Part shown: in pieces, positions 1 through 64,000 of the stretch | Layout: each line of letters opens with the position of its first letter | Position numbering within the stretch: the first letter of the stretch is position 1 | Assembly: GCF_039852015.1 (NCBI RefSeq) | Contig: NZ_CP156626.1 | Coordinates: forward strand, 3,320,249-3,384,248 | Direction: 5' to 3' | Length of the DNA stretch: 64,000 nucleotides | Source: Robbsia sp. KACC 23696 | Lineage (GTDB): Bacteria; Pseudomonadota; Gammaproteobacteria; Burkholderiales; Burkholderiaceae | Notes under the pieces: model-generated | Told to the model about the DNA's origin: nothing | Databases searched by the model: none | What the model saw: only the letters and a program-made list of their open reading frames with translations | Position numbers and translations under genes: made by a program

Positions 1-174
1 TGATTCTTTCGTCGCGCAACGGCCTGCCAATCAGCCCGCCACGGGCTCACGCAGCCTCGCGTCGTCTCGCGCAGCTTACGGGGAAACGGGTACGGTTGTC
101 GAGCGCCACGCACCCTAACTGCACAACTTCACTACATTCACCGGTTTTCGCGCGTAAAAACCGCACCGCTGTCG
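1..174. other. Left edge, no gene seen
   Basis: No convincing reading frame, hairpin with a T run, or promoter was found between the window edge and the stop codon of pilQ. The frames that cross it are arginine- and proline-rich shadows. In related genomes aroK usually follows pilQ, but it is not in view. Confidence 0.5.
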
Positions 175-1812
175 CTAAACAGGCACATCCAACTCATCCG
201 ACTCCGGATTTGCCCCACCCGCGGTCGCGCGGGACATTTCCGTCGCCGGGTCAGCGGATCGGGGCGGCGGTGTCTGCCCGGTATCGATCGCGACGTCCGC
301 GCTCCGATTCGGCGATACCGCGGAATCGATGATCGCACGCTCATCGTCGACGTCGATGACCGTGGGCGTCAGCAGGATCACCAGCTCGACCTTTCGCTCG
401 CTTTTGGCGGTCCGGCGGAACAACGCCCCTAAAAACGGAATGTGTTGCAGCAGCGGCACGCCCACGACGTCACGCCGCGTTTCCTGCGAAAAAATCCCGC
501 CGATCGACACGGTGCCGCCATCCGCCACCTCCACTTGCGTCCGTACCTGTTTCGTATCGATGGCGAAGCCGGCGTCGGTCGCCGCCCCCAAGGTGTCCTT
601 GGCGACATCCACTTCCAGCAAAACGCGTCGATCCGGCGTGATGTGCGGGGTGACTTCCAATCGTAGGGCGGCACGCCGGAATTGAACGCTGCCGCCACTA
701 CCGCCCTCCTTTCCGTCCCTCCGACGTGACGCGCGACGCCCCTGATACGGTACTTCCGTACCTTGCTCGATCGTCGCTTTGTGGCGATCGGTCGTCACGA
801 CACGTGGGCTCGACAGGACCTTACCGCGCCCTTCCGACTCCAAGGCACTCAACTCCAGAGAGATCAACCTGTCCGCCCCCGCTTTGAACAAGGTAAAAGC
901 CGCCGTTGCCGGCGCGAGCCCTAAAATCGGCAGCGCCGCGGCGTCATAGAACGTGCCTCCCGGCGCGCGCAGTGCATCCGTTCCGCGGCCTCCGCCCACC
1001 GTCAATCGGGCCCCCAATTGCTGCGAAAAGCCCGCGTCGGCTTCGACGATTCGGGCTTCGATCAAGACCTGCCGCGCCGGAAGATCAAACGCCGCGACAA
1101 GCTCGGCGATATGCGCGAGACGCGCGGGCGTGTCGGTGACGAACAAGCGATTGGTCCGCGTATCGGCGCTCAACGCACCCCGCTTGGACAGCAGCAACTG
1201 GCCATCGCCGGCGATCAATTTCCGCATATCGTCGGCCCGTTGGTAATGCAAGGCGAACAGCCGGCTGGCCAGCGGGGCGTTATCGGCCTGCTTGGCCAGC
1301 GCATCGTCCCGGTCGCGAGATCGCTTTTCGATTTCGGCGGCGGGCGCAACCCACATCACACCGTGCGCGCGCTGGTAAGACAGGCCACGCGCCCGCAACA
1401 GCGCAGCGAAAGCGTCCTCCCACGGTACGTCGATCACATGCAGCGATACCTCGCCTTTGACGCCATCGGAGGTCACGATGTCCATCCCGGCGAACCGGGC
1501 AAAACCTTGCAAGACGTCCTGTAATGGCGCGCGGTCGACGTGCAAGGTGAGCCGTTCGGAGCGATGCGTAGCGACCACGTCGGACGCGGCCGCCGCGTCC
1601 GACGTGGCCGCCTCGACATCGGGCGCCCGGCTGGGCGTATCGCGCGACACGTCCATCGAGGAAGGCGGCGGCAGCACCAAGGCGTCGGCATGACGCTCAG
1701 CGGGACGCGTTCGCTCCGTCGCGCGTTCCGCGATCGCGAGCGGCGCCGCCAGGAGAGCGCCGGCAAACGCCAAACGCGCCAACGCGCGACGGCAAGACGT
1801 GTCGGCCCTCAT
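175..1812 (-). CDS. pilQ: Type IV pilus secretin PilQ (short form)
   Basis: Outer-membrane secretin through which the type IV pilus passes. The 545-residue protein has a signal peptide (about residues 1-30), an STN/N0-like domain (about 85-160), a short secretin N1 domain (about 180-245, with the N-R-L-F-V turn) and the secretin beta-barrel domain (about 315-487). The barrel domain carries the hallmark VPLLQHIPFLGALF at 452-465, followed by the ELVILLTP strand. The family is often about 700 residues because AMIN domains precede N0; here about 55 low-complexity residues replace them. The ATG overlaps the stop of the pilO/P gene in an ATGA, so translation is probably coupled. It is the last gene of the pilMNOPQ operon. 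HofQ-type competence secretins are equally short, so a DNA-uptake role is possible. Confidence 0.93.
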   Translation of the reverse strand: MRADTSCRRALARLAFAGALLAAPLAIAERATERTRPAERHADALVLPPPSSMDVSRDTPSRAPDVEAATSDAAAASDVVATHRSERLTLHVDRAPLQDVLQGFARFAGMDIVTSDGVKGEVSLHVIDVPWEDAFAALLRARGLSYQRAHGVMWVAPAAEIEKRSRDRDDALAKQADNAPLASRLFALHYQRADDMRKLIAGDGQLLLSKRGALSADTRTNRLFVTDTPARLAHIAELVAAFDLPARQVLIEARIVEADAGFSQQLGARLTVGGGRGTDALRAPGGTFYDAAALPILGLAPATAAFTLFKAGADRLISLELSALESEGRGKVLSSPRVVTTDRHKATIEQGTEVPYQGRRASRRRDGKEGGSGGSVQFRRAALRLEVTPHITPDRRVLLEVDVAKDTLGAATDAGFAIDTKQVRTQVEVADGGTVSIGGIFSQETRRDVVGVPLLQHIPFLGALFRRTAKSERKVELVILLTPTVIDVDDERAIIDSAVSPNRSADVAIDTGQTPPPRSADPATEMSRATAGGANPESDELDVPV

Positions 1813-3392
1813 GGCGTCCCGGCCGAATCGTGTCGCATCAGACGCACCACGAGATCGCCCCCGCCCAACAGCGGCCGCAGCCTTACCCGATCCGCCTCGA
1901 TTGCCATCACGCGCACATCGGCAAACGTCTCCCCGGCTCGGGCCAACGCCACCTGCTCGCGTTCGCCTCCGTTCCTCGCGGTCGCACCGGACCGGGATGC
2001 GCGCAAGCCGCGTGATGCGAGGCCGGCGCCATAACGCCCCAGCAGTACGGCACGCTGGCCACCGGATGCGTATGTCGCGAGCACGACGATATCGGTTTGC
2101 GCTTGCCCACGGCGTTGGAAGGGGTTGGCCGGCACCGCCGCATCAGATGCGGGAACGGGGCGCCTGGGCGCTTGCACGGCGCGCGCATCGCGCCCTGACG
2201 CGTGAAGCGGACGCGCCATGCTGCCGGCGCCAGCAACACCCGACGCCATGCGCGGTTTGTCGGCATCGATGAAGAAAAGCACCGCCTGCATCGCCAATCT
2301 CGATCCATTGCTGCCGTGATCGGGCATGATCTGCGCGGCCTGTACGATCACGGGCGGGCTTACCGCCCCGAGTGCGGCGAGGAAGGCGGCCATCGGTTCG
2401 AACGCGCCGCGAATGGCGATGCGCGCCACCCCTTGCTGCAAGGGCCGAGGGGAAACGGACAAAGGGTCTCCGACCGATTCCACCGCATCAAGACCTGATC
2501 GCGACGCAACGCCTTCTTCGACGTCCTCGCTAAGGGACCGGTGGTTGAGGGCGGTCATTGCGCTTCGCGTGTTCGCGGCGGCTGAATCACCGTCACCCTC
2601 ACCGACCGAGACGTCGAGCGACGCAGACCGCTCATCGACGACAAATCGATCGACGCTGACATCATGGCGTTTCGCCGTCTCGGAAATCCACTGCCCCCAC
2701 TGCGTGACAACCGCCCCCGCCCCCGTCCTCGCGCTATCGTCGCGCGGCGACGCGGCGGCCAATCCAAGCAATCGTGCACGATGACGCAAGCCGGATAACG
2801 CCGCCTCGGCACGTGTGCCGGACACGATTGCCGCCGCCCTGTCCGCAACGGAAAAGCGAGCCCAGCGCAGCGTGGCGGCCGACGAAACAGCGGCATCGGA
2901 AGCGTCCTCGCCGCCTACATTCGCGATCGCAGCGTGCGCGGTATCGGTATCGGCATCGCTCGCCTCACTGTCTGCCGCGGTCCCTGCAAAGCGCAAGATG
3001 GTCAGCGCGGCATCGGACACCCCCTCCGTCATCCGCGGCAGCCGGGTTTCGATCGGCTGCGCGCTCACATCGGCGAGCGCCTCGTCGGCGAACAACGTCG
3101 GCGACGATGTGCCGAATTGGGCCGCGACGTCCTCTGCTGCCGCGAGCACCCCTTGATCGGCGGGTGTCGCCCGCTGCCACGCGAGCCCGCCCATCCACGC
3201 ATGCCCGACAACCGCGATCGTGCACGCCATCCCGCCCCAGACGGCGATACGCCCGATCCATGGCCAGGCGTGAAACGCGACTGGCGCGGCAAACCAGGGC
3301 AAGCGCTCGGCAAGCCAGGCAAAACGCGGCAAGAGCACGGCGGCCCATGGCTGCGCGGCGCGCACCCCGTCCCAATCGTTCGGCGCCGTCAT
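1809..3392 (-). CDS. pilO/pilP: PilO-PilP fusion, pilus inner-membrane/lipoprotein component
   Basis: A single 527-residue frame covers what are normally two genes. It has one membrane segment (about 47-70), a long acidic low-complexity region (about 85-310), a PilO-like C-terminal domain (about 318-378, IAIRGAF then LAMQAVLFFID), a proline-rich linker, and a PilP-like domain (about 418-520, ANPFQRR then ADVRVMAIEADRVRLR). The start is the ATG preceded by GCAGGAG and overlapping the pilN stop in ATGA; reading upstream of it would invade pilN. PilO and PilP form the periplasmic link between PilMN and the PilQ secretin, so a fused form would keep them at 1:1. No lipobox is visible, unlike free PilP. 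Homology was judged by eye. Confidence 0.75.
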   Translation of the reverse strand: MTAPNDWDGVRAAQPWAAVLLPRFAWLAERLPWFAAPVAFHAWPWIGRIAVWGGMACTIAVVGHAWMGGLAWQRATPADQGVLAAAEDVAAQFGTSSPTLFADEALADVSAQPIETRLPRMTEGVSDAALTILRFAGTAADSEASDADTDTAHAAIANVGGEDASDAAVSSAATLRWARFSVADRAAAIVSGTRAEAALSGLRHRARLLGLAAASPRDDSARTGAGAVVTQWGQWISETAKRHDVSVDRFVVDERSASLDVSVGEGDGDSAAANTRSAMTALNHRSLSEDVEEGVASRSGLDAVESVGDPLSVSPRPLQQGVARIAIRGAFEPMAAFLAALGAVSPPVIVQAAQIMPDHGSNGSRLAMQAVLFFIDADKPRMASGVAGAGSMARPLHASGRDARAVQAPRRPVPASDAAVPANPFQRRGQAQTDIVVLATYASGGQRAVLLGRYGAGLASRGLRASRSGATARNGGEREQVALARAGETFADVRVMAIEADRVRLRPLLGGGDLVVRLMRHDSAGTP

Positions 3393-4426
3393 TGCGGTGC
3401 TCCTGCGCTCGGGCTCGTCGACACACGGCCGAATAAACTGACCCGAAAGCGTATCGGCGACGATGGCGTGGCTTCGGACGGCTGAGCGGCCGAGCGACCG
3501 CCCCATACAGAGGGCGTCGGACGCGCGGTTTCGCGCAAGAACGCATCGACGATCACCGCGGCAATACGCGCATCGCGCTCTAAAGCCGTTATCCACTTGC
3601 GCACCGAGGCCGCGTCGTCGGCAATCCCCTCCACCGTGAGCGCAAGCGGCGTCGTACGCGGCAGCACGCGAAGCAGTGCCGCATCGGCAGAACGATCGCG
3701 GCGCAAATCGAATGCGTCCGCCGAAAAATACGGCGGCGCGGCGTCATCGGACGCATGCTTCATGACGACCGTGCCGTCGACGGAAGCCCCTTCTGCGACA
3801 GCCCTCGCCTCCACGCTCGGCAATGGCGTGTCCGGGTCATCGGACGGGCGCTCCTTTGCGTCGTTCGGCGCGTCCCCGATGCCGCTCTGCGGTGCAGCCC
3901 CGCGCGGCGATGCGTGGTCCGATAAGTGATCCGGATCGGGCGCGCTGCGATAGTTGTCCATCGGGAGGCGCAACGATCGAACCGTTTCCCCACGATCAAA
4001 GGGCACCGGCGCACCGGTCCAATACGGCTTGCCGGCCGCGTGATAATGCATTCGCTGCAAAGCCAGCGCCGGCGTGGCCGCACGTGCCGATGCATCGAGC
4101 AGGCCCTGAAGCGCCCAACGCCGGTCATCGAACCCGTCAAGTAAGGTCGTTCTTGCCGCCGCATGATCGAGCAAGGAGACAAGATGCGCGGCCTCTCGCC
4201 AAACAGGCGCCAGCGATCGCGCACGGTCTCGCAAAAGCGCACGATGCCGCCCTTGGTCCTCGGTCCCGACACGCTGACGCCACGTCCCGATGCCGTCCAG
4301 TACGAACAGCATCATCGCCCCGCACAACAGCGCGCCGAGCCAGCCCCACAGCTGGCGCTGCCGTGCACGGGCCAGGCGACGCGCACGCGGCAGCGCGATC
4401 AGATCGAAGCCATCGACATAGGGCAT
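3389..4426 (-). CDS. pilN: PilN-like pilus assembly protein
   Basis: Bitopic inner-membrane protein of the type IV pilus alignment complex; its cytoplasmic N-terminus binds PilM. The 345 residues contain a short cytoplasmic head (MPYVDGFDLIALPR), a membrane segment at about 27-46, a helical stretch, and a C-terminal region (LTVEGIADDAASVRKWITAL) like the PilN ferredoxin-type domain. A charged, proline-rich insert at about 155-235 makes it longer than the usual near-200 residues. The start was chosen because it lies 5 nt after the pilM stop with GGTGAG ahead; longer starts would run inside pilM. Assignment rests on operon position plus topology, because sequence conservation in PilN is low. 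Confidence 0.8.
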   Translation of the reverse strand: MPYVDGFDLIALPRARRLARARQRQLWGWLGALLCGAMMLFVLDGIGTWRQRVGTEDQGRHRALLRDRARSLAPVWREAAHLVSLLDHAAARTTLLDGFDDRRWALQGLLDASARAATPALALQRMHYHAAGKPYWTGAPVPFDRGETVRSLRLPMDNYRSAPDPDHLSDHASPRGAAPQSGIGDAPNDAKERPSDDPDTPLPSVEARAVAEGASVDGTVVMKHASDDAAPPYFSADAFDLRRDRSADAALLRVLPRTTPLALTVEGIADDAASVRKWITALERDARIAAVIVDAFLRETARPTPSVWGGRSAAQPSEATPSSPIRFRVSLFGRVSTSPSAGAPQ

Positions 4427-4431
4427 ATCGC

Positions 4432-5583
4432 TCACCGCACCAGGCCGCCAGCCAAGCCATGCAATGCCGCGCCCAAGGCCACCGAGCAATCGATCGTCGC
4501 GGCCTCGGCGGGCAGATCGCAATGCAAGCGGCACGTGCTAGCGTCGAAGCGGATGACCGGGAAATCGACCGTCCGCGTCAATGCAGCCATGCCGCCTAGC
4601 GCGGTCAATGCCGGATCGTGACCACACACGATCATCACCGCGGGGCGATGTTCCTGTGCGTGCAGGACGGTCCGCAGTGCGACGCACCACGCGTCGGCGC
4701 CCACCGTTGCGATGGCGGGAAGCGTGCAGGGCAATGCAGCCGAACCCGGCCGATCGGCGGCAAACGTCCAGGCCTTCGCCGCCGTTTCGCCACACCATAG
4801 GCAGGCCAAGTGGAATGCCTCCGCCTCCCCCTCCGATACGTCACCGGCATCGCCGTCTGCGCCGCCCCCCATCACCTCGACGGGCCGCTGCAGGCAATGC
4901 GCGACGACGAAACGGCAAGCGCGCAGCGCCGACTCCGCGGCATCGACCAAACCCTGCAAGCGGATGCCCGCATGATCGGCCAACGCGTCCCGCACACTCA
5001 GATAGTGCGACTGCGCCGCGGTCAGCGTCAGTTTCGACCTGTCGTGCGCCGATACGCGCCAATCCACCAGCAAGTCGGCGTCCTCGAGCCCGCTGATGCG
5101 CTGCGCGTGCCACCGAATCCAGGGACCCAGTGCGTCCGTCACGGCGGATGTTTCCGGATGCGTCACCGTGTAGCCCGGCAACAAGGACTCCCAGGCCAAC
5201 TCTCGCGACAAGACCACCGATGGACACAAGGCCATCGAGAACGAGGCGCTCGGATCCGACAGCGGATGCGTCTGAAGCACGTCCCGCAGCATGGCGCCCA
5301 CTTCCTCGGGCGCCAGGATATCGGTCCCATCGACCAGACCCGGCGGCAACGGGACATGCCGGACTTCGTCGACACAGATACGCGCCAACGACGCCCCGCC
5401 GGCGCAGAGCGCGGATAAACACACCAAGTGCACGTTTGCCTGATCGAGTTCGATACCCCAGGCACGACACAGTCGGCCTTCTCCGTCGCGCGATGTGCGC
5501 TGCGTATTGCGCGCCAACACGGCCCCAATGGCCTGCAACCATTGCGGCGCATGCCGCCGCCCCTCCCCCCTGTTTGGTCTCAC
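4432..5583 (-). CDS. pilM: PilM-like actin-fold pilus assembly protein
   Basis: First gene of the pilus operon; PilM is a cytoplasmic actin/FtsA-like ATP-binding protein that recruits PilN. The 383-residue frame has features of the family (GIELDQANVHLVCLS for phosphate-1, LLVDWRVSAHDRS, MIVCGHDPALTALGG, and a C-terminal SVALGAALHGL helix) but diverges strongly. The start is GTG, supported by GGGGGAG seven bases upstream and by the absence of a nearby ATG. An acidic glycine-rich loop (ADGDAGDVSEGEAE) interrupts it. The gene diverges from mrcA across about 300 bp. Confidence 0.75.
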   Translation of the reverse strand: MRPNRGEGRRHAPQWLQAIGAVLARNTQRTSRDGEGRLCRAWGIELDQANVHLVCLSALCAGGASLARICVDEVRHVPLPPGLVDGTDILAPEEVGAMLRDVLQTHPLSDPSASFSMALCPSVVLSRELAWESLLPGYTVTHPETSAVTDALGPWIRWHAQRISGLEDADLLVDWRVSAHDRSKLTLTAAQSHYLSVRDALADHAGIRLQGLVDAAESALRACRFVVAHCLQRPVEVMGGGADGDAGDVSEGEAEAFHLACLWCGETAAKAWTFAADRPGSAALPCTLPAIATVGADAWCVALRTVLHAQEHRPAVMIVCGHDPALTALGGMAALTRTVDFPVIRFDASTCRLHCDLPAEAATIDCSVALGAALHGLAGGLVR

Positions 5584-5892
5584 GTGTGCTCCCCCGATCC
5601 CCTCCGTTCATCGACCCCGTCTGCGCCGCGCACTGCCCGGGCAAACGATGAAGCGATTGTCGGGCGCGATGCCGCGTCGGGACAGCTAGCCCTTCGACCG
5701 ATGCGAAACCGCATAAGACAAACCGCAGAACACGTCGGAACGGGCGGTTCGCCATGCAACGCCCGACGTCGGCACGTCACCGATACGCGTGCCTGCCGCG
5801 CTTCGACCTAGGCCTTTCGGGAAAAGCGCACGTCCCGCGCCGCCGCAGCGAGCAGGGGCGGACTATAATGACCCTCCACCTTACAATTTGTA
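5584..5892. other. Divergent intergenic region pilM/mrcA
   Basis: It separates two divergent genes and should hold promoters in both directions. It has no credible reading frame. The only recognisable element is a TATAAT box near the mrcA end, listed separately, and a 13-base palindrome (TTACAA-T-TTGTAA, 5882-5894) that runs into the mrcA start codon. No clear promoter for pilM was found. Confidence 0.5.
5864..5869 (+). promoter_or_regulatory. Putative -10 box of mrcA
   Basis: Perfect TATAAT 24 bases before the mrcA ATG. No matching -35 hexamer lies 16-18 bases upstream, so an activator or a weak -35 is implied. The transcript leader would be only about 15 nt, and no Shine-Dalgarno is visible before the ATG. 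Confidence 0.45.
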
Positions 5893-8181
5893 ATGTCAAA
5901 TAACTCAGATCGACGCGACGAGACAGTCAGGGGCGACGCCGCATTGCGTCCCGCAATGGGAGCGGGAGCACGATCGGACGCCCACACGGCGCCGCCCGCC
6001 GGCGACGATGCCCGCCGCTCCCTATCCGCGCGCCGAGCGCGCGCGACGGGCGCGCCGCCCGCGTCGCCGCGACGCTCGGTCGGCGGCGGCATCGCGCTGG
6101 CGCTCGCCCTATCGCTCGGTGGGCTCGCCCTGGCTGCGACGCTGGTGGGCGCCTTCGCGGTCGTGCTTTGCATGCAACGGCTGCCGGCACTCGACGTCGT
6201 GACCGATTACCGACCGAAGATTCCGATGCGCATTTACAGCGCGGATCATGTGCTGCTGGGAGAGTTCGGCGAGGAACGCCGGGAATTCATTCGTCTGCAG
6301 GACGTGCCGCAGCCGCTACGCGACGCGGTACTTGCCATCGAGGACGACCGTTTCTACCAGCATGGCGGTGTCGATTACACCGGCATCGCTCGCGCGCTTT
6401 TCGTCAATGTCGCCCATGGGAATCGCCAGGGCGGCAGCACGATCACGATGCAGGTCGCACGGAACTTTTTCCTTTCGAGCGAGAAGACCTATACGCGTAA
6501 ACTCTATGAAATCCTGCTGGCGATCAAGATCGAAGCAGCGCTTTCGAAGGACCAGATCCTGGAGCTTTACCTGAACCAGATCTATCTCGGTCAGCGCGCC
6601 TATGGCTTCGCAGCCGCCGCGCATGTGTACTTTGGGAAACCGCTGAAGGATCTGTCGCTTGCACAGCAGGCGATGTTGGCCGGGCTACCCAAAGCCCCGT
6701 CGACGACCAATCCGGTGACCAATCCGGGGCGCGCGGAACAAAGACAACGGGTCGTGTTGAAGCGGATGCGGGATCTCGACTATATCGATGCCACGGCCTA
6801 CCAGGCCGCCCTGGCGGCACCGCTGGCCTTGCGGCCGCCCTCGACGGAAACGCGCGTGGAAGCCAGCTATGTCGTCGAACTGGTCCGCCAGCAAATGTTG
6901 GCGCGCTATCCGCAGGACAGCTATACCCGCGGCTATACGGTAACCACGACCTTGGTGGCCGGCGATCAAGAAGCCGCGAACGAGGCCGTGCGCAAAGCGG
7001 TGGATCGATTCGACGGACCCGGTCCCGCCGCGCGTGAGGCCGCCCGCGCCGCGTCGGCCGCCATCGCGCCACGGCCCCGTGCAGCCGGTGTGGAGGCCGC
7101 CCTGATCGCGATCACGCCGCAGACTGGCGCCATTCGCGCGATGGTCGGCGGCGCGGACTTCGCACGCAACCAATTCAACCATGTGACGCAGGCGTGGCGG
7201 CAACCCGGTTCCGCGTTTAAACCCTTCGTCTATGCGGCCGCGCTGGAGCACGGCGTCGGTCCTGCCACACTCGTCGACGACGGGCCATTCGAGTTGCAGG
7301 CCGACCGGGCCGGTGGGAAGGCCTGGCGTCCGAAAAACTATGGCGGCACGTTCGGCGAGCAGACCACGCTACGCACGGCCCTGATGAAATCGCGCAATCT
7401 GGTGACGGTGCGAGTGATGCAGCATCTCGGCCCCAGCGCGGTACAGGATTACGTCACGCGCTTCGGTTTCGATCCGCAGCGTAACCCCGCCTATCTGTCG
7501 ACGGCACTGGGCGCGGGCGCCACGACGCCGCTGCAATTGGCCTCAGCCTATGCGGTATTTGCAAACGGCGGCTATCGCATCAACCCCTACCTGATCAGCG
7601 AAGTGACGACGAACGATGGCGCCATCGTGCTGCAGGCCGCACCGCGCGTCGCCGGCTTCAACGCGAAACGGGTGATCGCCCCCGGCATTGCCTACATCAT
7701 GCAGGACATGCTCCACGACACGGCAACCCGCGGCACGGCGGCCGGGACAAATGCATTGCATCGTACCGATCTGGCAGCCAAGACCGGTACGACCAACGAA
7801 TCACGCGACACCTGGTTCGCCGGATTTCACCCGTCGCTGGTGGCGGTGGCATGGATGGGGTTCGATCAGCCGCGCTCGCTGGGCCGGCGCGCTACCGGCT
7901 CGGTCCTCGCGCTGCCGATCTGGAGCGACTACATGGGCGCCGCCTTGCGCGGCAAACCGAACCAGACGGCGTCGATGCCGTCGGACGTCACCCGCCATCA
8001 AGGCGAGCTCTATTTCGACGGCAAACTCCCCGGCGCCGGCTTTGTTGCCAGTATCACGCTGCCGGGCGACAGACTGTATGCCGTCGAAGGCCCTGCAGGC
8101 CCGACACCGGCACCGGCACCGGCAACCGAGGCGGAGCGCAACAGCGTGATGCAGCAATTCAGCAACGATCTGTTCGACTGA
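5893..8181 (+). CDS. mrcA: Penicillin-binding protein 1A (PBP1A)
   Basis: Bifunctional peptidoglycan synthase: an N-terminal GT51 glycosyltransferase and a C-terminal transpeptidase, anchored in the inner membrane. Visible are a basic cytoplasmic tail (1-62), the membrane anchor (64-93), GT51 motifs EDDRFYQHGGVD (catalytic Glu150) and GGSTITMQ (180-187), and transpeptidase motifs SAFK (Ser440, Lys443), SRN (500-502) and KTGTT (630-634). Only about 80 residues lie between the two catalytic domains, so the OB-like insert seen in E. coli PBP1A is probably reduced or absent. The cytoplasmic tail, rich in Arg/Ala, is longer than usual. The ATG lacks a Shine-Dalgarno; an ATG at codon 22 is the alternative. 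The divergent position next to pilM is typical of the group. Confidence 0.96.
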   Translation: MSNNSDRRDETVRGDAALRPAMGAGARSDAHTAPPAGDDARRSLSARRARATGAPPASPRRSVGGGIALALALSLGGLALAATLVGAFAVVLCMQRLPALDVVTDYRPKIPMRIYSADHVLLGEFGEERREFIRLQDVPQPLRDAVLAIEDDRFYQHGGVDYTGIARALFVNVAHGNRQGGSTITMQVARNFFLSSEKTYTRKLYEILLAIKIEAALSKDQILELYLNQIYLGQRAYGFAAAAHVYFGKPLKDLSLAQQAMLAGLPKAPSTTNPVTNPGRAEQRQRVVLKRMRDLDYIDATAYQAALAAPLALRPPSTETRVEASYVVELVRQQMLARYPQDSYTRGYTVTTTLVAGDQEAANEAVRKAVDRFDGPGPAAREAARAASAAIAPRPRAAGVEAALIAITPQTGAIRAMVGGADFARNQFNHVTQAWRQPGSAFKPFVYAAALEHGVGPATLVDDGPFELQADRAGGKAWRPKNYGGTFGEQTTLRTALMKSRNLVTVRVMQHLGPSAVQDYVTRFGFDPQRNPAYLSTALGAGATTPLQLASAYAVFANGGYRINPYLISEVTTNDGAIVLQAAPRVAGFNAKRVIAPGIAYIMQDMLHDTATRGTAAGTNALHRTDLAAKTGTTNESRDTWFAGFHPSLVAVAWMGFDQPRSLGRRATGSVLALPIWSDYMGAALRGKPNQTASMPSDVTRHQGELYFDGKLPGAGFVASITLPGDRLYAVEGPAGPTPAPAPATEAERNSVMQQFSNDLFD

Positions 8182-8211
8182 GCCGCAGCGGCCCAGGATC
8201 GAACCGCCCTG

Positions 8212-8535
8212 TCACGCCGCGGGTTCGAATACCACCGCCTCGCCGGCAATCTGCGACGCTTCGCGTGACAGCACCGCGAAGAATTCGTCGCCGGAACGGG
8301 TATCACGCCACGTGTCGCCATCGAACTTGAAGTGATAGCCGCCGGTTTTCGAGGCAATCCAGATCTCGTGCATCGGCTGCTGCAGATTGACGATGATTTT
8401 CGCCCCGCTCTCGAATTCCAGCGACAGCACATTGCCGCTGCGCTCGCATTCGATATCGGCTGCCACGTCGTCCGCACCGTACTCGATTGCCGCCAGGACG
8501 GCCTCGGCACGGGTCATGTATTCGGTATCGCTCAT
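8212..8535 (-). CDS. cyaY: Frataxin homolog CyaY
   Basis: Iron-binding regulator of Fe-S cluster assembly, acting with IscS in the cytosol. The 107 residues match the family length and show the acidic first helix ([20 protein letters not shown]), the sheet with ILNLQQP-type turn ([16 protein letters not shown]) and the GGYHF...W.DTR..DEFF stretch. The start ATG is preceded by GTGGAG at six bases; upstream in-frame codons lack such a site. It is convergent with mrcA (30 bp apart) and divergent from lptM with only 36 bp between start codons, so the two promoters must overlap. Confidence 0.95.
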
Positions 8536-8571
8536 GCTACACTCCACGCTTGGTTTTTCTGACCATTTATC

Positions 8572-8892
8572 ATGCGATCCGCCTTGTTCCGTCACTGTTC
8601 CCCCGCTTCCACCATGCCCGCGCAGGCCACTGTCCAGAACACCGAGCAGACCCGCGGCGCACTGCGCCGCCTGTCGTCTGCCGCGATTGTAGCGTTTGTG
8701 GCATTGCCCCTGCTGGCCGCATGTGGTCAGCGCGGCCCCTTATACCTGCCGACGGTGCCGCCGCTGCCCGCGCCGCCGCAGGCTAGCGGTTACGCAACGC
8801 CGAATAACAACACCGCAACGGCGAACGGCGCAAACGACGCGCAACCGTCGGACGCGGCGAAGTCGAGCCGCGCCAAGGGAGCGCAACAATGA
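8572..8892 (+). CDS. lptM: LptM-type small lipoprotein
   Basis: Small outer-membrane lipoprotein of the LptM (YifL) family, which helps LptD mature in E. coli. It has a hydrophobic signal segment ending in the lipobox LLAAC (Cys51), followed by GQRGPLYLP, the family signature. The tail is Ala/Asn/Thr-rich and unstructured. The N-region before the hydrophobic core is long; a start at the ATG of codon 15 would give a more normal signal peptide, and neither has a clear Shine-Dalgarno. It overlaps lysA in ATGA, the same cyaY/lptM/biosynthesis-gene order as in enterics, where dapF takes the place of lysA. Confidence 0.88.
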
Positions 8893-10163
8893 GCGACGCA
8901 TCGATGACCCCGGGTTTCGCCAGCCGCGAAGGCACGCTGTATATCGAAGACTGCCGCGCCGAAACGCTCGCCGAGCAGTTCGGCACGCCGCTCTACGTGT
9001 ATTCGCGCGAAGCCCTGACGCTGGCCTATCGCGCCTACGCGGATGCCTGCAAGGACCGAAAAGCCACGGTCCACTACGCCATCAAGGCGAACAGCAACCT
9101 GGCCGTATTGAATGTGTTCGCGCGGCTCGGCGCCGGCTTCGACATCGTCTCGGCCGGCGAGCTGGCGCGCGTGCTCGCGGCCGGCGGCAGCGCCGAGCGG
9201 ATCGTGTTCTCGGGCGTCGGCAAGCATCCCGACGAAATGCGTGCGGCGCTGGAGGCCGGCGTGAAATGCTTCAACGTCGAGTCGATCCCGGAATTGCATC
9301 GCTTGCAATCGGTCGCCGCCTCGATGGGCGTCCAGGCGCCGGTATCGCTACGCGTCAATCCGGATGTCGATCCGAAAACGCACCCGTATATTTCGACGGG
9401 CCTGAAGGGCAATAAGTTCGGCGTCGCCTTTGCCGATGCCCGAGCGGTCTACCGTGAAGCCGGCGCGATGCCGAATCTGCGCGTGGTCGGCATCGACTGC
9501 CATATCGGGTCGCAGATCACCGAGCCCTCGCCCTATCTGGATGCGATCGACCGTATCTGCGAACTGGTTTCGCAGATCGAAGCGGACGGCGCCCACATCC
9601 ACCACATCGATGTCGGCGGTGGCCTGGGGATCCGTTACGACGACGAAACACCGCCGGATATCGGCGCCTTCGTGACGATGGTCCTCGACCGTTTGACCGA
9701 ACGCGGTCATGGGCATCGCGAGGTCGTGTTCGAACCGGGCCGTTCGCTGGTGGGGAACGCCGGCGTGCTGCTGACGCGGGTCGAGTATCTGAAACCGGGC
9801 GAGGCGAAGAATTTCGCCATCGTCGATGCGGCGATGAACGACCTGGCCCGCCCCGCGATGTACCAGGCCTATCACGCGATCGACGCGGCAACGCCGCGCG
9901 ACATCGGCACGACGTGTTACGACGTCGTCGGCCCGGTTTGCGAAAGCGGCGACTGGCTCGGCCGGGATCGCGAACTGGCCTTGGCCGAGGGCGATTTGCT
10001 GGTGGTACGCTCGGCGGGTGCCTACGGCTTCACGATGAGCTCGAACTACAACACGCGACCACGCGCTGCGGAAATCCTCGTCGATGGCCATGCCGCGCAC
10101 GTCGCCCGCGCACGTGAAACCGTGCAGTCGCTGTTTGCCGGCGAACATATCCTGCCGGACTGA
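8889..10163 (+). CDS. lysA: Diaminopimelate decarboxylase
   Basis: PLP-dependent last step of lysine synthesis, meso-diaminopimelate to L-lysine plus CO2. The 424 residues show the alanine-racemase-fold barrel with the PLP lysine in HYAIKANSN (Lys66), the HIGSQI and GGGLGIRYDD motifs, the phosphate-binding EPGRS, the active-site Cys of CESGDWL, and the C-terminal Tyr motif GAYGFTMSSNYNTRPR. An AAGGGAG site lies before the ATG, which overlaps the lptM stop. Length and motifs are standard. Confidence 0.98.
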   Translation: MSDASMTPGFASREGTLYIEDCRAETLAEQFGTPLYVYSREALTLAYRAYADACKDRKATVHYAIKANSNLAVLNVFARLGAGFDIVSAGELARVLAAGGSAERIVFSGVGKHPDEMRAALEAGVKCFNVESIPELHRLQSVAASMGVQAPVSLRVNPDVDPKTHPYISTGLKGNKFGVAFADARAVYREAGAMPNLRVVGIDCHIGSQITEPSPYLDAIDRICELVSQIEADGAHIHHIDVGGGLGIRYDDETPPDIGAFVTMVLDRLTERGHGHREVVFEPGRSLVGNAGVLLTRVEYLKPGEAKNFAIVDAAMNDLARPAMYQAYHAIDAATPRDIGTTCYDVVGPVCESGDWLGRDRELALAEGDLLVVRSAGAYGFTMSSNYNTRPRAAEILVDGHAAHVARARETVQSLFAGEHILPD

Positions 10164-10171
10164 CGACCACC

Positions 10172-10204
10172 GCCGTGCGAGTCGGCACATCCGACGAGCA
10201 CGGC
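10172..10204. terminator. Hairpin between convergent lysA and msrQ
   Basis: GCCGTGC-ga-GTCGG, loop CACAT, CCGAC-ga-GCACGGC: 12 base pairs with a 2x2 internal loop, placed just after the lysA stop. There is no T run on either side, so if it ends transcription it is not a classical intrinsic terminator. Confidence 0.4.
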
Positions 10205-10262
10205 AAGCGCGCCGAGTACGCCCCGCGCACGCCCCGCTCGGTCAGTCCGTCAGGTAGGGCAA

Positions 10263-10970
10263 TCAGCTTCGACCAGCCTGCGCGTTCGGCGTCCGATGCC
10301 AGAACGCCCATATCAGGCGGAACGCCAGCAACACCGCCACCACGGCCAGATAAATCTTCGGTTCGAACAAATCGTTCTTACCGGACTTCATCCACCAGAA
10401 GTGCAGCACGGCGAATCCCGCCGCGGCATAGACGGCGCGGTGCAGCGTGATCCACCGCCGTCCCAGCTTGCGGACCACGGCCTTCGGTGACGTCAGCGCC
10501 AATACCAGCAGAAGCACGAACGAGACGAAGCCGACAAGGATGAACGGCCGTTGCGCGACGTCGTGCACGATCGCCGGGATGTTGAAAAACTCGTCGAACC
10601 AGAGATAGGTGACGAAGTGGAGCAGCGCGTAGAAGAACGCAAACAGACCGATCATCCGACGCAGACGCAATAGCCAGCTCAGCCCCGTCAATAGTCGCAC
10701 CGGCGTCACCGCCAACGTGATGCAAATCCACACCAGGGCCCAGATCCCTGTCGAGTACTGGATGAACTGCACCGGGTTCGCGGTCAAACCATCGGTGAAA
10801 CCGAAAAATACCAGCCGTAGCAGCGGGTAGAGTCCGAACAGAAACACCAAGGGCTTTAGCCAGCGCATCCGCCGCTCCACCTGCGTGGGCGCGCGGGGGG
10901 CGCGAGGCGGTGCCGGGCGGCCCCCCTGATCCTGTCCGGCGTTCACCGGTGTCGTGTCGCGATGTGCCAT
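10263..10970 (-). CDS. msrQ: Heme-binding membrane subunit MsrQ
   Basis: Inner-membrane b-type cytochrome that passes electrons from the quinone pool or flavin reductase to MsrP. The 235 residues contain about six hydrophobic helices with conserved histidines (ALLHFVTYLW, LHRAVYAAAGFAVLHFWW) typical of the ferric-reductase-like YedZ family, and a TGLSWLLRLRRMIGL loop. The first 35 residues are a proline/arginine-rich cytoplasmic extension. It follows msrP by 12 bp as a two-gene operon. Confidence 0.95.
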   Translation of the reverse strand: MAHRDTTPVNAGQDQGGRPAPPRAPRAPTQVERRMRWLKPLVFLFGLYPLLRLVFFGFTDGLTANPVQFIQYSTGIWALVWICITLAVTPVRLLTGLSWLLRLRRMIGLFAFFYALLHFVTYLWFDEFFNIPAIVHDVAQRPFILVGFVSFVLLLVLALTSPKAVVRKLGRRWITLHRAVYAAAGFAVLHFWWMKSGKNDLFEPKIYLAVVAVLLAFRLIWAFWHRTPNAQAGRS

Positions 10971-10982
10971 ACCGCCTCCGCG

Positions 10983-11996
10983 TCAGAAGTTCTTCCGCAG
11001 GTCCATGCCCTGGTACAACGACGCCACCTGGTCATAGCCGTTGTACATCAGCGTCGGCCGCTTCGGCGTGAACAGACCGCCCTCGCCGATACGTCGCTCG
11101 GTGGCCTGGCTCCAGCGGGGATGATCGACATGCGGGTTCACATTCGAATAGAAACCGTACTCTTGCGGTGCGTAGCGGTTCCATGACGTGGGCGGCTGGC
11201 GATCGACGAAACGGATGGCCACGATCGATTTCGCACTCTTGAAACCGTACTTCCACGGAATGACCATGCGGACCGGTGCGCCGTCCTGCTTCGGCAACAC
11301 TTCGCCGTAAAGTCCGAACGTCAGCAGCGCCAGCGGATGCATGGCCTCATCCATGCGCAGGCCTTCGGTATAGGGCCATTGCAGGATATCGGAGCTCAGG
11401 CCCGGCATCTGTTTCGGATCGTTCAGCGTCAGGAACTGGACGTACTTGGCATCGCTGGTCGGCTGCACCTGCTTGATCAACGACGCCAACGGATAACCGA
11501 TCCACGGGATCACCATCGACCAGCCTTCCACGCAGCGCATCCGATAGATCCGCTCTTCCTGCGGCGCCAGTTTCAGCAGCTTGTCGAGGTCATAGGTGCC
11601 GGGCTTGGCCACGAGCCCCTCCACCTTGACCTCCCACGGGCGTGTCTGCAACGTGTGCGCATTGCGCGCCGGATCGGCTTTGTCGGTACCGAATTCGTAG
11701 AAATTGTTATAGCTGGTGATGTCTTTGAACGACGTGACGCTGTCCGACACGCGATACGCCGCGTTCGGCGTGGCCGGCAATTTCTGCGCGCCCGAATTCG
11801 CCTGCATTTCCTGCAATGCGGCGGCGTGGGCCAACGACGGCAACACCCCCGCTGCCGTGGTCAACGCCGACGCACCGGCCAATTGCACGGCCTGGCGCAT
11901 CACCTGTCGGCGGCTATGGAACAACGCCTGAGGGGTGATTTCACTACGGGGAATATCGTCGCCGCGCAGGGCGGCGGCGTCGCGCTTGCTGGTCAT
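10983..11996 (-). CDS. msrP: Periplasmic methionine sulfoxide reductase, molybdopterin subunit MsrP
   Basis: Repairs oxidised methionine in periplasmic proteins using a Mo-molybdopterin cofactor. The 337-residue protein carries a twin-arginine signal ([14 protein letters not shown], Arg29-Arg30; cleavage near AHA-AA), the Mo-coordinating cysteine in MRCVEGWSM (Cys155), and the sulfite-oxidase-fold segments [12 protein letters not shown] and [17 protein letters not shown]. The start ATG has AAGGAG eight bases upstream; the longer in-frame start has none. It is co-transcribed with msrQ. A terminator-like hairpin stands just before it. Confidence 0.97.
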
Positions 11997-12039
11997 GGCC
12001 AAGGCTCCTTGTGCCCCGACAGAATGCGGCGGCACAATG

Positions 12040-12066
12040 AAAAACGGCGATGCCGAAGCATCGCCG
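12040..12066 (-). terminator. Intrinsic terminator with UUCG loop after ccsA
   Basis: On the minus strand: CGGCGATGC, loop TTCG, GCATCGCCG, then TTTTT. The perfect nine-base stem with the very stable UUCG tetraloop would end the resB-ccsA transcript. It lies only 44 bp before the msrP ATG, so msrP either has a promoter inside that gap or is controlled through this hairpin as an attenuator. Confidence 0.8.
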
Positions 12067-12177
12067 CGTGTTCGGAATGAACCTAGCTTACCGCAGTTGC
12101 CCGAGACGATGGATTACATTCACGTCATCTGATTTCCGGGCACGGCGCTGTGTTTTCCGATATACCTCGCTACCGCC

Positions 12178-13413
12178 TTACAGCTTGCCGTAGCTATGCA
12201 AACCCGACAGGAACATATTCACACCGAGGAAGGCGAAGGTCGTGACGAGCAGGCCGGTCAGTGCCCACCACGCTGCCGGCGCACCGCGCAAGCCCTTCAT
12301 CAGCCGCATATGCAACCAGGCCGCGTAGTTCAGCCAGACGATCAGCGCCCAGGTTTCCTTCGGGTCCCAGCTCCAGTAACCGCCCCACGCCTGCGCCGCC
12401 CACAGGGCGCCCAGGATCGTGGCGATCGTGAAGAACGTGAAACCGATCGCGATCGATTTGTACATCAGGTCGTCAAGCAAATCGAAGGACGGCAGACGAT
12501 CCGCCAGCACACCGCGCTCCTTCAACAGCCAGGCCACCGAAACCATCGCCGACAAGGCGAACGAGCCATAGCCGATGAAGTTCGCCGGAACGTGGATCTT
12601 CATCCACCAGCTTTGCAGCGCCGGCACCAAGGGCTGGATCTGGCTTGCGTCGCGCGCCACCGAATACCACATCAGGAAGCCGACGGCCGCCGACGTCACC
12701 AGCATCACAAAGGCACCCAGCGCGCGCGTGCTGTACAGGCTTTCGTAGTAAAGATAAAACAACGACGTGATCAAGCAGAACAGCACGAACACTTCGTACA
12801 GATTCGAGATGGGAATATGGCCGACGTCACTGCCGATCAGGTAGGACTCGTACCAACGGACCATCATGCCGACAAAGCCCGCCAACACGGCGACCCAGAC
12901 CATCCGCGACGCGATCGCCGACGAGGACGGTGCCCGGAATAACAGACCAAGCCAATAGAAAAGCGTCGACAAGACCAGCAGCGCGCTCATCCAAAGAATG
13001 GCCGACTGGCTCGACAGGAAGTACTTCAACAAGAAAACCTGGTCCGCGTTGGCCAGATTGCCCTTGTAGAGCTGGATGGCCGACAACGCCAAAGCGGCAA
13101 TCAACACGACCAGCAGCCGGACCGGCTTCCAGAACCAACCCAGGGCGATGATGGCCGGCGTCGCGCAGACCAATACCGCCTTGTCGTAATAGGTGGTCGC
13201 ATTGTAGAAACGCCACAGCCCGAATCCGGCACCGGCGATCAACAACAGCGCATAGACGAAATCGACGGCATTCAGGCGCATCCAGAACGCGTCGCGGGCA
13301 AACGGCAACGGCTGGTCGGGAGGATTCACGCCAGCCGATGGCTGGGTGCGCCCGAGCGGCGTGCTCGAGCCGGAGGTGGGATGTGAGGCCATGGTATCTG
13401 CGGGGTTGGTCAC
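12178..13413 (-). CDS. ccsA: System II cytochrome c biogenesis protein CcsA (ResC type)
   Basis: Membrane haem exporter/ligase that, with ResB, attaches haem to periplasmic c-type cytochromes. The 411 residues form about eight hydrophobic helices and contain the tryptophan-rich WWD motif WGGYWSWDPKETWALIVWLN (343-362), with the flanking histidines of KIHVPANFIGYG and AWLHMRL expected to ligate haem. It is often annotated ccsB. It overlaps the resB stop by ATGA, giving translational coupling. An unstructured 40-residue N-terminus precedes the first helix. Confidence 0.95.
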   Translation of the reverse strand: MTNPADTMASHPTSGSSTPLGRTQPSAGVNPPDQPLPFARDAFWMRLNAVDFVYALLLIAGAGFGLWRFYNATTYYDKAVLVCATPAIIALGWFWKPVRLLVVLIAALALSAIQLYKGNLANADQVFLLKYFLSSQSAILWMSALLVLSTLFYWLGLLFRAPSSSAIASRMVWVAVLAGFVGMMVRWYESYLIGSDVGHIPISNLYEVFVLFCLITSLFYLYYESLYSTRALGAFVMLVTSAAVGFLMWYSVARDASQIQPLVPALQSWWMKIHVPANFIGYGSFALSAMVSVAWLLKERGVLADRLPSFDLLDDLMYKSIAIGFTFFTIATILGALWAAQAWGGYWSWDPKETWALIVWLNYAAWLHMRLMKGLRGAPAAWWALTGLLVTTFAFLGVNMFLSGLHSYGKL

Positions 13414-15671
13414 TTCGTTTTCGTATCGGGCGCGGCATCCTGCGCGTCCGATGGCGTATGCGACGGGGTGTCCGATGCGGCGGCAGGCACGTCGTCCGCG
13501 TGCGTCTGGTCGGGCGATACGGTCTGTCGGACCGCCTCGCGCATGCGCACGTATTCTTTCTCAAAATCCATCGTCCGACGTGCGGTCGACATTGCCATCA
13601 GCACCTGGGTACGGCCGCCATCGGCGGGTCGCATCCAGATCCAGACGCGGCGCTCGCGGACATAGAACATCGAAAAGATGCCCAGCACCAGCAATAGCGA
13701 TCCGAGGTAAACGATACTCTCACCCGGCGCGCGTGTCAGTTGGAACACCGACGCCTGCACTTGATGGAAGTTGTCGAGTTGCAGAAAAACCGGCGCGCCG
13801 TAGTAGAAACTGTCGGACAGCGCATTGATCGCATTCTGCACAAATCGCGTGTGCGGTGCGGTGGCCTGCAACGCCGGCTCGCCATCCTTCGCGCGCGCCA
13901 GCTGCCACAGATCCCACACGCTGCCTTCGAGCATGCGTAACAGCAGGCCGGCGGCCTTTTCGCGATCGGCTGCGGGGACCGAGCCCTCGATAAAGTTGGC
14001 GACGGCAGGGAACCCCCCACTGACCTGGCCGGGCTGCGCCTTCAATGGCGAACCGTCCGGCGCTGCACCGGAGAACAGGTTCAACACACGGCTCGCGCTC
14101 TGACGCAGATTGTCCGCCAGCTGCGCGTTGGCGGCAGTGGGCGATGCGCCACCCGCGACCGAACGTTCGGCAAAAGCTTGCGCCGCGGCGGCGCGCAAGG
14201 CCGGATCCTGTAGCGCGGCGCGCAACAGCATCCACTGCTTCACCGTGCTCTCGTCGTCTGCCGGAATACGCAGATAGCGGAACGGCGCGTCCGGCTCGTC
14301 GCGCATGCCGGCCAGGAACATCGGCGCGCCATTGACCTGCGTCGGCACCATGTAGTTGTTGAACTCACGGGCCTGACCGGCGTTGTCGCGGATCTTGTAT
14401 TGCAATGACGGTCCGATATTGTGCAGGTCCTGGCTTCCATCGCTCTTCGCACCGGAACCCAGGCGTTGATCGAGGGCATGCTCGAAGCCCGATTCCTTCG
14501 TCACGCTCCGCGCGTCGACCTTGCTGCTGGTGCCATTGGCGGCCAGATTTTCGACGTTGATCGCGCGGAAATCGGAGAATTCGACCGTGTCGCCGTTCGG
14601 CAACTTCGTGGAAGCGCCGATCGTGCCGGTGTACGGCGCCGACTTCGTCCCGCTGCCGTCCATCGGATAGCCGGTCAGCTCGAGCGTGGTGCCCCCGTCC
14701 TCGAAGCTGGACTGGTAGATCGACACGCCGTCGTAGGTAAAGGGTTTGTTGACCTCGACGCGCGCGGCGGTGCGCTTGCCGGTTTGACGATCAATGACGA
14801 CGATGTCGCTGGCAAACAACTTCGGCATACCCGTCGTGTAGTAATCGACGATGAACTTGTTCAACTGAATCGAGAACGGCAGATCCTGCAGCAGAATGCC
14901 GTCTTTCTCGTTCAGGATCGCCGTCGACACATATTGCCCTTCCGGCACCCAGGCATAGCCGCGGAAGCTCGGATTCTGCGGCCACAACCGGTGCTCCGGG
15001 CCGATCTGCGCGATCGGCGCATTCGTCACGACCGGCGACTTGCCGAAGAGCCAGACCTGCATGCGCACCATCAATCCGCTGTCCAGCAGACCGCCGACGC
15101 AAATGACGACGATCGCCAGGTGGGCGAGGATATAGCCCACGCGCGTGAACGCGCCCCGCTTGGCCGAGATCAACGTCGCGCCGCTGTCGGCACCTTCCGC
15201 TTCACGCGTTTTGGTCTTGTAGCCCGCACGCGCCAACAACTGTTCGAATGCGCTCACCGCGTCGCGCTGCGCCGCCGGCGACGCGTATTCGTCGTGATGG
15301 TGGAAAGCGCGCAAACTGTTTTCGCGGACCTTGTCCTTCCAGTTGCGCGTATCGGCAATCATCTTCGGACCGTTGCGCGTGACGCACAAACTGATGGAAG
15401 TGATCAGGAACGCCAGGATCAACATGAACCACCACGCGCTGTACACGTTGTACATGTCCAGCGAGCGGAAAATATCGGCCCAGAATGGACCGAACTGGTT
15501 CACATAATTGGGATAGGGATCGTTCTGCTTGATCACGGTACCGATGATGCTGGCGATGGCCAGGATCGTCAGCAACGCGATAGCGAAGCGCATCGACGCA
15601 AACAGATCGACGAGGCTGCGCCGCGTCCGGATATACCGGGAAACCGGGGCGCTGGCTGGGGTGGAACGCAT
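13410..15671 (-). CDS. resB: System II cytochrome c biogenesis protein ResB (CcsB)
   Basis: Partner of CcsA in haem delivery and apocytochrome binding. The 753 residues start with two or three helices (about 25-45, 80-100, and the third near 175-200), followed by a large periplasmic domain (INxQPFTYDGVSIYQSSF-type core: VNKPFTYDGVSIYQSSF). A last helix near residue 670 (SIVYLGSLLLVLGIFSMFY) precedes a cytoplasmic tail rich in Asp/Ser/Pro. Length is normal for betaproteobacteria. It is the first gene of the resB-ccsA operon. The cytochrome c gene that often precedes it in this group is not present. Confidence 0.95.
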   Translation of the reverse strand: MRSTPASAPVSRYIRTRRSLVDLFASMRFAIALLTILAIASIIGTVIKQNDPYPNYVNQFGPFWADIFRSLDMYNVYSAWWFMLILAFLITSISLCVTRNGPKMIADTRNWKDKVRENSLRAFHHHDEYASPAAQRDAVSAFEQLLARAGYKTKTREAEGADSGATLISAKRGAFTRVGYILAHLAIVVICVGGLLDSGLMVRMQVWLFGKSPVVTNAPIAQIGPEHRLWPQNPSFRGYAWVPEGQYVSTAILNEKDGILLQDLPFSIQLNKFIVDYYTTGMPKLFASDIVVIDRQTGKRTAARVEVNKPFTYDGVSIYQSSFEDGGTTLELTGYPMDGSGTKSAPYTGTIGASTKLPNGDTVEFSDFRAINVENLAANGTSSKVDARSVTKESGFEHALDQRLGSGAKSDGSQDLHNIGPSLQYKIRDNAGQAREFNNYMVPTQVNGAPMFLAGMRDEPDAPFRYLRIPADDESTVKQWMLLRAALQDPALRAAAAQAFAERSVAGGASPTAANAQLADNLRQSASRVLNLFSGAAPDGSPLKAQPGQVSGGFPAVANFIEGSVPAADREKAAGLLLRMLEGSVWDLWQLARAKDGEPALQATAPHTRFVQNAINALSDSFYYGAPVFLQLDNFHQVQASVFQLTRAPGESIVYLGSLLLVLGIFSMFYVRERRVWIWMRPADGGRTQVLMAMSTARRTMDFEKEYVRMREAVRQTVSPDQTHADDVPAAASDTPSHTPSDAQDAAPDTKTK

Positions 15672-16435
15672 TCAAACTCCGCGAGACAAGATCGGGCGCG
15701 GCCACGAGGAGTGCCCACTGCGTCATGAAGCCGCGGCCTCCAACTGTGCAAGCACCCATAAAAAAGCGTGTATTCGCACGTCTGGCATGGCTTCACAAAG
15801 CGGGCGTATTGTACAATAAAGTCCGTTTTTCCCTTGATTTGCCTATGGTTAGGGCCGGGCTGAATGTCGCGGCAAGCAAACAATTGCCGCAGCATCGATC
15901 TATTTCGGGCGGGATTACCGAGCGCGCACTGTGCATTTGTCATCGCCTTGAAACGTTCGGCTTCCGGTGCGGCGATAGGACGGAGTGACGCACTGACCGT
16001 TATTCGGCCAGTAACCTGGGCCGCCGACCCGACAGCATGCCTCGCCCTGCCGTACCGTTCGCTTTCGAATAGCGATACATCGTCGGCGCTTTGCAGGCCG
16101 CAAGCCCCGCCGTAGCGCGCTAGACGCCGGAGGATGGCGTAATGGCGCAGAATCACAACGGCCGCGCCACGTCCCATCGCCCGTTCGTAACATCGTCGTC
16201 AGCATTCGTTATCCAGCCGTCAGGCCGGAAAGCGCGGCAGAATTCGAGCGTTGTACCGCCGGCGCCACGATATTTCATTGCCGCGACAATTTGTCACGCA
16301 TCATTCGCGTCCGTTTTGGCGCCAGTTGCTGTTTATCCCTGTTGCTGACAAGGATTTATGGCGACGCAGGGAGTGGTCTTTTCCTTGTTGCCGTTTTCCT
16401 TGTGTTTTCCAACGCGCCCCGGCGCGGAGTCCGTC
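15672..16435. other. 764-bp gene-free stretch between resB and engB
   Basis: No frame in it has a ribosome site or a recognisable protein. I looked for a CxxCH haem motif, because a cytochrome c gene is expected here in relatives, and saw none. On the minus strand a TACAAT box (15808-15813) with a poor -35 could drive resB. GC content falls around 15800-15860. It may be remains of a lost gene, but nothing readable is left. Confidence 0.45.
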
Positions 16436-17107
16436 ATGTCGTCGTTCCTGCTGCACCAAGCGCGCTTCTTCACCACCGTCAATCATCTCCGCGACCTACC
16501 GCCCACCCCGCAACCCGAGGTGGCATTCGCGGGCCGCTCGAACGCGGGCAAGTCCAGTGCGATCAACGTGCTGTGCAATCAGCGTCGACTGGCCTTCGCC
16601 AGTAAGACGCCAGGGCGTACGCAACACATCAATTACTTCGAAGTCGGCCCACAAGACGAGCGCGCGGGCTTCGTCGTCGATCTGCCCGGTTATGGCTATG
16701 CCCAGGTGCCCGGCGACGCCAAAAAGCACTGGGAAGCGCTGCTGAGTAGTTACATGCGATCGCGGCCGCAATTGCGCGGGATGGTGCTCGTGATGGATTC
16801 ACGGCGCCCATGCACCGATCTCGACATCCAGATGATCGATTGGTTCGCGGTCACCGGCAAACCGATCCATATGCTGTTGACGAAGGCCGACAAGCTGAAC
16901 CGGCAGGAGAGCCAGCAAGCGCTGCGCAAGACGCGCGACCTGATCAATCGCTATAACGAAGCCAGTGGCGAGGAGCAGCTGTCCGTGCAGCTGTTCTCGA
17001 TGCTGAAGCGCGTGGGACTGGAAGAAGCCCACGCGAAGGTGGAAAGCTGGTTGCGCCCCGTTTCGACGGACGACAACGCGTCAGCGGCTCCGGTCGCGGC
17101 CGAATAA
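16436..17107 (+). CDS. engB: Ribosome-biogenesis GTPase EngB (YihA/YsxC)
   Basis: Essential GTPase for 50S subunit maturation. The 223 residues show G1 [10 protein letters not shown]2 TPGRTQ, G3 DLPGYGYA and G4 LTKADK, as expected. The chosen ATG ([12 protein letters not shown]) has CGGAG six bases upstream; an in-frame ATG 26 codons earlier gives an unrelated hydrophobic extension. Its last 27 bp overlap the end of dsbD on the other strand. In related genomes hemB commonly follows engB; it is absent here. Confidence 0.97.
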
Positions 17108-19399
17108 AGCCGTCGCGCGGTCGGTGTCGCTGCTCGCCGCAGCCTGTCCCGCGAGCGCGCGCGCCAATGGCGTTTCCGGCGGGGACGTTGTCTCGGCCGG
17201 ACGGGACAGCGCGCCCGGGCCGGCGTCCGAGGCGACGGAGAGATCGCCCTGAGGCGAGGCTGCAGAAGCAGACACGGTCGGCGATGAAGCCGCCCCTGCC
17301 GTCGAGGAAAGCGCCGCCTGCGATACCGTCGCATTCGCGCCGCCCGCTGTGCTCGCCGCTGCCGTGTCAGCCGCTTGCGCGGCATTCAGCGCCTTTTGCA
17401 AGGACGCTGCGAAACGGTCTGCCGGTTGATAGCCCATCACGCGCAATGCCGGCAATTCGCGTCCGTGCGCATCGTAGAAAATGATGGCCGGCGGCCCGAA
17501 CATGCCGAAGTGTTTCATCAGCGCCTGATCGTCGGCGTTGTTGGCCGTCACATCGGCCTGTAATAGCGCGAACGACTGCAAGGCGGCATGCACGGCAGGC
17601 TGCGGAAAGACCAATCGCTCCATTTCCACACAGCTCGTGCACCAGTCCGCATGAAAGAACAGCATCGTCGGCCGTCCCGCTGCGGCGGTCGCACGTTGCA
17701 GCTCCGGCAGCGAACGCACCTTCGCAAAGGGCAGCCCGGCAGTCTCGGCATCGTTACCCGCAGCCGCGCCAGTCGCGGCAGTGACGCCACCGCCCGCGAC
17801 CGCACTACCGCCGACAAACACCGCGAGCGGCCGCAAAGGGTCTTGCGCACCGGCCAATGCACCGGCCATCGCCGCTGCCGCATAGCCGAGCGCCAGACCC
17901 CCGACGGCGCGTGCCAGTATGCGCCACGCCAACGCGCCAGGCGCCGACGCCTTCGTCGCGGCAGCAATCGTGTGATCACGCGATGCCACCGGCACGACGC
18001 CGAGGCAGCACGCGGCAACCAGTGCGACAAATGCCCAGCCCAGCAGCGCGAGCGCGGCCGGCAGCACCGGCGCGACAATCCATACCGCCGCGCCGAGCAG
18101 CAGGACGCCGAAGGCACGCTTGACGCCGTCCATCCAGAGCCCCGCACGCGGCAGCAAGGCCCCGGCACCCACGCCCACGACCAGCAGCGGCAAACCGAGC
18201 CCCCACGCCATGGCGAACAGCGAGATCCCGCCGATAAACACGTTGCCGGTCTGCGCGATGAACGCCAACGCGCCAAATAGCGGCGCGGTCATGCACGCGC
18301 CCACCAGCAAAGCCGACAAGGCGCCCATGACTAGCACGCTGAAGACGCGCCCGCCACTCAGTCGGCTCGACGCGGTGGACACGCGACTCTGCCACGCCGC
18401 CGGCAATTGCAGCTCGAAGGCGCCCAGCAGCGATACGGCGAATACGAGCAGCAAGATGCCGAAGCCCCCCAGCACCCACGGATTCTGCAGCGCTGCATTG
18501 AGGCTCTGGCCCGCCAAAGCCGCGGCGATACCGAAACCGGTATAGACCACCGCCATGCCCAGCACATAGGTCGCGGAAAGGAAAAGACCGCGGCGTCGCG
18601 TCAAGGCGGCGCCTTCGCCGAGAATGATCGACGACAGGATCGGGATCATCGGCAGCGAGCACGGGAGCAAGCTCAGCGCCATGCCCAGCACGAAGAAGAT
18701 GCCGATCACGGCAGGCACGCTCCGGCCTTCCAGCACGTGCATCGCATACGTCTGATCGTAGAGACGGTCGACACCGGTGGCAGCGCTGTTATCGCCCGCA
18801 CCGGCCCCTGTAGCGTCGACCGCCGCCCCGACGCCAGCGGCACCGGCAGTGGCGGGTTGCAGCGCGGCCCCCGCGACATGCACCTTATGGTGAATCGGCG
18901 GATAACAGACGCCTTTGTCGGAACAGCCTTGCGACACCACATCCAGATCGAACGGGCCCTGCGCGGACGTCACCGGCAACGTGATCTGCAGCGTGCCGCG
19001 ATAGGTTTCGACGTCCTTGTTGAAGGTCTGGTCGAACTTGACCGTCCCCTTCGGCAGATCCGGCGTGCCGAGCGTCGCCTGGCCGCCCACGACCGTGAAG
19101 CCGAGACGCTCCCGATACATGTAATAGTCCGGCGCGATCCGATATTGCAACTGCACCGAGCCAGGCACTTCGCTCGCACTGAACCGGAAGGCGACGGACG
19201 GATCGAGAAAACCGTCGTCCGCTCGGGCGATGCCGGGAGCAGCGAGGAGCGCAACGGACACGGCCAACAGCGGCAAAACCACCAGGCGCGCCCGCGTGTG
19301 CCGCCAGACGGCGCGCCAGCTTGACAGTACATGCGCCACGGCCCGCGCAAAAGGCGTGGCGCCTGAGACGCGATCAACGGTCACTCTAACAATCGACAT
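17081..19399 (-). CDS. dsbD: Thiol:disulfide interchange protein DsbD
   Basis: Carries electrons from cytoplasmic thioredoxin across the inner membrane to periplasmic DsbC/CcmG-type partners, so it also serves cytochrome c maturation. It has a signal segment (about 36-60), an N-terminal immunoglobulin-like domain with Cys159 and Cys165, an eight-helix transmembrane domain with Cys247 (LLPCSLPM) and Cys369 (VGACMTAP), and a thioredoxin domain with Cys587-Thr-Ser-Cys590. The usual C-terminal motif is CVAC, so CTSC is a variant. After the thioredoxin fold come about 100 Ala/Ser/Thr-rich residues (673-772) that read into the engB 3' end and look like a secondary extension. The ATG lacks a good Shine-Dalgarno. 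Confidence 0.94.
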
Positions 19400-19549
19400 G
19401 AATAGACACAGCGGGAAGCGATGCGGCGCGGAGACAGGCAGTTCCGCGATTCTACCGCGTCGGTGAAGTCACGCTTCGGCACCTTGAACGGTCGGCGTGT
19501 TTTTACGGCCTTTCTCAGCTGCGTCGTCGCGAGCAGACGGCCGTAAACG

Positions 19550-19576
19550 AAAAAACCGCCACATGGGCGGTTTTTT
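19550..19576. terminator. Bidirectional terminator after rplQ
   Basis: AAAAAACCGCC, loop ACATG, GGCGG then TTTTTT. A T run follows the stem on both strands. It closes the alpha operon on the minus strand, 69 bp after the rplQ stop, and lies upstream of the dsbD start. Confidence 0.85.
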
Positions 19577-19644
19577 CAGAAGACACGAGGAATGCGACCG
19601 TTATCGCTCACACTCCTCGCGCTTTCGCGACGATCAACGCGTGA

Positions 19645-20043
19645 TTACTCAGCGTCGCTCGTGTCTTCGACTGCTTCGGTGACGTCCGGGCGATCCATCA
19701 GTTGGACCAGCGCCATCGGCGCGTTGTCGCCGTGACGGAAGCCGAACTTCAGGATGCTCAGATAGCCGCCCGGGCGAGCCGCGTAACGCGGGCCCAGCAC
19801 TTCGAACAGCTTCGTGACCGAATCACGATCGCGCAGGCGATTGAAAGCCAGACGGCGATTCGCCAACGTCGGGGTCTTGCCCATCGTGATCAGCGGCTCG
19901 ACGACGCGACGCAGTTCCTTCGCCTTCGGCAGCGTGGTCTTGATCGCTTCGTGCTGAATGATCGAATTCGACATATTGCGCAGCATTGCCAGACGGTGGG
20001 CGCTGGTGCGATTCAGCTTACGCAGTCCACTACGGTGACGCAT
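19645..20043 (-). CDS. rplQ: 50S ribosomal protein L17
   Basis: Large-subunit protein near the exit tunnel. The 132 residues begin [17 protein letters not shown] and contain the family core [16 protein letters not shown] and [14 protein letters not shown]. The acidic tail ([12 protein letters not shown]) is normal for betaproteobacteria. Last gene of the alpha operon, 263 bp behind rpoA, a gap filled by two strong inverted repeats. Confidence 0.98.
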
Positions 20044-20160
20044 GATGATTTTCCTTGATTGAGTCTTGCTCCGGCTCTTCTATCTGTCCTACCTGGCCTG
20101 GTGGCACGGGTGAACTGCGGTCCGGTGGTTTGGGTTGAACAACACGATTTGCGACAAACG

Positions 20161-20253
20161 CAAAGGGGCATCATCTTAACGCATGACGCCCCTTTGATCC
20201 AGCCACTTGCGGAGGAGGCGGAGACCGAAACAACAGTTCTCCGCCTCCTCCGC
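20161..20253. repeat. Two perfect inverted repeats between rpoA and rplQ
   Basis: First, GCGGAGGAGGCGGAGA (20209-20224) pairs with 20238-20253: 16 perfect base pairs, 13-nt loop. Second, CAAAGGGGC (20161-20169) pairs with 20188-20196: nine pairs, 18-nt loop. Neither is followed by a T run on the minus strand, so they look like mRNA structures (processing, stability or pausing) rather than terminators. Confidence 0.85.
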
Positions 20254-20306
20254 ACCGCGCCTCGGCTAGGCCGTGGCGCGCTGTCGCCTGAACGGCGACA
20301 GGCGTA

Positions 20307-21284
20307 TTACTTGTCGAGGCTCGACGGCGGCCAGTTCTCGAGCTTCATGCCCAGCGTCAGGCCACGCGAGAACAGCACTTCCTTGATCTCGGTCATCGAC
20401 TTCTTACCGAGGTTCGGGCACTTCAGCAGCTCGTTTTCCGTACGTTGGATCAGGTCGCCGATGTAATAGATGTTTTCGGCCTTCAGGCAATTTGCCGAAC
20501 GGACCGTCAACTCCAGATCGTCAACCGGACGCAGCAGGATCGGATCGATCTGCGGTGCACGCGACGGCGCTTCCGCGGTGGTCTCGGTGCCTTCCAGCGC
20601 CGCGAACACGTTCAGCTGATCCACCAGGATGCGAGCTGCTTGACGAATCGCTTCCTCAGGCGTCAGGACGCCGTTGGTTTCGATGTTCATCACCAGCTTA
20701 TCCAAGTCGGTACGCTGCTCGACCCGAGCCGATTCCACTGCATAGCTCACGCGCTTGACCGGCGAGAACGACGCATCCAGGACGATACGGCCGATAACCT
20801 TGGCCACATCTTCGCCGTAGCGACGCACATTGCCCGGCACATAGCCGCGACCCTTTTCCACCTTGATCTGCACGTCGAGCTTACCGCCCTTCGACAGATG
20901 CGCAATCACGTGGCCCGGGTTGATGACTTCGCAGTCGTGCGGCAGTTCGATATCCGCCGCCGTCACTACGCCTTCACCATCCTTGCGCAACGTGACCGTG
21001 ACTTCATCACGGCTATGAAGCTTGAAAACCACGCCCTTCAGGTTCAGCGCGAGGTTGACCATGTCTTCCTGAACGCCGTCCAGCGTCGAGTACTCGTGAA
21101 CCACGCCCGCGATCGTCACTTCCGTCGGCGCATAGCCCAGCATCGACGACAGGAGCACTCGGCGCAATGCGTTACCGAGCGTGTGACCATAGCCGCGTTC
21201 AAACGGCTCCATCACGACTTTGGCGTGATTGTCACCCAACGACTCAACTGCAATGATCTTGGGCTTCAACAAACTGTTTTGCAT
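20307..21284 (-). CDS. rpoA: RNA polymerase alpha subunit
   Basis: Assembles RNA polymerase and binds UP elements and activators. The 325 residues show the N-terminal dimerisation domain ([20 protein letters not shown]) and, after a flexible linker near 235-250, the C-terminal domain with [20 protein letters not shown] and [16 protein letters not shown]. Length and sequence are standard. An extensive terminator-like hairpin lies in the 204 bp between rpsD and this gene, so its transcription may be partly uncoupled from the ribosomal genes upstream. Confidence 0.99.
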
Positions 21285-21345
21285 AGGTTTTCCTCTTCAA
21301 TACCCTCGGCTCGTTACACCGATAAGGCTGACTGGCAACAACCTG

Positions 21346-21416
21346 AAAAAGCCGGCGCGTGGCATACCACGGCGCCAACGTTACCGTCAGCCGCCGTACC
21401 ATGCCACGCAGCCGGC
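21346..21416 (-). terminator. Strong terminator-like hairpin between rpsD and rpoA
   Basis: On the minus strand GCCGGCtGCGTGGCAT pairs with ATGCCACGCGCCGGC (15 pairs, one bulged T). A 3x3 internal loop, a further six pairs (ACGGCG/CGCCGT) and a 17-nt loop complete the structure. TTTTTC follows at once. It has all the features of an intrinsic terminator or attenuator inside the alpha operon. Confidence 0.75.
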
Positions 21417-21488
21417 ACTACTTCACTACTCACAACGTAGCCGAACGCGACAGGACTTGGCGTTGTCCCATCCCGCTCAGCCAGCCGA

Positions 21489-22112
21489 TCAACGCGAATA
21501 CAATTCGACGATCAGGCTTTCGTTGATGTCGCCCGTGATTTCCGAACGATCCGGCACTTGCTTGAACGTACCGACCAGCTCCTTCGAATCAACCGCAACC
21601 CATGCCGGGAAGCCGCTCTGCTCTTGCAGGCTCAGCGCTTCCAGAACACGTGCTTGCTTCTTGGCCTTCTCACGGAGCGCGATCACGTCACCGACGCGAA
21701 TCTGCTGCGACGGGATGTTCGCCACAACGCCATTCACCGTAACTGCACAGTGGCTGACGAGCTGACGAGCTTCCGCGCGGGTCGAGCCGAAGCCCATCCG
21801 GTACACGACATTGTCCAGACGGCCTTCCAGCAATTGCAACAGCGTGGCGCCGGTGTTGCCCTTGCGACGGTCGGCTTCAGCGAAGTAACGGCGGAACTGA
21901 CGCTCCAACACACCGTAGATCCGCTTGACCTTTTGCTTTTCGCGCAGTTGCAGACCGTAGTCCGACGTCCGCGCACCCGAGGTACGACCATGTTGACCCG
22001 GCTTGCTGTCCAGCTTGCACTTGTCGGCCAGCGAACGGCGGTTCGACAACAGCGACAGGTCGGTGCCTTCACGGCGGGAGAGTTTGGCTCGTGGGCCGGT
22101 ATAACGTGCCAC
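21489..22112 (-). CDS. rpsD: 30S ribosomal protein S4
   Basis: Primary 16S rRNA-binding protein and, in E. coli, translational repressor of the alpha operon. The 207 residues start [16 protein letters not shown] and include the S4 RNA-binding motif ([20 protein letters not shown]). The N-terminal zinc cysteines of some S4 proteins are missing, as expected here. Start is GTG with AGAAGGAA upstream. Confidence 0.98.
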
Positions 22113-22312
22113 TTTTGGTTTCCTTCTGTATTAAATCGCGTTCAGCGCGATGGGCAACCGATCAAGACCGGACGCTGGCGTGCAAACCTGCACATTGACG
22201 TCCCGCTCGATCCGCCCGCCTACTGAGGCGAGTCCGGTATCCGGTGCATGTACGTCCTTCACAGTCAGGATCGTTGACACGCACGTCGCACCAGGACGGT
22301 GGGCTTATAAGT

Positions 22313-22332
22313 GGAATGGTTTGCACCATTCC
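22313..22332. repeat. Tight hairpin just after rpsK stop
   Basis: GGAATGGT, loop TTGC, ACCATTCC: eight perfect pairs with a four-base loop, 12 nt after the rpsK stop on the minus strand. No T run follows. It is the only clear structure in the 232-bp gap before rpsD and could be an mRNA processing or S4-related site. Confidence 0.6.
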
Positions 22333-22344
22333 GGTATGCATCGA

Positions 22345-22749
22345 TCAGATGCGGCGACGCTTCGGCGGACGGCAGCCATTGTGCGGGATCGGGGTCACGT
22401 CGGAGATCGACGTGATCTTGATGCCCAGGCTGTGCAGCGCACGAACCGCGGATTCGCGACCCGGGCCAGGGCCCTTGATGCGCACTTCCAGGTTCTTGAC
22501 GCCGTATTCCATCGCCACGCGGCCAGCTTGTTCCGCTGCAACCTGCGCTGCAAACGGGGTCGACTTACGGGAGCCCTTGAAGCCTTGGCCGCCCGACGTC
22601 GCCCACGACAGGGCATTGCCCTGACGGTCCGTGATCGTGATGATCGTGTTGTTGAACGAAGCGTGGACGCACGCGACGCCCTCCGGCACGTTCTTCTTCA
22701 CCTTTTTCCGGACGCGCTGGGCGGCGGAATTGTTCTGAGCCTTAGCCAT
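22345..22749 (-). CDS. rpsK: 30S ribosomal protein S11
   Basis: Platform protein of the 30S subunit. The 134 residues contain the universally conserved [17 protein letters not shown] and [13 protein letters not shown] motifs and the basic tail [13 protein letters not shown]. It lies 27 bp after rpsM in the alpha operon. Confidence 0.99.
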
Positions 22750-22776
22750 TCGTTTTTCCTGTGACCAGTGTTGCGC

Positions 22777-23142
22777 TTACTTCTTCAGCGAAGCAGCGGC
22801 ACGACGCGGGCCCTTACGGGTACGCGCATTCGTGCGGGTACGTTGACCGTGGACAGGCAGGCCCTTACGGTGCCGCACGCCGCGGTAGCAACCCAAGTCC
22901 ATCAAGCGCTTGATGTTCATCGTGACTTCACGACGCAGATCGCCTTCGACCGTAAACTTACCGATCTCGAGACGGATCTTTTCTTGATCGTCGTCGTTCA
23001 GTTCGCCGACCTTCTTCGAATACGGTACGCCAACCGTTTCGAGGATCTTACGCGCGGTCGGACGGCCGATACCGAAGATCGCCGTCAAGCCGATCTCGGC
23101 GTGCTTGTGATTGGGGACATTAACCCCTGCAATACGAGCCAT
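22777..23142 (-). CDS. rpsM: 30S ribosomal protein S13
   Basis: Head protein that contacts the P-site tRNA and forms bridges to the 50S subunit. The 121 residues start [19 protein letters not shown] and carry the C-terminal [14 protein letters not shown] tail. It is the first gene of the alpha group, behind rpmJ by 40 bp. Confidence 0.99.
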
Positions 23143-23182
23143 TACTCTTCCTCAACTGAGAGCCTGGTACCGACGCTTAGCG

Positions 23183-23299
23183 TCAGCCCTGGCGTTGCTT
23201 ATGGCGCTGATCCGAGCTGCAGATCACCCGCACAACGCCATTGCGCTTGATCACCTTGCAGTTACGGCACATGCGCTTTACCGATGCCATTACCTTCAT
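23183..23299 (-). CDS. rpmJ: 50S ribosomal protein L36
   Basis: Thirty-eight-residue zinc-ribbon protein, [17 protein letters not shown] at the start and DQRHKQRQG at the end. Cys11, Cys14, Cys27 and His32 form the zinc site, so this is the zinc-binding form. It fills the gap between infA and rpsM, its usual place. Confidence 0.97.
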
Positions 23300-23317
23300 G
23301 ATGCTACTCCCTCGAAA

Positions 23318-23536
23318 TCACTTCGCCCTGAATACGATCCGCGCCCGCGAAAGATCGTAGGGCGTCAGTTCCACCGTCACTTTGTCCCCGGGGAGGATAC
23401 GGATATAGTGCATCCGCATCTTGCCGGAGATATGCCCGAGCACGACATGACCGTTTTCCAGCTTCACCCGAAAAGTCGCGTTGGGCAGGTTTTCCAACAC
23501 CTCGCCCTGCATCTGGATTACATCATCTTTGGCCAT
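23318..23536 (-). CDS. infA: Translation initiation factor IF-1
   Basis: OB-fold factor that binds the 30S A site during initiation. The 72 residues ([40 protein letters not shown]) are nearly identical to those of other proteobacteria. It lies 10 bp after secY. Burkholderia genomes often carry a second infA elsewhere, so this copy may not be the only one. Confidence 0.99.
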
Positions 23537-23546
23537 ATTCTCGTGC

Positions 23547-24902
23547 TCAACGCATCATCGTATTGCCGCCCTTGAAATTAGCTTTCCGGAGCAGCGATTC
23601 ATATTGTTGCGACATCACGTACGACTGGACCTGCGCCATGAAATCCATCGTGATCACCACGATGATCAACAGCGACGTACCGCCGAAGTAGAACGGCACA
23701 TTCCAGCGCAACACCAGGAATTCAGGCAACAGACAAACGAACACGATGTAAATCGCACCCGCCAACGTCAGCCGCGTAAGAATCCGGTCGATGTAGCGCG
23801 CGGTTTGGTCGCCCGGTCGAATACCCGGTACGAACGCCCCGCTCTTCTTCAGGTTGTCCGCCGTTTCCCTGCTGTTGAACACCAACGCGGTGTAGAAGAA
23901 GCAGAAGAAAACGATGGCCAACGCGTACAAAATCACATACGGCGGCTGACCCGGGGACAGCGTGTTTGCGATGTTATGCAACCACGGCATCCGCGTGCTG
24001 AACCAATTTGCGATCGTCGCCGGGAACAGAATGATCGACGAGGCAAAAATCGGCGGAATCACTCCCGCCATGTTCAGCTTCAACGGCAGATGGGACGACT
24101 GTCCACCGTAGATCTTGTTGCCCACCTGGCGCTTCGCGTAGTTCACGAGGATCTTGCGCTGGCCGCGTTCGATGAACACCACCAGATACGTCACCCCCGC
24201 AATCAACGCGACGATGATAATCGCCGAGATGATGCTCATCGAACCGGTACGCACCAGCTCGAACAACCCTGCCACCGCATTCGGCAGCCCCGCCGCGATA
24301 CCGGCGAAGATGATGATCGAGATACCGTTGCCCAAACCGCGCTCGGTGATCTGCTCACCCAGCCACATCAGGAACATCGTCCCGGTCACCAACGTTACGA
24401 CCGTCGTCAGGCGGAACGCGAGGCCCGGATCGATCACCAAGCCTGGCTGACCGCTCAACGCCACCGCAATACCGAAGGCCTGAAAGGTCGCGAGCACCAC
24501 GGTGAAATACCGCGTGTACTGCGTGATCTTCCGTTGACCCGCCTGCCCTTCCTTCTTCAGCGCCTCGAGCTGCGGCGAGACGATCGCCAACAACTGCATG
24601 ATGATCGACGCCGAGATGTAAGGCATGATGCCCAATGCGAACACCGAAAAACGCGACAACGCGCCCCCGGAGAACATATTGAACATCCCGAGAATGCCGC
24701 CCGCCTGGCTTTGGAACAACTTGGCCAGTTGGTCCGGATCAATCCCCGGCACCGGAATATGTGCACCGATCCGATAAACGATCAACGCCAGCAGCAGGAA
24801 AATCAGCCGCCGGCGCAGGTCACCGTACTTCGGCGCCGTCTTTCCGGATTTCGCAAGACTTGGGCTGGTAGCCAAAACCTTCTCCGATGCAGCCGTGGCC
24901 AT
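23547..24902 (-). CDS. secY: Protein translocase subunit SecY
   Basis: Channel subunit of the SecYEG translocon. The 451 residues form ten hydrophobic helices, with the plug region [20 protein letters not shown], the conserved cytoplasmic loop [16 protein letters not shown], and the [20 protein letters not shown] loop that contacts the ribosome and SecA. The ATG of MATAASEK was preferred to a GTG four codons upstream because an AGG-rich site (GGCAGG) fits it better. Last gene of the spc operon, as in most bacteria. Confidence 0.98.
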
Positions 24903-25009
24903 TCTGCCTGCCACGATTCGCCACGTTTTGGGCGGTTAAAACGGCTTAACCACCGCGCTCATCACTGCCGCAATGGGCAATACCTTGCGGCATTGCCCAT
25001 CGATCAAAC

Positions 25010-25444
25010 TTACTCGCTCAGCGAGCCGCCCGCTGCTTCGATCGCCGCACGTGCACCCTTCGTCGCCGTCATGCCTTTCAGCACGACCTTGCGCTTCAGT
25101 TCGCCCGTTGCGATGACCTTCACGCGTTCGATCAGTTGGCCAACCAGCTTAGCCTTCTTCAGAACGAGCAGGTCGACTTCGTCGAGACCCAGCTTTTCCA
25201 GGTCGCTCAGGCGCACTTCACCAACGAATTCCTTCGTCAGCGAGGAGAACCCGCGCTTCGGCAGACGACGATGCAGAGGCATCTGGCCGCCTTCGAAACC
25301 AACCTTGTGGAAGCCGCCCGAACGCGACTTCTGACCCTTGTGACCGCGACCAGCGGTCTTGCCCAGGCCGGAGCCGATACCACGGCCTACACGGCGCTTG
25401 GCATGGGTCGAGCCTTCTGCGGGCTTGATGGTATTGAGTTGCAT
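25010..25444 (-). CDS. rplO: 50S ribosomal protein L15
   Basis: Late-assembly 50S protein. The 144 residues contain the glycine-rich N-terminal extension ([20 protein letters not shown]) and [18 protein letters not shown]. It sits between rpmD (14 bp) and secY (107 bp), the classical spc order. Confidence 0.99.
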
Positions 25445-25458
25445 ATCTGTCCCCAGGC

Positions 25459-25644
25459 TTAAGAGCCGATGACTTTCACAAGGTACGAAACCTTGTTGAT
25501 CATGCCGCGCACTGCCGGCGTGTCTTCCAACACGCTGACCGAGTTGATACGGCGCAGACCGAGACCGCGAACCGTACCACGATGCGATTCACGCGTGCCG
25601 ATCAAGCTCTTGACGAGCTGAACCTTGATGGTTTTATCTGACAT
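25459..25644 (-). CDS. rpmD: 50S ribosomal protein L30
   Basis: The 61-residue protein ([31 protein letters not shown]) matches the family. The ATG with AAGGATG upstream was chosen over an ATG three codons earlier. It follows rpsE by 11 bp. Confidence 0.98.
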
Positions 25645-25655
25645 GGTGAGCATCC

Positions 25656-26171
25656 TTAGCCGAGAATATCTTCGACGGACAGGCCACGCTTCGCCGCGAC
25701 TTCTGCCGGCGTCACTTGCTTCTTCAGGCCATCCAGGGTCGCACGGACCAGGTTGTACGGGTTCGTCGAGCCGAAGCTCTTCGCGACGACGTTATGCACG
25801 CCAACCGCTTCGAACACCGCACGCATCGGGCCACCAGCGATAACGCCCGTACCTTCCTTAGCAGGCGCCAGCATCACCTTCGAAGCGCCGTGACGGCCCT
25901 TCGTTTCGTGTTGCAGCGTACCCTTCTTCAGGTCGACCTTGAACATATTGCGGCGTGCGCTTTCCATCGCCTTCTGCATAGCAGCCGGGACTTCCTTCGC
26001 CTTACCCTTACCCATGCCGACGCGGCCATCGCCATCGCCAACAACGGAAATCACCGAGAACGACATCACGCGACCGCCTTTGGCGACCTTCGTGGTGCGG
26101 ACGACGGCGATCGGCTTTTCGATCAGGCCGTCTTCGCTCTCAGTCTGAGTGCGTACTTGAGTTTTTGCCAT
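25656..26171 (-). CDS. rpsE: 30S ribosomal protein S5
   Basis: Fidelity protein of the 30S body. The 171 residues include the double-stranded RNA-binding domain ([20 protein letters not shown]) and [20 protein letters not shown] with the [13 protein letters not shown] helix. No unusual residues were noticed. Confidence 0.99.
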
Positions 26172-26180
26172 GACGACCCC

Positions 26181-26546
26181 TTAGAACTTGAGACCGGCTT
26201 CACGGGCGGCTTCGGCCAACGCCTTGACCCGACCGTGATACCGGAAACCAGAACGATCGAACGCCACCGACTCTACGCCTGCTGCTTTGGCGCGTGCTGC
26301 AATGCGTTGACCGATCAGCGTGGCGGCGGAAACGTTGCCGCCGACGCCGGTTTTACCAGCCAATTCCGTACGCACTTCCGCTTCAACGGTGGACGCGCTG
26401 GCGAGCACTTGCGTGCCGCACGGCGAGAACACTTGCGCGTAGATGTGCAGATTCGTACGGTGCACCGCCAGGCGGTGGATGCCGCGGTCCGCGATGAGGA
26501 TCCGCGTCTTGCGCGCACGGCGCGCACGAGCTTGTTTCTTATCCAT
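26181..26546 (-). CDS. rplR: 50S ribosomal protein L18
   Basis: 5S rRNA-binding protein. The 121 residues show the basic N-terminus ([15 protein letters not shown]) and the core [17 protein letters not shown] with [20 protein letters not shown]. The ATG with the stronger upstream site was chosen over one three codons earlier. Confidence 0.99.
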
Positions 26547-26556
26547 GGTGGGCACC

Positions 26557-27090
26557 TTACTTCTTCTTGGTTTCCTTGAGGATCACAACCTCGTCGGAGT
26601 ACCGAACACCCTTGCCCTTGTATGGCTCAGGCGGACGGTAGCCGCGAACTTTCGCAGCTTCCTGACCGACGTGTTGCTTATTGATCCCCTTGATGACGAT
26701 CTCGGTCTGTGTCGGCATGGTAGCCGTCACGCCAGCCGGCAACTGGTGCACGACCGGATGCGAGAAACCCAGCGACAGATTGATCTTGTCGCCTTGCACT
26801 TGCGCACGATAACCGACGCCGACCAGGTTCAGCTTGCGCTCGAAACCCTTCGTCACACCGATAACCGCGTTGTTTGCCAGAGCGCGCATCGTACCGGACA
26901 GCGCATTCGCTTCCCGGCTATCGTCCGCGACTGCGAAGGTCAGCACGCCGTTGTCCAACGCAACCTTTACCTTCGATTGCGCGTCCAGCGACACCGAGCC
27001 ATTCGGGCCCTTGACCACGATTTGTTCCGCGCCGATCGTTACTTCCACGCCTGCCGGCACGGTGATCGGGCTTTTACCAACTCGAGACAT
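26557..27090 (-). CDS. rplF: 50S ribosomal protein L6
   Basis: The 177 residues begin [17 protein letters not shown] and end with the conserved [16 protein letters not shown] stretch near the sarcin-ricin loop. An upstream in-frame start overlapping rpsH gives a non-homologous extension and was rejected; the chosen ATG is 16 bp behind rpsH. Confidence 0.99.
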
Positions 27091-27106
27091 TGTTCTCTCC
27101 CTGACG

Positions 27107-27502
27107 TCAGGCGACGTAGCAGATGACTTCGCCGCCCACGCCTGCGGCGCGAGCTGCACGATCGGTCATCACACCGCGCGGGGTGGAAACAATGGCGACG
27201 CCCAGCCCGTTCATCACGCGCGGAATGTCGTCACGACCCTTGTACACACGCAGACCCGGCTTCGAGACGCGTTCGATGCGCTCGATGACCGGACGGCCGG
27301 CGTAGTACTTCAGCGTGATGTCCAGCGATGCCTTCGCACCGTCGGTCGTCACGTTGAAGCTCTCGATGTAACCTTCGTCCTTGAGGACCTTGGCAATCGC
27401 GACCTTCAACTTCGACGACGGCATCACAACCGACGTCTTCCCGACTTGGTGTCCGTTACGGACGCGGGTCAGCATATCGGCGATAGGATCACTCATACTC
27501 AT
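27107..27502 (-). CDS. rpsH: 30S ribosomal protein S8
   Basis: 16S-binding protein and, in E. coli, translational repressor of the spc operon. The 131 residues contain [33 protein letters not shown] and the C-terminal GGEVICYVA. An AGGAG site lies seven bases before the first of two closely spaced ATG codons. Confidence 0.99.
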
Positions 27503-27515
27503 ATCGTTTCTCCTA

Positions 27516-27821
27516 TTACCAGCTGGCCTTGGTCAGGCCCGGGATTTCGCCGCGGAAAGCCAACTCGCGCAGCTTGTTACGGGCGAGACCAAATTTACGG
27601 AAAGTGCCACGGGGACGACCCGTGATGGAACAACGATTACGTTGACGCGTCGGATTCGCATTGCGCGGCAGCTGTTGCAGCGCCAGGCGTGCTTCATAAC
27701 GCTCTTCGTCCGACTTTTGCGAGTCGTCGATGATCGTCTTCAATGCTGCGCGCTTGGCCGAGAACTTTGCAACCAGGCGCGTCCGCTTGTCTTCACGTTC
27801 GATCAGTGCCTTTTTAGCCAC
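27516..27821 (-). CDS. rpsN: 30S ribosomal protein S14 (zinc-free type)
   Basis: The 101-residue long form without the CxxC zinc ribbon (a single Cys in [12 protein letters not shown]). The start is GTG, read as [13 protein letters not shown], with GAGG five bases upstream; the longer ATG frame reaches into rplE and is not homologous. It lies 7 bp behind rplE. Confidence 0.98.
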
Positions 27822-27828
27822 GTTAACC

Positions 27829-28368
27829 TCAGTTTCTGAACGGGAACTTGAAGCTGGCGAGCAGCGCCTTCGCTTCTTCATCGGTCTTCGCGGTGGTCGT
27901 GATGCTGATATTCAGCCCACGCAGCGCGTCGATCTTCTCGTATTCGATTTCGGGGAAAATGATCTGCTCTTTCACACCGATGTTGTAGTTGCCACGACCA
28001 TCGAACGCACGGCCCGACACACCTCGGAAGTCACGCACACGCGGCAAAGCGATGGTGATGAAGCGGTCCAGGAATTCCCACATACGTTCTTGACGCAGCG
28101 TCACCATCGCACCGACCGGATACTGCTCACGGATCTTGAAACCTGCGATAGCTTTGCGAGCCTTCGTAACCACCGGCTTTTGACCGGCAATCTTCGTCAG
28201 ATCGCCAACAGCGTGTTCGATCACTTTCTTGTCCGCGACGGCTTCACCAAGACCCATATTCAACGTGATCTTGACCAGGCGCGGCACTTCCATCACCGAC
28301 TTGTAACCGAACTTTTCGGTCAACTCGGGGACGACTTTTTCTTTATAAATCTCTTGCAGACGAGTCAT
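27829..28368 (-). CDS. rplE: 50S ribosomal protein L5
   Basis: 5S rRNA-binding protein of the central protuberance. The 179 residues include [20 protein letters not shown], the [20 protein letters not shown] helix and [17 protein letters not shown] at the C-terminus. Position between rplX and rpsN is normal. Confidence 0.99.
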
Positions 28369-28383
28369 TTGTCACTCCAAGCG

Positions 28384-28692
28384 TCAAGCGCTGATCGTCG
28401 CACCGGTCGACTTCAGGAAACGAACCTTCTTTCCGTCTTCGACCTTGATGCCCACACGCGACGGCTTGCCGTTCGCATCCACCAGCGCCACATTCGACTT
28501 CTGCAGCGGCATAGCCTTGGCTTCGACGCCGCCCGTCGTACCCTTCATCGGGTTCGGCTTGACGTGCTTCTTCACCAGATTCAGGCCTTCGACCACAACG
28601 TGATCTTCTGCCACCAGCAGCACGGTGCCGCGCTTGCCCTTGTCTTTACCGGTAATGACGATGATCTCATCGCCTTTGCGAATCTTTTCCAT
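28384..28692 (-). CDS. rplX: 50S ribosomal protein L24
   Basis: Assembly-initiating 50S protein with a KOW motif ([18 protein letters not shown]) and [20 protein letters not shown]. The 102 residues are typical. It follows rplN by 9 bp. Confidence 0.99.
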
Positions 28693-28701
28693 CGCGGCTC
28701 C

Positions 28702-29070
28702 TTACAGCACTTCCGGCGCCAGCGAAACGATCTTCATGAAGCGTTCGCTGCGCAGCTCACGCGTCACCGGCCCGAAAATACGGGTGCCGATCGGCTCGAG
28801 CTTGTTATTCAAAAGCACGGCGGCATTGCCGTCGAACTTGATCAGCGAGCCGTCTGCACGGCGCACGCCCTTTGCGGTACGGACCACGACAGCGTTATAG
28901 ATTTCGCCTTTTTTGACGCGTCCACGCGGTGTCGCTTCTTTCACGGTCACCTTGATGATGTCGCCAATAGCTGCGTAACGCCGCCGGGAGCCGCCTAGCA
29001 CCTTGATGCACAGCACTTCGCGCGCACCGGTGTTGTCGGCTACTTCGAGCCGAGATTCGGTCTGGATCAT
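28702..29070 (-). CDS. rplN: 50S ribosomal protein L14
   Basis: Intersubunit-bridge protein of 122 residues ([39 protein letters not shown]). It is the first gene of the spc group. A near-consensus promoter about 230 bp upstream and a terminator behind rpsQ separate it transcriptionally from the S10 group. Confidence 0.99.
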
Positions 29071-29299
29071 GATTTAACTTTTCCCAACTTAATCCGAGAA
29101 CGCCACCATAGCGCCATCGGTCAGTCTTGGTCCCGTCAGCCAGCCGGCTGTTTGGGCGTGAACGGCAGGCGACAGCTGAAGGACCACTATCACCCTGATA
29201 CTGCTTGCCACCCGCCGAAGCCTGCACAAACCGCCCGGCGAATGATAATCGGCACCAAAACGCCCTTGCGGGCGAATCCAAATTGAAGCAAAGAGCGAG

Positions 29300-29328
29300 A
29301 GTATAGCCCGCTTTTGCTTCAACAGCAA
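29300..29328 (-). promoter_or_regulatory. spc operon promoter (before rplN)
   Basis: On the minus strand TTGCTG, 17-base spacer, TATACT: an excellent sigma70 promoter. It is the key content of the roughly 400-bp gap between rpsQ and rplN, and predicts a leader of about 220 nt before rplN. The rest of that gap has no credible gene. Confidence 0.8.
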
Positions 29329-29404
29329 GACATTCACGGCGACGGGGATTTTTAGCCCTCCCCGTCACCGTTTCACAACACGATGCATGATGCACCGCGG
29401 TGAT

Positions 29405-29432
29405 AAAAAAACCGGCCTTAGGCGGGCCGGCT
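29405..29432 (-). terminator. Terminator after rpsQ
   Basis: On the minus strand CCGGCC, loop of seven bases, GGCCGG, followed by TTTTTTT. It is 46 bp after the rpsQ stop and upstream of the spc promoter, so the S10 and spc groups form separate transcripts, at least in part. Confidence 0.8.
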
Positions 29433-29477
29433 CTTTGATCACCGCCCCGGACCGAAGTCCGAGGGGCGTTTAAGCAA

Positions 29478-29750
29478 TTAGATCACGCGTGCGGCGGTGA
29501 TCAGACGGGACACTGTCCACGCCTTGGTCTTCGAGATAGGACGCGACTCCTGAATCTCAACGAGATCACCTTCGTTAAACGTGTTGCTTTCGTCATGCGC
29601 GTGGTACTTCTTCGACCGGACGACGTACTTGCCGTAGATCGGGTGTTTCACGCGGTGCTCGACCAGTACGGTAACCGTCTTGTCCATCTTGTTGCTGGTG
29701 ACGGTGCCGGACAGCGTGCGCTTTACGGTCTTGATAGCGGTATCGTTCAT
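29478..29750 (-). CDS. rpsQ: 30S ribosomal protein S17
   Basis: OB-fold 16S-binding protein of 90 residues ([40 protein letters not shown]). It overlaps the rpmC stop by ATGA and is the last gene of the S10 group. Confidence 0.99.
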
Positions 29751-29941
29751 TTCTGGCTCGCCTTTTCCGTCAAGAGGGTACGAACGCGAGCGATATCGCG
29801 ACGAACCTTCTTGATTTGGCTGGTGTTGCTCAGCTGCTGAGTACCCAGCTGCATGCGCAGGCCAAACTGGGCCTTCAGCAAATCGCTGAGTTCCTGGTTG
29901 AGCGCCGCTTCGTCCTTACTGCGAAGTTCGGATGCTTTCAT
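29747..29941 (-). CDS. rpmC: 50S ribosomal protein L29
   Basis: Sixty-four-residue helical-hairpin protein at the exit tunnel ([36 protein letters not shown]). The ATG 13 bp behind rplP was chosen; upstream in-frame codons lie inside rplP. Confidence 0.98.
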
Positions 29942-29954
29942 CGCTTCATCTCCC

Positions 29955-30371
29955 TCAGGCGCCGATGTGACGAACGACGAAGGTCGTCTGGATCGGCAAC
30001 TTTGCCTGTGCCAGACGGAACGCTTCGCGCGCCGTTTCAACGGGTACACCATCCATTTCGTACAACATCTTGCCCGGTTGAATCTCCGCGACGTAGTACT
30101 CAGGGTTACCCTTACCGTTACCCATCCGCACTTCCGCCGGCTTTTGCGAGATCGGCTTGTCCGGGAAAATCCGAATCCAGATCCGGCCGCCGCGCTTGAT
30201 GTGACGCGTCATAGCACGACGCGCCGCTTCAATCTGGCGAGCGGTCAGGCGACCACGGCCAACAGCCTTCAGACCGAACTCACCGAACGACACCGCGTTA
30301 CCGCGGGTCGCTACGCCGGTGTTACGGCCCTTCTGCTCCTTACGATACTTTCTACGCTTCGGTTGCAGCAT
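29955..30371 (-). CDS. rplP: 50S ribosomal protein L16
   Basis: Organises the A-site region of the 50S subunit. The 138 residues contain [37 protein letters not shown] and [20 protein letters not shown]. It is 2 bp behind rpsC. Confidence 0.99.
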
Positions 30372-30373
30372 GA

Positions 30374-31150
30374 TTACCCTCCAGTGCGGCGCGGCGCACC
30401 ACGACGCGCACCCGGACCACCGCCTTCGCCGTCACGACGCGGGCGACGATCGCCCGGACGTGCATTGCGACGGTTACGCTTGTCTTCCGCCGGTGCTTCT
30501 TCCACTGCCGGCGCTTCGTTCGGACCCAGGTGGTCGCCCTTATAGACCCACACCTTGACACCGATACGACCATACGTCGTCTGCGCTTCCGAAGTCGCGT
30601 AGTCGATGTTGGCGCGCAGCGTGTGCAGCGGCACGCGGCCTTCGCGATACCATTCGGTACGTGCGATTTCGATACCGTTCAAACGGCCCGAGCTCATGAT
30701 CTTGATGCCTTGGGCACCCAGACGCATCGCGTTTGCCATCGCGCGCTTCATTGCGCGACGGAAAGCGATACGGCGCTCGAGCTGTTGCGTGATCGAATCG
30801 CCGATCAGCTGAGCATCGATTTCCGGCTTACGGATTTCTTCGATGTTGACGTGAACCGGAACGCCCAACAGACGTTGCAGGTCCGACTTCAACAGTTCGA
30901 TATCCTCACCCTTCTTACCGATGACGACGCCAGGACGCGAGCTGAAAATCGTGATCCGGGCATTCTTCGCCGGACGTTCGATCAGCACACGACCTACCGA
31001 AGCGTTCTTCAGCTTCTTCTTCAGGTATTCGCGAACCTTGATATCTTGCGACAGCATGTCCGCAAAGTTATCGTTGCCCGCGTACCAGCGCGACGACCAG
31101 TCCCGCGTTACGGCCAGCCGGAAGCCGGTCGGATGAATTTTTTGTCCCAT
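30374..31150 (-). CDS. rpsC: 30S ribosomal protein S3
   Basis: Forms the mRNA entry tunnel and helicase site of the 30S subunit. The 258 residues begin [14 protein letters not shown], include the KH domain signature ([17 protein letters not shown]) and end in a long Arg/Gly-rich tail. That tail makes it longer than the E. coli protein (233 aa), as in other Burkholderiaceae. Confidence 0.99.
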
Positions 31151-31160
31151 CGTCGACCCC

Positions 31161-31490
31161 TTAGTCCCCGACTGCCACAAAGATGTGACAGGTCTGCTTT
31201 TCGATCTTGTTACCGCGGCCCTTCGCGCGCTGCGTGAAGCGCTTCAACGAACCCGCTTTATCGACATAGATCGTCTTGATCTTCAACTCGTCGATATCAG
31301 CGCCTTCGTTGTGCTCCGCATTCGCGATAGCCGACAACACGACCTTCTTTACCACTACGGCGGCAGCCTTCGGCGAGAACGTCAGAACGTCCAGCGCACG
31401 GCCAACAGGCAGACCACGGATCTGGTCAGCGACCAGGCGGGTCTTCTGGGCCGACATCCGGGCCCCGCGATGAATTGCTTTAGCTTCCAT
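31161..31490 (-). CDS. rplV: 50S ribosomal protein L22
   Basis: Tunnel-lining protein; its hairpin loop contributes to macrolide response. The 109 residues ([40 protein letters not shown]) are standard. Confidence 0.99.
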
Positions 31491-31502
31491 CTCTATCGCC
31501 CC

Positions 31503-31778
31503 TTACCGCTTGGCCTTTTTATCCGCTGCATGACCCTTGAACGTACGGGTCAGAGCGAATTCGCCAAGCTTGTGGCCTACCATGTTGTCCGAAATGTACA
31601 CCGGAACGTGTTGGCGACCGTTGTGGACCGCGATCGTCAGACCGATGAAATCGGGCAGGATCGTGGAACGACGCGACCAAGTTTTGATCGGCTTCTTGTC
31701 ACGCGAGGACGCCGCCGCTTCAACCTTCTTCAGCAAGTGGGCGTCGCAGAACGGACCTTTCTTAAGAGAACGTGCCAT
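31503..31778 (-). CDS. rpsS: 30S ribosomal protein S19
   Basis: Head protein of 91 residues, [20 protein letters not shown] with the conserved [20 protein letters not shown]. Normal position between rplB and rplV. Confidence 0.99.
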
Positions 31779-31787
31779 GTCGGCTCC

Positions 31788-32618
31788 TTAACGCTTCTTG
31801 TTGCGGCGCTGCACGATCATATTGGTCGTGCGCTTGTTGCGACGGGTGCGGAAGCCCTTGGTCTTCTGGCCCCACGGGGAGACCGGATCACGACCAGCAG
31901 CAGTCTTACCTTCACCACCACCGTGCGGGTGGTCCACCGGGTTCATCGCGACACCGCGAACCGTCGGACGGACACCGCGCCAACGCATTGCACCGGCCTT
32001 ACCGATTTGACGGAGGCTGTGCTCTTCGTTGCCGACTTCGCCGACCGTCGCACGGCACTCGATGTGCACGCGACGGATTTCGCCCGAACGCAGACGAACC
32101 TGAGCGTAGATCCCTTCACGCGCCAGCAACATCGCCGAGGTGCCAGCCGAACGCGCGATCTGCGCGCCCTTGCCCGGCAACATTTCGATGCAGTGGATCG
32201 TCGTACCGACCGGAATATTCCGGATCGGCAACGTGTTACCCGAACGGATCGGCGCTTCGGAGCCGGACATAAGCGCTTGGCCGACAACCATGCCCTTCGT
32301 GGCGATGATGTAACGACGCTCACCATCCGCATACAGCGCCAGAGCGATGTTCGCGCTACGGTTCGGGTCGTATTCGATACGCTCGACCTTTGCCGGAATG
32401 CCGTCCTTATCACGCTTGAAGTCGATCAGACGGTATTGCTGCTTGTGACCACCGCCCTTGTGACGCGTCGTGATGCGGCCGTTGTTGTTACGGCCAGCCG
32501 TCTTGCTTTCACTCTCCGTGAGCGCCGCGAACGGACGGCCCTTGTAGAGATCGGCATTGACGACCTTGACCATCCCGCGGCGACCCGGGGATGTCGGTTT
32601 GACTTTAACGAGCGCCAT
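31788..32618 (-). CDS. rplB: 50S ribosomal protein L2
   Basis: Near the peptidyl-transferase centre and needed for subunit association. The 276 residues contain [20 protein letters not shown] and the conserved histidine segment [15 protein letters not shown]. Length and motifs are usual. Confidence 0.99.
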
Positions 32619-32620
32619 GA

Positions 32621-32938
32621 TTACTTGGCCTCCGTCGATTCAAAGTTGATCTCTTGGCCCGGCTTCAGCGAGACATAGGCACGGCGCACGTGTGCGCGGC
32701 GACCCATGAAACGACCGAAACGCTTTTCCTTACCCTTACGGTTCAGGACTTGGACCGATTCGACTTCAACCTTGAACAGCAGCTCAACAGCCGCCTTGAT
32801 TTCAGGCTTGGTCGCCGTCTTAGCGACCTCGAACACGACCTGCTCGTTCTTTTCCGCCACGAACGTCGCCTTTTCGGAGACTACCGGCGCGAGCAGGACC
32901 TGCAGCAAACGATGATCGTTTTTGCGAACGTCCGTCAT
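32621..32938 (-). CDS. rplW: 50S ribosomal protein L23
   Basis: Docking site at the exit tunnel for trigger factor and SRP. The 105 residues include [20 protein letters not shown] and [20 protein letters not shown]. It overlaps rplD by 4 bp. Confidence 0.98.
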
Positions 32939-33555
32939 GACAGCAACTCCTCGATCTGGGCAACCGCCGCCTTCGTGACCAGAACGTTCTTGAAATAGAT
33001 CAGCGACAGCGGGTCGGCATAACGCGGCTCGACAATAGCGACGCCAGGCAAGTTACGCGATGCCAGGTACAGGTTCTCGTCCAGCTCATCGGTGATGATC
33101 AGAACGGATTCCAGACCCAGGCTCTTGAACTTGGCTGCGAGCAGCTTCGTCTTCGGGGCTTCCAGCGCGATCGGCTCGATCACGGACAGGCGGCCTTCAC
33201 GAACCAGTTGCGAGTAGATCGACGAGATGCCCGCACGGAACATCTTCTTGTTGACCTTCTGCGTGAAGTTTTCTTCGGGCGAATTCGGGAAAATCCGACC
33301 ACCCCCACGCCACAGCGGGCTGGAGCGCATACCGGCACGAGCATTACCCGTACCCTTCTGGCGCCACGGCTTCTTCGTGGAGTGATTGACTTGCTCACGA
33401 TCCTTCTGTGCGCGGTTACCGCTACGTGCATTCGCTTGGTAAGCGACGACGATTTGGTGAATCAGCGCTTCGTTGTAATCGCGACCGAAAACGGCGTCCG
33501 ACGCATTCACTGCCTCGCCCGCTTGACCTTGCTCATTCAGGAGCTTCAGTTCCAT
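32935..33555 (-). CDS. rplD: 50S ribosomal protein L4
   Basis: Tunnel-constriction protein and, in enterics, autogenous repressor of the S10 operon. The 206 residues show [20 protein letters not shown] and [20 protein letters not shown]. Here the S10 operon head is split off, so any L4 feedback would have to act on a leader before rplC rather than before rpsJ. Confidence 0.99.
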
Positions 33556-33557
33556 GA

Positions 33558-34220
33558 TCAGGCTCCTTGCGCGACAGTAACGCGCGCCTTCACTGCCGGC
33601 GTCACGAACACGACGCCGTTCTTCGCGCCCGGCACTGCGCCGCGGACGAAGATCAGCTTGCGATCGGCATCGATACGCGCGATCTGCAGGTTTTGCGTGG
33701 TGGTGGTGACATCACCCAGATGACCAGTCATCCGCTTACCCGGGAACACACGACCCGGATCCTGCGCCATACCGATCGAGCCCGGCACATTGTGCGAACG
33801 CGAGTTACCGTGTGATGCACGGCCGGATGCGAAGTTGTAGCGCTTGATGGTACCGGCATAGCCCTTACCGATCGACACGCCCTGCACGTCGACCTTTTGG
33901 CCGTCCGCGAACAGGTCGACATCGACCACAGCACCCAGTGCCAGCGAAGCTGCACGCTCCACGTCGACACGGAATTCCTTCAGGACGACGCCCGGCTCAA
34001 CACCGGCTTTGGCCAGATGACCAGCTTCCGGCTTCGTCACGCGCGAGCGGCGACGATCGCCGTACGTCAACTGGACCGCGGTGTAGCCATCGGTTTCCAG
34101 CGTCTTGATCTGCGTTACACGGTTGTTCGACACGTCCAGCACGGTGACAGGAATCGAATCCCCATCAGCCGTAAAGATACGGGTCATCCCAACCTTGCGA
34201 CCCACGAGTCCAAGGCTCAT
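33558..34220 (-). CDS. rplC: 50S ribosomal protein L3
   Basis: Early-assembly 50S protein. The 220 residues start [20 protein letters not shown] and contain [14 protein letters not shown] with the glutamine region ([13 protein letters not shown]) methylated by PrmB in E. coli. The ATG has GGAG seven bases upstream. In most bacteria rpsJ is directly upstream; here the next gene upstream is an FAD oxidoreductase, and rplC appears to be the first gene of its own transcript. Confidence 0.99.
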
Positions 34221-34402
34221 TGTTTTCTCCATTCCCGACTGCGATTGGCCGGGGCTTAAATACACCCAAAAGGGTGCGAAATCTCAGCGGAAAACGCCCA
34301 CACACCCCTTAATCAGGCGGTAGGCTTGGCGCGAATTTCCTGATCACTTTCCGCTGGAAGCGGCGTTTGAACAGAAAATCAAATCGTCATAACGACGAAA
34401 AG
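34221..34402 (-). other. Predicted rplC mRNA leader
   Basis: About 180 nt between the predicted transcription start and the rplC ATG. Small hairpins are visible: CACCC-tttt-GGGTG near 34263-34276, CCGCT/GCGG near 34351-34363, and ATCAGG/CCTGAT pairing across about 30 nt. It has no open frame. It may stand in for the S10 leader, but no L4 site could be recognised by eye. Confidence 0.4.
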
Positions 34403-34408
34403 CTCATC

Positions 34409-34437
34409 ACTATACCCTAGGGAAATAGGGTGTGCAA
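34409..34437 (-). promoter_or_regulatory. Promoter of the rplC-rpsQ unit
   Basis: On the minus strand TTGCAC, 17-base spacer, TATAGT, a near-consensus sigma70 promoter. It is placed between the oxidoreductase stop and rplC and would supply the separated remainder of the S10 operon. The rest of this 326-bp gap contains a run of ten C residues (34524-34533). Confidence 0.82.
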
Positions 34438-34546
34438 GCCATCTATCTGATCGGGAAGGATAAATGCGGGTGTCGTTGCAGAAAGACATCGTGCGCCCGG
34501 GGAGCATCGGCCGAACGCCGGCGCCCCCCCCCCTCGGGCTGAGCCG

Positions 34547-36154
34547 TCAGGTCAGATGGGCGGCCAGTGCTTCGGCGACCTTGATGCCGTCGATCGCGGC
34601 CGAGTAGATGCCGCCCGCATAGCCGGCGCCCTCGCCGGCCGGGTAAAGGCCTTTGACGTTGATGCTTTCGTAGGCATCGTTACGACGCACGCGGATCGGC
34701 GAGGACGTCCGCGTTTCGACCCCAGTCAGAATCGCGTCGGCCATCGCGAACCCGGGCAATTTCTTGTCGATTTGCGGCAATGCCTCGCGGATCGCCTCGA
34801 TGACGTAATCGGGGAGCGCGGTGCTCAGATCGGTCAGATTCACGCCCGGCTTATACGACGGTTCCACGCTGCCCAGTTTCGTCGACGGACGACGCGCCAG
34901 AAAATCCCCGACCCGCTGCGCCGGGGCGCGGTAGTCCCGGCCTCCCAATTCGAAGGCACGCGCCTCCCATTGGCGCTGGAAGGCAATGCCCGCCAGCGGA
35001 CCACCGGGGAAATCTTCCGGGGTAATGCCGACGACGATGCCTGCGTTCGCATTCCGTTCGTTGCGCGAATACTGGCTCATGCCATTGGTGACGACGCGAC
35101 CAGGCTCCGACGCCGCGGCGACAACGGTGCCGCCCGGGCACATACAGAAACTGTAGACCGCGCGCCCATTGCTGCAATGATGCACGACCTTGTAATCGGC
35201 CGCGCCCAGCAGTTTATGGCCGGCGAAACTGCCGAATTGACTGCGATCGATCACGCCCTGCGGATGCTCGATACGGAATCCCAGCGAAAACGGCTTCGAC
35301 TCCATGAAAACGCCCCGACCATGGAGCATTTCGAAGGTATCGCGCGCGCTGTGTCCGACCGACAAGACGACGTGATCGCAGCGTAGCGTCTCGCCGGTGG
35401 ACAGCACCAAACCGCGCACGACGCCGTCCTCGATCTGAATATCGTCGACACGCGATTCGAAACGGACCTCGCCACCCAAAGCGTGAATCGTCGCGCGCAT
35501 CTTCTCGACCATGCTCACCAGGCGGAAGGTGCCGATGTGCGGACGGCTCAGAAACAGGATGTCTTCCGGCGCGCCGGCCAGCACGAATTCCTCGAGGACC
35601 TTGCGTCCGTAGAATTTCGGATCCTTGATCTGGCTGTAGAGCTTGCCGTCGGAGAAGGTGCCGGCACCACCCTCGCCGAACTGCACGTTCGATTCGGGGT
35701 GGAGGACGTTCTTCCGCCACAGGCCCCAGGTGTCCTTCGTCCGCTCGCGAACCGCCTTGCCCCGCTCCAGGATGATCGGGCGAAAGCCCATCTGCGCCAG
35801 GATCAGACCGGCGAACAGTCCGCACGGGCCCATCCCGATAACGACCGGGCGTAACGCCACGCTGTCCGGCGCGGCCTTCGCGACGAATTTGTAGCGCATA
35901 TCGGGCGTCACGACGACGTGCGGCTGATCTTTCAGATGCTGCAGCGCGGCGGCCTCGTGCTTGATATCGACGTCGACGATATAGGTCAACTTGATATCGG
36001 AGCGCTTACGCGCGTCATGCGCACGTCGATACACCGTGTAGCGAAGCAGGTCTTCCGGGGGAACGTGAAGCGCGGCAAGTCGCGCGTGAATCGCCGACGC
36101 GAGTGCGTCTTCGGTGTGGTCAAGCGGAAGCTTGATTTCACTGATTCGTAACAT
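34547..36154 (-). CDS. FAD-dependent oxidoreductase (uncharacterised dehydrogenase family)
   Basis: A 535-residue soluble flavoprotein. An N-terminal domain of about 95 residues (MLRISEIKLPLDHTEDAL) precedes a Rossmann motif VVIGMGPCGLFAG (105-117) and the ILERGK acidic strand end. FGEGGAGTFSDGKLYSQIKD is typical of this bacterial FAD-dehydrogenase family, and a C-terminal GLYPAGEGAGYAGGI motif completes the FAD site. The substrate is unknown; the family resembles geranylgeranyl-reductase/HI0933-like enzymes at low similarity. The ATG was chosen for homology at MLRISE; upstream codons are an unrelated extension. It lies between rplC and the divergent outer-membrane gene, within the stretch that splits the S10 operon. 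Confidence 0.85.
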   Translation of the reverse strand: MLRISEIKLPLDHTEDALASAIHARLAALHVPPEDLLRYTVYRRAHDARKRSDIKLTYIVDVDIKHEAAALQHLKDQPHVVVTPDMRYKFVAKAAPDSVALRPVVIGMGPCGLFAGLILAQMGFRPIILERGKAVRERTKDTWGLWRKNVLHPESNVQFGEGGAGTFSDGKLYSQIKDPKFYGRKVLEEFVLAGAPEDILFLSRPHIGTFRLVSMVEKMRATIHALGGEVRFESRVDDIQIEDGVVRGLVLSTGETLRCDHVVLSVGHSARDTFEMLHGRGVFMESKPFSLGFRIEHPQGVIDRSQFGSFAGHKLLGAADYKVVHHCSNGRAVYSFCMCPGGTVVAAASEPGRVVTNGMSQYSRNERNANAGIVVGITPEDFPGGPLAGIAFQRQWEARAFELGGRDYRAPAQRVGDFLARRPSTKLGSVEPSYKPGVNLTDLSTALPDYVIEAIREALPQIDKKLPGFAMADAILTGVETRTSSPIRVRRNDAYESINVKGLYPAGEGAGYAGGIYSAAIDGIKVAEALAAHLT

Positions 36155-36483
36155 GATGGTCCATTTGCAGAGGGCGCTTTTTATCCGCCAAAGCGCGATT
36201 TTACCGCGCAAATCGAGGCTGAGACAGCGCCTTGCGCCGGTGCTTGCGTGGCAATCACCCAACAGGCGTGGCCGCCCCGCTCCCTTCGCCGCCATCGACC
36301 AAACCCACGCACGCTCTTTCGAAGCGGCCGCCAGCCTCCGGGCAAGTGAGATCGTTCAAGCATGTCTTTCGGACCGATCCGATCGTCCGCCATCGTGCCC
36401 CTAGGTACTTTGAGCGGGGGGCGTAGACAGCTCGGTGCGTCCCATTCCCGAGATGTCTTTCGTTCGATCATCGGAGCAGCACT
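36155..36483. other. Divergent spacer between oxidoreductase and beta-barrel gene
   Basis: No credible gene. On the minus strand TAAAAT (near 36199-36204) could be a -10 box for the oxidoreductase, without a good -35. On the plus strand the only clear signal is CGGAG eight bases before the next ATG. Confidence 0.4.
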
Positions 36484-37245
36484 ATGCCCTCTCTTCCCGC
36501 CCTGAGCGCCCCGCCTTTATTCGACCACGACACGCGCGGTCATCGGCGCGCCGTCGCTTCCCAGCCCCGCCGTGCCGCCAGCCTCAAGGCGCGACCGCGC
36601 CGGCACGCTGCGACGGCAGCGTTGTTCTGCATGGCGTCGCTATTGGCTGCGGCCCCCGTTTCGGCCGCCACGAAAGGGTTTTATATTCAAGCCGACGGGA
36701 CGCTGTCGATTGGCGCGAGCCAGGTTTCCATGGCCAATCGACTCGTCGGCAGTGGCGGCGGCAACACGGTGTTCAGCTTGGCCAATGACGGCCGCTTCGG
36801 CTATGGCGCGGCGGTCGGCTATATGTTCGACCGCGCCGGCGTACGGCTACGTTATCTGGCGCTCGGCACACAGCCGACGCTCGCAATCGATGGACAAACC
36901 AATGTCAGCCGCTCCGGGGTTGCGTCGCGCTTCCTCGGTGTCGAAGGGATGTATCTGTTTCCGATCATCCCGAAGCGCGTGGACCTGGCGCTGATCGGCG
37001 GCGCCGGCGTGATGAGAACGACGGTGACATTCCCGACAAGCAACCATACCGGGCGTCGCGGAACCGGTACGCAATACGAGCCCGTCATCTCGCTCGGCGT
37101 CGGCCTCCGCGTTCCGTTTTCTCGACATTTTTCCGGGGGTGTCGAAGTCAGCAGGCTCACACCGTTCCAAAGTGGCTTGCGCGCACGCGGCCTATATAAC
37201 AACGGCCAGACGGTCGTCTCAGCCGGGATCGGCTACGTGTTCTAG
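36484..37245 (+). CDS. Small outer-membrane beta-barrel protein
   Basis: A 253-residue protein with a signal sequence (hydrophobic core about 42-57, cleavage near PVSAA-TKG). It is followed by alternating amphipathic strands (GYGAAVGYMFDRAGVRLRYL; SLGVGLRVPFSRHFSGGVEV) and ends in Phe (SAGIGYVF), the BAM recognition signature. The size fits an eight-stranded OmpA/OmpX/OmpW-like barrel; no specific family is recognised. The signal peptide has an unusually long, arginine-rich N-region of about 40 residues. It is the only plus-strand gene in this part of the window and ends tail to tail with the next gene, sharing a CTAG that gives a TAG stop on both strands. Confidence 0.75.
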   Translation: MPSLPALSAPPLFDHDTRGHRRAVASQPRRAASLKARPRRHAATAALFCMASLLAAAPVSAATKGFYIQADGTLSIGASQVSMANRLVGSGGGNTVFSLANDGRFGYGAAVGYMFDRAGVRLRYLALGTQPTLAIDGQTNVSRSGVASRFLGVEGMYLFPIIPKRVDLALIGGAGVMRTTVTFPTSNHTGRRGTGTQYEPVISLGVGLRVPFSRHFSGGVEVSRLTPFQSGLRARGLYNNGQTVVSAGIGYVF

Positions 37246-39317
37246 TCAGGCCCGATGTCCGCGCCATGTGGCGGGCCGGCTGCGAGGATTGCCTGTAACA
37301 GACGCTCCCCTAACTGCTGCTCCGATCGTTGTTGCAGACCCTGCACCCAGGTGACGAGGGTTCGCTTCGCGGCGCCGGCGTTCAGGAGGTCAACGAGCGG
37401 GATACCAGCGCGCAGATACGCGCGGGCGACGCGCAACGCCTTGTCACCACGCGTCAGCGCGGCTTCATCGGCATCGTCCGGATGCCAGCGCGGGCGCCCT
37501 GCCAGAAGCAGTCGAAACGCTTCTGGCAACACTTGTCCGGACCGTGCCGGACGCCATCCCTGACCCGCGGTGTCGATATCGTCGCTCTGCCGCGTCAACA
37601 CGTCTTGAAGCAAGGCCATTACCGCGAGTCGCGTGAAACGATGCACCCCTTCCATGCTGTGAACCTGGGCGCCATGCGCCCTTGACTCTGCCAGCCGCGC
37701 CTGGCGATGCAGGTAATGCGGCCCTTGGGCGACGCGTCGCAGCACCGCGCGCGCCGCCCATGTCAGCTCGTCGGGAATCGATGCCGCGGAACCGATATGC
37801 GCCAGCATTCGGACCTCCGGCAATCCGACGACCGCGCTTTGCCACACGGCGTTGATCGCGACGTCTTCGTCGGTGGTCAAGTTCGCCGATCGCATCGGCG
37901 AGCCTGGCGGCGCGTTGTCGACATGATCGAGCAGTTTCTCGCCATATCGTCTTTCATAGTGACGCTGCATCACCCCGGCCCATCGCCGGAAATTGTCAGG
38001 CGCGCCGCCGTAGCGGGTAAATGCGGCGGCCAATACAGCCGAGCGCAGATACATCCTCGCCAATATGAGCACCGCGTCGACATTCCCGCCGCGGGGTCCG
38101 TCGCCCCAATCAAGCGTAGACAAGCGACGACCGGCAAGATAAGCCGCCGTTTCCGCCGGGACGGCATCACGCCCGGGATTCGGACGCCAGGGCACTTGGG
38201 GGTTCGTGCTGGCAGCGGGTTCGATATCACCGTCTTTTCTCAGAAGGATGTCCTTGATCAAATGCAAGCATGCAAGCTGAGAAAACGGATCGGCCACATA
38301 GGTCTGCCGCCGACGCATGACATTGACCCAGTCATACGCGTGGACCGGGGGCGACGGCTGACCGGCCTGCGCATAAGCCAAATGCCGGAGCACATCGGTC
38401 GCAGCGGACGCGATCGCGGAGGGTATCGCCGCCGCGGTGGCGATATGCGCCAAGATCCGAAGCTCTGCGGTTGCGACCGGCACATCGATCAGCAAGGTAT
38501 TCATGAACGAAACATCCACGCGCGTCGCCGGAATGATGAAGCGCATCAGGTCACGCGATCGTTCTGCGTCGCTTGCGGCGGCCATGTCTTCCAGCGCATC
38601 GAAGACGGCCGTGGTCCCATTCGGGTCGAGAAATTCCTGCGGGTCCCGGCGACCGCTCGACAGCATCCGCTCGATCACTACGGTCGGCGCCCAATCGGCC
38701 CAGTCTGCCACTGTCACCTTGGCCGCGTTCGGTGCTAACGCCGCGTCAGTCACGACAGCGTCGCGCCCTTCCGTCACGCTCCGTCGCACGCGTTTGCGCA
38801 TCGGCGACCGGCTCTCCGTGTCGCTCACCTGAATGACTTCCGGCTCCCGCTGCCTTTGGAAATGTGCCAGTACTTCGATCTCAGGCGAATCGACGCGCGG
38901 CGGCTCGCCATCGGCAAGCGCGTCGAGAAGCGACGCCGCACTTGCATCGTCGAGAAAGCACTTCGGATCGCCGGCATGGATCGACGCCATTTGATCGATG
39001 ATCGCCGTAGGCACCCGATCCGCCAGCGCATCGGTCATGACACGACAGGGCGCCCCGGAGGAGCGCAAGGCGTCGAATAGGATCGGCGCGCTGCCTGCGG
39101 CGGATGACACCGCGTCGCAACGTCGGGATTCCCTGCTCGACCGGCGCGCAATCTCCAAGCCGCCTGATATATCGGCAACTCTCCGAGCTGAGGCGTCCTC
39201 TTGCACGGTATCGCGCGCGATGACGTCATCCTGACACCCAGATCCTGCTTCGCGCGTCGGCAAGTTCGAGTGCATCGTGTGCTCAATGGTCTGTTCGATC
39301 AGGTGTTGGAAATTCAC
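37242..39317 (-). CDS. Unknown protein, paralog B of a tandem pair with two internal modules
   Basis: A 691-residue protein that I do not recognise. Two copies of a module of about 190 residues are visible, one in the middle and one at the C-terminus. Shared motifs are ELRILAHIATAAAIP / EVRMLAHIGSAASIP, DPFSQLACLHLIKDIL / HRFTRLAVMALLQDVL, an I-A-R-M-Y/V-A-R-A-Y-L-R-A segment, and RRWAGVMQRHYERRYGEKLL / VTWVQGLQQRSEQQLGERLL. The N-terminal 250 residues hold a second duplicated motif of about 38 residues (PTAIIDQM..DP..FLD / PTVVIERM..DP.EFLD) and a basic patch (MRKRVRRS). It has no signal peptide or membrane segment; predicted mostly helical. The start is GTG with AGAGGG upstream, chosen because it aligns with the start of the neighbouring paralog. 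Confidence 0.8.
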   Translation of the reverse strand: MNFQHLIEQTIEHTMHSNLPTREAGSGCQDDVIARDTVQEDASARRVADISGGLEIARRSSRESRRCDAVSSAAGSAPILFDALRSSGAPCRVMTDALADRVPTAIIDQMASIHAGDPKCFLDDASAASLLDALADGEPPRVDSPEIEVLAHFQRQREPEVIQVSDTESRSPMRKRVRRSVTEGRDAVVTDAALAPNAAKVTVADWADWAPTVVIERMLSSGRRDPQEFLDPNGTTAVFDALEDMAAASDAERSRDLMRFIIPATRVDVSFMNTLLIDVPVATAELRILAHIATAAAIPSAIASAATDVLRHLAYAQAGQPSPPVHAYDWVNVMRRRQTYVADPFSQLACLHLIKDILLRKDGDIEPAASTNPQVPWRPNPGRDAVPAETAAYLAGRRLSTLDWGDGPRGGNVDAVLILARMYLRSAVLAAAFTRYGGAPDNFRRWAGVMQRHYERRYGEKLLDHVDNAPPGSPMRSANLTTDEDVAINAVWQSAVVGLPEVRMLAHIGSAASIPDELTWAARAVLRRVAQGPHYLHRQARLAESRAHGAQVHSMEGVHRFTRLAVMALLQDVLTRQSDDIDTAGQGWRPARSGQVLPEAFRLLLAGRPRWHPDDADEAALTRGDKALRVARAYLRAGIPLVDLLNAGAAKRTLVTWVQGLQQRSEQQLGERLLQAILAAGPPHGADIGPD

Positions 39318-39572
39318 TGCCCTCTCACCCATATAGTAAGGAATACGATCTATTACTCGCGCCCATCTCCAGTCACTGTGCGCGCTGACGCCCATGGCAC
39401 GCCAGAACGGCTAGGTGCATGTTTTGTGCCGCCCTTGACCGCGTCCGTAACGTGCGCAACGCCGAAAGGGAGCCCGGTCTTATGGCGATAGCATACGGTT
39501 TACCCGGGTCCCAGCCTATTAGCCCATTCGGCGGATGGGGCCTGACGCGGGGTTAGCGCCGCAGCGGGAACG

Positions 39573-41525
39573 CTAGCCGATCCTGTCCTGCAGACGGATC
39601 CGGCTAAGCATCCCGACCATCCGTTCACCCAGGCGTCGCTCCGCCTGATGCTGCAGCGCAAGCGTCCAGGTGATGATGCTCCGCTTCGCAGCGCCCGCCG
39701 CCACGACATCGACAAGCGGAATGCCCGCGCGGAAATACATCCTGGCGACGCGATTCCCGCGCTCCTCCAGCGCCCTGTATCGCGCGGGACCGTTCAAATT
39801 GTCGTGCCCGCTCGGTTCGTCCAGAAGTGCCCGGAATGCCGCGGGAAATGAAACGCCTCGGTTTGTCGAACGCCAGCCCTCTCCCGCTGGGTCGATATCG
39901 TCACGCCGGCGCGTCATCAGATCCTTGATCAAGGCGATCGCCGCGAGGCGCGTGAAGCGTTCCTCGCCAGCGCGGCTGCGGACCGTCGTGGCGCGTGTTC
40001 GGACCTCCGCGCGTCGCGCTTGCGAATGCAGGATATGCCGGCTTCCCGCGAGCCGCCGAAGGACTGCACGCGCCGCCCACGTAACCTCATCCGGCACCGA
40101 CGCAACGGAGCCGATATGCATCAGCAGACGGATCTCCGCAAACCCCACCGGCACGCTCTCCAAAAGGACATCCATCGCCGATTCTTCGTCCACGGCGCTG
40201 ACCGCCGAGGACACTGCGGCTTCTTCTCCACCTGCCTCCCGCTGCGGCAGCGACACCGACAGCGGCTCTCCACCGGTTTCGGTCGGCGTAAAGATCGATC
40301 TGGGCGCTCTATCGCTCATTGCTGCCGTCTGCGGCGCGGGGAGAAAGCGGGGCGGAACAAGCGCGAGATGCTGCAGTAATACGTCGCCATACCGTTGTTC
40401 ATAGTGGCGCAGCAGTACGCCGCACCAGCGCCTGACGTTGTCGGTCACGCTACTGTGCTCTGAAAAGGCGCTCGCGCGAACAGCCGATCGCAAATACATC
40501 CTCGCAATTTCCCGTTCCGTCTTCGGGTCACGGACGCGCGCATTATGCCCCCACCCCGATGTCGTCACGCTGCGGGAGCCGAGGTAGTGTCGCGTCGCTT
40601 CCGGGAGCACGTAACGCTCGGGATTCGGGCACCAAGGGAGATCGGGATACACGCTTGGGGCCGGCTCGATGTCACCGGCCTCCCGGATTAGAATGTCGCG
40701 GAGCAAATGCAAACCCGCCAGGCGCGAAAACGACTGATCCTCCCCATCATGCCGATTTCTTTCGCCGCCGATCCAGCGATAGACGCGCCCCGCTAACGTG
40801 CCGCGCTCGTCGGGCGTGGACGCCAAGTATCGGAGTACCGACACCGCTGCCGCGCCTATCGGCGCCGGGATGGCCGATGCCGTGGCAATATGCGCCAATA
40901 TGCGGCATTCCGACGTCTCGATCGTCACATCGCGCAATAAGACCTCGATGAACTCCGCCTCGCTTCGCTGCGCCGGCACGACAAACCGGCTCAAGTCCGT
41001 CGTCCGCTGCGCCTCGGTCGACGGATGGGGGTGATCGGCCTCGTCGAGTACAAGCGTCCCCCCACGTTGCTCGGACGCCGCGCCGGGGTTCGCCCGCGCC
41101 AATCGGCTGCGCATCTCCTGTAACCAGCTGAAGTGCGGCTCGCGCGCAACGATGACGCCCTGCGGGCGAATCCGGAATTCACCGATGATCTGCACCTCAG
41201 GGGACACGGATGGTAACGGTCTCGCCTGATCTGGGTCGGGGGCGCGCAACGATGTCGACGGGACCGGCTGCGCACTCGCGGTAGACGCCCGCAACGACGA
41301 TCCCGCGCCGGAATCGCAGGTATGTGAGCGATGTGAGCGCTTGGTGCCGCGGCGCGCCGCTTGCAATCCATCCGAGACGGTTGCCGCATGTTGCCGCGCT
41401 GCCGCGGACTGCGACCCGGCGTGCGGTGACGCGTCGGACCGAGCCGACGCGCCGACATCCCCACCCGATATATTGGGGCCTGTCGCGCGATTCGCGCTTA
41501 AATCGTTCAGGCGCTGGAAAGGCAT
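39573..41525 (-). CDS. Unknown protein, paralog A of a tandem pair with two internal modules
   Basis: A 650-residue protein related along most of its length to the next gene downstream, from which it is separated by 255 bp. The N-terminal 110 residues are Ser/Ala/Arg-rich and look disordered. Module 1 (about 195-388) and module 2 (about 452-642) share ECRILAHIATASAIP / EIRLLMHIGSVASVP, FSRLAGLHLLRDIL / FTRLAAIALIKDLM, DIEPA / DIDPA, IARMYLRSAV / VARMYFRAGI, and RRWCGVLLRHYEQRYGDVLL / ITWTLALQHQAERRLGERMV. No enzyme motif, signal peptide or membrane helix is visible. The disordered, serine-rich head would suit a secreted effector, but that is only a guess. The ATG follows GGGAG by seven bases. 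Confidence 0.8.
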   Translation of the reverse strand: MPFQRLNDLSANRATGPNISGGDVGASARSDASPHAGSQSAAARQHAATVSDGLQAARRGTKRSHRSHTCDSGAGSSLRASTASAQPVPSTSLRAPDPDQARPLPSVSPEVQIIGEFRIRPQGVIVAREPHFSWLQEMRSRLARANPGAASEQRGGTLVLDEADHPHPSTEAQRTTDLSRFVVPAQRSEAEFIEVLLRDVTIETSECRILAHIATASAIPAPIGAAAVSVLRYLASTPDERGTLAGRVYRWIGGERNRHDGEDQSFSRLAGLHLLRDILIREAGDIEPAPSVYPDLPWCPNPERYVLPEATRHYLGSRSVTTSGWGHNARVRDPKTEREIARMYLRSAVRASAFSEHSSVTDNVRRWCGVLLRHYEQRYGDVLLQHLALVPPRFLPAPQTAAMSDRAPRSIFTPTETGGEPLSVSLPQREAGGEEAAVSSAVSAVDEESAMDVLLESVPVGFAEIRLLMHIGSVASVPDEVTWAARAVLRRLAGSRHILHSQARRAEVRTRATTVRSRAGEERFTRLAAIALIKDLMTRRRDDIDPAGEGWRSTNRGVSFPAAFRALLDEPSGHDNLNGPARYRALEERGNRVARMYFRAGIPLVDVVAAGAAKRSIITWTLALQHQAERRLGERMVGMLSRIRLQDRIG

Positions 41526-41665
41526 CAACCGTCTCCCGACAATATTTAGGAATGCGATTGATCAATGTGTTTATGCCTACATCATACGAGCCACGACGGA
41601 TCGCGCCTATAAGCCGTTCGGTACGATCCGGGCATAGGATGCCGACACTGCTCGGCCCGATCCGC

Positions 41666-41698
41666 AAAAAAAAACCGACCTCGAAAGGTCGGTTTTTT
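41666..41698. terminator. Bidirectional terminator between paralog A and rpsJ
   Basis: AAACCGACCT, loop CGAA, AGGTCGGTTT, with A and T runs on the two flanks. On the minus strand it has a ten-pair stem and a UUCG-type loop followed by T9. It ends the str-rpsJ transcript 62 bp after the rpsJ stop, so rplC cannot be served by simple read-through. Confidence 0.88.
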
Positions 41699-41759
41699 CT
41701 GACGCAGCCCGCGCGACCGTCATGTCACGGTCGCGCCAGACTTGCCTGATCTTACGCGA

Positions 41760-42077
41760 TCAGGATGCCTTCAGCGTGATGTCCACGTGGCAGCCAGCAG
41801 CCAGATCGAGCTTCATCAGCGCGTCGACCGTCTTTTCGGTCGGCTCGATGATGTCGATCAGACGCTTGTGCGTACGGATTTCGAACTGATCGCGCGAGGT
41901 CTTGTTCACGTGCGGCGAACGCAGAACGTCGAAACGCTCGATGCCCGTCGGCAGCGGTACCGGACCACGAACGAGTGCACCCGTGCGCTTTGCCGTTTCA
42001 ACGATTTCGAGCGCCGACTGATCGATCAGACGGTAGTCGAATGCCTTCAGGCGAATACGGATGTTTTGGCTTGCCAT
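41760..42077 (-). CDS. rpsJ: 30S ribosomal protein S10
   Basis: Head protein that also acts as NusE in antitermination. The 105 residues ([40 protein letters not shown]) are normal. It stays 252 bp behind tuf but, unusually, is followed by a terminator and not by rplC. Confidence 0.99.
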
Positions 42078-42329
42078 GATGTTTCCCTAAAGAACGAGGC
42101 GGCTGGATCCGCCATCAAAATAAAGAGCGAAGGATCGCGCGGCAAGTCCCTCGGGACTGACGCGCGCCATCCGAAATATACAGCAGCACCTGCCGCCGCG
42201 CCGCTTGCCCACGTCCGGACGGGGGAAATCGGTGTCGAAACAACACACCCATCGACAACGGCACGGCGGCGGTGTCGCGGAAGGTCGGACGGGGAAACCG
42301 CCCAACCCGCACTCCGCTCGGTACGGCTA

Positions 42330-43520
42330 TTACTTCGTGATCGTCGCCACAACGCCGGCGCCGACGGTACGGCCGCCTTCGCGGATTGCGAAACGCAGAC
42401 CTTCTTCCATCGCGATCGGAGCGATCAACTTCACCGAGATCGACACGTTGTCGCCCGGCATGACCATTTCCTTACCTTCCGGCAGCGAAATCGAGCCCGT
42501 CACGTCCGTCGTACGGAAGTAGAACTGCGGACGGTAGTTGTTGAAGAACGGCGTGTGACGGCCGCCTTCGTCCTTGCTCAACACGTACACTTCTGCCGTG
42601 AAGTCCGTGTGCGGCTTGATCGAGCCCGGCTTCGCCAGAACTTGACCGCGCTGCACGTCTTCGCGCTTCGTACCACGCACCAGCACGCCAACGTTGTCGC
42701 CTGCTTGACCTTGGTCCAGCAGCTTGCGGAACATTTCAACGCCCGTCACCGTCGTCTTTTGCGTATCGCGCAGACCAACGATTTCGACTTCTTCGCCAAC
42801 CTTGATGATGCCGCGCTCAACACGACCCGTCACCACCGTACCGCGACCCGAGATCGAGAACACGTCTTCCACCGGCATCAGGAACGTACCGTCAATCGCA
42901 CGCTCCGGTTGCGGGATGTACGTGTCCAGCGCTTCTGCCAATGCCAGAATCGCCACTTCGCCCAGCTCGCCCGTGTCGCCTTCCAGCGCCAGCTTTGCCG
43001 AACCCTTGATGATCGGCGTGTCGTCGCCCGGGAAGTCGTACTTCGAGAGCAACTCGCGCACTTCCATTTCCACCAGCTCGAGCAGCTCGGCGTCGTCAAC
43101 CATGTCTGCCTTGTTCAGGAAGACGATGATGTACGGCACGCCAACCTGACGCGACAGCAGAATGTGCTCACGCGTTTGCGGCATCGGACCGTCCGCGGCC
43201 GAACACACCAGGATCGCGCCGTCCATCTGCGCTGCGCCCGTGATCATGTTCTTCACGTAGTCGGCGTGGCCCGGGCAGTCAACGTGTGCGTAGTGGCGGT
43301 TAGCCGTTTCGTACTCGACGTGCGCCGTGTTGATCGTGATACCACGTGCCTTTTCTTCCGGTGCCGCGTCGATCTGGTCGTAGGCCTTCGCCTCACCACC
43401 AAACTTCTTCGACAGAACCGTTGCAATCGCCGCCGTCAGCGTCGTCTTGCCGTGGTCAACGTGACCGATCGTGCCCACGTTCACGTGCGGCTTGGTACGT
43501 TCAAACTTGCCTTTAGCCAT
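42330..43520 (-). CDS. tuf: Elongation factor Tu
   Basis: GTPase that delivers aminoacyl-tRNA. The 396 residues contain the P-loop [22 protein letters not shown], the guanine-binding NKADMVDD and the domain 2-3 motifs ([24 protein letters not shown]-like [10 protein letters not shown]). A second tuf near nusG is usual in the group but lies outside the window. The plus-strand frame opposite it is a codon-bias shadow. Confidence 0.99.
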
Positions 43521-43645
43521 GTCAGTATGCTTTCAAAAAAGGATCAATATTCGGGATCTGCGCTGCCGGGCCGCCAGCTTTTCGCCCGGCCCGACAGCAC
43601 GTCCGCGCACCCGTACTCACGAATGCGCGGTGAGTCGTTTTTTGC

Positions 43646-45748
43646 TTACTTGCCCTTCGCGGCGACAATCGCCTCGACGACGTTCTTCGGTGCTTCCGCG
43701 TAGTGCTTGAACTCCATCGTGTACGTCGCACGACCTTGAGTCGCCGAACGCAACGACGTGGAGTAACCAAACATTTCCGACAGCGGCACTTCAGCCTTGA
43801 TCTGCTTACCACCGCCGACCATGTCGTCCATGCCTTGCAGCATACCGCGACGCGACGACAAGTCGCCCATCACGTTACCGGCATAGTCTTCCGGCGTTTC
43901 GACTTCGACCGCCATCATCGGCTCGAGCAGCACCGGGCTCGCCTTGCGCATCGCTTCCTTGAAGGCCATCGAACCAGCCATCCGGAACGCGTTTTCGTTC
44001 GAGTCCACATCGTGGTACGAACCGAACACGAGGCGCACCTTCACGTCTTCCACCGGGTAGCCTGCAACCACACCCGCCTTCAACGTGTCCTGGATACCCT
44101 TATCGACTGCCGGGATGAATTCACGGGGCACCACACCGCCCTTGATTTCGTCCAGGAACTCGTAGCCCTTGCCTTGTTCGTTCGGCTCGAGCGTGATGAC
44201 GACGTGGCCGTACTGACCACGACCGCCCGACTGCTTGACGAACTTGCCGTCCACGTCCGCGGCGATCTTGCGGATCGTTTCGCGGTACGCGACCTGCGGC
44301 TTACCCACCGTCGCTTCGACGTTGAACTCGCGCTTCATCCGGTCGACCAGAATTTCCAGGTGCAGCTCGCCCATACCCGAAATAATGGTTTGACCCGATT
44401 CTTCGTCGGTCTTCACGCGGAACGACGGATCTTCTTGTGCCAGACGGTTCAGCGCCAGGCCCATCTTTTCCTGGTCGGCCTTCGTCTTCGGCTCGACTGC
44501 CTGCGAAATCACCGGCTCCGGGAAAACCATGCGTTCGAGCACGATGATCGCGTTCGGATCGCACAGCGTATCGCCCGTCGTCACGGCCTTCAGGCCAACG
44601 GCAGCGGCGATGTCGCCCGCGCGCACTTCCTTGATTTCTTCGCGCTGATTCGCGTGCATCTGCAGAATCCGGCCCAGACGTTCCTTCTGCTCCTTAACGG
44701 AGTTATAGACGGTGTCGCCTGCGTTGACCAGACCCGAATACACGCGGAAGAACGCCAGCTGACCGACGAACGGGTCCGTCATGATCTTGAAGGCGAGCGC
44801 CGAGAACTTCTCTTCGTCCGATGCTTCACGCGTCGTCGGCTCGTCGTTTTCGAGCAAGCCCTTGACCGGCGGAATGTCGACCGGCGACGGCATGTAGTCG
44901 ATGACGGCATCCAGCATCGCCTGCACGCCCTTGTTCTTGAACGCCGTACCGCACATCATCGGGACGATTTCGCCGGCGATGGTACGCGTACGCAGCGAGA
45001 GCATCAGCTCGGCTTCGGACAGCGTGCCTTCTTCCAGGTACTTGTTCATCAGGTCTTCCGACGCTTCAGCAGCGGCTTCGACCATCTTCTCGCGCCATTC
45101 GTCGGCAACGCCTTGCAGCTCGGCCGGAATGTCCTTGTATTCGAACTTCGTGCCTTGTGCGGCGTCATCCCACACGATGGCCTTCATCTTCACCAGGTCG
45201 ATCACGCCTTGGAAGTTTTCTTCCGCGCCGATAGGTACCTGGATAGGAATCGGGTTCGCCTTCAGGCGGGTACGCATCTGCTCGTACACCTTGAAGAAGT
45301 TCGCGCCGGTACGGTCCATCTTGTTGACGAACGCGAGACGGGGCACGTTGTACTTGTTCGCCTGACGCCACACCGTTTCCGACTGCGGCTGCACGCCGCC
45401 GACTGCACAGTAGACCATGCAGGCGCCGTCGAGCACGCGCATCGAGCGTTCGACTTCGATCGTGAAGTCGACGTGGCCCGGGGTGTCGATGATGTTGATC
45501 CGGTGTTCCGGATAGTTGCCGCCCATGCCCTTCCAGAAGGCGGTGGTCGCAGCGGAGGTGATGGTGATGCCGCGCTCTTGCTCTTGCGCCATCCAGTCCA
45601 TCGTTGCGGCGCCGTCGTGCACTTCGCCAATCTTGTGATTGACGCCGGTGTAGAACAGGATCCGTTCGGTGGTGGTCGTCTTGCCAGCATCGATGTGAGC
45701 GCTGATGCCGATATTGCGGTAGCGCTCGATGGGTGTCTTGCGTGCCAC
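43646..45748 (-). CDS. fusA: Elongation factor G
   Basis: Translocase GTPase, 700 residues, with [50 protein letters not shown] and the domain IV/V region ([14 protein letters not shown]). Start is GTG with AGAGGA upstream. It lies 193 bp behind rpsG and 125 bp before tuf, the str operon order. Many Burkholderia have a second fusA elsewhere. Confidence 0.99.
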
Positions 45749-45941
45749 GGTTATCCTCTATCTCTCTGGTAACGCGGAAAAAAGGGCTGACAGGTTGTCA
45801 TCTGACCGACATTTTCCCGCGCGCCCTAACACAAACGGGCGAGGCGCATTCGCGCTCCCGCCCGGAGTACGCCGACATACCGGCTGACTGCTCCTGGGCG
45901 TCTCCGGCTTTCCAGCCGGTCGCCGCGGAACAGCTGCGGCA

Positions 45942-46412
45942 TTAGAAGCGGAAGTGCGAGAACGCCTTGTTCGCTTCCGCCATGCGGTGCACTTCGTCGC
46001 GCTTCTTCATTGCAGCGCCACGGCCTTCAGCCGCTTCTTGCAATTCGCCAGCCAGACGCAGCGCCATCGACTTCTCGCTACGCTTCTTAGCCGCTTCACG
46101 CAGCCAACGCATGGCCAACGCCATACGGCGCGACGGACGCACTTCAACCGGCACCTGGTAGTTTGCACCACCGACGCGACGGCTCTTCACTTCAACCACC
46201 GGCTTCACGTTGTTCATGGCAGTCGTGAAGACTTCCAGAGGGTCCTTGCCGCCCTTCGTCTGGATTTGCTCGAACGCGCCGTACACGATGCGCTCAGCAA
46301 CTGCCTTTTTACCGTCCAACATCAGGACGTTCATGAATTTGGTGACATCGACATTGCCGAACTTCGGATCCGGCAACACTTCCCGCTTGGGGACTTCGCG
46401 ACGACGTGGCAT
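45942..46412 (-). CDS. rpsG: 30S ribosomal protein S7
   Basis: Head-assembly protein that contacts E-site tRNA; translational repressor of str in E. coli. The 156 residues ([38 protein letters not shown]-type helix [19 protein letters not shown]) are standard. An AGAGGA site precedes the ATG. Confidence 0.99.
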
Positions 46413-46642
46413 TTCTTTCCTCTAACCTTTTCAGTTCGGGCCGTCATAAAGACTTACCCGGGTTGCACCAACGGAGGATCTCGACATTGAGACCACATGC
46501 CCGGGGCAACACTTACTCAACAGTTGGCGACCTGCGCGTCTCAATCGACGTCTAGGACCGTCACTGCAGCGGACGTGCCGCAGACACTGACTCCAACCAA
46601 CGCTCACCGGAGTATTCCGGCCTGCGCGACGGCAATCAGGTC

Positions 46643-47020
46643 TTACTTGTTCTTCGGACGCTTTGCGCCGTACTTCGAACGCGACTGCTTACGATCCTTG
46701 ACGCCCTGGGTATCCAGCGAGCCACGAACCATGTGGTAACGCACACCTGGCAAGTCCTTGACCCGGCCGCCGCGAATCAGCACGACCGAGTGTTCCTGCA
46801 GGTTGTGGCCTTCACCACCGATATACGAAATGACTTCGAAGCCGTTCGTCAGACGAACCTTCGCAACCTTACGCAGTGCGGAGTTAGGCTTCTTCGGCGT
46901 GGTCGTGTACACACGAGTGCACACGCCGCGACGTTGGGGGCAGTCCTGCAAGGCCGGGCTCTTGCTCTTCACGACTTCTGAAGTACGGGCCTTGCGAACC
47001 AATTGATTAATGGTTGGCAT
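46643..47020 (-). CDS. rpsL: 30S ribosomal protein S12
   Basis: Decoding-site protein of 125 residues ([20 protein letters not shown]). The lysines at the streptomycin positions ([10 protein letters not shown] and GRVKDLPG) are the sensitive wild-type forms. The ATG was chosen by homology; the frame continues 19 codons upstream without similarity. It is the first gene of the str operon behind a clear promoter. Confidence 0.99.
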
Positions 47021-47105
47021 GTTTTTCCTGCGGAAAAGTGTTTCTGTCGATGTCTGTGGCCGGGCAAGCGGCCACATTCCATTTTTAGCAAACGGAACCC
47101 AGGAT

Positions 47106-47133
47106 TCTATACCGGGTTAACAGAAAAGCGCAA
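47106..47133 (-). promoter_or_regulatory. str operon promoter (before rpsL)
   Basis: On the minus strand TTGCGC, 16-base spacer, TATAGA. The leader of about 80 nt contains a six-pair hairpin (GTGGCC, eight-base loop, GGCCAC; 47056-47075). It lies just after the amidase stop, so the str genes do not depend on rpoC read-through. Confidence 0.75.
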
Positions 47134-47183
47134 GTTTGGCAATCATTTGCATGGGGTGGATGCGGGAACCATGCCACATTTTG

Positions 47184-48842
47184 TCAGCAGGAGGCGAGAT
47201 ACCGGGGCACTTGCCGTTGCATGCCTGCCCGCCGGAGCACCTGCTCCAGCGCGTAAGCGAGCCCGAGCAGCGCCGGTTCACCGAAAGGTTTTGCCGTAAA
47301 AACAACACGTTCTGGCATCTTCGTCGTCGACGAGGGCCAGTAGGGCAGCGTCAGTTGCGGATAACCGATCGCGGCCGCCAGCGTACCCCAGCTGTCGTTC
47401 GGACCGTTTGAGACGATTGCGTCGAGACGGAGTTCGCCCAGCAAGCCGTCGAGGATCGCGCGCGCGACTCCATCATTATATCGATGCTGCGCGACGTACT
47501 CTGGGGTCGTCAGGCCGCTGCTCGCCTCGGCCTCCTCGAATAGCCGCTGATCGTGCCGATCCAGCCGTTCGGCGGGCGTACGGACGTTGAAGGCGATCAG
47601 GTCGGCGAGCGTCCGTACCGCCCCGGCCGGCGCACGGTCCGCGATCGGTCGGCGACTCGCCAGATACGTCGCGATGGCTTCCTTGAACTCGTAACGCAGC
47701 GTCGTCCCGATATCGAACATGCGTACCTCGTCCTCGGCAGGCAAAGACGCCAGCGCCCGCTGATGCAACGCCTCGATCCGCGTCGAGTCGATCTCCACGA
47801 GACGTGCGCCGGCCCCCGTCACGTGCGCGGCGATAGACGGGGGAAGCGGGGCATCGGCGGCCACGCCAATCACGGCACCGCGCAGCCCGTTCGGATCGAG
47901 GAAGACGCGATAGTCGGCAGGCCGCTTGCCGGCGCGCTGCGTCGCGCTATCCCGCGCGTCGATGCCGGCGATGGCACCGAGCAAGATCGCGGCATCCTCG
48001 ACCGTCCGCGCCATCGGGCCGACGCTGTCCATGACCGCGCTTATCGGAATCACACCGGCACGACTCGTCAGCCCGACCGTCGGCTTGAGCCCCACGATAC
48101 CACTGACCGCGGCCGGAGACAGGATTGAGCCGGAGGTCTCCGTGCCCAGGAACGCCGCAGCAAGATTGGCCGATACGGCGACCGCAGAGCCCGCGCTCGA
48201 CCCCATCGGATCGGCATCGAGGCAATAGGGATTCAACGTGGCGCCGCCACGCGCGCTCCAACCGCTCCGGCTCCTGCCGCCCTCGGCGCTGCCGGAACGA
48301 TAATTAGACCACTCGCTCAGATTGGCCTTGCCCAACAGGATGGCGCCGGCCTCCCGCAACCGCCGCGCGACCTCCGCGTCTCGCGCGGGCCGCGAGTCCA
48401 GTAGCGCCAGGGAACCGGCAGTCGTCGCCATCCTGTCATCGGTGTCGATATTGTCTTTCAGCAGCAGCGGAATGCCATGCAGCGGCCCGCGTGGGCCCTT
48501 GCGACGTCGCTCGGCGTCAAGCGCGTCAGCGATCGCCAGCGCATCCGGATTCGTTTCGATGATCGACGACAAGGTCGGCCCGCTCTTGTCGATTGCGGCA
48601 ATGCGATCGAGATACGCCAGCACCACGCTGCGCGCGCTAAAGGTTCCGCGCGTCATGCCTTGCTGCAGTGAGGCGATCGACGCCTCGACGATCTGCGCAT
48701 CACGCAGCTTCGGCGGCGTTTTGCTGCCGGCGCCGCACGCAGACAGCAATCCCGTCGTGGCGCCTGCCACGACCGTTCCCGCAAAAGGAACCGCCGCCAA
48801 CGCACCCAAAACATGCCTGCGCGGCCAAGCGATTTTATGCAT
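47184..48842 (-). CDS. Exported amidase (amidase-signature family)
   Basis: A 552-residue amidase with the Ser-cisSer-Lys triad: Lys129 (LLLKDNID), cis-Ser in GSSAGSA (214-220) and nucleophile Ser239 in GTETSGSI. The middle Ala replaces the usual Gly of GSSGGS. The N-terminus combines a twin-arginine-like motif (PRRHVLG, Arg8-Arg9), a hydrophobic core and a lipobox-like LSAC (Cys36), so it is probably a Tat-exported protein, perhaps a lipoprotein. The substrate is unknown; peptide amides and aryl-amides are typical for the family, and GatA is unlikely because it is exported. It is between recQ and the str promoter and looks like an accessory insertion. Confidence 0.88.
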   Translation of the reverse strand: MHKIAWPRRHVLGALAAVPFAGTVVAGATTGLLSACGAGSKTPPKLRDAQIVEASIASLQQGMTRGTFSARSVVLAYLDRIAAIDKSGPTLSSIIETNPDALAIADALDAERRRKGPRGPLHGIPLLLKDNIDTDDRMATTAGSLALLDSRPARDAEVARRLREAGAILLGKANLSEWSNYRSGSAEGGRSRSGWSARGGATLNPYCLDADPMGSSAGSAVAVSANLAAAFLGTETSGSILSPAAVSGIVGLKPTVGLTSRAGVIPISAVMDSVGPMARTVEDAAILLGAIAGIDARDSATQRAGKRPADYRVFLDPNGLRGAVIGVAADAPLPPSIAAHVTGAGARLVEIDSTRIEALHQRALASLPAEDEVRMFDIGTTLRYEFKEAIATYLASRRPIADRAPAGAVRTLADLIAFNVRTPAERLDRHDQRLFEEAEASSGLTTPEYVAQHRYNDGVARAILDGLLGELRLDAIVSNGPNDSWGTLAAAIGYPQLTLPYWPSSTTKMPERVVFTAKPFGEPALLGLAYALEQVLRRAGMQRQVPRYLASC

Positions 48843-49089
48843 TTTTCATCTGCACTCCATATCAACAAAAGCGAAATGAGTCAGCGTTTTGCTGTCTCGC
48901 CACCTGATCATTGATGTGAAGCACCGGAAGCACAATGCGTCGCCGGGACAAGTTGCTCGGTTTCAGACGGGTCAGATCTCCACTAGCCCAATCGCCCAGC
49001 GCGGCGATGCATCGGCGCACCGCCGGCGGCTCACGCGACCTTCGCGTCGCGATGCCGAATACCGCCCGAACGTACCGCTTCCTCGCTTT

Positions 49090-50934
49090 TCAACCGCCGA
49101 CGACGCGAATCAACTCCTCACCGAAGCGTTCGAGTTTCCGCGCGCCGATGCCCGGAATGTCCTTCAAGGCATCCACTGAACCCGGCGCCCGCGTCGCGAT
49201 TTCCGCGAGCGTCGCATCGTGGAAAATCAGATAGGCCGGTACGCCATCGGTTTTTGCCGTCTCGGTGCGCCAGGCGCGCAGCCGTTCCCAGCGACCTAGT
49301 TCGGCGAGGTCCATATTGGCCGTCCGATCGGCCACGGCCGTGGCACGACCTTCGGCGATCCGCTGTCGCGCCTTCTTGACGTAGCGCCGCAACGTGACTT
49401 TGGTTTCGCCTTTCAGAACCGCGCGACTGCTTTCCGTCAGCATGAGCGCGCCGTGTCCTTCGTGATCGACCGTCAGCAGGCCCGCCGCCACCAACTGCCG
49501 GAAGATCGCTCGCCACTCCGGCTCGGACAAGGCGCTGCCGATGCCGAATGTCGACAAGGATTGATGCCCTCGCTCCTGCACCCGCTCCGTGGCGACGCCG
49601 CGCAGGATATCGATCAAGTGACCGGCGCCGTACCGAATACCGCCAGCTTGACTGGCTCGAAAAACGCATGACAACGCCATTTGCGCCTCGCGAGATCCAT
49701 CCCACGTCGCAGGCGGCTCCAGACACGTGTCGCAGTTACCGCACGGCGCGCTTTCCTCACCAAAATACGACAGCAGTCGCTGGCGACGACAATGCGCTGT
49801 TTCGCACAGCCCGAGCAACGCATCCAACTTCGCCGACATCGAGCGCTTGTGGGCGTCGTCCGCCGGCGATTCGTCGATCATCCGTTTCTGCTGGACGACG
49901 TCCGCGAGGCCGTATGCCATCCAGGCGTTGGCCGGCAAGCCGTCGCGGCCTGCCCGTCCGGTTTCCTGGTAATACCCCTCCACGCTCTTCGGAAGGTCGA
50001 GATGCGCGACAAAACGGACATCCGGCTTATCGATGCCCATGCCGAAGGCGATGGTCGCCACCATGACGATGCCCTCCTCCTGCTTGAACATCGCCTGATG
50101 CCGCTGTCGGACGTCCGCATCCATGCCGGCGTGATAGCCCAAGGCGCGAATCCCTTTACCGACAAGCCACTCCGCGGTCTCGTCCACTTTGCGCCGCGAC
50201 AGACAGTAAATCACCCCGGCATCAGAACTACCGTCCTTGCGCATATGCTCGGCACGAATGAAATCAAGCAGTTGCGTCCGTGCATTGTCTTTTTCGACAA
50301 TGCCGTACCGGATATTTGGCCGGTCGAAGCTAGATATAAAGATGCGGGCATCGGTCAATGCCAAACGGCGGACAATCTCCTCGCGCGTCACCTGATCCGC
50401 GGTCGCGGTCAGCGCGATACGCGGCACCGTGGGAAAGCGCTCGTGCAACACCGAGAGCTGAATATACTCTGGGCGGAAGTCATGTCCCCACTGCGATACG
50501 CAGTGCGCCTCGTCGATCGCAAACAGCCCCACGCGCGACCTGTTCAGCAGGTCCTGGAACCGTGGCGTCATCAATCGCTCGGGAGCGACATACAGCAGAT
50601 CGATCTCGCCGTTCTCGAATGCGCGTTCGGTTGCAAAGGCGTCACGGCCTTCCATCGCGGAATTCAAGCACGCCGCACGCACCCCAACCTCGCGCATCGC
50701 GGCCACTTGGTCCTGCATCAACGCGATCAGCGGCGATACGACGATGCCGGCGCCCTGTCCTGCCTGCGCGCGGACCAGGGACGGTATCTGATAGCACAGC
50801 GACTTGCCGCCGCCCGTGGGCATCAGAACCAGCGCATCGCCGCCGGCAGCCACATGCTCGACGATCTCCGCCTGTGGCCCGCGAAATGCGGGATAACCAA
50901 AGGTTTCCTGGAGAATTTCAAGACAACGGGACAT
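49090..50934 (-). CDS. recQ: ATP-dependent DNA helicase RecQ
   Basis: 3'-5' helicase for recombination and fork repair. The 614 residues show Walker A ([12 protein letters not shown], Lys44), the DEAH box (140-143), helicase C-terminal [10 protein letters not shown], the zinc-binding cysteines ([12 protein letters not shown] then CGNCDTC near 385-408), a winged-helix RQC domain, and a C-terminal HRDC domain (about 535-612, [17 protein letters not shown]). Domain order and length are standard. The ATG has only a weak GAG site. Confidence 0.97.
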
Positions 50935-51015
50935 GGAAGCTCGTACATCGGACTGCGCGACAGCGCCAACGTACGCAGTTTACCGCTTGCAGCGTTCCCG
51001 GACCATGCGCATCTG

Positions 51016-51351
51016 CTAAAACTGTCCGTTCGGCCTAGGTTTGCGGCGTGTCTCCCCCTTTCCGCACCATGTTGGCTCAGCGGTAAAAGACACGGAGAGC
51101 CACGCATCCAAACGGGCATCCGCCAGCAATTCCGCCGCGACTTCGCGCCGAATCGCATCGTGCGTCTCGATACGATGACACCATCCTGGCGGCACGACGA
51201 TATGGATTTCGATACGGTTCAAGCGCCCGGTTTTCGCTGCGTAGCTGTTATGGAAACGCCGATTACCCTCTCGGACGACCAGCGCTGTCCACCGCCCCAG
51301 CCATCGATGCGCCCAGGCAATCGAGGCCCCCCACGACGTGTGCTTCCTCAT
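51016..51351 (-). pseudogene. Truncated third CDF-like copy (C-terminal domain only)
   Basis: A 111-residue frame that resembles the cytoplasmic C-terminal domain of the two complete neighbours: SYAAKTGRLNRIEIHIVVPP against SYVAKTGRVHVVDVVILVPS, then REVAAELLADARLDAWLSVS against REEIALALGTQVRLDQWLSI. All membrane helices are missing. The ATG is 4 nt after the stop of the intact gene upstream, with GAGG between, so it could still be translated by coupling. Most likely it is the remnant of a third tandem duplicate; a small stand-alone regulatory domain is the alternative. Confidence 0.6.
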
Positions 51352-51355
51352 CGCC

Positions 51356-52330
51356 TCAGATCCATTCGGCGCGCGTGGTGAAGGCGATCGACAGCCACTG
51401 GTCCAGACGGACCTGCGTGCCCAAGGCCAAGGCAATTTCTTCGCGCACCCCATCGAGGGCGACGATCGATGTCACGAGCGAGGAAGGCACGAGGATCACG
51501 ACGTCGACGACATGCACCCGGCCGGTCTTGGCGACATAGCTACGAAAGTCCAGATAGCCATGACGCGTGACGACATCGGTCATGACGTCCCGAACACGCC
51601 GATGGAAGGCTTCCGGCGCGATCAAGAAAACCTCACGCGCGGCAGCCCGGATGATACGCAGCGGCGCGGGCATCAGTCCCAGTACCAGCAGCGCCAGCAC
51701 CAGCGAGTCGGCATAGGCGCGAAACGCCGGATAGCCTAACGCCGCGACGCCCTCCGCAAGCGCAAAGCCAAGGACTAGGGCGGCTGAAATCGACGCGGAC
51801 ATCAAGAAACTGCGCATGTCGATGCGAATCAACACCGACTTCAGGCGTCGGTTCACTCGCCATAGATAAAAATACAAGGCCATGCAAGCACAGAACACCA
51901 CGATCCCATAAGACATCGCGAACGCCAGCGTGACATCGGTCCCCCCACCGGTGATCAACCCCCGTACCGCATTGACGAAGGCGTAGACGCACAGCAACAA
52001 CAGGATCGAGCCGTTCAATACGGCAACGAGCGGTTCGAGATGCCAATAGCCGTATTGGAAGCGGCGGCTGCCGCTTTTCTCGATCAAACGGGCGACGCAT
52101 AACGACAACAGGGTCATCCCGGCATCGATGACGGCAAACAACGCGTCGAAGAGAATGGCTTGCGAACCACCGCGGAGCCCCATGATCAGGCCGAACGCTG
52201 CCATCGGGAGCGTCGATACAAGGGAAAACTGCAGTAGCTGCGCCTCCGTCGGCCGCAACCAGTAGTGCTTCAGGCTCTGCGCGAGCTTTCCAAACACCAT
52301 GGGGCGAACCGGTTGATGGGGATCCCCCAT
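51356..52330 (-). CDS. CDF-like cation transporter, copy 1
   Basis: A 324-residue protein with six predicted helices and a cytoplasmic C-terminal ferredoxin-like domain, like cation diffusion facilitators. FQYGYWHLEPLVAVLNGSIL matches the CDF loop after helix 2. The metal site is unusual: helix 2 has Asp62 and Asp69 (FDALFAVID) rather than two acidic/His residues four apart, and helix 5 (IDMRSFLMSASIS) lacks the normal H/D-xxx-D pair. Zinc transport is therefore uncertain. It is a paralog of the next gene upstream and is followed by a truncated third copy. Confidence 0.75.
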   Translation of the reverse strand: MGDPHQPVRPMVFGKLAQSLKHYWLRPTEAQLLQFSLVSTLPMAAFGLIMGLRGGSQAILFDALFAVIDAGMTLLSLCVARLIEKSGSRRFQYGYWHLEPLVAVLNGSILLLLCVYAFVNAVRGLITGGGTDVTLAFAMSYGIVVFCACMALYFYLWRVNRRLKSVLIRIDMRSFLMSASISAALVLGFALAEGVAALGYPAFRAYADSLVLALLVLGLMPAPLRIIRAAAREVFLIAPEAFHRRVRDVMTDVVTRHGYLDFRSYVAKTGRVHVVDVVILVPSSLVTSIVALDGVREEIALALGTQVRLDQWLSIAFTTRAEWI

Positions 52331-52463
52331 CCTGCCACGGTCGCCGACGATCAGCTATTAGACAGAGAGTGCAGTCTTAAAAACGGGAACGCGCCTTGGA
52401 TCGTTGCCGTCGGCGCTTATCTGACCAGGGGATACGCACGGCGTGAAGCGGGACATCACCGGT

Positions 52464-53414
52464 TCAGATCCATTCCCGACGCGCGGTAAAAGCGATCGAC
52501 AGCCACTGGCGCAGGTTATACGCCGGACCCAAGGCGTCGGCGATCTCGCCGCGAATTGCATCATAGAGATCGACGGAGACGTGGTAATTAGGCGGCACGA
52601 GGATGTGGATCTCGACCAGATACATTCGCCCGCTCTTCGCGACATAACTGGCGAAATCGAGCAGTTGATGGCGCAAGATCACCGTTGCGACCGCGGTGCG
52701 GACATGGTCGTTCACGCCCTTTGGGGCCACGAGAAATACCTCACGCATCGCATCGCGGACGATGCGCACCGGGATCGGCAATAGGCCCAGCGCCAGCAGC
52801 AGCAACACCAAGGGGTCCGCATAACGACCGATTTCCGGATAACCCCATTGCGCCACCAGCGCCGCCAGGCCGAAGCCGCCGAACAGCGCGATCGTGATGC
52901 AGCCGGACATCAGAAAACTTTGCATATCGACCCGAATCAGCGCGGAGCGCAGTACCCGGTTTGCGTGCAGCTGAAACAGATAGAGCACCACGCAGATCAC
53001 GCAGACGATCGCGGAATATACCGCGGTCACGCCTAGCGCAACCTCCTGGCCACCTCCCGCCAGCAGGCCGCGAATCGCATCGACGATCGCGTACAAACAA
53101 AGCATCAGCAGAATCGAACCGTTGAAGGCCGCCACCAGCGGCTCGAAATGCCAGAAACCGTATTGGAAGCGGCGACTGCCGTCGCGCAGCAGCAGCCGTG
53201 CCACGAAGAAAGAGAGGATGGTCATCGACGCATCGATGACGGCGAAGATGCCATCGAAGATGATCGCCTGCGAGTTCGCGACGATGCCCAACAGGATGCC
53301 TAATGCTGCCATCGTGAACGTCGCCACGATCGAAATGGCGAGAACGTGCGGCTCCGTCGGCGCGCGGAGTATCGCAAACAGCAATCGGGGCGTCCGTAAC
53401 GACGGGGCAGGCAT
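52464..53414 (-). CDS. CDF-like cation transporter, copy 2
   Basis: A 316-residue paralog of the downstream gene with the same topology and motifs (FDGIFAVIDASMTIL; RFQYGFWHFEPLVAAFNGSI; SYVAKSGRMYLVEIHILVPP). It shares the missing helix-5 metal pair (VDMQSFLMSGCIT). The ATG has GGAG eight bases upstream; the frame extends 64 codons further, across the rpoC terminator, and that part is not homologous. The gene starts 125 bp after the rpoC terminator, so it must have a promoter of its own, not recognised by eye. Confidence 0.75.
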   Translation of the reverse strand: MPAPSLRTPRLLFAILRAPTEPHVLAISIVATFTMAALGILLGIVANSQAIIFDGIFAVIDASMTILSFFVARLLLRDGSRRFQYGFWHFEPLVAAFNGSILLMLCLYAIVDAIRGLLAGGGQEVALGVTAVYSAIVCVICVVLYLFQLHANRVLRSALIRVDMQSFLMSGCITIALFGGFGLAALVAQWGYPEIGRYADPLVLLLLALGLLPIPVRIVRDAMREVFLVAPKGVNDHVRTAVATVILRHQLLDFASYVAKSGRMYLVEIHILVPPNYHVSVDLYDAIRGEIADALGPAYNLRQWLSIAFTARREWI

Positions 53415-53539
53415 GGCACATCTCCGGGAAGGGCTGCGACCCTTCATCGTTGATCGCTTGCAGCATGAGTAGGCCTGCGCCAGGCGAAGTTCCGTGCAAA
53501 CGGGAAGATCGCTTGCGCGGACCTGCAAGAAAACGAGGC

Positions 53540-53570
53540 AAAAAAAAACCGCTCCGAAGAGCGGTTTTTT
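53540..53570. terminator. Bidirectional terminator after rpoC
   Basis: AACCGCTC, loop CGAA, GAGCGGTT with A9 and T6 flanks. On the minus strand the UUCG-type loop and T run end the rplJL-rpoBC transcript, 66 bp after the rpoC stop. Confidence 0.87.
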
Positions 53571-53636
53571 ACGACTGTCGAAATGATCAAAGGAACACGC
53601 CGGCACGTCCTGCCAGCCGGCGCACGCCTCAGTACA

Positions 53637-56600
53637 TCACCCTTCCGACGGTTGCGTCGTCGACGATTCGACCGGCGCCACGTCGTCGGCAGACGGATAC
53701 TCGTAGGCATCCGCTGCGGCGATCTGGTCGTGACGCTCGCGATCGGCTGCTTCCTTCGCCTTGCGTGCCTTGTGGAACGCGAGGCCCGTACCGGCCGGAA
53801 TCAGACGACCGACGATCACGTTTTCCTTCAGACCACGCAGATCGTCCCGCTTGCCCATGATCGCGGCTTCCGTCAGCACGCGCGTGGTTTCCTGGAACGA
53901 TGCGGCCGAGATGAACGAGTCCGTCGACAAAGATGCCTTCGTAATACCCAACAGCACGTTGTCGTAGACGCAAGGACGCTTGTCTTCCGCGACCATCTTG
54001 TCGTTCTCGTCCAGCATGTCCGAACGCTCGACCTGCTCGCCCGGGATGAAACGGGTATCGCCGGCATCGACGATCTGCACACGACGCAGCATCTGACGAA
54101 CGATCACTTCAATGTGCTTGTCATTGATCTTCACGCCCTGCAGACGGTACACGTCCTGCACTTCGTCGACGATGTAGCGCGACAACGCTTCGATACCCTG
54201 CAGACGCAGGATGTCGTGCGGATCGGCCGGGCCGTCAACGACCATTTCACCCTTGTTCAGGACCTGGCCGTCATGCACCAGAACCTGCTTTTCCTTCGCG
54301 ATCAGGAACTCGTGCGGGTTACCGTCGAGGTCCGTAATCACCAGACGCTGCTTGCCCTTCGTGTCCTTACCGAACGAAACGGTACCGGTCACTTCGGCCA
54401 GGATGCCAGCATCCTTCGGCGAACGCGCTTCGAACAGTTCCGCCACCCGCGGCAGACCGCCGGTAATGTCACGCGTCTTCTGCGCTTCGGTCGGGATCCG
54501 TGCGAGCACTTCACCCACGTGCACCTGCTGGCCATCCTTCACGGTGATCAGCGCGCCAACCTGGAAGCTCACGGTCACCGAGTGATCGGTGCCCGGGATC
54601 TTCACTTCAGCGCCCTTCTCATCGAGCAGCTTGACCTGCGGACGCAGGGTCTTGCCAGCCTGCGCGCTGCGACGCTTCGAATCGATCGCAACCAAGGTCG
54701 AAAGACCCGTCACGTCGTCGATCTGCTTCGCCACCGTCACGCCTTCCTCGACGTTCTCGAACTTCACCGTACCGCCATGCTCGGTGATGATCGGGCGCGT
54801 CATCGGATCCCACGTCGCCAACTGCGTACCGGCCTTGATCTGCGCGCCGTCCAACTGCAGCAGCGTCGCGCCGTACGGCACCTTGTGACGCTCACGCTCA
54901 CGGCCGAGATCGTCCGTGATCATGACTTCACCCGAACGGGAGATGACGATCTGCTCGCCCTTTCCGTTCGTCACGTAGCGCATCGTCGCCGTGAAGCGAA
55001 CGGTACCGTTCGACTTCGCTTCGATGCTCGACGCCACTGCCGCACGCGATGCCGCACCGCCGATGTGGAAGGTCCGCATCGTCAACTGCGTACCCGGCTC
55101 ACCGATCGACTGCGCCGCGATCACACCAACCGCTTCGCCGACGTTCACGCGATAGCCACGGCCCAGGTCGCGGCCATAGCACAGTGCGCACAGGCCGAAA
55201 CGCGTTTCGCAGCTCAACGGGGTGCGCACGCGCACTTCGTCGATACCCAGACGTTCGATTTCCTCGACCGCGTCTTCGTCCAGCAGGTTGCCGACTTCGT
55301 ACAGCGTTTCCTGCGTTTCCGGATTCACGACCTCGGACACGACCACGCGACCCAGGATACGGTCACGCAGCGCTTCCACGACTTCACCGCCTTCGACCAA
55401 GGCCTTCATCGCGACGCCGTTCGACGTGCCGCAATCGTCCTCGACCACCACCAGATCCTGCGTCACGTCGACCAGACGACGCGTCAGGTAACCGGAGTTT
55501 GCCGTCTTCAACGCCGTATCCGCCAGGCCCTTACGCGCACCGTGGGTGGAGATGAAGTACTGCAACACGTTCAGGCCTTCGCGGAAGTTCGCGGTAATTG
55601 GCGTCTCGATGATCGAGCCGTCCGGCTTGGCCATCAGGCCGCGCATACCGGCCAACTGACGAATCTGCACCGCCGAACCCCGTGCACCGGAGTCCGCCAT
55701 CATGTAGATCGAGTTGAACGACTCCTGCTGGATGGTATTGCCATCGCGGTCGACAACCGTTTCGGTCGCCAACTGCTCCATCATCGCCTTACCCACCGCT
55801 TCCGACGTTGCCGACCAAATGTCGACGACGTTGTTATAGCGTTCCTGCGACGTCACCAGACCCGACATGTACTGGCGATCGTATTCCTTCACCTTCTTTG
55901 CAGCGTCGCCGACGATCGTCTCTTTCTGCGGCGGCACGAGCATGTCGTCGACGCAAATCGAGATACCGGCACGCGTTGCCAGACGGAAACCCGACTGCAT
56001 CAGCGCATCGGCGAAGATCACCGTTTCACGCAGACCGCAACGACGGAAAGCCGTATTGATCAAACGCGAAATTTCCTTCTTCTTCAGCGGCTTGTTCAGC
56101 ACCGAGAACGGCAGCCCCGGCGGCAGAATTTCCGACAGGATCGCGCGGCCGATGGTCGTCGCGTACAGCGAGATCTTAGGCACGAATGCCGGCGCACCTT
56201 CGCTGGTATCCGGATTAGCGACTTGCTCCGTGATGCGGACGTTGACGCGGGAAGCCAATTCGACTTCCTTGTTTTCGTACGCGCGGATCACTTCGGACAC
56301 GCCCGTGAACGTCAGGCCTTCGCCCTTGGCGTTCACTGCTTCACGCGTCGCGTAATACAGACCCAACACAATATCCTGCGACGGCACGATCGACGGATCG
56401 CCGTTGGCCGGGAACAGGATGTTGTTCGATGCCAGCATCAACGTGCGCGCTTCCATCTGCGCTTCCAGCGACAGCGGCACGTGAACGGCCATCTGGTCAC
56501 CGTCGAAGTCGGCGTTGAACGCTGCGCAGACCAGCGGGTGCAGCTGAATAGCCTTCCCTTCGATCAGCACCGGCTCGAACGCCTGGATGCCCAGACGGTG

Positions 56601-57887
56601 CAGCGTCGGCGCGCGGTTCAGCATCACCGGGTGCTCGCGGATCACCTCTTCGAGGATGTCCCACACCACCGGCGTTTGGCTTTCGACTTCCTTCTTCGCG
56701 GCCTTGATCGTGGTCGCGACGCCCATCAATTCGAGCTTGTTGAAGATGAAGGGCTTGAACAACTCAAGCGCCATCAACTTCGGCAAACCGCACTGATGCA
56801 ACTTCAGCGTCGGGCCCACGACGATGACCGAACGACCGGAATAGTCGACGCGCTTACCCAGCAAGTTCTGACGGAAACGACCGCCCTTACCCTTGATGCT
56901 TTCGGTCAGCGACTTCAGCACGCGCTTGTTCGGGCCTTGCATTGCCTTACCGCGGCGACCGTTATCCAGCAGCGAGTCGACGGCTTCCTGCAGCATCCGC
57001 TTTTCGTTGCGGACGATGATTTCAGGGGCCTTCAGCTCGAGCAGACGCTTCAACCGGTTGTTCCGGTTGATGACGCGGCGGTACAGGTCGTTCAGGTCCG
57101 AGGTCGCGAAACGGCCACCGTCCAACGGGACGAGCGGACGCAGTTCCGGCGGCAGCACCGGCAGCACTTCCATGACCATCCAGTCCGGCTTGATGCCCGA
57201 CCGTTGGAATGCTTCCAGAACCTTCAGACGACGCGCGAACTTCTTGATCTTGGCTTCGGAACCTGTGGCCTTCAACTCGGCGCGCAGCATTTCTGCCTGC
57301 GCGTCGATGTCGATCGAACGCAACAGTTCACGGACGCCTTCCGCACCCATTTCGGCACGGAATTCGTCGCCGTATTCCTCGACCTTCGCGTAGTAATCTT
57401 CCTCGGTCATGATCTGGCCGCGCTTCAGCGGCGTCATGCCCGGTTCGATCACGACGAACGCTTCGAAGTACAGCACGCGTTCGATGTCGCGCAGCGTCAT
57501 GTCCAGGACCATGCCCAGACGCGACGGCAACGACTTCAGGAACCAGATGTGCGCGACCGGCGAGGCCAATTCGATATGGCCCATCCGTTCGCGACGCACC
57601 TTCGCCAGCGTCACTTCAACGCCGCACTTCTCGCAGATCACGCCACGGTGCTTCAGGCGCTTGTACTTGCCGCACAGGCACTCATAGTCCTTGATCGGCC
57701 CGAAGATCTTCGCGCAGAACAGGCCATCCCGTTCCGGCTTGAACGTACGGTAGTTGATCGTTTCCGGCTTTTTGACTTCGCCGAAAGACCAGGACCGGAT
57801 CTTCTCGGGCGACGCGAGACCAATTTTGATCGCGTCAAATACTTCTTCTTGCTGGACTTGCTTGAATAGATCGAGCAGCGCTTTCAT
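53637..57887 (-). CDS. rpoC: RNA polymerase beta' subunit
   Basis: Catalytic subunit of 1416 residues. Visible are the N-terminal zinc site ([20 protein letters not shown]), the active-site [14 protein letters not shown] with the three Mg-binding aspartates, the trigger-loop region ([20 protein letters not shown]), and the second zinc site ([20 protein letters not shown]). It follows rpoB by 20 bp. The acidic tail ([16 protein letters not shown]) is normal for the group. A plus-strand frame of similar length opposite it is a codon-bias shadow. Confidence 0.99.
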
Positions 57888-57907
57888 TGCTTCTCTCCGT
57901 AGTCCGA

Positions 57908-62014
<4,107 letters not shown>

Positions 62015-62265
62015 ACTATCTCCAGATCACTGCCGGTCGGCATAATGCGCGTTTCGCGTTGCCGACATCCGGGTGTTCACCGACTGAGGCCCGAAATCCG
62101 CTCCCGACGGTTCCCTCACGGAAACGCCTCGGTCACGGATATAGAAGCTTGGTGGTTGGCCGCTACCAACCATGGCTGACGGTAAAGCACGCCGTGCGGA
62201 CCAACGCCGTCCGCACACCATCCCCTACCCGACCAAACTTGCCTTCTGCAGTCGCTTCAGAAGAC

Positions 62266-62304
62266 AAAAAAAGGCTGTCGCACGGCAAGAATACCTGCAA
62301 CAGC
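62266..62304 (-). terminator. Second attenuator between rplL and rpoB
   Basis: On the minus strand GCTGTTGC, 15-nt loop, GCGACAGC, then CTTTTTTT. Eight pairs (one G-T) with a seven-T run. It lies about 220 bp after the rplL stop. Confidence 0.65.
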
Positions 62305-62470
62305 TTTTCTTTGTGCTCTTACACCGCACAAACGAATGGGTTTCGTCAAGCCCCGTTTTCGTAACTTACGAAAACTTCCGACAATTCTCAGCATTTAGCG
62401 TTAACTGCCCGCAAAACCTTGCTTGCCACCCGGCATTGCGCTGACGATGAATTTCTTCGTTCGTAAGCGC

Positions 62471-62502
62471 AAAAAGGCTGACGGGGAATCCCCGCCAGCC
62501 TA
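62471..62502 (-). terminator. First attenuator directly after rplL
   Basis: On the minus strand AGGCTG-g-CGGGG, loop ATT, CCCCG-t-CAGCCT, then TTTTT. Eleven pairs with one mismatch and a five-T run, starting 19 bp after the rplL stop. Probably a partial terminator, since rpoB and rpoC must still be transcribed. Confidence 0.75.
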
Positions 62503-62520
62503 CAGCGCTATCGCAGTCTA

Positions 62521-62895
62521 TTACTTGACTTCGACTTCTGCGCCGGCTTCGATCAGCTTCTTAGCGAAACCGTCTGCGTCAGCCTTCGACACGCCTTCCT
62601 TAACCGGCTTCGGTGCGCCGTCAACCAGGTCCTTCGCTTCCTTCAGGCCCAGACCCGTGATTTCACGGACTGCCTTAATGGCGCTAACCTTGTTTGCGCC
62701 AGCTGCCTTCAGGATAACGTCGAATTCGGTTTGCTCTTCAGCAACAGCAGCTGCACCGCCGCCTGCCGGGCCAGCCACTGCCATCGCAGCTGCCGACACG
62801 CCGAACTTCTCTTCGAACGCCTTGACCAGGTCGTTCAGTTCCAGAACCGTCAGATTACCAACGGCTTCGAGGATGTCTTCTTTCGAGATTGCCAT
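62521..62895 (-). CDS. rplL: 50S ribosomal protein L7/L12
   Basis: Stalk protein that recruits translation factors. The 124 residues show the N-terminal dimerisation helix ([20 protein letters not shown]), the Ala/Gly-rich hinge, and the C-terminal domain ([40 protein letters not shown]). It is 126 bp behind rplJ. Confidence 0.99.
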
Positions 62896-63021
62896 GATAC
62901 GTAAAACCTTTTGAATGGATTGTGCGAAATACGGTGCGGGTTAGACCACACCATGGATCACTGCGGTAACGCCTGGATCTCGACGAGACCCGGCGCGCCT
63001 GAACAATGTCGTTCCGATGCC

Positions 63022-63570
63022 TTATTCGGCAGCCGGAGCTTCGGCCGGGGTGTCGGCTGCTGCTTCCGCAGCTGCCGGCGCGCCTTCGGCGTTCTTCGCA
63101 GCCAGTGCTGCCAGGCCACGTGCAAATGCCGAAACCGGCGCTTGCATGACACCCAACAACTGAGCCAGCAGAACTTCGCGGCTCGGGATAGCGGCCAGCG
63201 CTTGCACGCCCGCCTTATCCAGCACTTGACCCTCGAACGAACCCGAGCGGATCACCAACTTGTCATTGCTCTTTGCGAAGTCACTGATGACCTTCGCAGC
63301 GGCTACGGCATCTTCGGATACGCTATAAATCAGCGGACCCGTCATCTGCTCAGCCAGCGGAGCGAACGGCGTACCTTCGACGGCGCGGCGCGCCAACGTG
63401 TTCTTCAACACGCGCAGGTAAACCTTTTGCTCCCGCGCTTGCGCGCGCAGCTTCGTCAGATCGCCAACCGCAATGCCGCGATATTCAGCCAGCACGATGG
63501 ACTGAGCCTTCGCAACTTGTGCGACGACTTCAGCCACAACGGCTTGCTTATCTTCCCTATTGAGTGGCAC
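63022..63570 (-). CDS. rplJ: 50S ribosomal protein L10
   Basis: Stalk base that binds L7/L12 dimers and represses its own operon. The 182 residues include [20 protein letters not shown] and the [20 protein letters not shown] core, with an Ala/Glu-rich tail. Start is GTG with AGGAG nine bases upstream; the frame continues upstream without homology. A long structured leader precedes it. Confidence 0.98.
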
Positions 63571-63878
63571 GGTTAAAACTCCTGATTCGATACACCACCG
63601 CCAACCGGGTTTCCCCGGCCTTGGAGGCATTCAACAACGGCGTCCGGCGGTTAGGAGCATTTCAAACGGGCCGCTCAACAACACGACATCCGCAATCCAT
63701 CCTGCAAAACGTTTCGGGTTCGCCATCTGCGTTGGGGATTAAGGCCTATATCCTTACAGGGACTAGGGCCACCAACGGTCTTTGACAACCGGATTTCAAA
63801 CAGTCTTTCCGTCCGAAATCCGCCCCAAAGCTCTAAAACCGTGACCGCACCCAACATGCAGTCCCGGCAATCCTTATT
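63571..63878 (-). promoter_or_regulatory. rplJ leader (L10-L12 autoregulation region)
   Basis: The 308-nt spacer between rplA and rplJ has no gene. On the minus strand it contains ACCGTTGGT (63771-63779) and, about 35 nt later, GGCCTTAATCCCCAACGCAG then ATGGCGAACCC, which can pair around CCGTTGG/CCAACG and look like the conserved L10 leader core (about 63705-63785). The L10-(L12) complex is known to bind such leaders and repress translation. Recognition is by memory of the motif, not by a search. Confidence 0.6.
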
Positions 63879-64000
63879 TTACTGCGCAGTCAAAGTCGAC
63901 TGGTCAACGCGGATACCGCCGCCTTGGGTGCTCGACAACGCAACCTTACGGACATAGATACCCTTGCTCGTTGCCGGCTTCAGCTTTTGCAGGCCGTCCA
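63879..64000 (-). CDS. rplA: 50S ribosomal protein L1 (3' end)
   Basis: Only the last 39 codons are inside the window ([20 protein letters not shown] and the end DQSTLTAQ). The 5' part is cut by the window edge. The stop is TAA. It belongs to the rplKA unit upstream of rplJ. Confidence 0.95.

Follow-up and report, generated by a model that had tools for sequence, protein, structure and literature searches.

A conserved hairpin upstream of rplC and recurrent insertions between rpsJ and rplC in Burkholderiaceae: evidence for a candidate ribosomal leader

Introduction

In Escherichia coli, the rpsJ and rplC genes of the S10 operon are located 32 bp apart and the operon is preceded by a leader RNA. 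According to PMC10931766, the L4 site belongs to a long, structured leader with attenuation that precedes rpsJ; the same review reports no conservation of this site in Pseudomonas. Ribosomal leaders (r-leaders) of other organisms were compiled by Eckert and Weinberg (2020; PMC7247131) as conserved, covarying RNA structures located directly 5' of ribosomal protein genes. The rows of Table 1 of that paper include a leader of L2 in Alphaproteobacteria and one of L4 (rplC, rplD...) in Archaeoglobi, and no leader before rplC in Beta- or Gammaproteobacteria appears among the rows listed; 35 leader types were known before that survey. PMC2704228, PMC9935924 and PMC9687910 were consulted as well.

The locus described here belongs to a member of the Burkholderiaceae and lies in a window of 64,000 nucleotides, this being the whole stretch of DNA that was analysed. 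It shares with the E. coli S10 operon the genes from rplC on, a (putative) leader RNA before the operon and the L4 gene in second place of the rplC unit. It differs in the distance between rpsJ and rplC, which amounts to 7,539 bp, and in the element itself: unlike the long E. coli leader before rpsJ, with its multiple hairpins and attenuator, that of the window is a single short hairpin before rplC and does not correspond to an L4/S10 leader of the E. coli type. A different site in this lineage would fit with the lack of conservation of the E. coli L4 site in Pseudomonas that PMC10931766 reports. A literature search in main texts retrieved no earlier report of an rplC leader hairpin, which is apparently undescribed, a judgement made apart from the list of the 35 earlier leader types.

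Organization of the rpsJ-rplC interval

The ribosomal genes of the window are encoded on the minus strand in the order rpsL-rpsG-fusA-tuf-rpsJ and, after the 7,539 bp measured in the ORF reading of the window, rplC-rplD-rplW-rplB-rpsS-rplV-rpsC-rplP-rpmC-rpsQ-rplN onward, so that the contiguous arrangement with rplC directly after rpsJ is not found at this locus. Gene names beyond those searched with profiles come from our reading of the protein sequences. From rpsJ to rplC, the features are:

41760..42077, minus strand: rpsJ (S10), last gene of the rpsL-rpsG-fusA-tuf-rpsJ run and sole PF00338 (Ribosomal_S10) match in the genome
41666..41698 (33 nt), minus strand: terminator-like hairpin 3' of rpsJ, A6-CCGACC-TTTCGA-GGTCGG-T9, perhaps bidirectional (sequence and a script of our own)
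39573..41525, minus strand: orphan paralog 1, ATG at 41525 (start in the ORF list, TTG at 41528), with two copies of a domain of ~200 aa
37242..39395, minus strand: orphan paralog 2, alternative GTG start at 39317, with the same ~200-aa domain twice
36484..37245, plus strand: outer-membrane beta-barrel-like (OMP-like) gene, with weak profile matches and a homolog in the equivalent place in the congener G001
34547..36154, minus strand: FAD-dependent protein of 535 aa, ATG at 36154 (PF21688, E 1.2e-83)
34409..34437, minus strand: promoter-like site of the rplC unit, TTGCAC-17-TATAGT, starting ~217 nt 5' of the rplC ATG
34234..34253, minus strand: candidate rplC leader hairpin, CCCGGC-CAATCGCA-GTCGGG, loop at 34240-34247 (conservation and covariation)
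34227..34230, minus strand: Shine-Dalgarno GGAG, 3 nt after the hairpin (sequence)
33558..34220, minus strand: rplC (L3), ATG at 34220, first gene of the proposed new unit (ORF and RplC match)

An earlier, sequence-only reading of this DNA had proposed that rpsJ and rplC are split by ~7.5 kb of unrelated genes, namely an FAD protein, an OMP gene on the opposite strand and two paralogs, and that rpsJ, behind tuf, is followed by a terminator. This description agrees with the measured distance, with the presence of all four genes in the interval and with the 33-nt hairpin in the sequence behind rpsJ. The assignment of the OMP-like gene is based on a weak match to TIGR04565 (E 6.5e-5) and, for the G001 copy, on a weak match to PF13505, both below the cut-off.

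A covarying hairpin with a fixed loop precedes rplC

The hairpin at rplC consists of 6 bp and a nearly invariant loop, CAAUCGNA, and is located 3 nt before the Shine-Dalgarno site. In all 91 extracted loci (30 distinct 56-mers) AGCCCCGGCCAATCGCAGTCGGGAATGGAG or a variant of it occurs directly 5' of the rplC start, and four loci missed by the extraction script all matched the model later. The loop CAATCGYA is found in each of the 30 distinct sequences, a set that was not chosen by its loop. In an ungapped alignment of 18 sequences selected by us from these 30, 99.1% of the cells were paired, 16 cells were doubly changed compared to 3.4 in shuffles (reached by 0 of 500), and the covariation score was 0.406 compared to 0.192 in shuffles (again 0 of 500) and to at most 0.071 in slid controls. 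Two coarser measures were less clear: 40 of 500 shuffles reached the 3 pairs changed on both sides, and 18 of 500 reached the 8 further pair types. When the alignment was widened to 45 sequences, in a version fitted to the model and therefore leaning towards it, double changes were present at all six pairs. In a loop-anchored set of 48 distinct hairpins from 133 sequences, all selected through the loop pattern, with a minimum of 4 bp as an additional condition for 16 of them, positions 1-5 pair in 48/48 and position 6 in 44/48. The first property by which r-leaders are recognized, a conserved RNA secondary structure supported by covariation, was thus observed.

Searches against Rfam 15 (E up to 1) with window positions 33000-49000 and eight related loci gave no match to the hairpin, and the two sub-threshold matches obtained in that part of the window are both away from it. 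Two other readings of the element were considered. A coding extension of RplC through the hairpin was rejected since the loop contains an in-frame TAG in 5 of the 18 aligned sequences. Regarding mimicry of rRNA, a convincing case was not found: the E. coli 23S rRNA contains CAACCGAG near nt 225, closed by 3 bp, a resemblance equalled by 365 of 2000 shuffles and kept as a lead only. As a separate observation, in the predicted fold of window positions 34190-34420 (minus strand) the Shine-Dalgarno stretch GGAGAAAAC is paired with a GUUUUCC located ~65 nt upstream; as neither segment varies among the three congeners, this pairing is beyond the reach of covariation.

The hairpin might instead be passive, acting as an mRNA stabilizer or as a spacer by which the Shine-Dalgarno site stays open, in agreement with its location directly before that site and with the fact that its ligand is so far putative. 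A passive hairpin, however, needs no fixed loop, yet the loop is kept in 30/30 sequences while the stem covaries, and the structure persists even at loci where rpsJ and rplC are only ~46 nt apart (L071, L099). A passive role is therefore regarded as unlikely. A protein-binding operator would be expected to show such a position and to combine a fixed loop with a stem that varies freely, and the hairpin is a candidate ribosomal leader, its most likely role as judged from sequence comparison.

Distribution of the hairpin

Of the 145 family genomes in which RplC was detected, 138, split ones included, matched model R1 of the hairpin at the start of rplC, 14 of these matches being weaker than E 0.01. 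The seven genomes without a match at rplC were five with a size of 0.2-0.5 Mb, G003 (whose contig starts at rplC) and G093; the latter has a single match of E 0.32, at a place outside the matches listed, which extend to about E 0.19. Among those listed, R1 matches away from rplC were weak (best E 0.008) except for one in G085, a genome in which RplC was not found. The hairpin is present in the three genomes of the window's genus, and in two genomes of the group g21 (L014, L015, L016) it is still located at rplC despite a separation from rpsJ by 32 kb or by strand.

At the level of the order, model R1 had a match in 50 of 120 genomes at E 1, and 25 of 30 fetched loci lay beside an rpsJ and/or rplC match, while the other five, which did not, had E values of 0.005-0.09. 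Together with the 138 of 145 in the family, these loci display the second property of r-leaders, a consistent location upstream of ribosomal protein genes. Model R2, the alignment of which includes many of the R1 order loci, matched 113 of 200 genomes of the order at E 0.1, the element being absent or diverged in the 87 others; 29 of its best 30 loci were beside rpsJ and/or rplC, L156 being the exception.

In the class, which we take to be Gammaproteobacteria in the taxonomy used, model R2 had a match in 14 of 274 genomes, and of 13 class loci fetched five were near rpsJ and eight were not. A further class sample had PF00297 in 125 of 143 genomes and the rplC start located in 111 of 126 loci. 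Leaving out the window's own locus and that of E. coli, the loop occurred within 90 nt upstream of rplC in 18 of 109 loci and was not found in 91. At least 4 flanking base pairs were present in 16 of these 18, compared to 0.05 per shuffle round and 0 on the reverse strand, with a loop pattern that was set after the R2 hits had been seen and with three of the 16 (L234, L240, L250) belonging to those hits. In E. coli, the region 5' of rplC contains no hairpin of this kind. Among 299 genomes of the phylum, all matches below E 0.03 belonged to the order, and five genomes had weaker matches. The hairpin is thus nearly universal in Burkholderiaceae, common in Burkholderiales and scattered in other families of the class.

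A seam between two putative transcription units

Inspection of 30 loci revealed that at split loci the terminator-like hairpin stays with rpsJ and the sequence 5' of rplC stays with rplC. The rpsJ terminator of the window, nearly identical in the congener locus L005, is omitted by a standard terminator scan, perhaps because the stem extends into the T tract (our guess), and is recovered by our own script. A sub-threshold Rfam match to RNAI (window 41667-41742, minus strand; 28.4 bits vs a cut-off of 47) overlaps this terminator and is probably due to chance.

Terminators and promoters were counted by rules of our own in a scan that leaves out g21; among the split Cupriavidus loci, L012 and L075 apparently represent one genome. 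A terminator 3' of rpsJ was detected at the split loci of Cupriavidus (13/13), g7 (1/1) and the window's genus (2/3; at the third locus a long hairpin with a T tail is visible that was missed by the rule), and at the unsplit loci of Ralstonia (5/5, four named and one assigned by us) and g3/Cupriavidus (1/2). The counts were 5/14 in a mixed set, mainly Oxalobacteraceae, 0/4 by rule in Pandoraea (L034 has one by eye) and 0/49 in the Burkholderia clade. Promoter-like sites 5' of rplC were detected in the split Cupriavidus (13/13), g7 (1/1), the window's genus (3/3), Ralstonia (5/5), the unsplit g3/Cupriavidus loci (2/2), the mixed set (10/14), Pandoraea (4/4) and the Burkholderia clade (48/49). 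In shuffled controls, terminators arose at a rate of 0.006 in split intervals and 0 in Burkholderia-clade intervals, and promoters at 0.29 in the latter, so that the promoter-like sites, which are weak consensus matches, are weak evidence when taken singly. The TATAGT -10 element of the site ~217 nt 5' of the rplC ATG is present in 3/3 congeners, all of which keep the promoter region although the DNA upstream differs. A TTCG-N16-TTCG box was found at chance level in the window and was absent from the insert.

Splits are seen where a terminator separates rpsJ and rplC, and there are none in the 49 Burkholderia-clade loci without a terminator, a correlation that involves few lineages. Since the seam lies between the terminator-like hairpin of rpsJ and the promoter-like site and conserved leader hairpin of rplC, the insertion probably cut no transcription unit. 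The proposal of the sequence-only reading that rplC opens a new unit gains the promoter-like site and the leader hairpin as sequence-level support, and its assumption that ribosomal supply was kept intact is plausible, as the putative promoter, the ~180-nt leader and the hairpin stayed with rplC.

Insertions at the seam in Burkholderiaceae

A single set of 150 family genomes was searched for both RpsJ and RplC, and 146 of them had at least one match. Among 140 pairs on the same contig and strand, the gap was at most 600 bp in 128 and exceeded 600 bp in 12, comprising 3/3 in g1 (the window's genus), 7/13 in g3, which we identified as Cupriavidus, 1/1 in g7 and 1/4 of the same-strand pairs in g21. 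Further cases were one opposite-strand pair (g21), three pairs on different contigs (g9 twice, g19 once) and two genomes without one of the matches; in two g21 genomes rpsJ and rplC are either 32 kb apart or on opposite strands. In named relatives (best 80 loci of 577) the pair was present in 79 and split in six of these, all Cupriavidus. The insert of the Cupriavidus locus L012 encodes a dienelactone hydrolase, an SDR, a StyA-like monooxygenase and a flavin reductase (Pfam); other Cupriavidus inserts (L093 and L101 left out) are alike or shorter as judged by their ORFs, and that of g7 encodes molybdopterin oxidoreductase subunits. The styrene-monooxygenase-like interval of Cupriavidus resembles that of the window in being an insertion at the same seam with the rpsJ terminator and the rplC leader kept, and differs in its cargo. 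The split is therefore an insertion relative to the usual family order, neither unique to the window's genome nor family-wide. The view that it represents a rare event in a conserved operon holds as to conservation and has to be amended as to rarity, given its recurrence in all three genomes of the window's genus, in part of Cupriavidus (g3), in g7 and in g21; the possibility raised along with it, that the split order is ancestral throughout the family, is not borne out in Burkholderiaceae, where 128 of 140 pairs stay close.

Within the genus, the window's genome (3 contigs, 98.34% complete) was compared with G001 and G002. G001 contains rpsJ, the OMP gene (58% aa identity), the FAD gene (92% aa identity) and rplC in the same order as the window, with rpsJ and rplC 3.1 kb apart. 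G002 is also split, by 4.0 kb carrying an unknown 583-aa protein and an amidase; it has no FAD or OMP gene at the locus, which leaves a single ancestral insertion for the genus no more than possible, and its FAD matches are fragments located close to both ends of a different contig. The FAD and OMP genes are thus common to two species, and the paralogs represent a further layer. The amidase of the G002 interval is 40-44% identical to one encoded directly upstream of rpsL in the window (47184-48842). In addition, G002 carries a gene of 499 aa in antisense between rpsQ and rplN (L006:14271-15770, minus strand), with weak, sub-threshold LRR and F-box-like matches; the rpsQ-rplN gap is ~2.77 kb in G002 vs ~0.4 kb in the window and G001, and with this gene the boundaries of ribosomal operons in G002 carry a second insertion.

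The two paralogs share 260 of 717 aligned positions (BLASTP), and each consists of two copies of one ~200-aa domain, modelled as mostly helical in paralog 1, indicating duplication at two levels; by eye, the upstream regions of both genes look alike. No convincing match was found for them in Pfam, NCBIfam, PADLOC and PHROGs or, for paralog 1, among PDB sequences, and a contig search, possibly excluding the own genome, found no close relatives of paralog 1. AlphaFold models of a single domain, for which the four internal copies served as the alignment, reached a pLDDT of 73.7 in the best of five and 51-58 in the others, and in Foldseek the modelled domain had no PDB match that reached E 0.001.

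The presence of these orphan paralogs only in the window's genome among three congeners, the other cargo of G002 at the same seam and the higher GC of the insert (~0.60-0.69 vs ~0.55-0.63 in the flanking ribosomal genes, which are a poor yardstick) would be compatible with a mobile element or genomic island that hit an intact operon, the rplC promoter having come with the insert or arisen later. Yet the usual marks of such islands were not found: the window contains no tRNA, the four insert products include no integrase or transposase families, and 0 of the 20 direct-repeat families listed (44 in total) flank the insert. As unsplit relatives already possess a promoter-like site and a leader 5' of rplC, we consider this origin very improbable. 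A misassembly that links rpsJ and rplC to unrelated DNA, the other objection raised by the sequence-only reading, is very unlikely, above all in the FAD/OMP part of the interval, because, although several contigs of the family set start just before rpsJ, the genome is assembled in 3 contigs and the FAD and OMP genes recur in G001 in the same order between rpsJ and rplC. Duplicated tuf genes may break assemblies, and contig starts before rpsJ would be expected in that case.

Proposed role of the leader and concluding remarks

Altogether, it is likely that one explanation accounts for both the split and the hairpin, namely that rpsJ ends the str unit and rplC heads a separate S10 unit, insertions occurring at the boundary. 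In the family, the str unit would comprise rpsL-rpsG-fusA-tuf-rpsJ, and rplC would be the first gene of an S10 unit preceded by a promoter and a leader RNA of its own. As the gap between rpsJ and rplC would be an operon boundary, unrelated genes could be inserted at low cost, and insertions have occurred there several times with different genes. In the window's genus, the FAD and OMP genes would have entered before the window's species and G001 parted, and the two paralogs would have been added, or kept, only in the window's species.

The hairpin is probably the operator of the S10 operon, with L4 or L3 as putative ligand. A free ribosomal protein of the operon, either of these two, would bind the hairpin and block the translation of rplC, and the block would extend to the rest of the operon by coupling. 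L4 is suggested by analogy with E. coli, L3, the product of the first gene, being the alternative. According to PMC7247131, the best-guess ligand of a leader before several ribosomal protein genes is a protein already established as leader ligand elsewhere, an argument that favours L4 in this operon. The start and end of transcription, the protein ligand and the repression are steps that we infer from the sequence. On balance, we lean towards the hypothesis that the hairpin represents a hitherto undescribed operator through which an S10 unit led by rplC is autogenously controlled. This operator would be of ancient origin in the beta/gamma lineage, its place having been taken in the relatives of E. 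coli by the L4 leader 5' of rpsJ, and it would make the junction an insertion-tolerant regulatory seam.

The leader, strong as an RNA structure and a candidate as a regulator, is a more valuable result than the split. The control of the S10 operon outside E. coli-like gammaproteobacteria seems largely open, and the fixed-loop hairpin provides a concrete site to test. The seam, in turn, offers a reason why a very conserved gene order would be broken repeatedly at one point, as the break would fall between two regulatory units.
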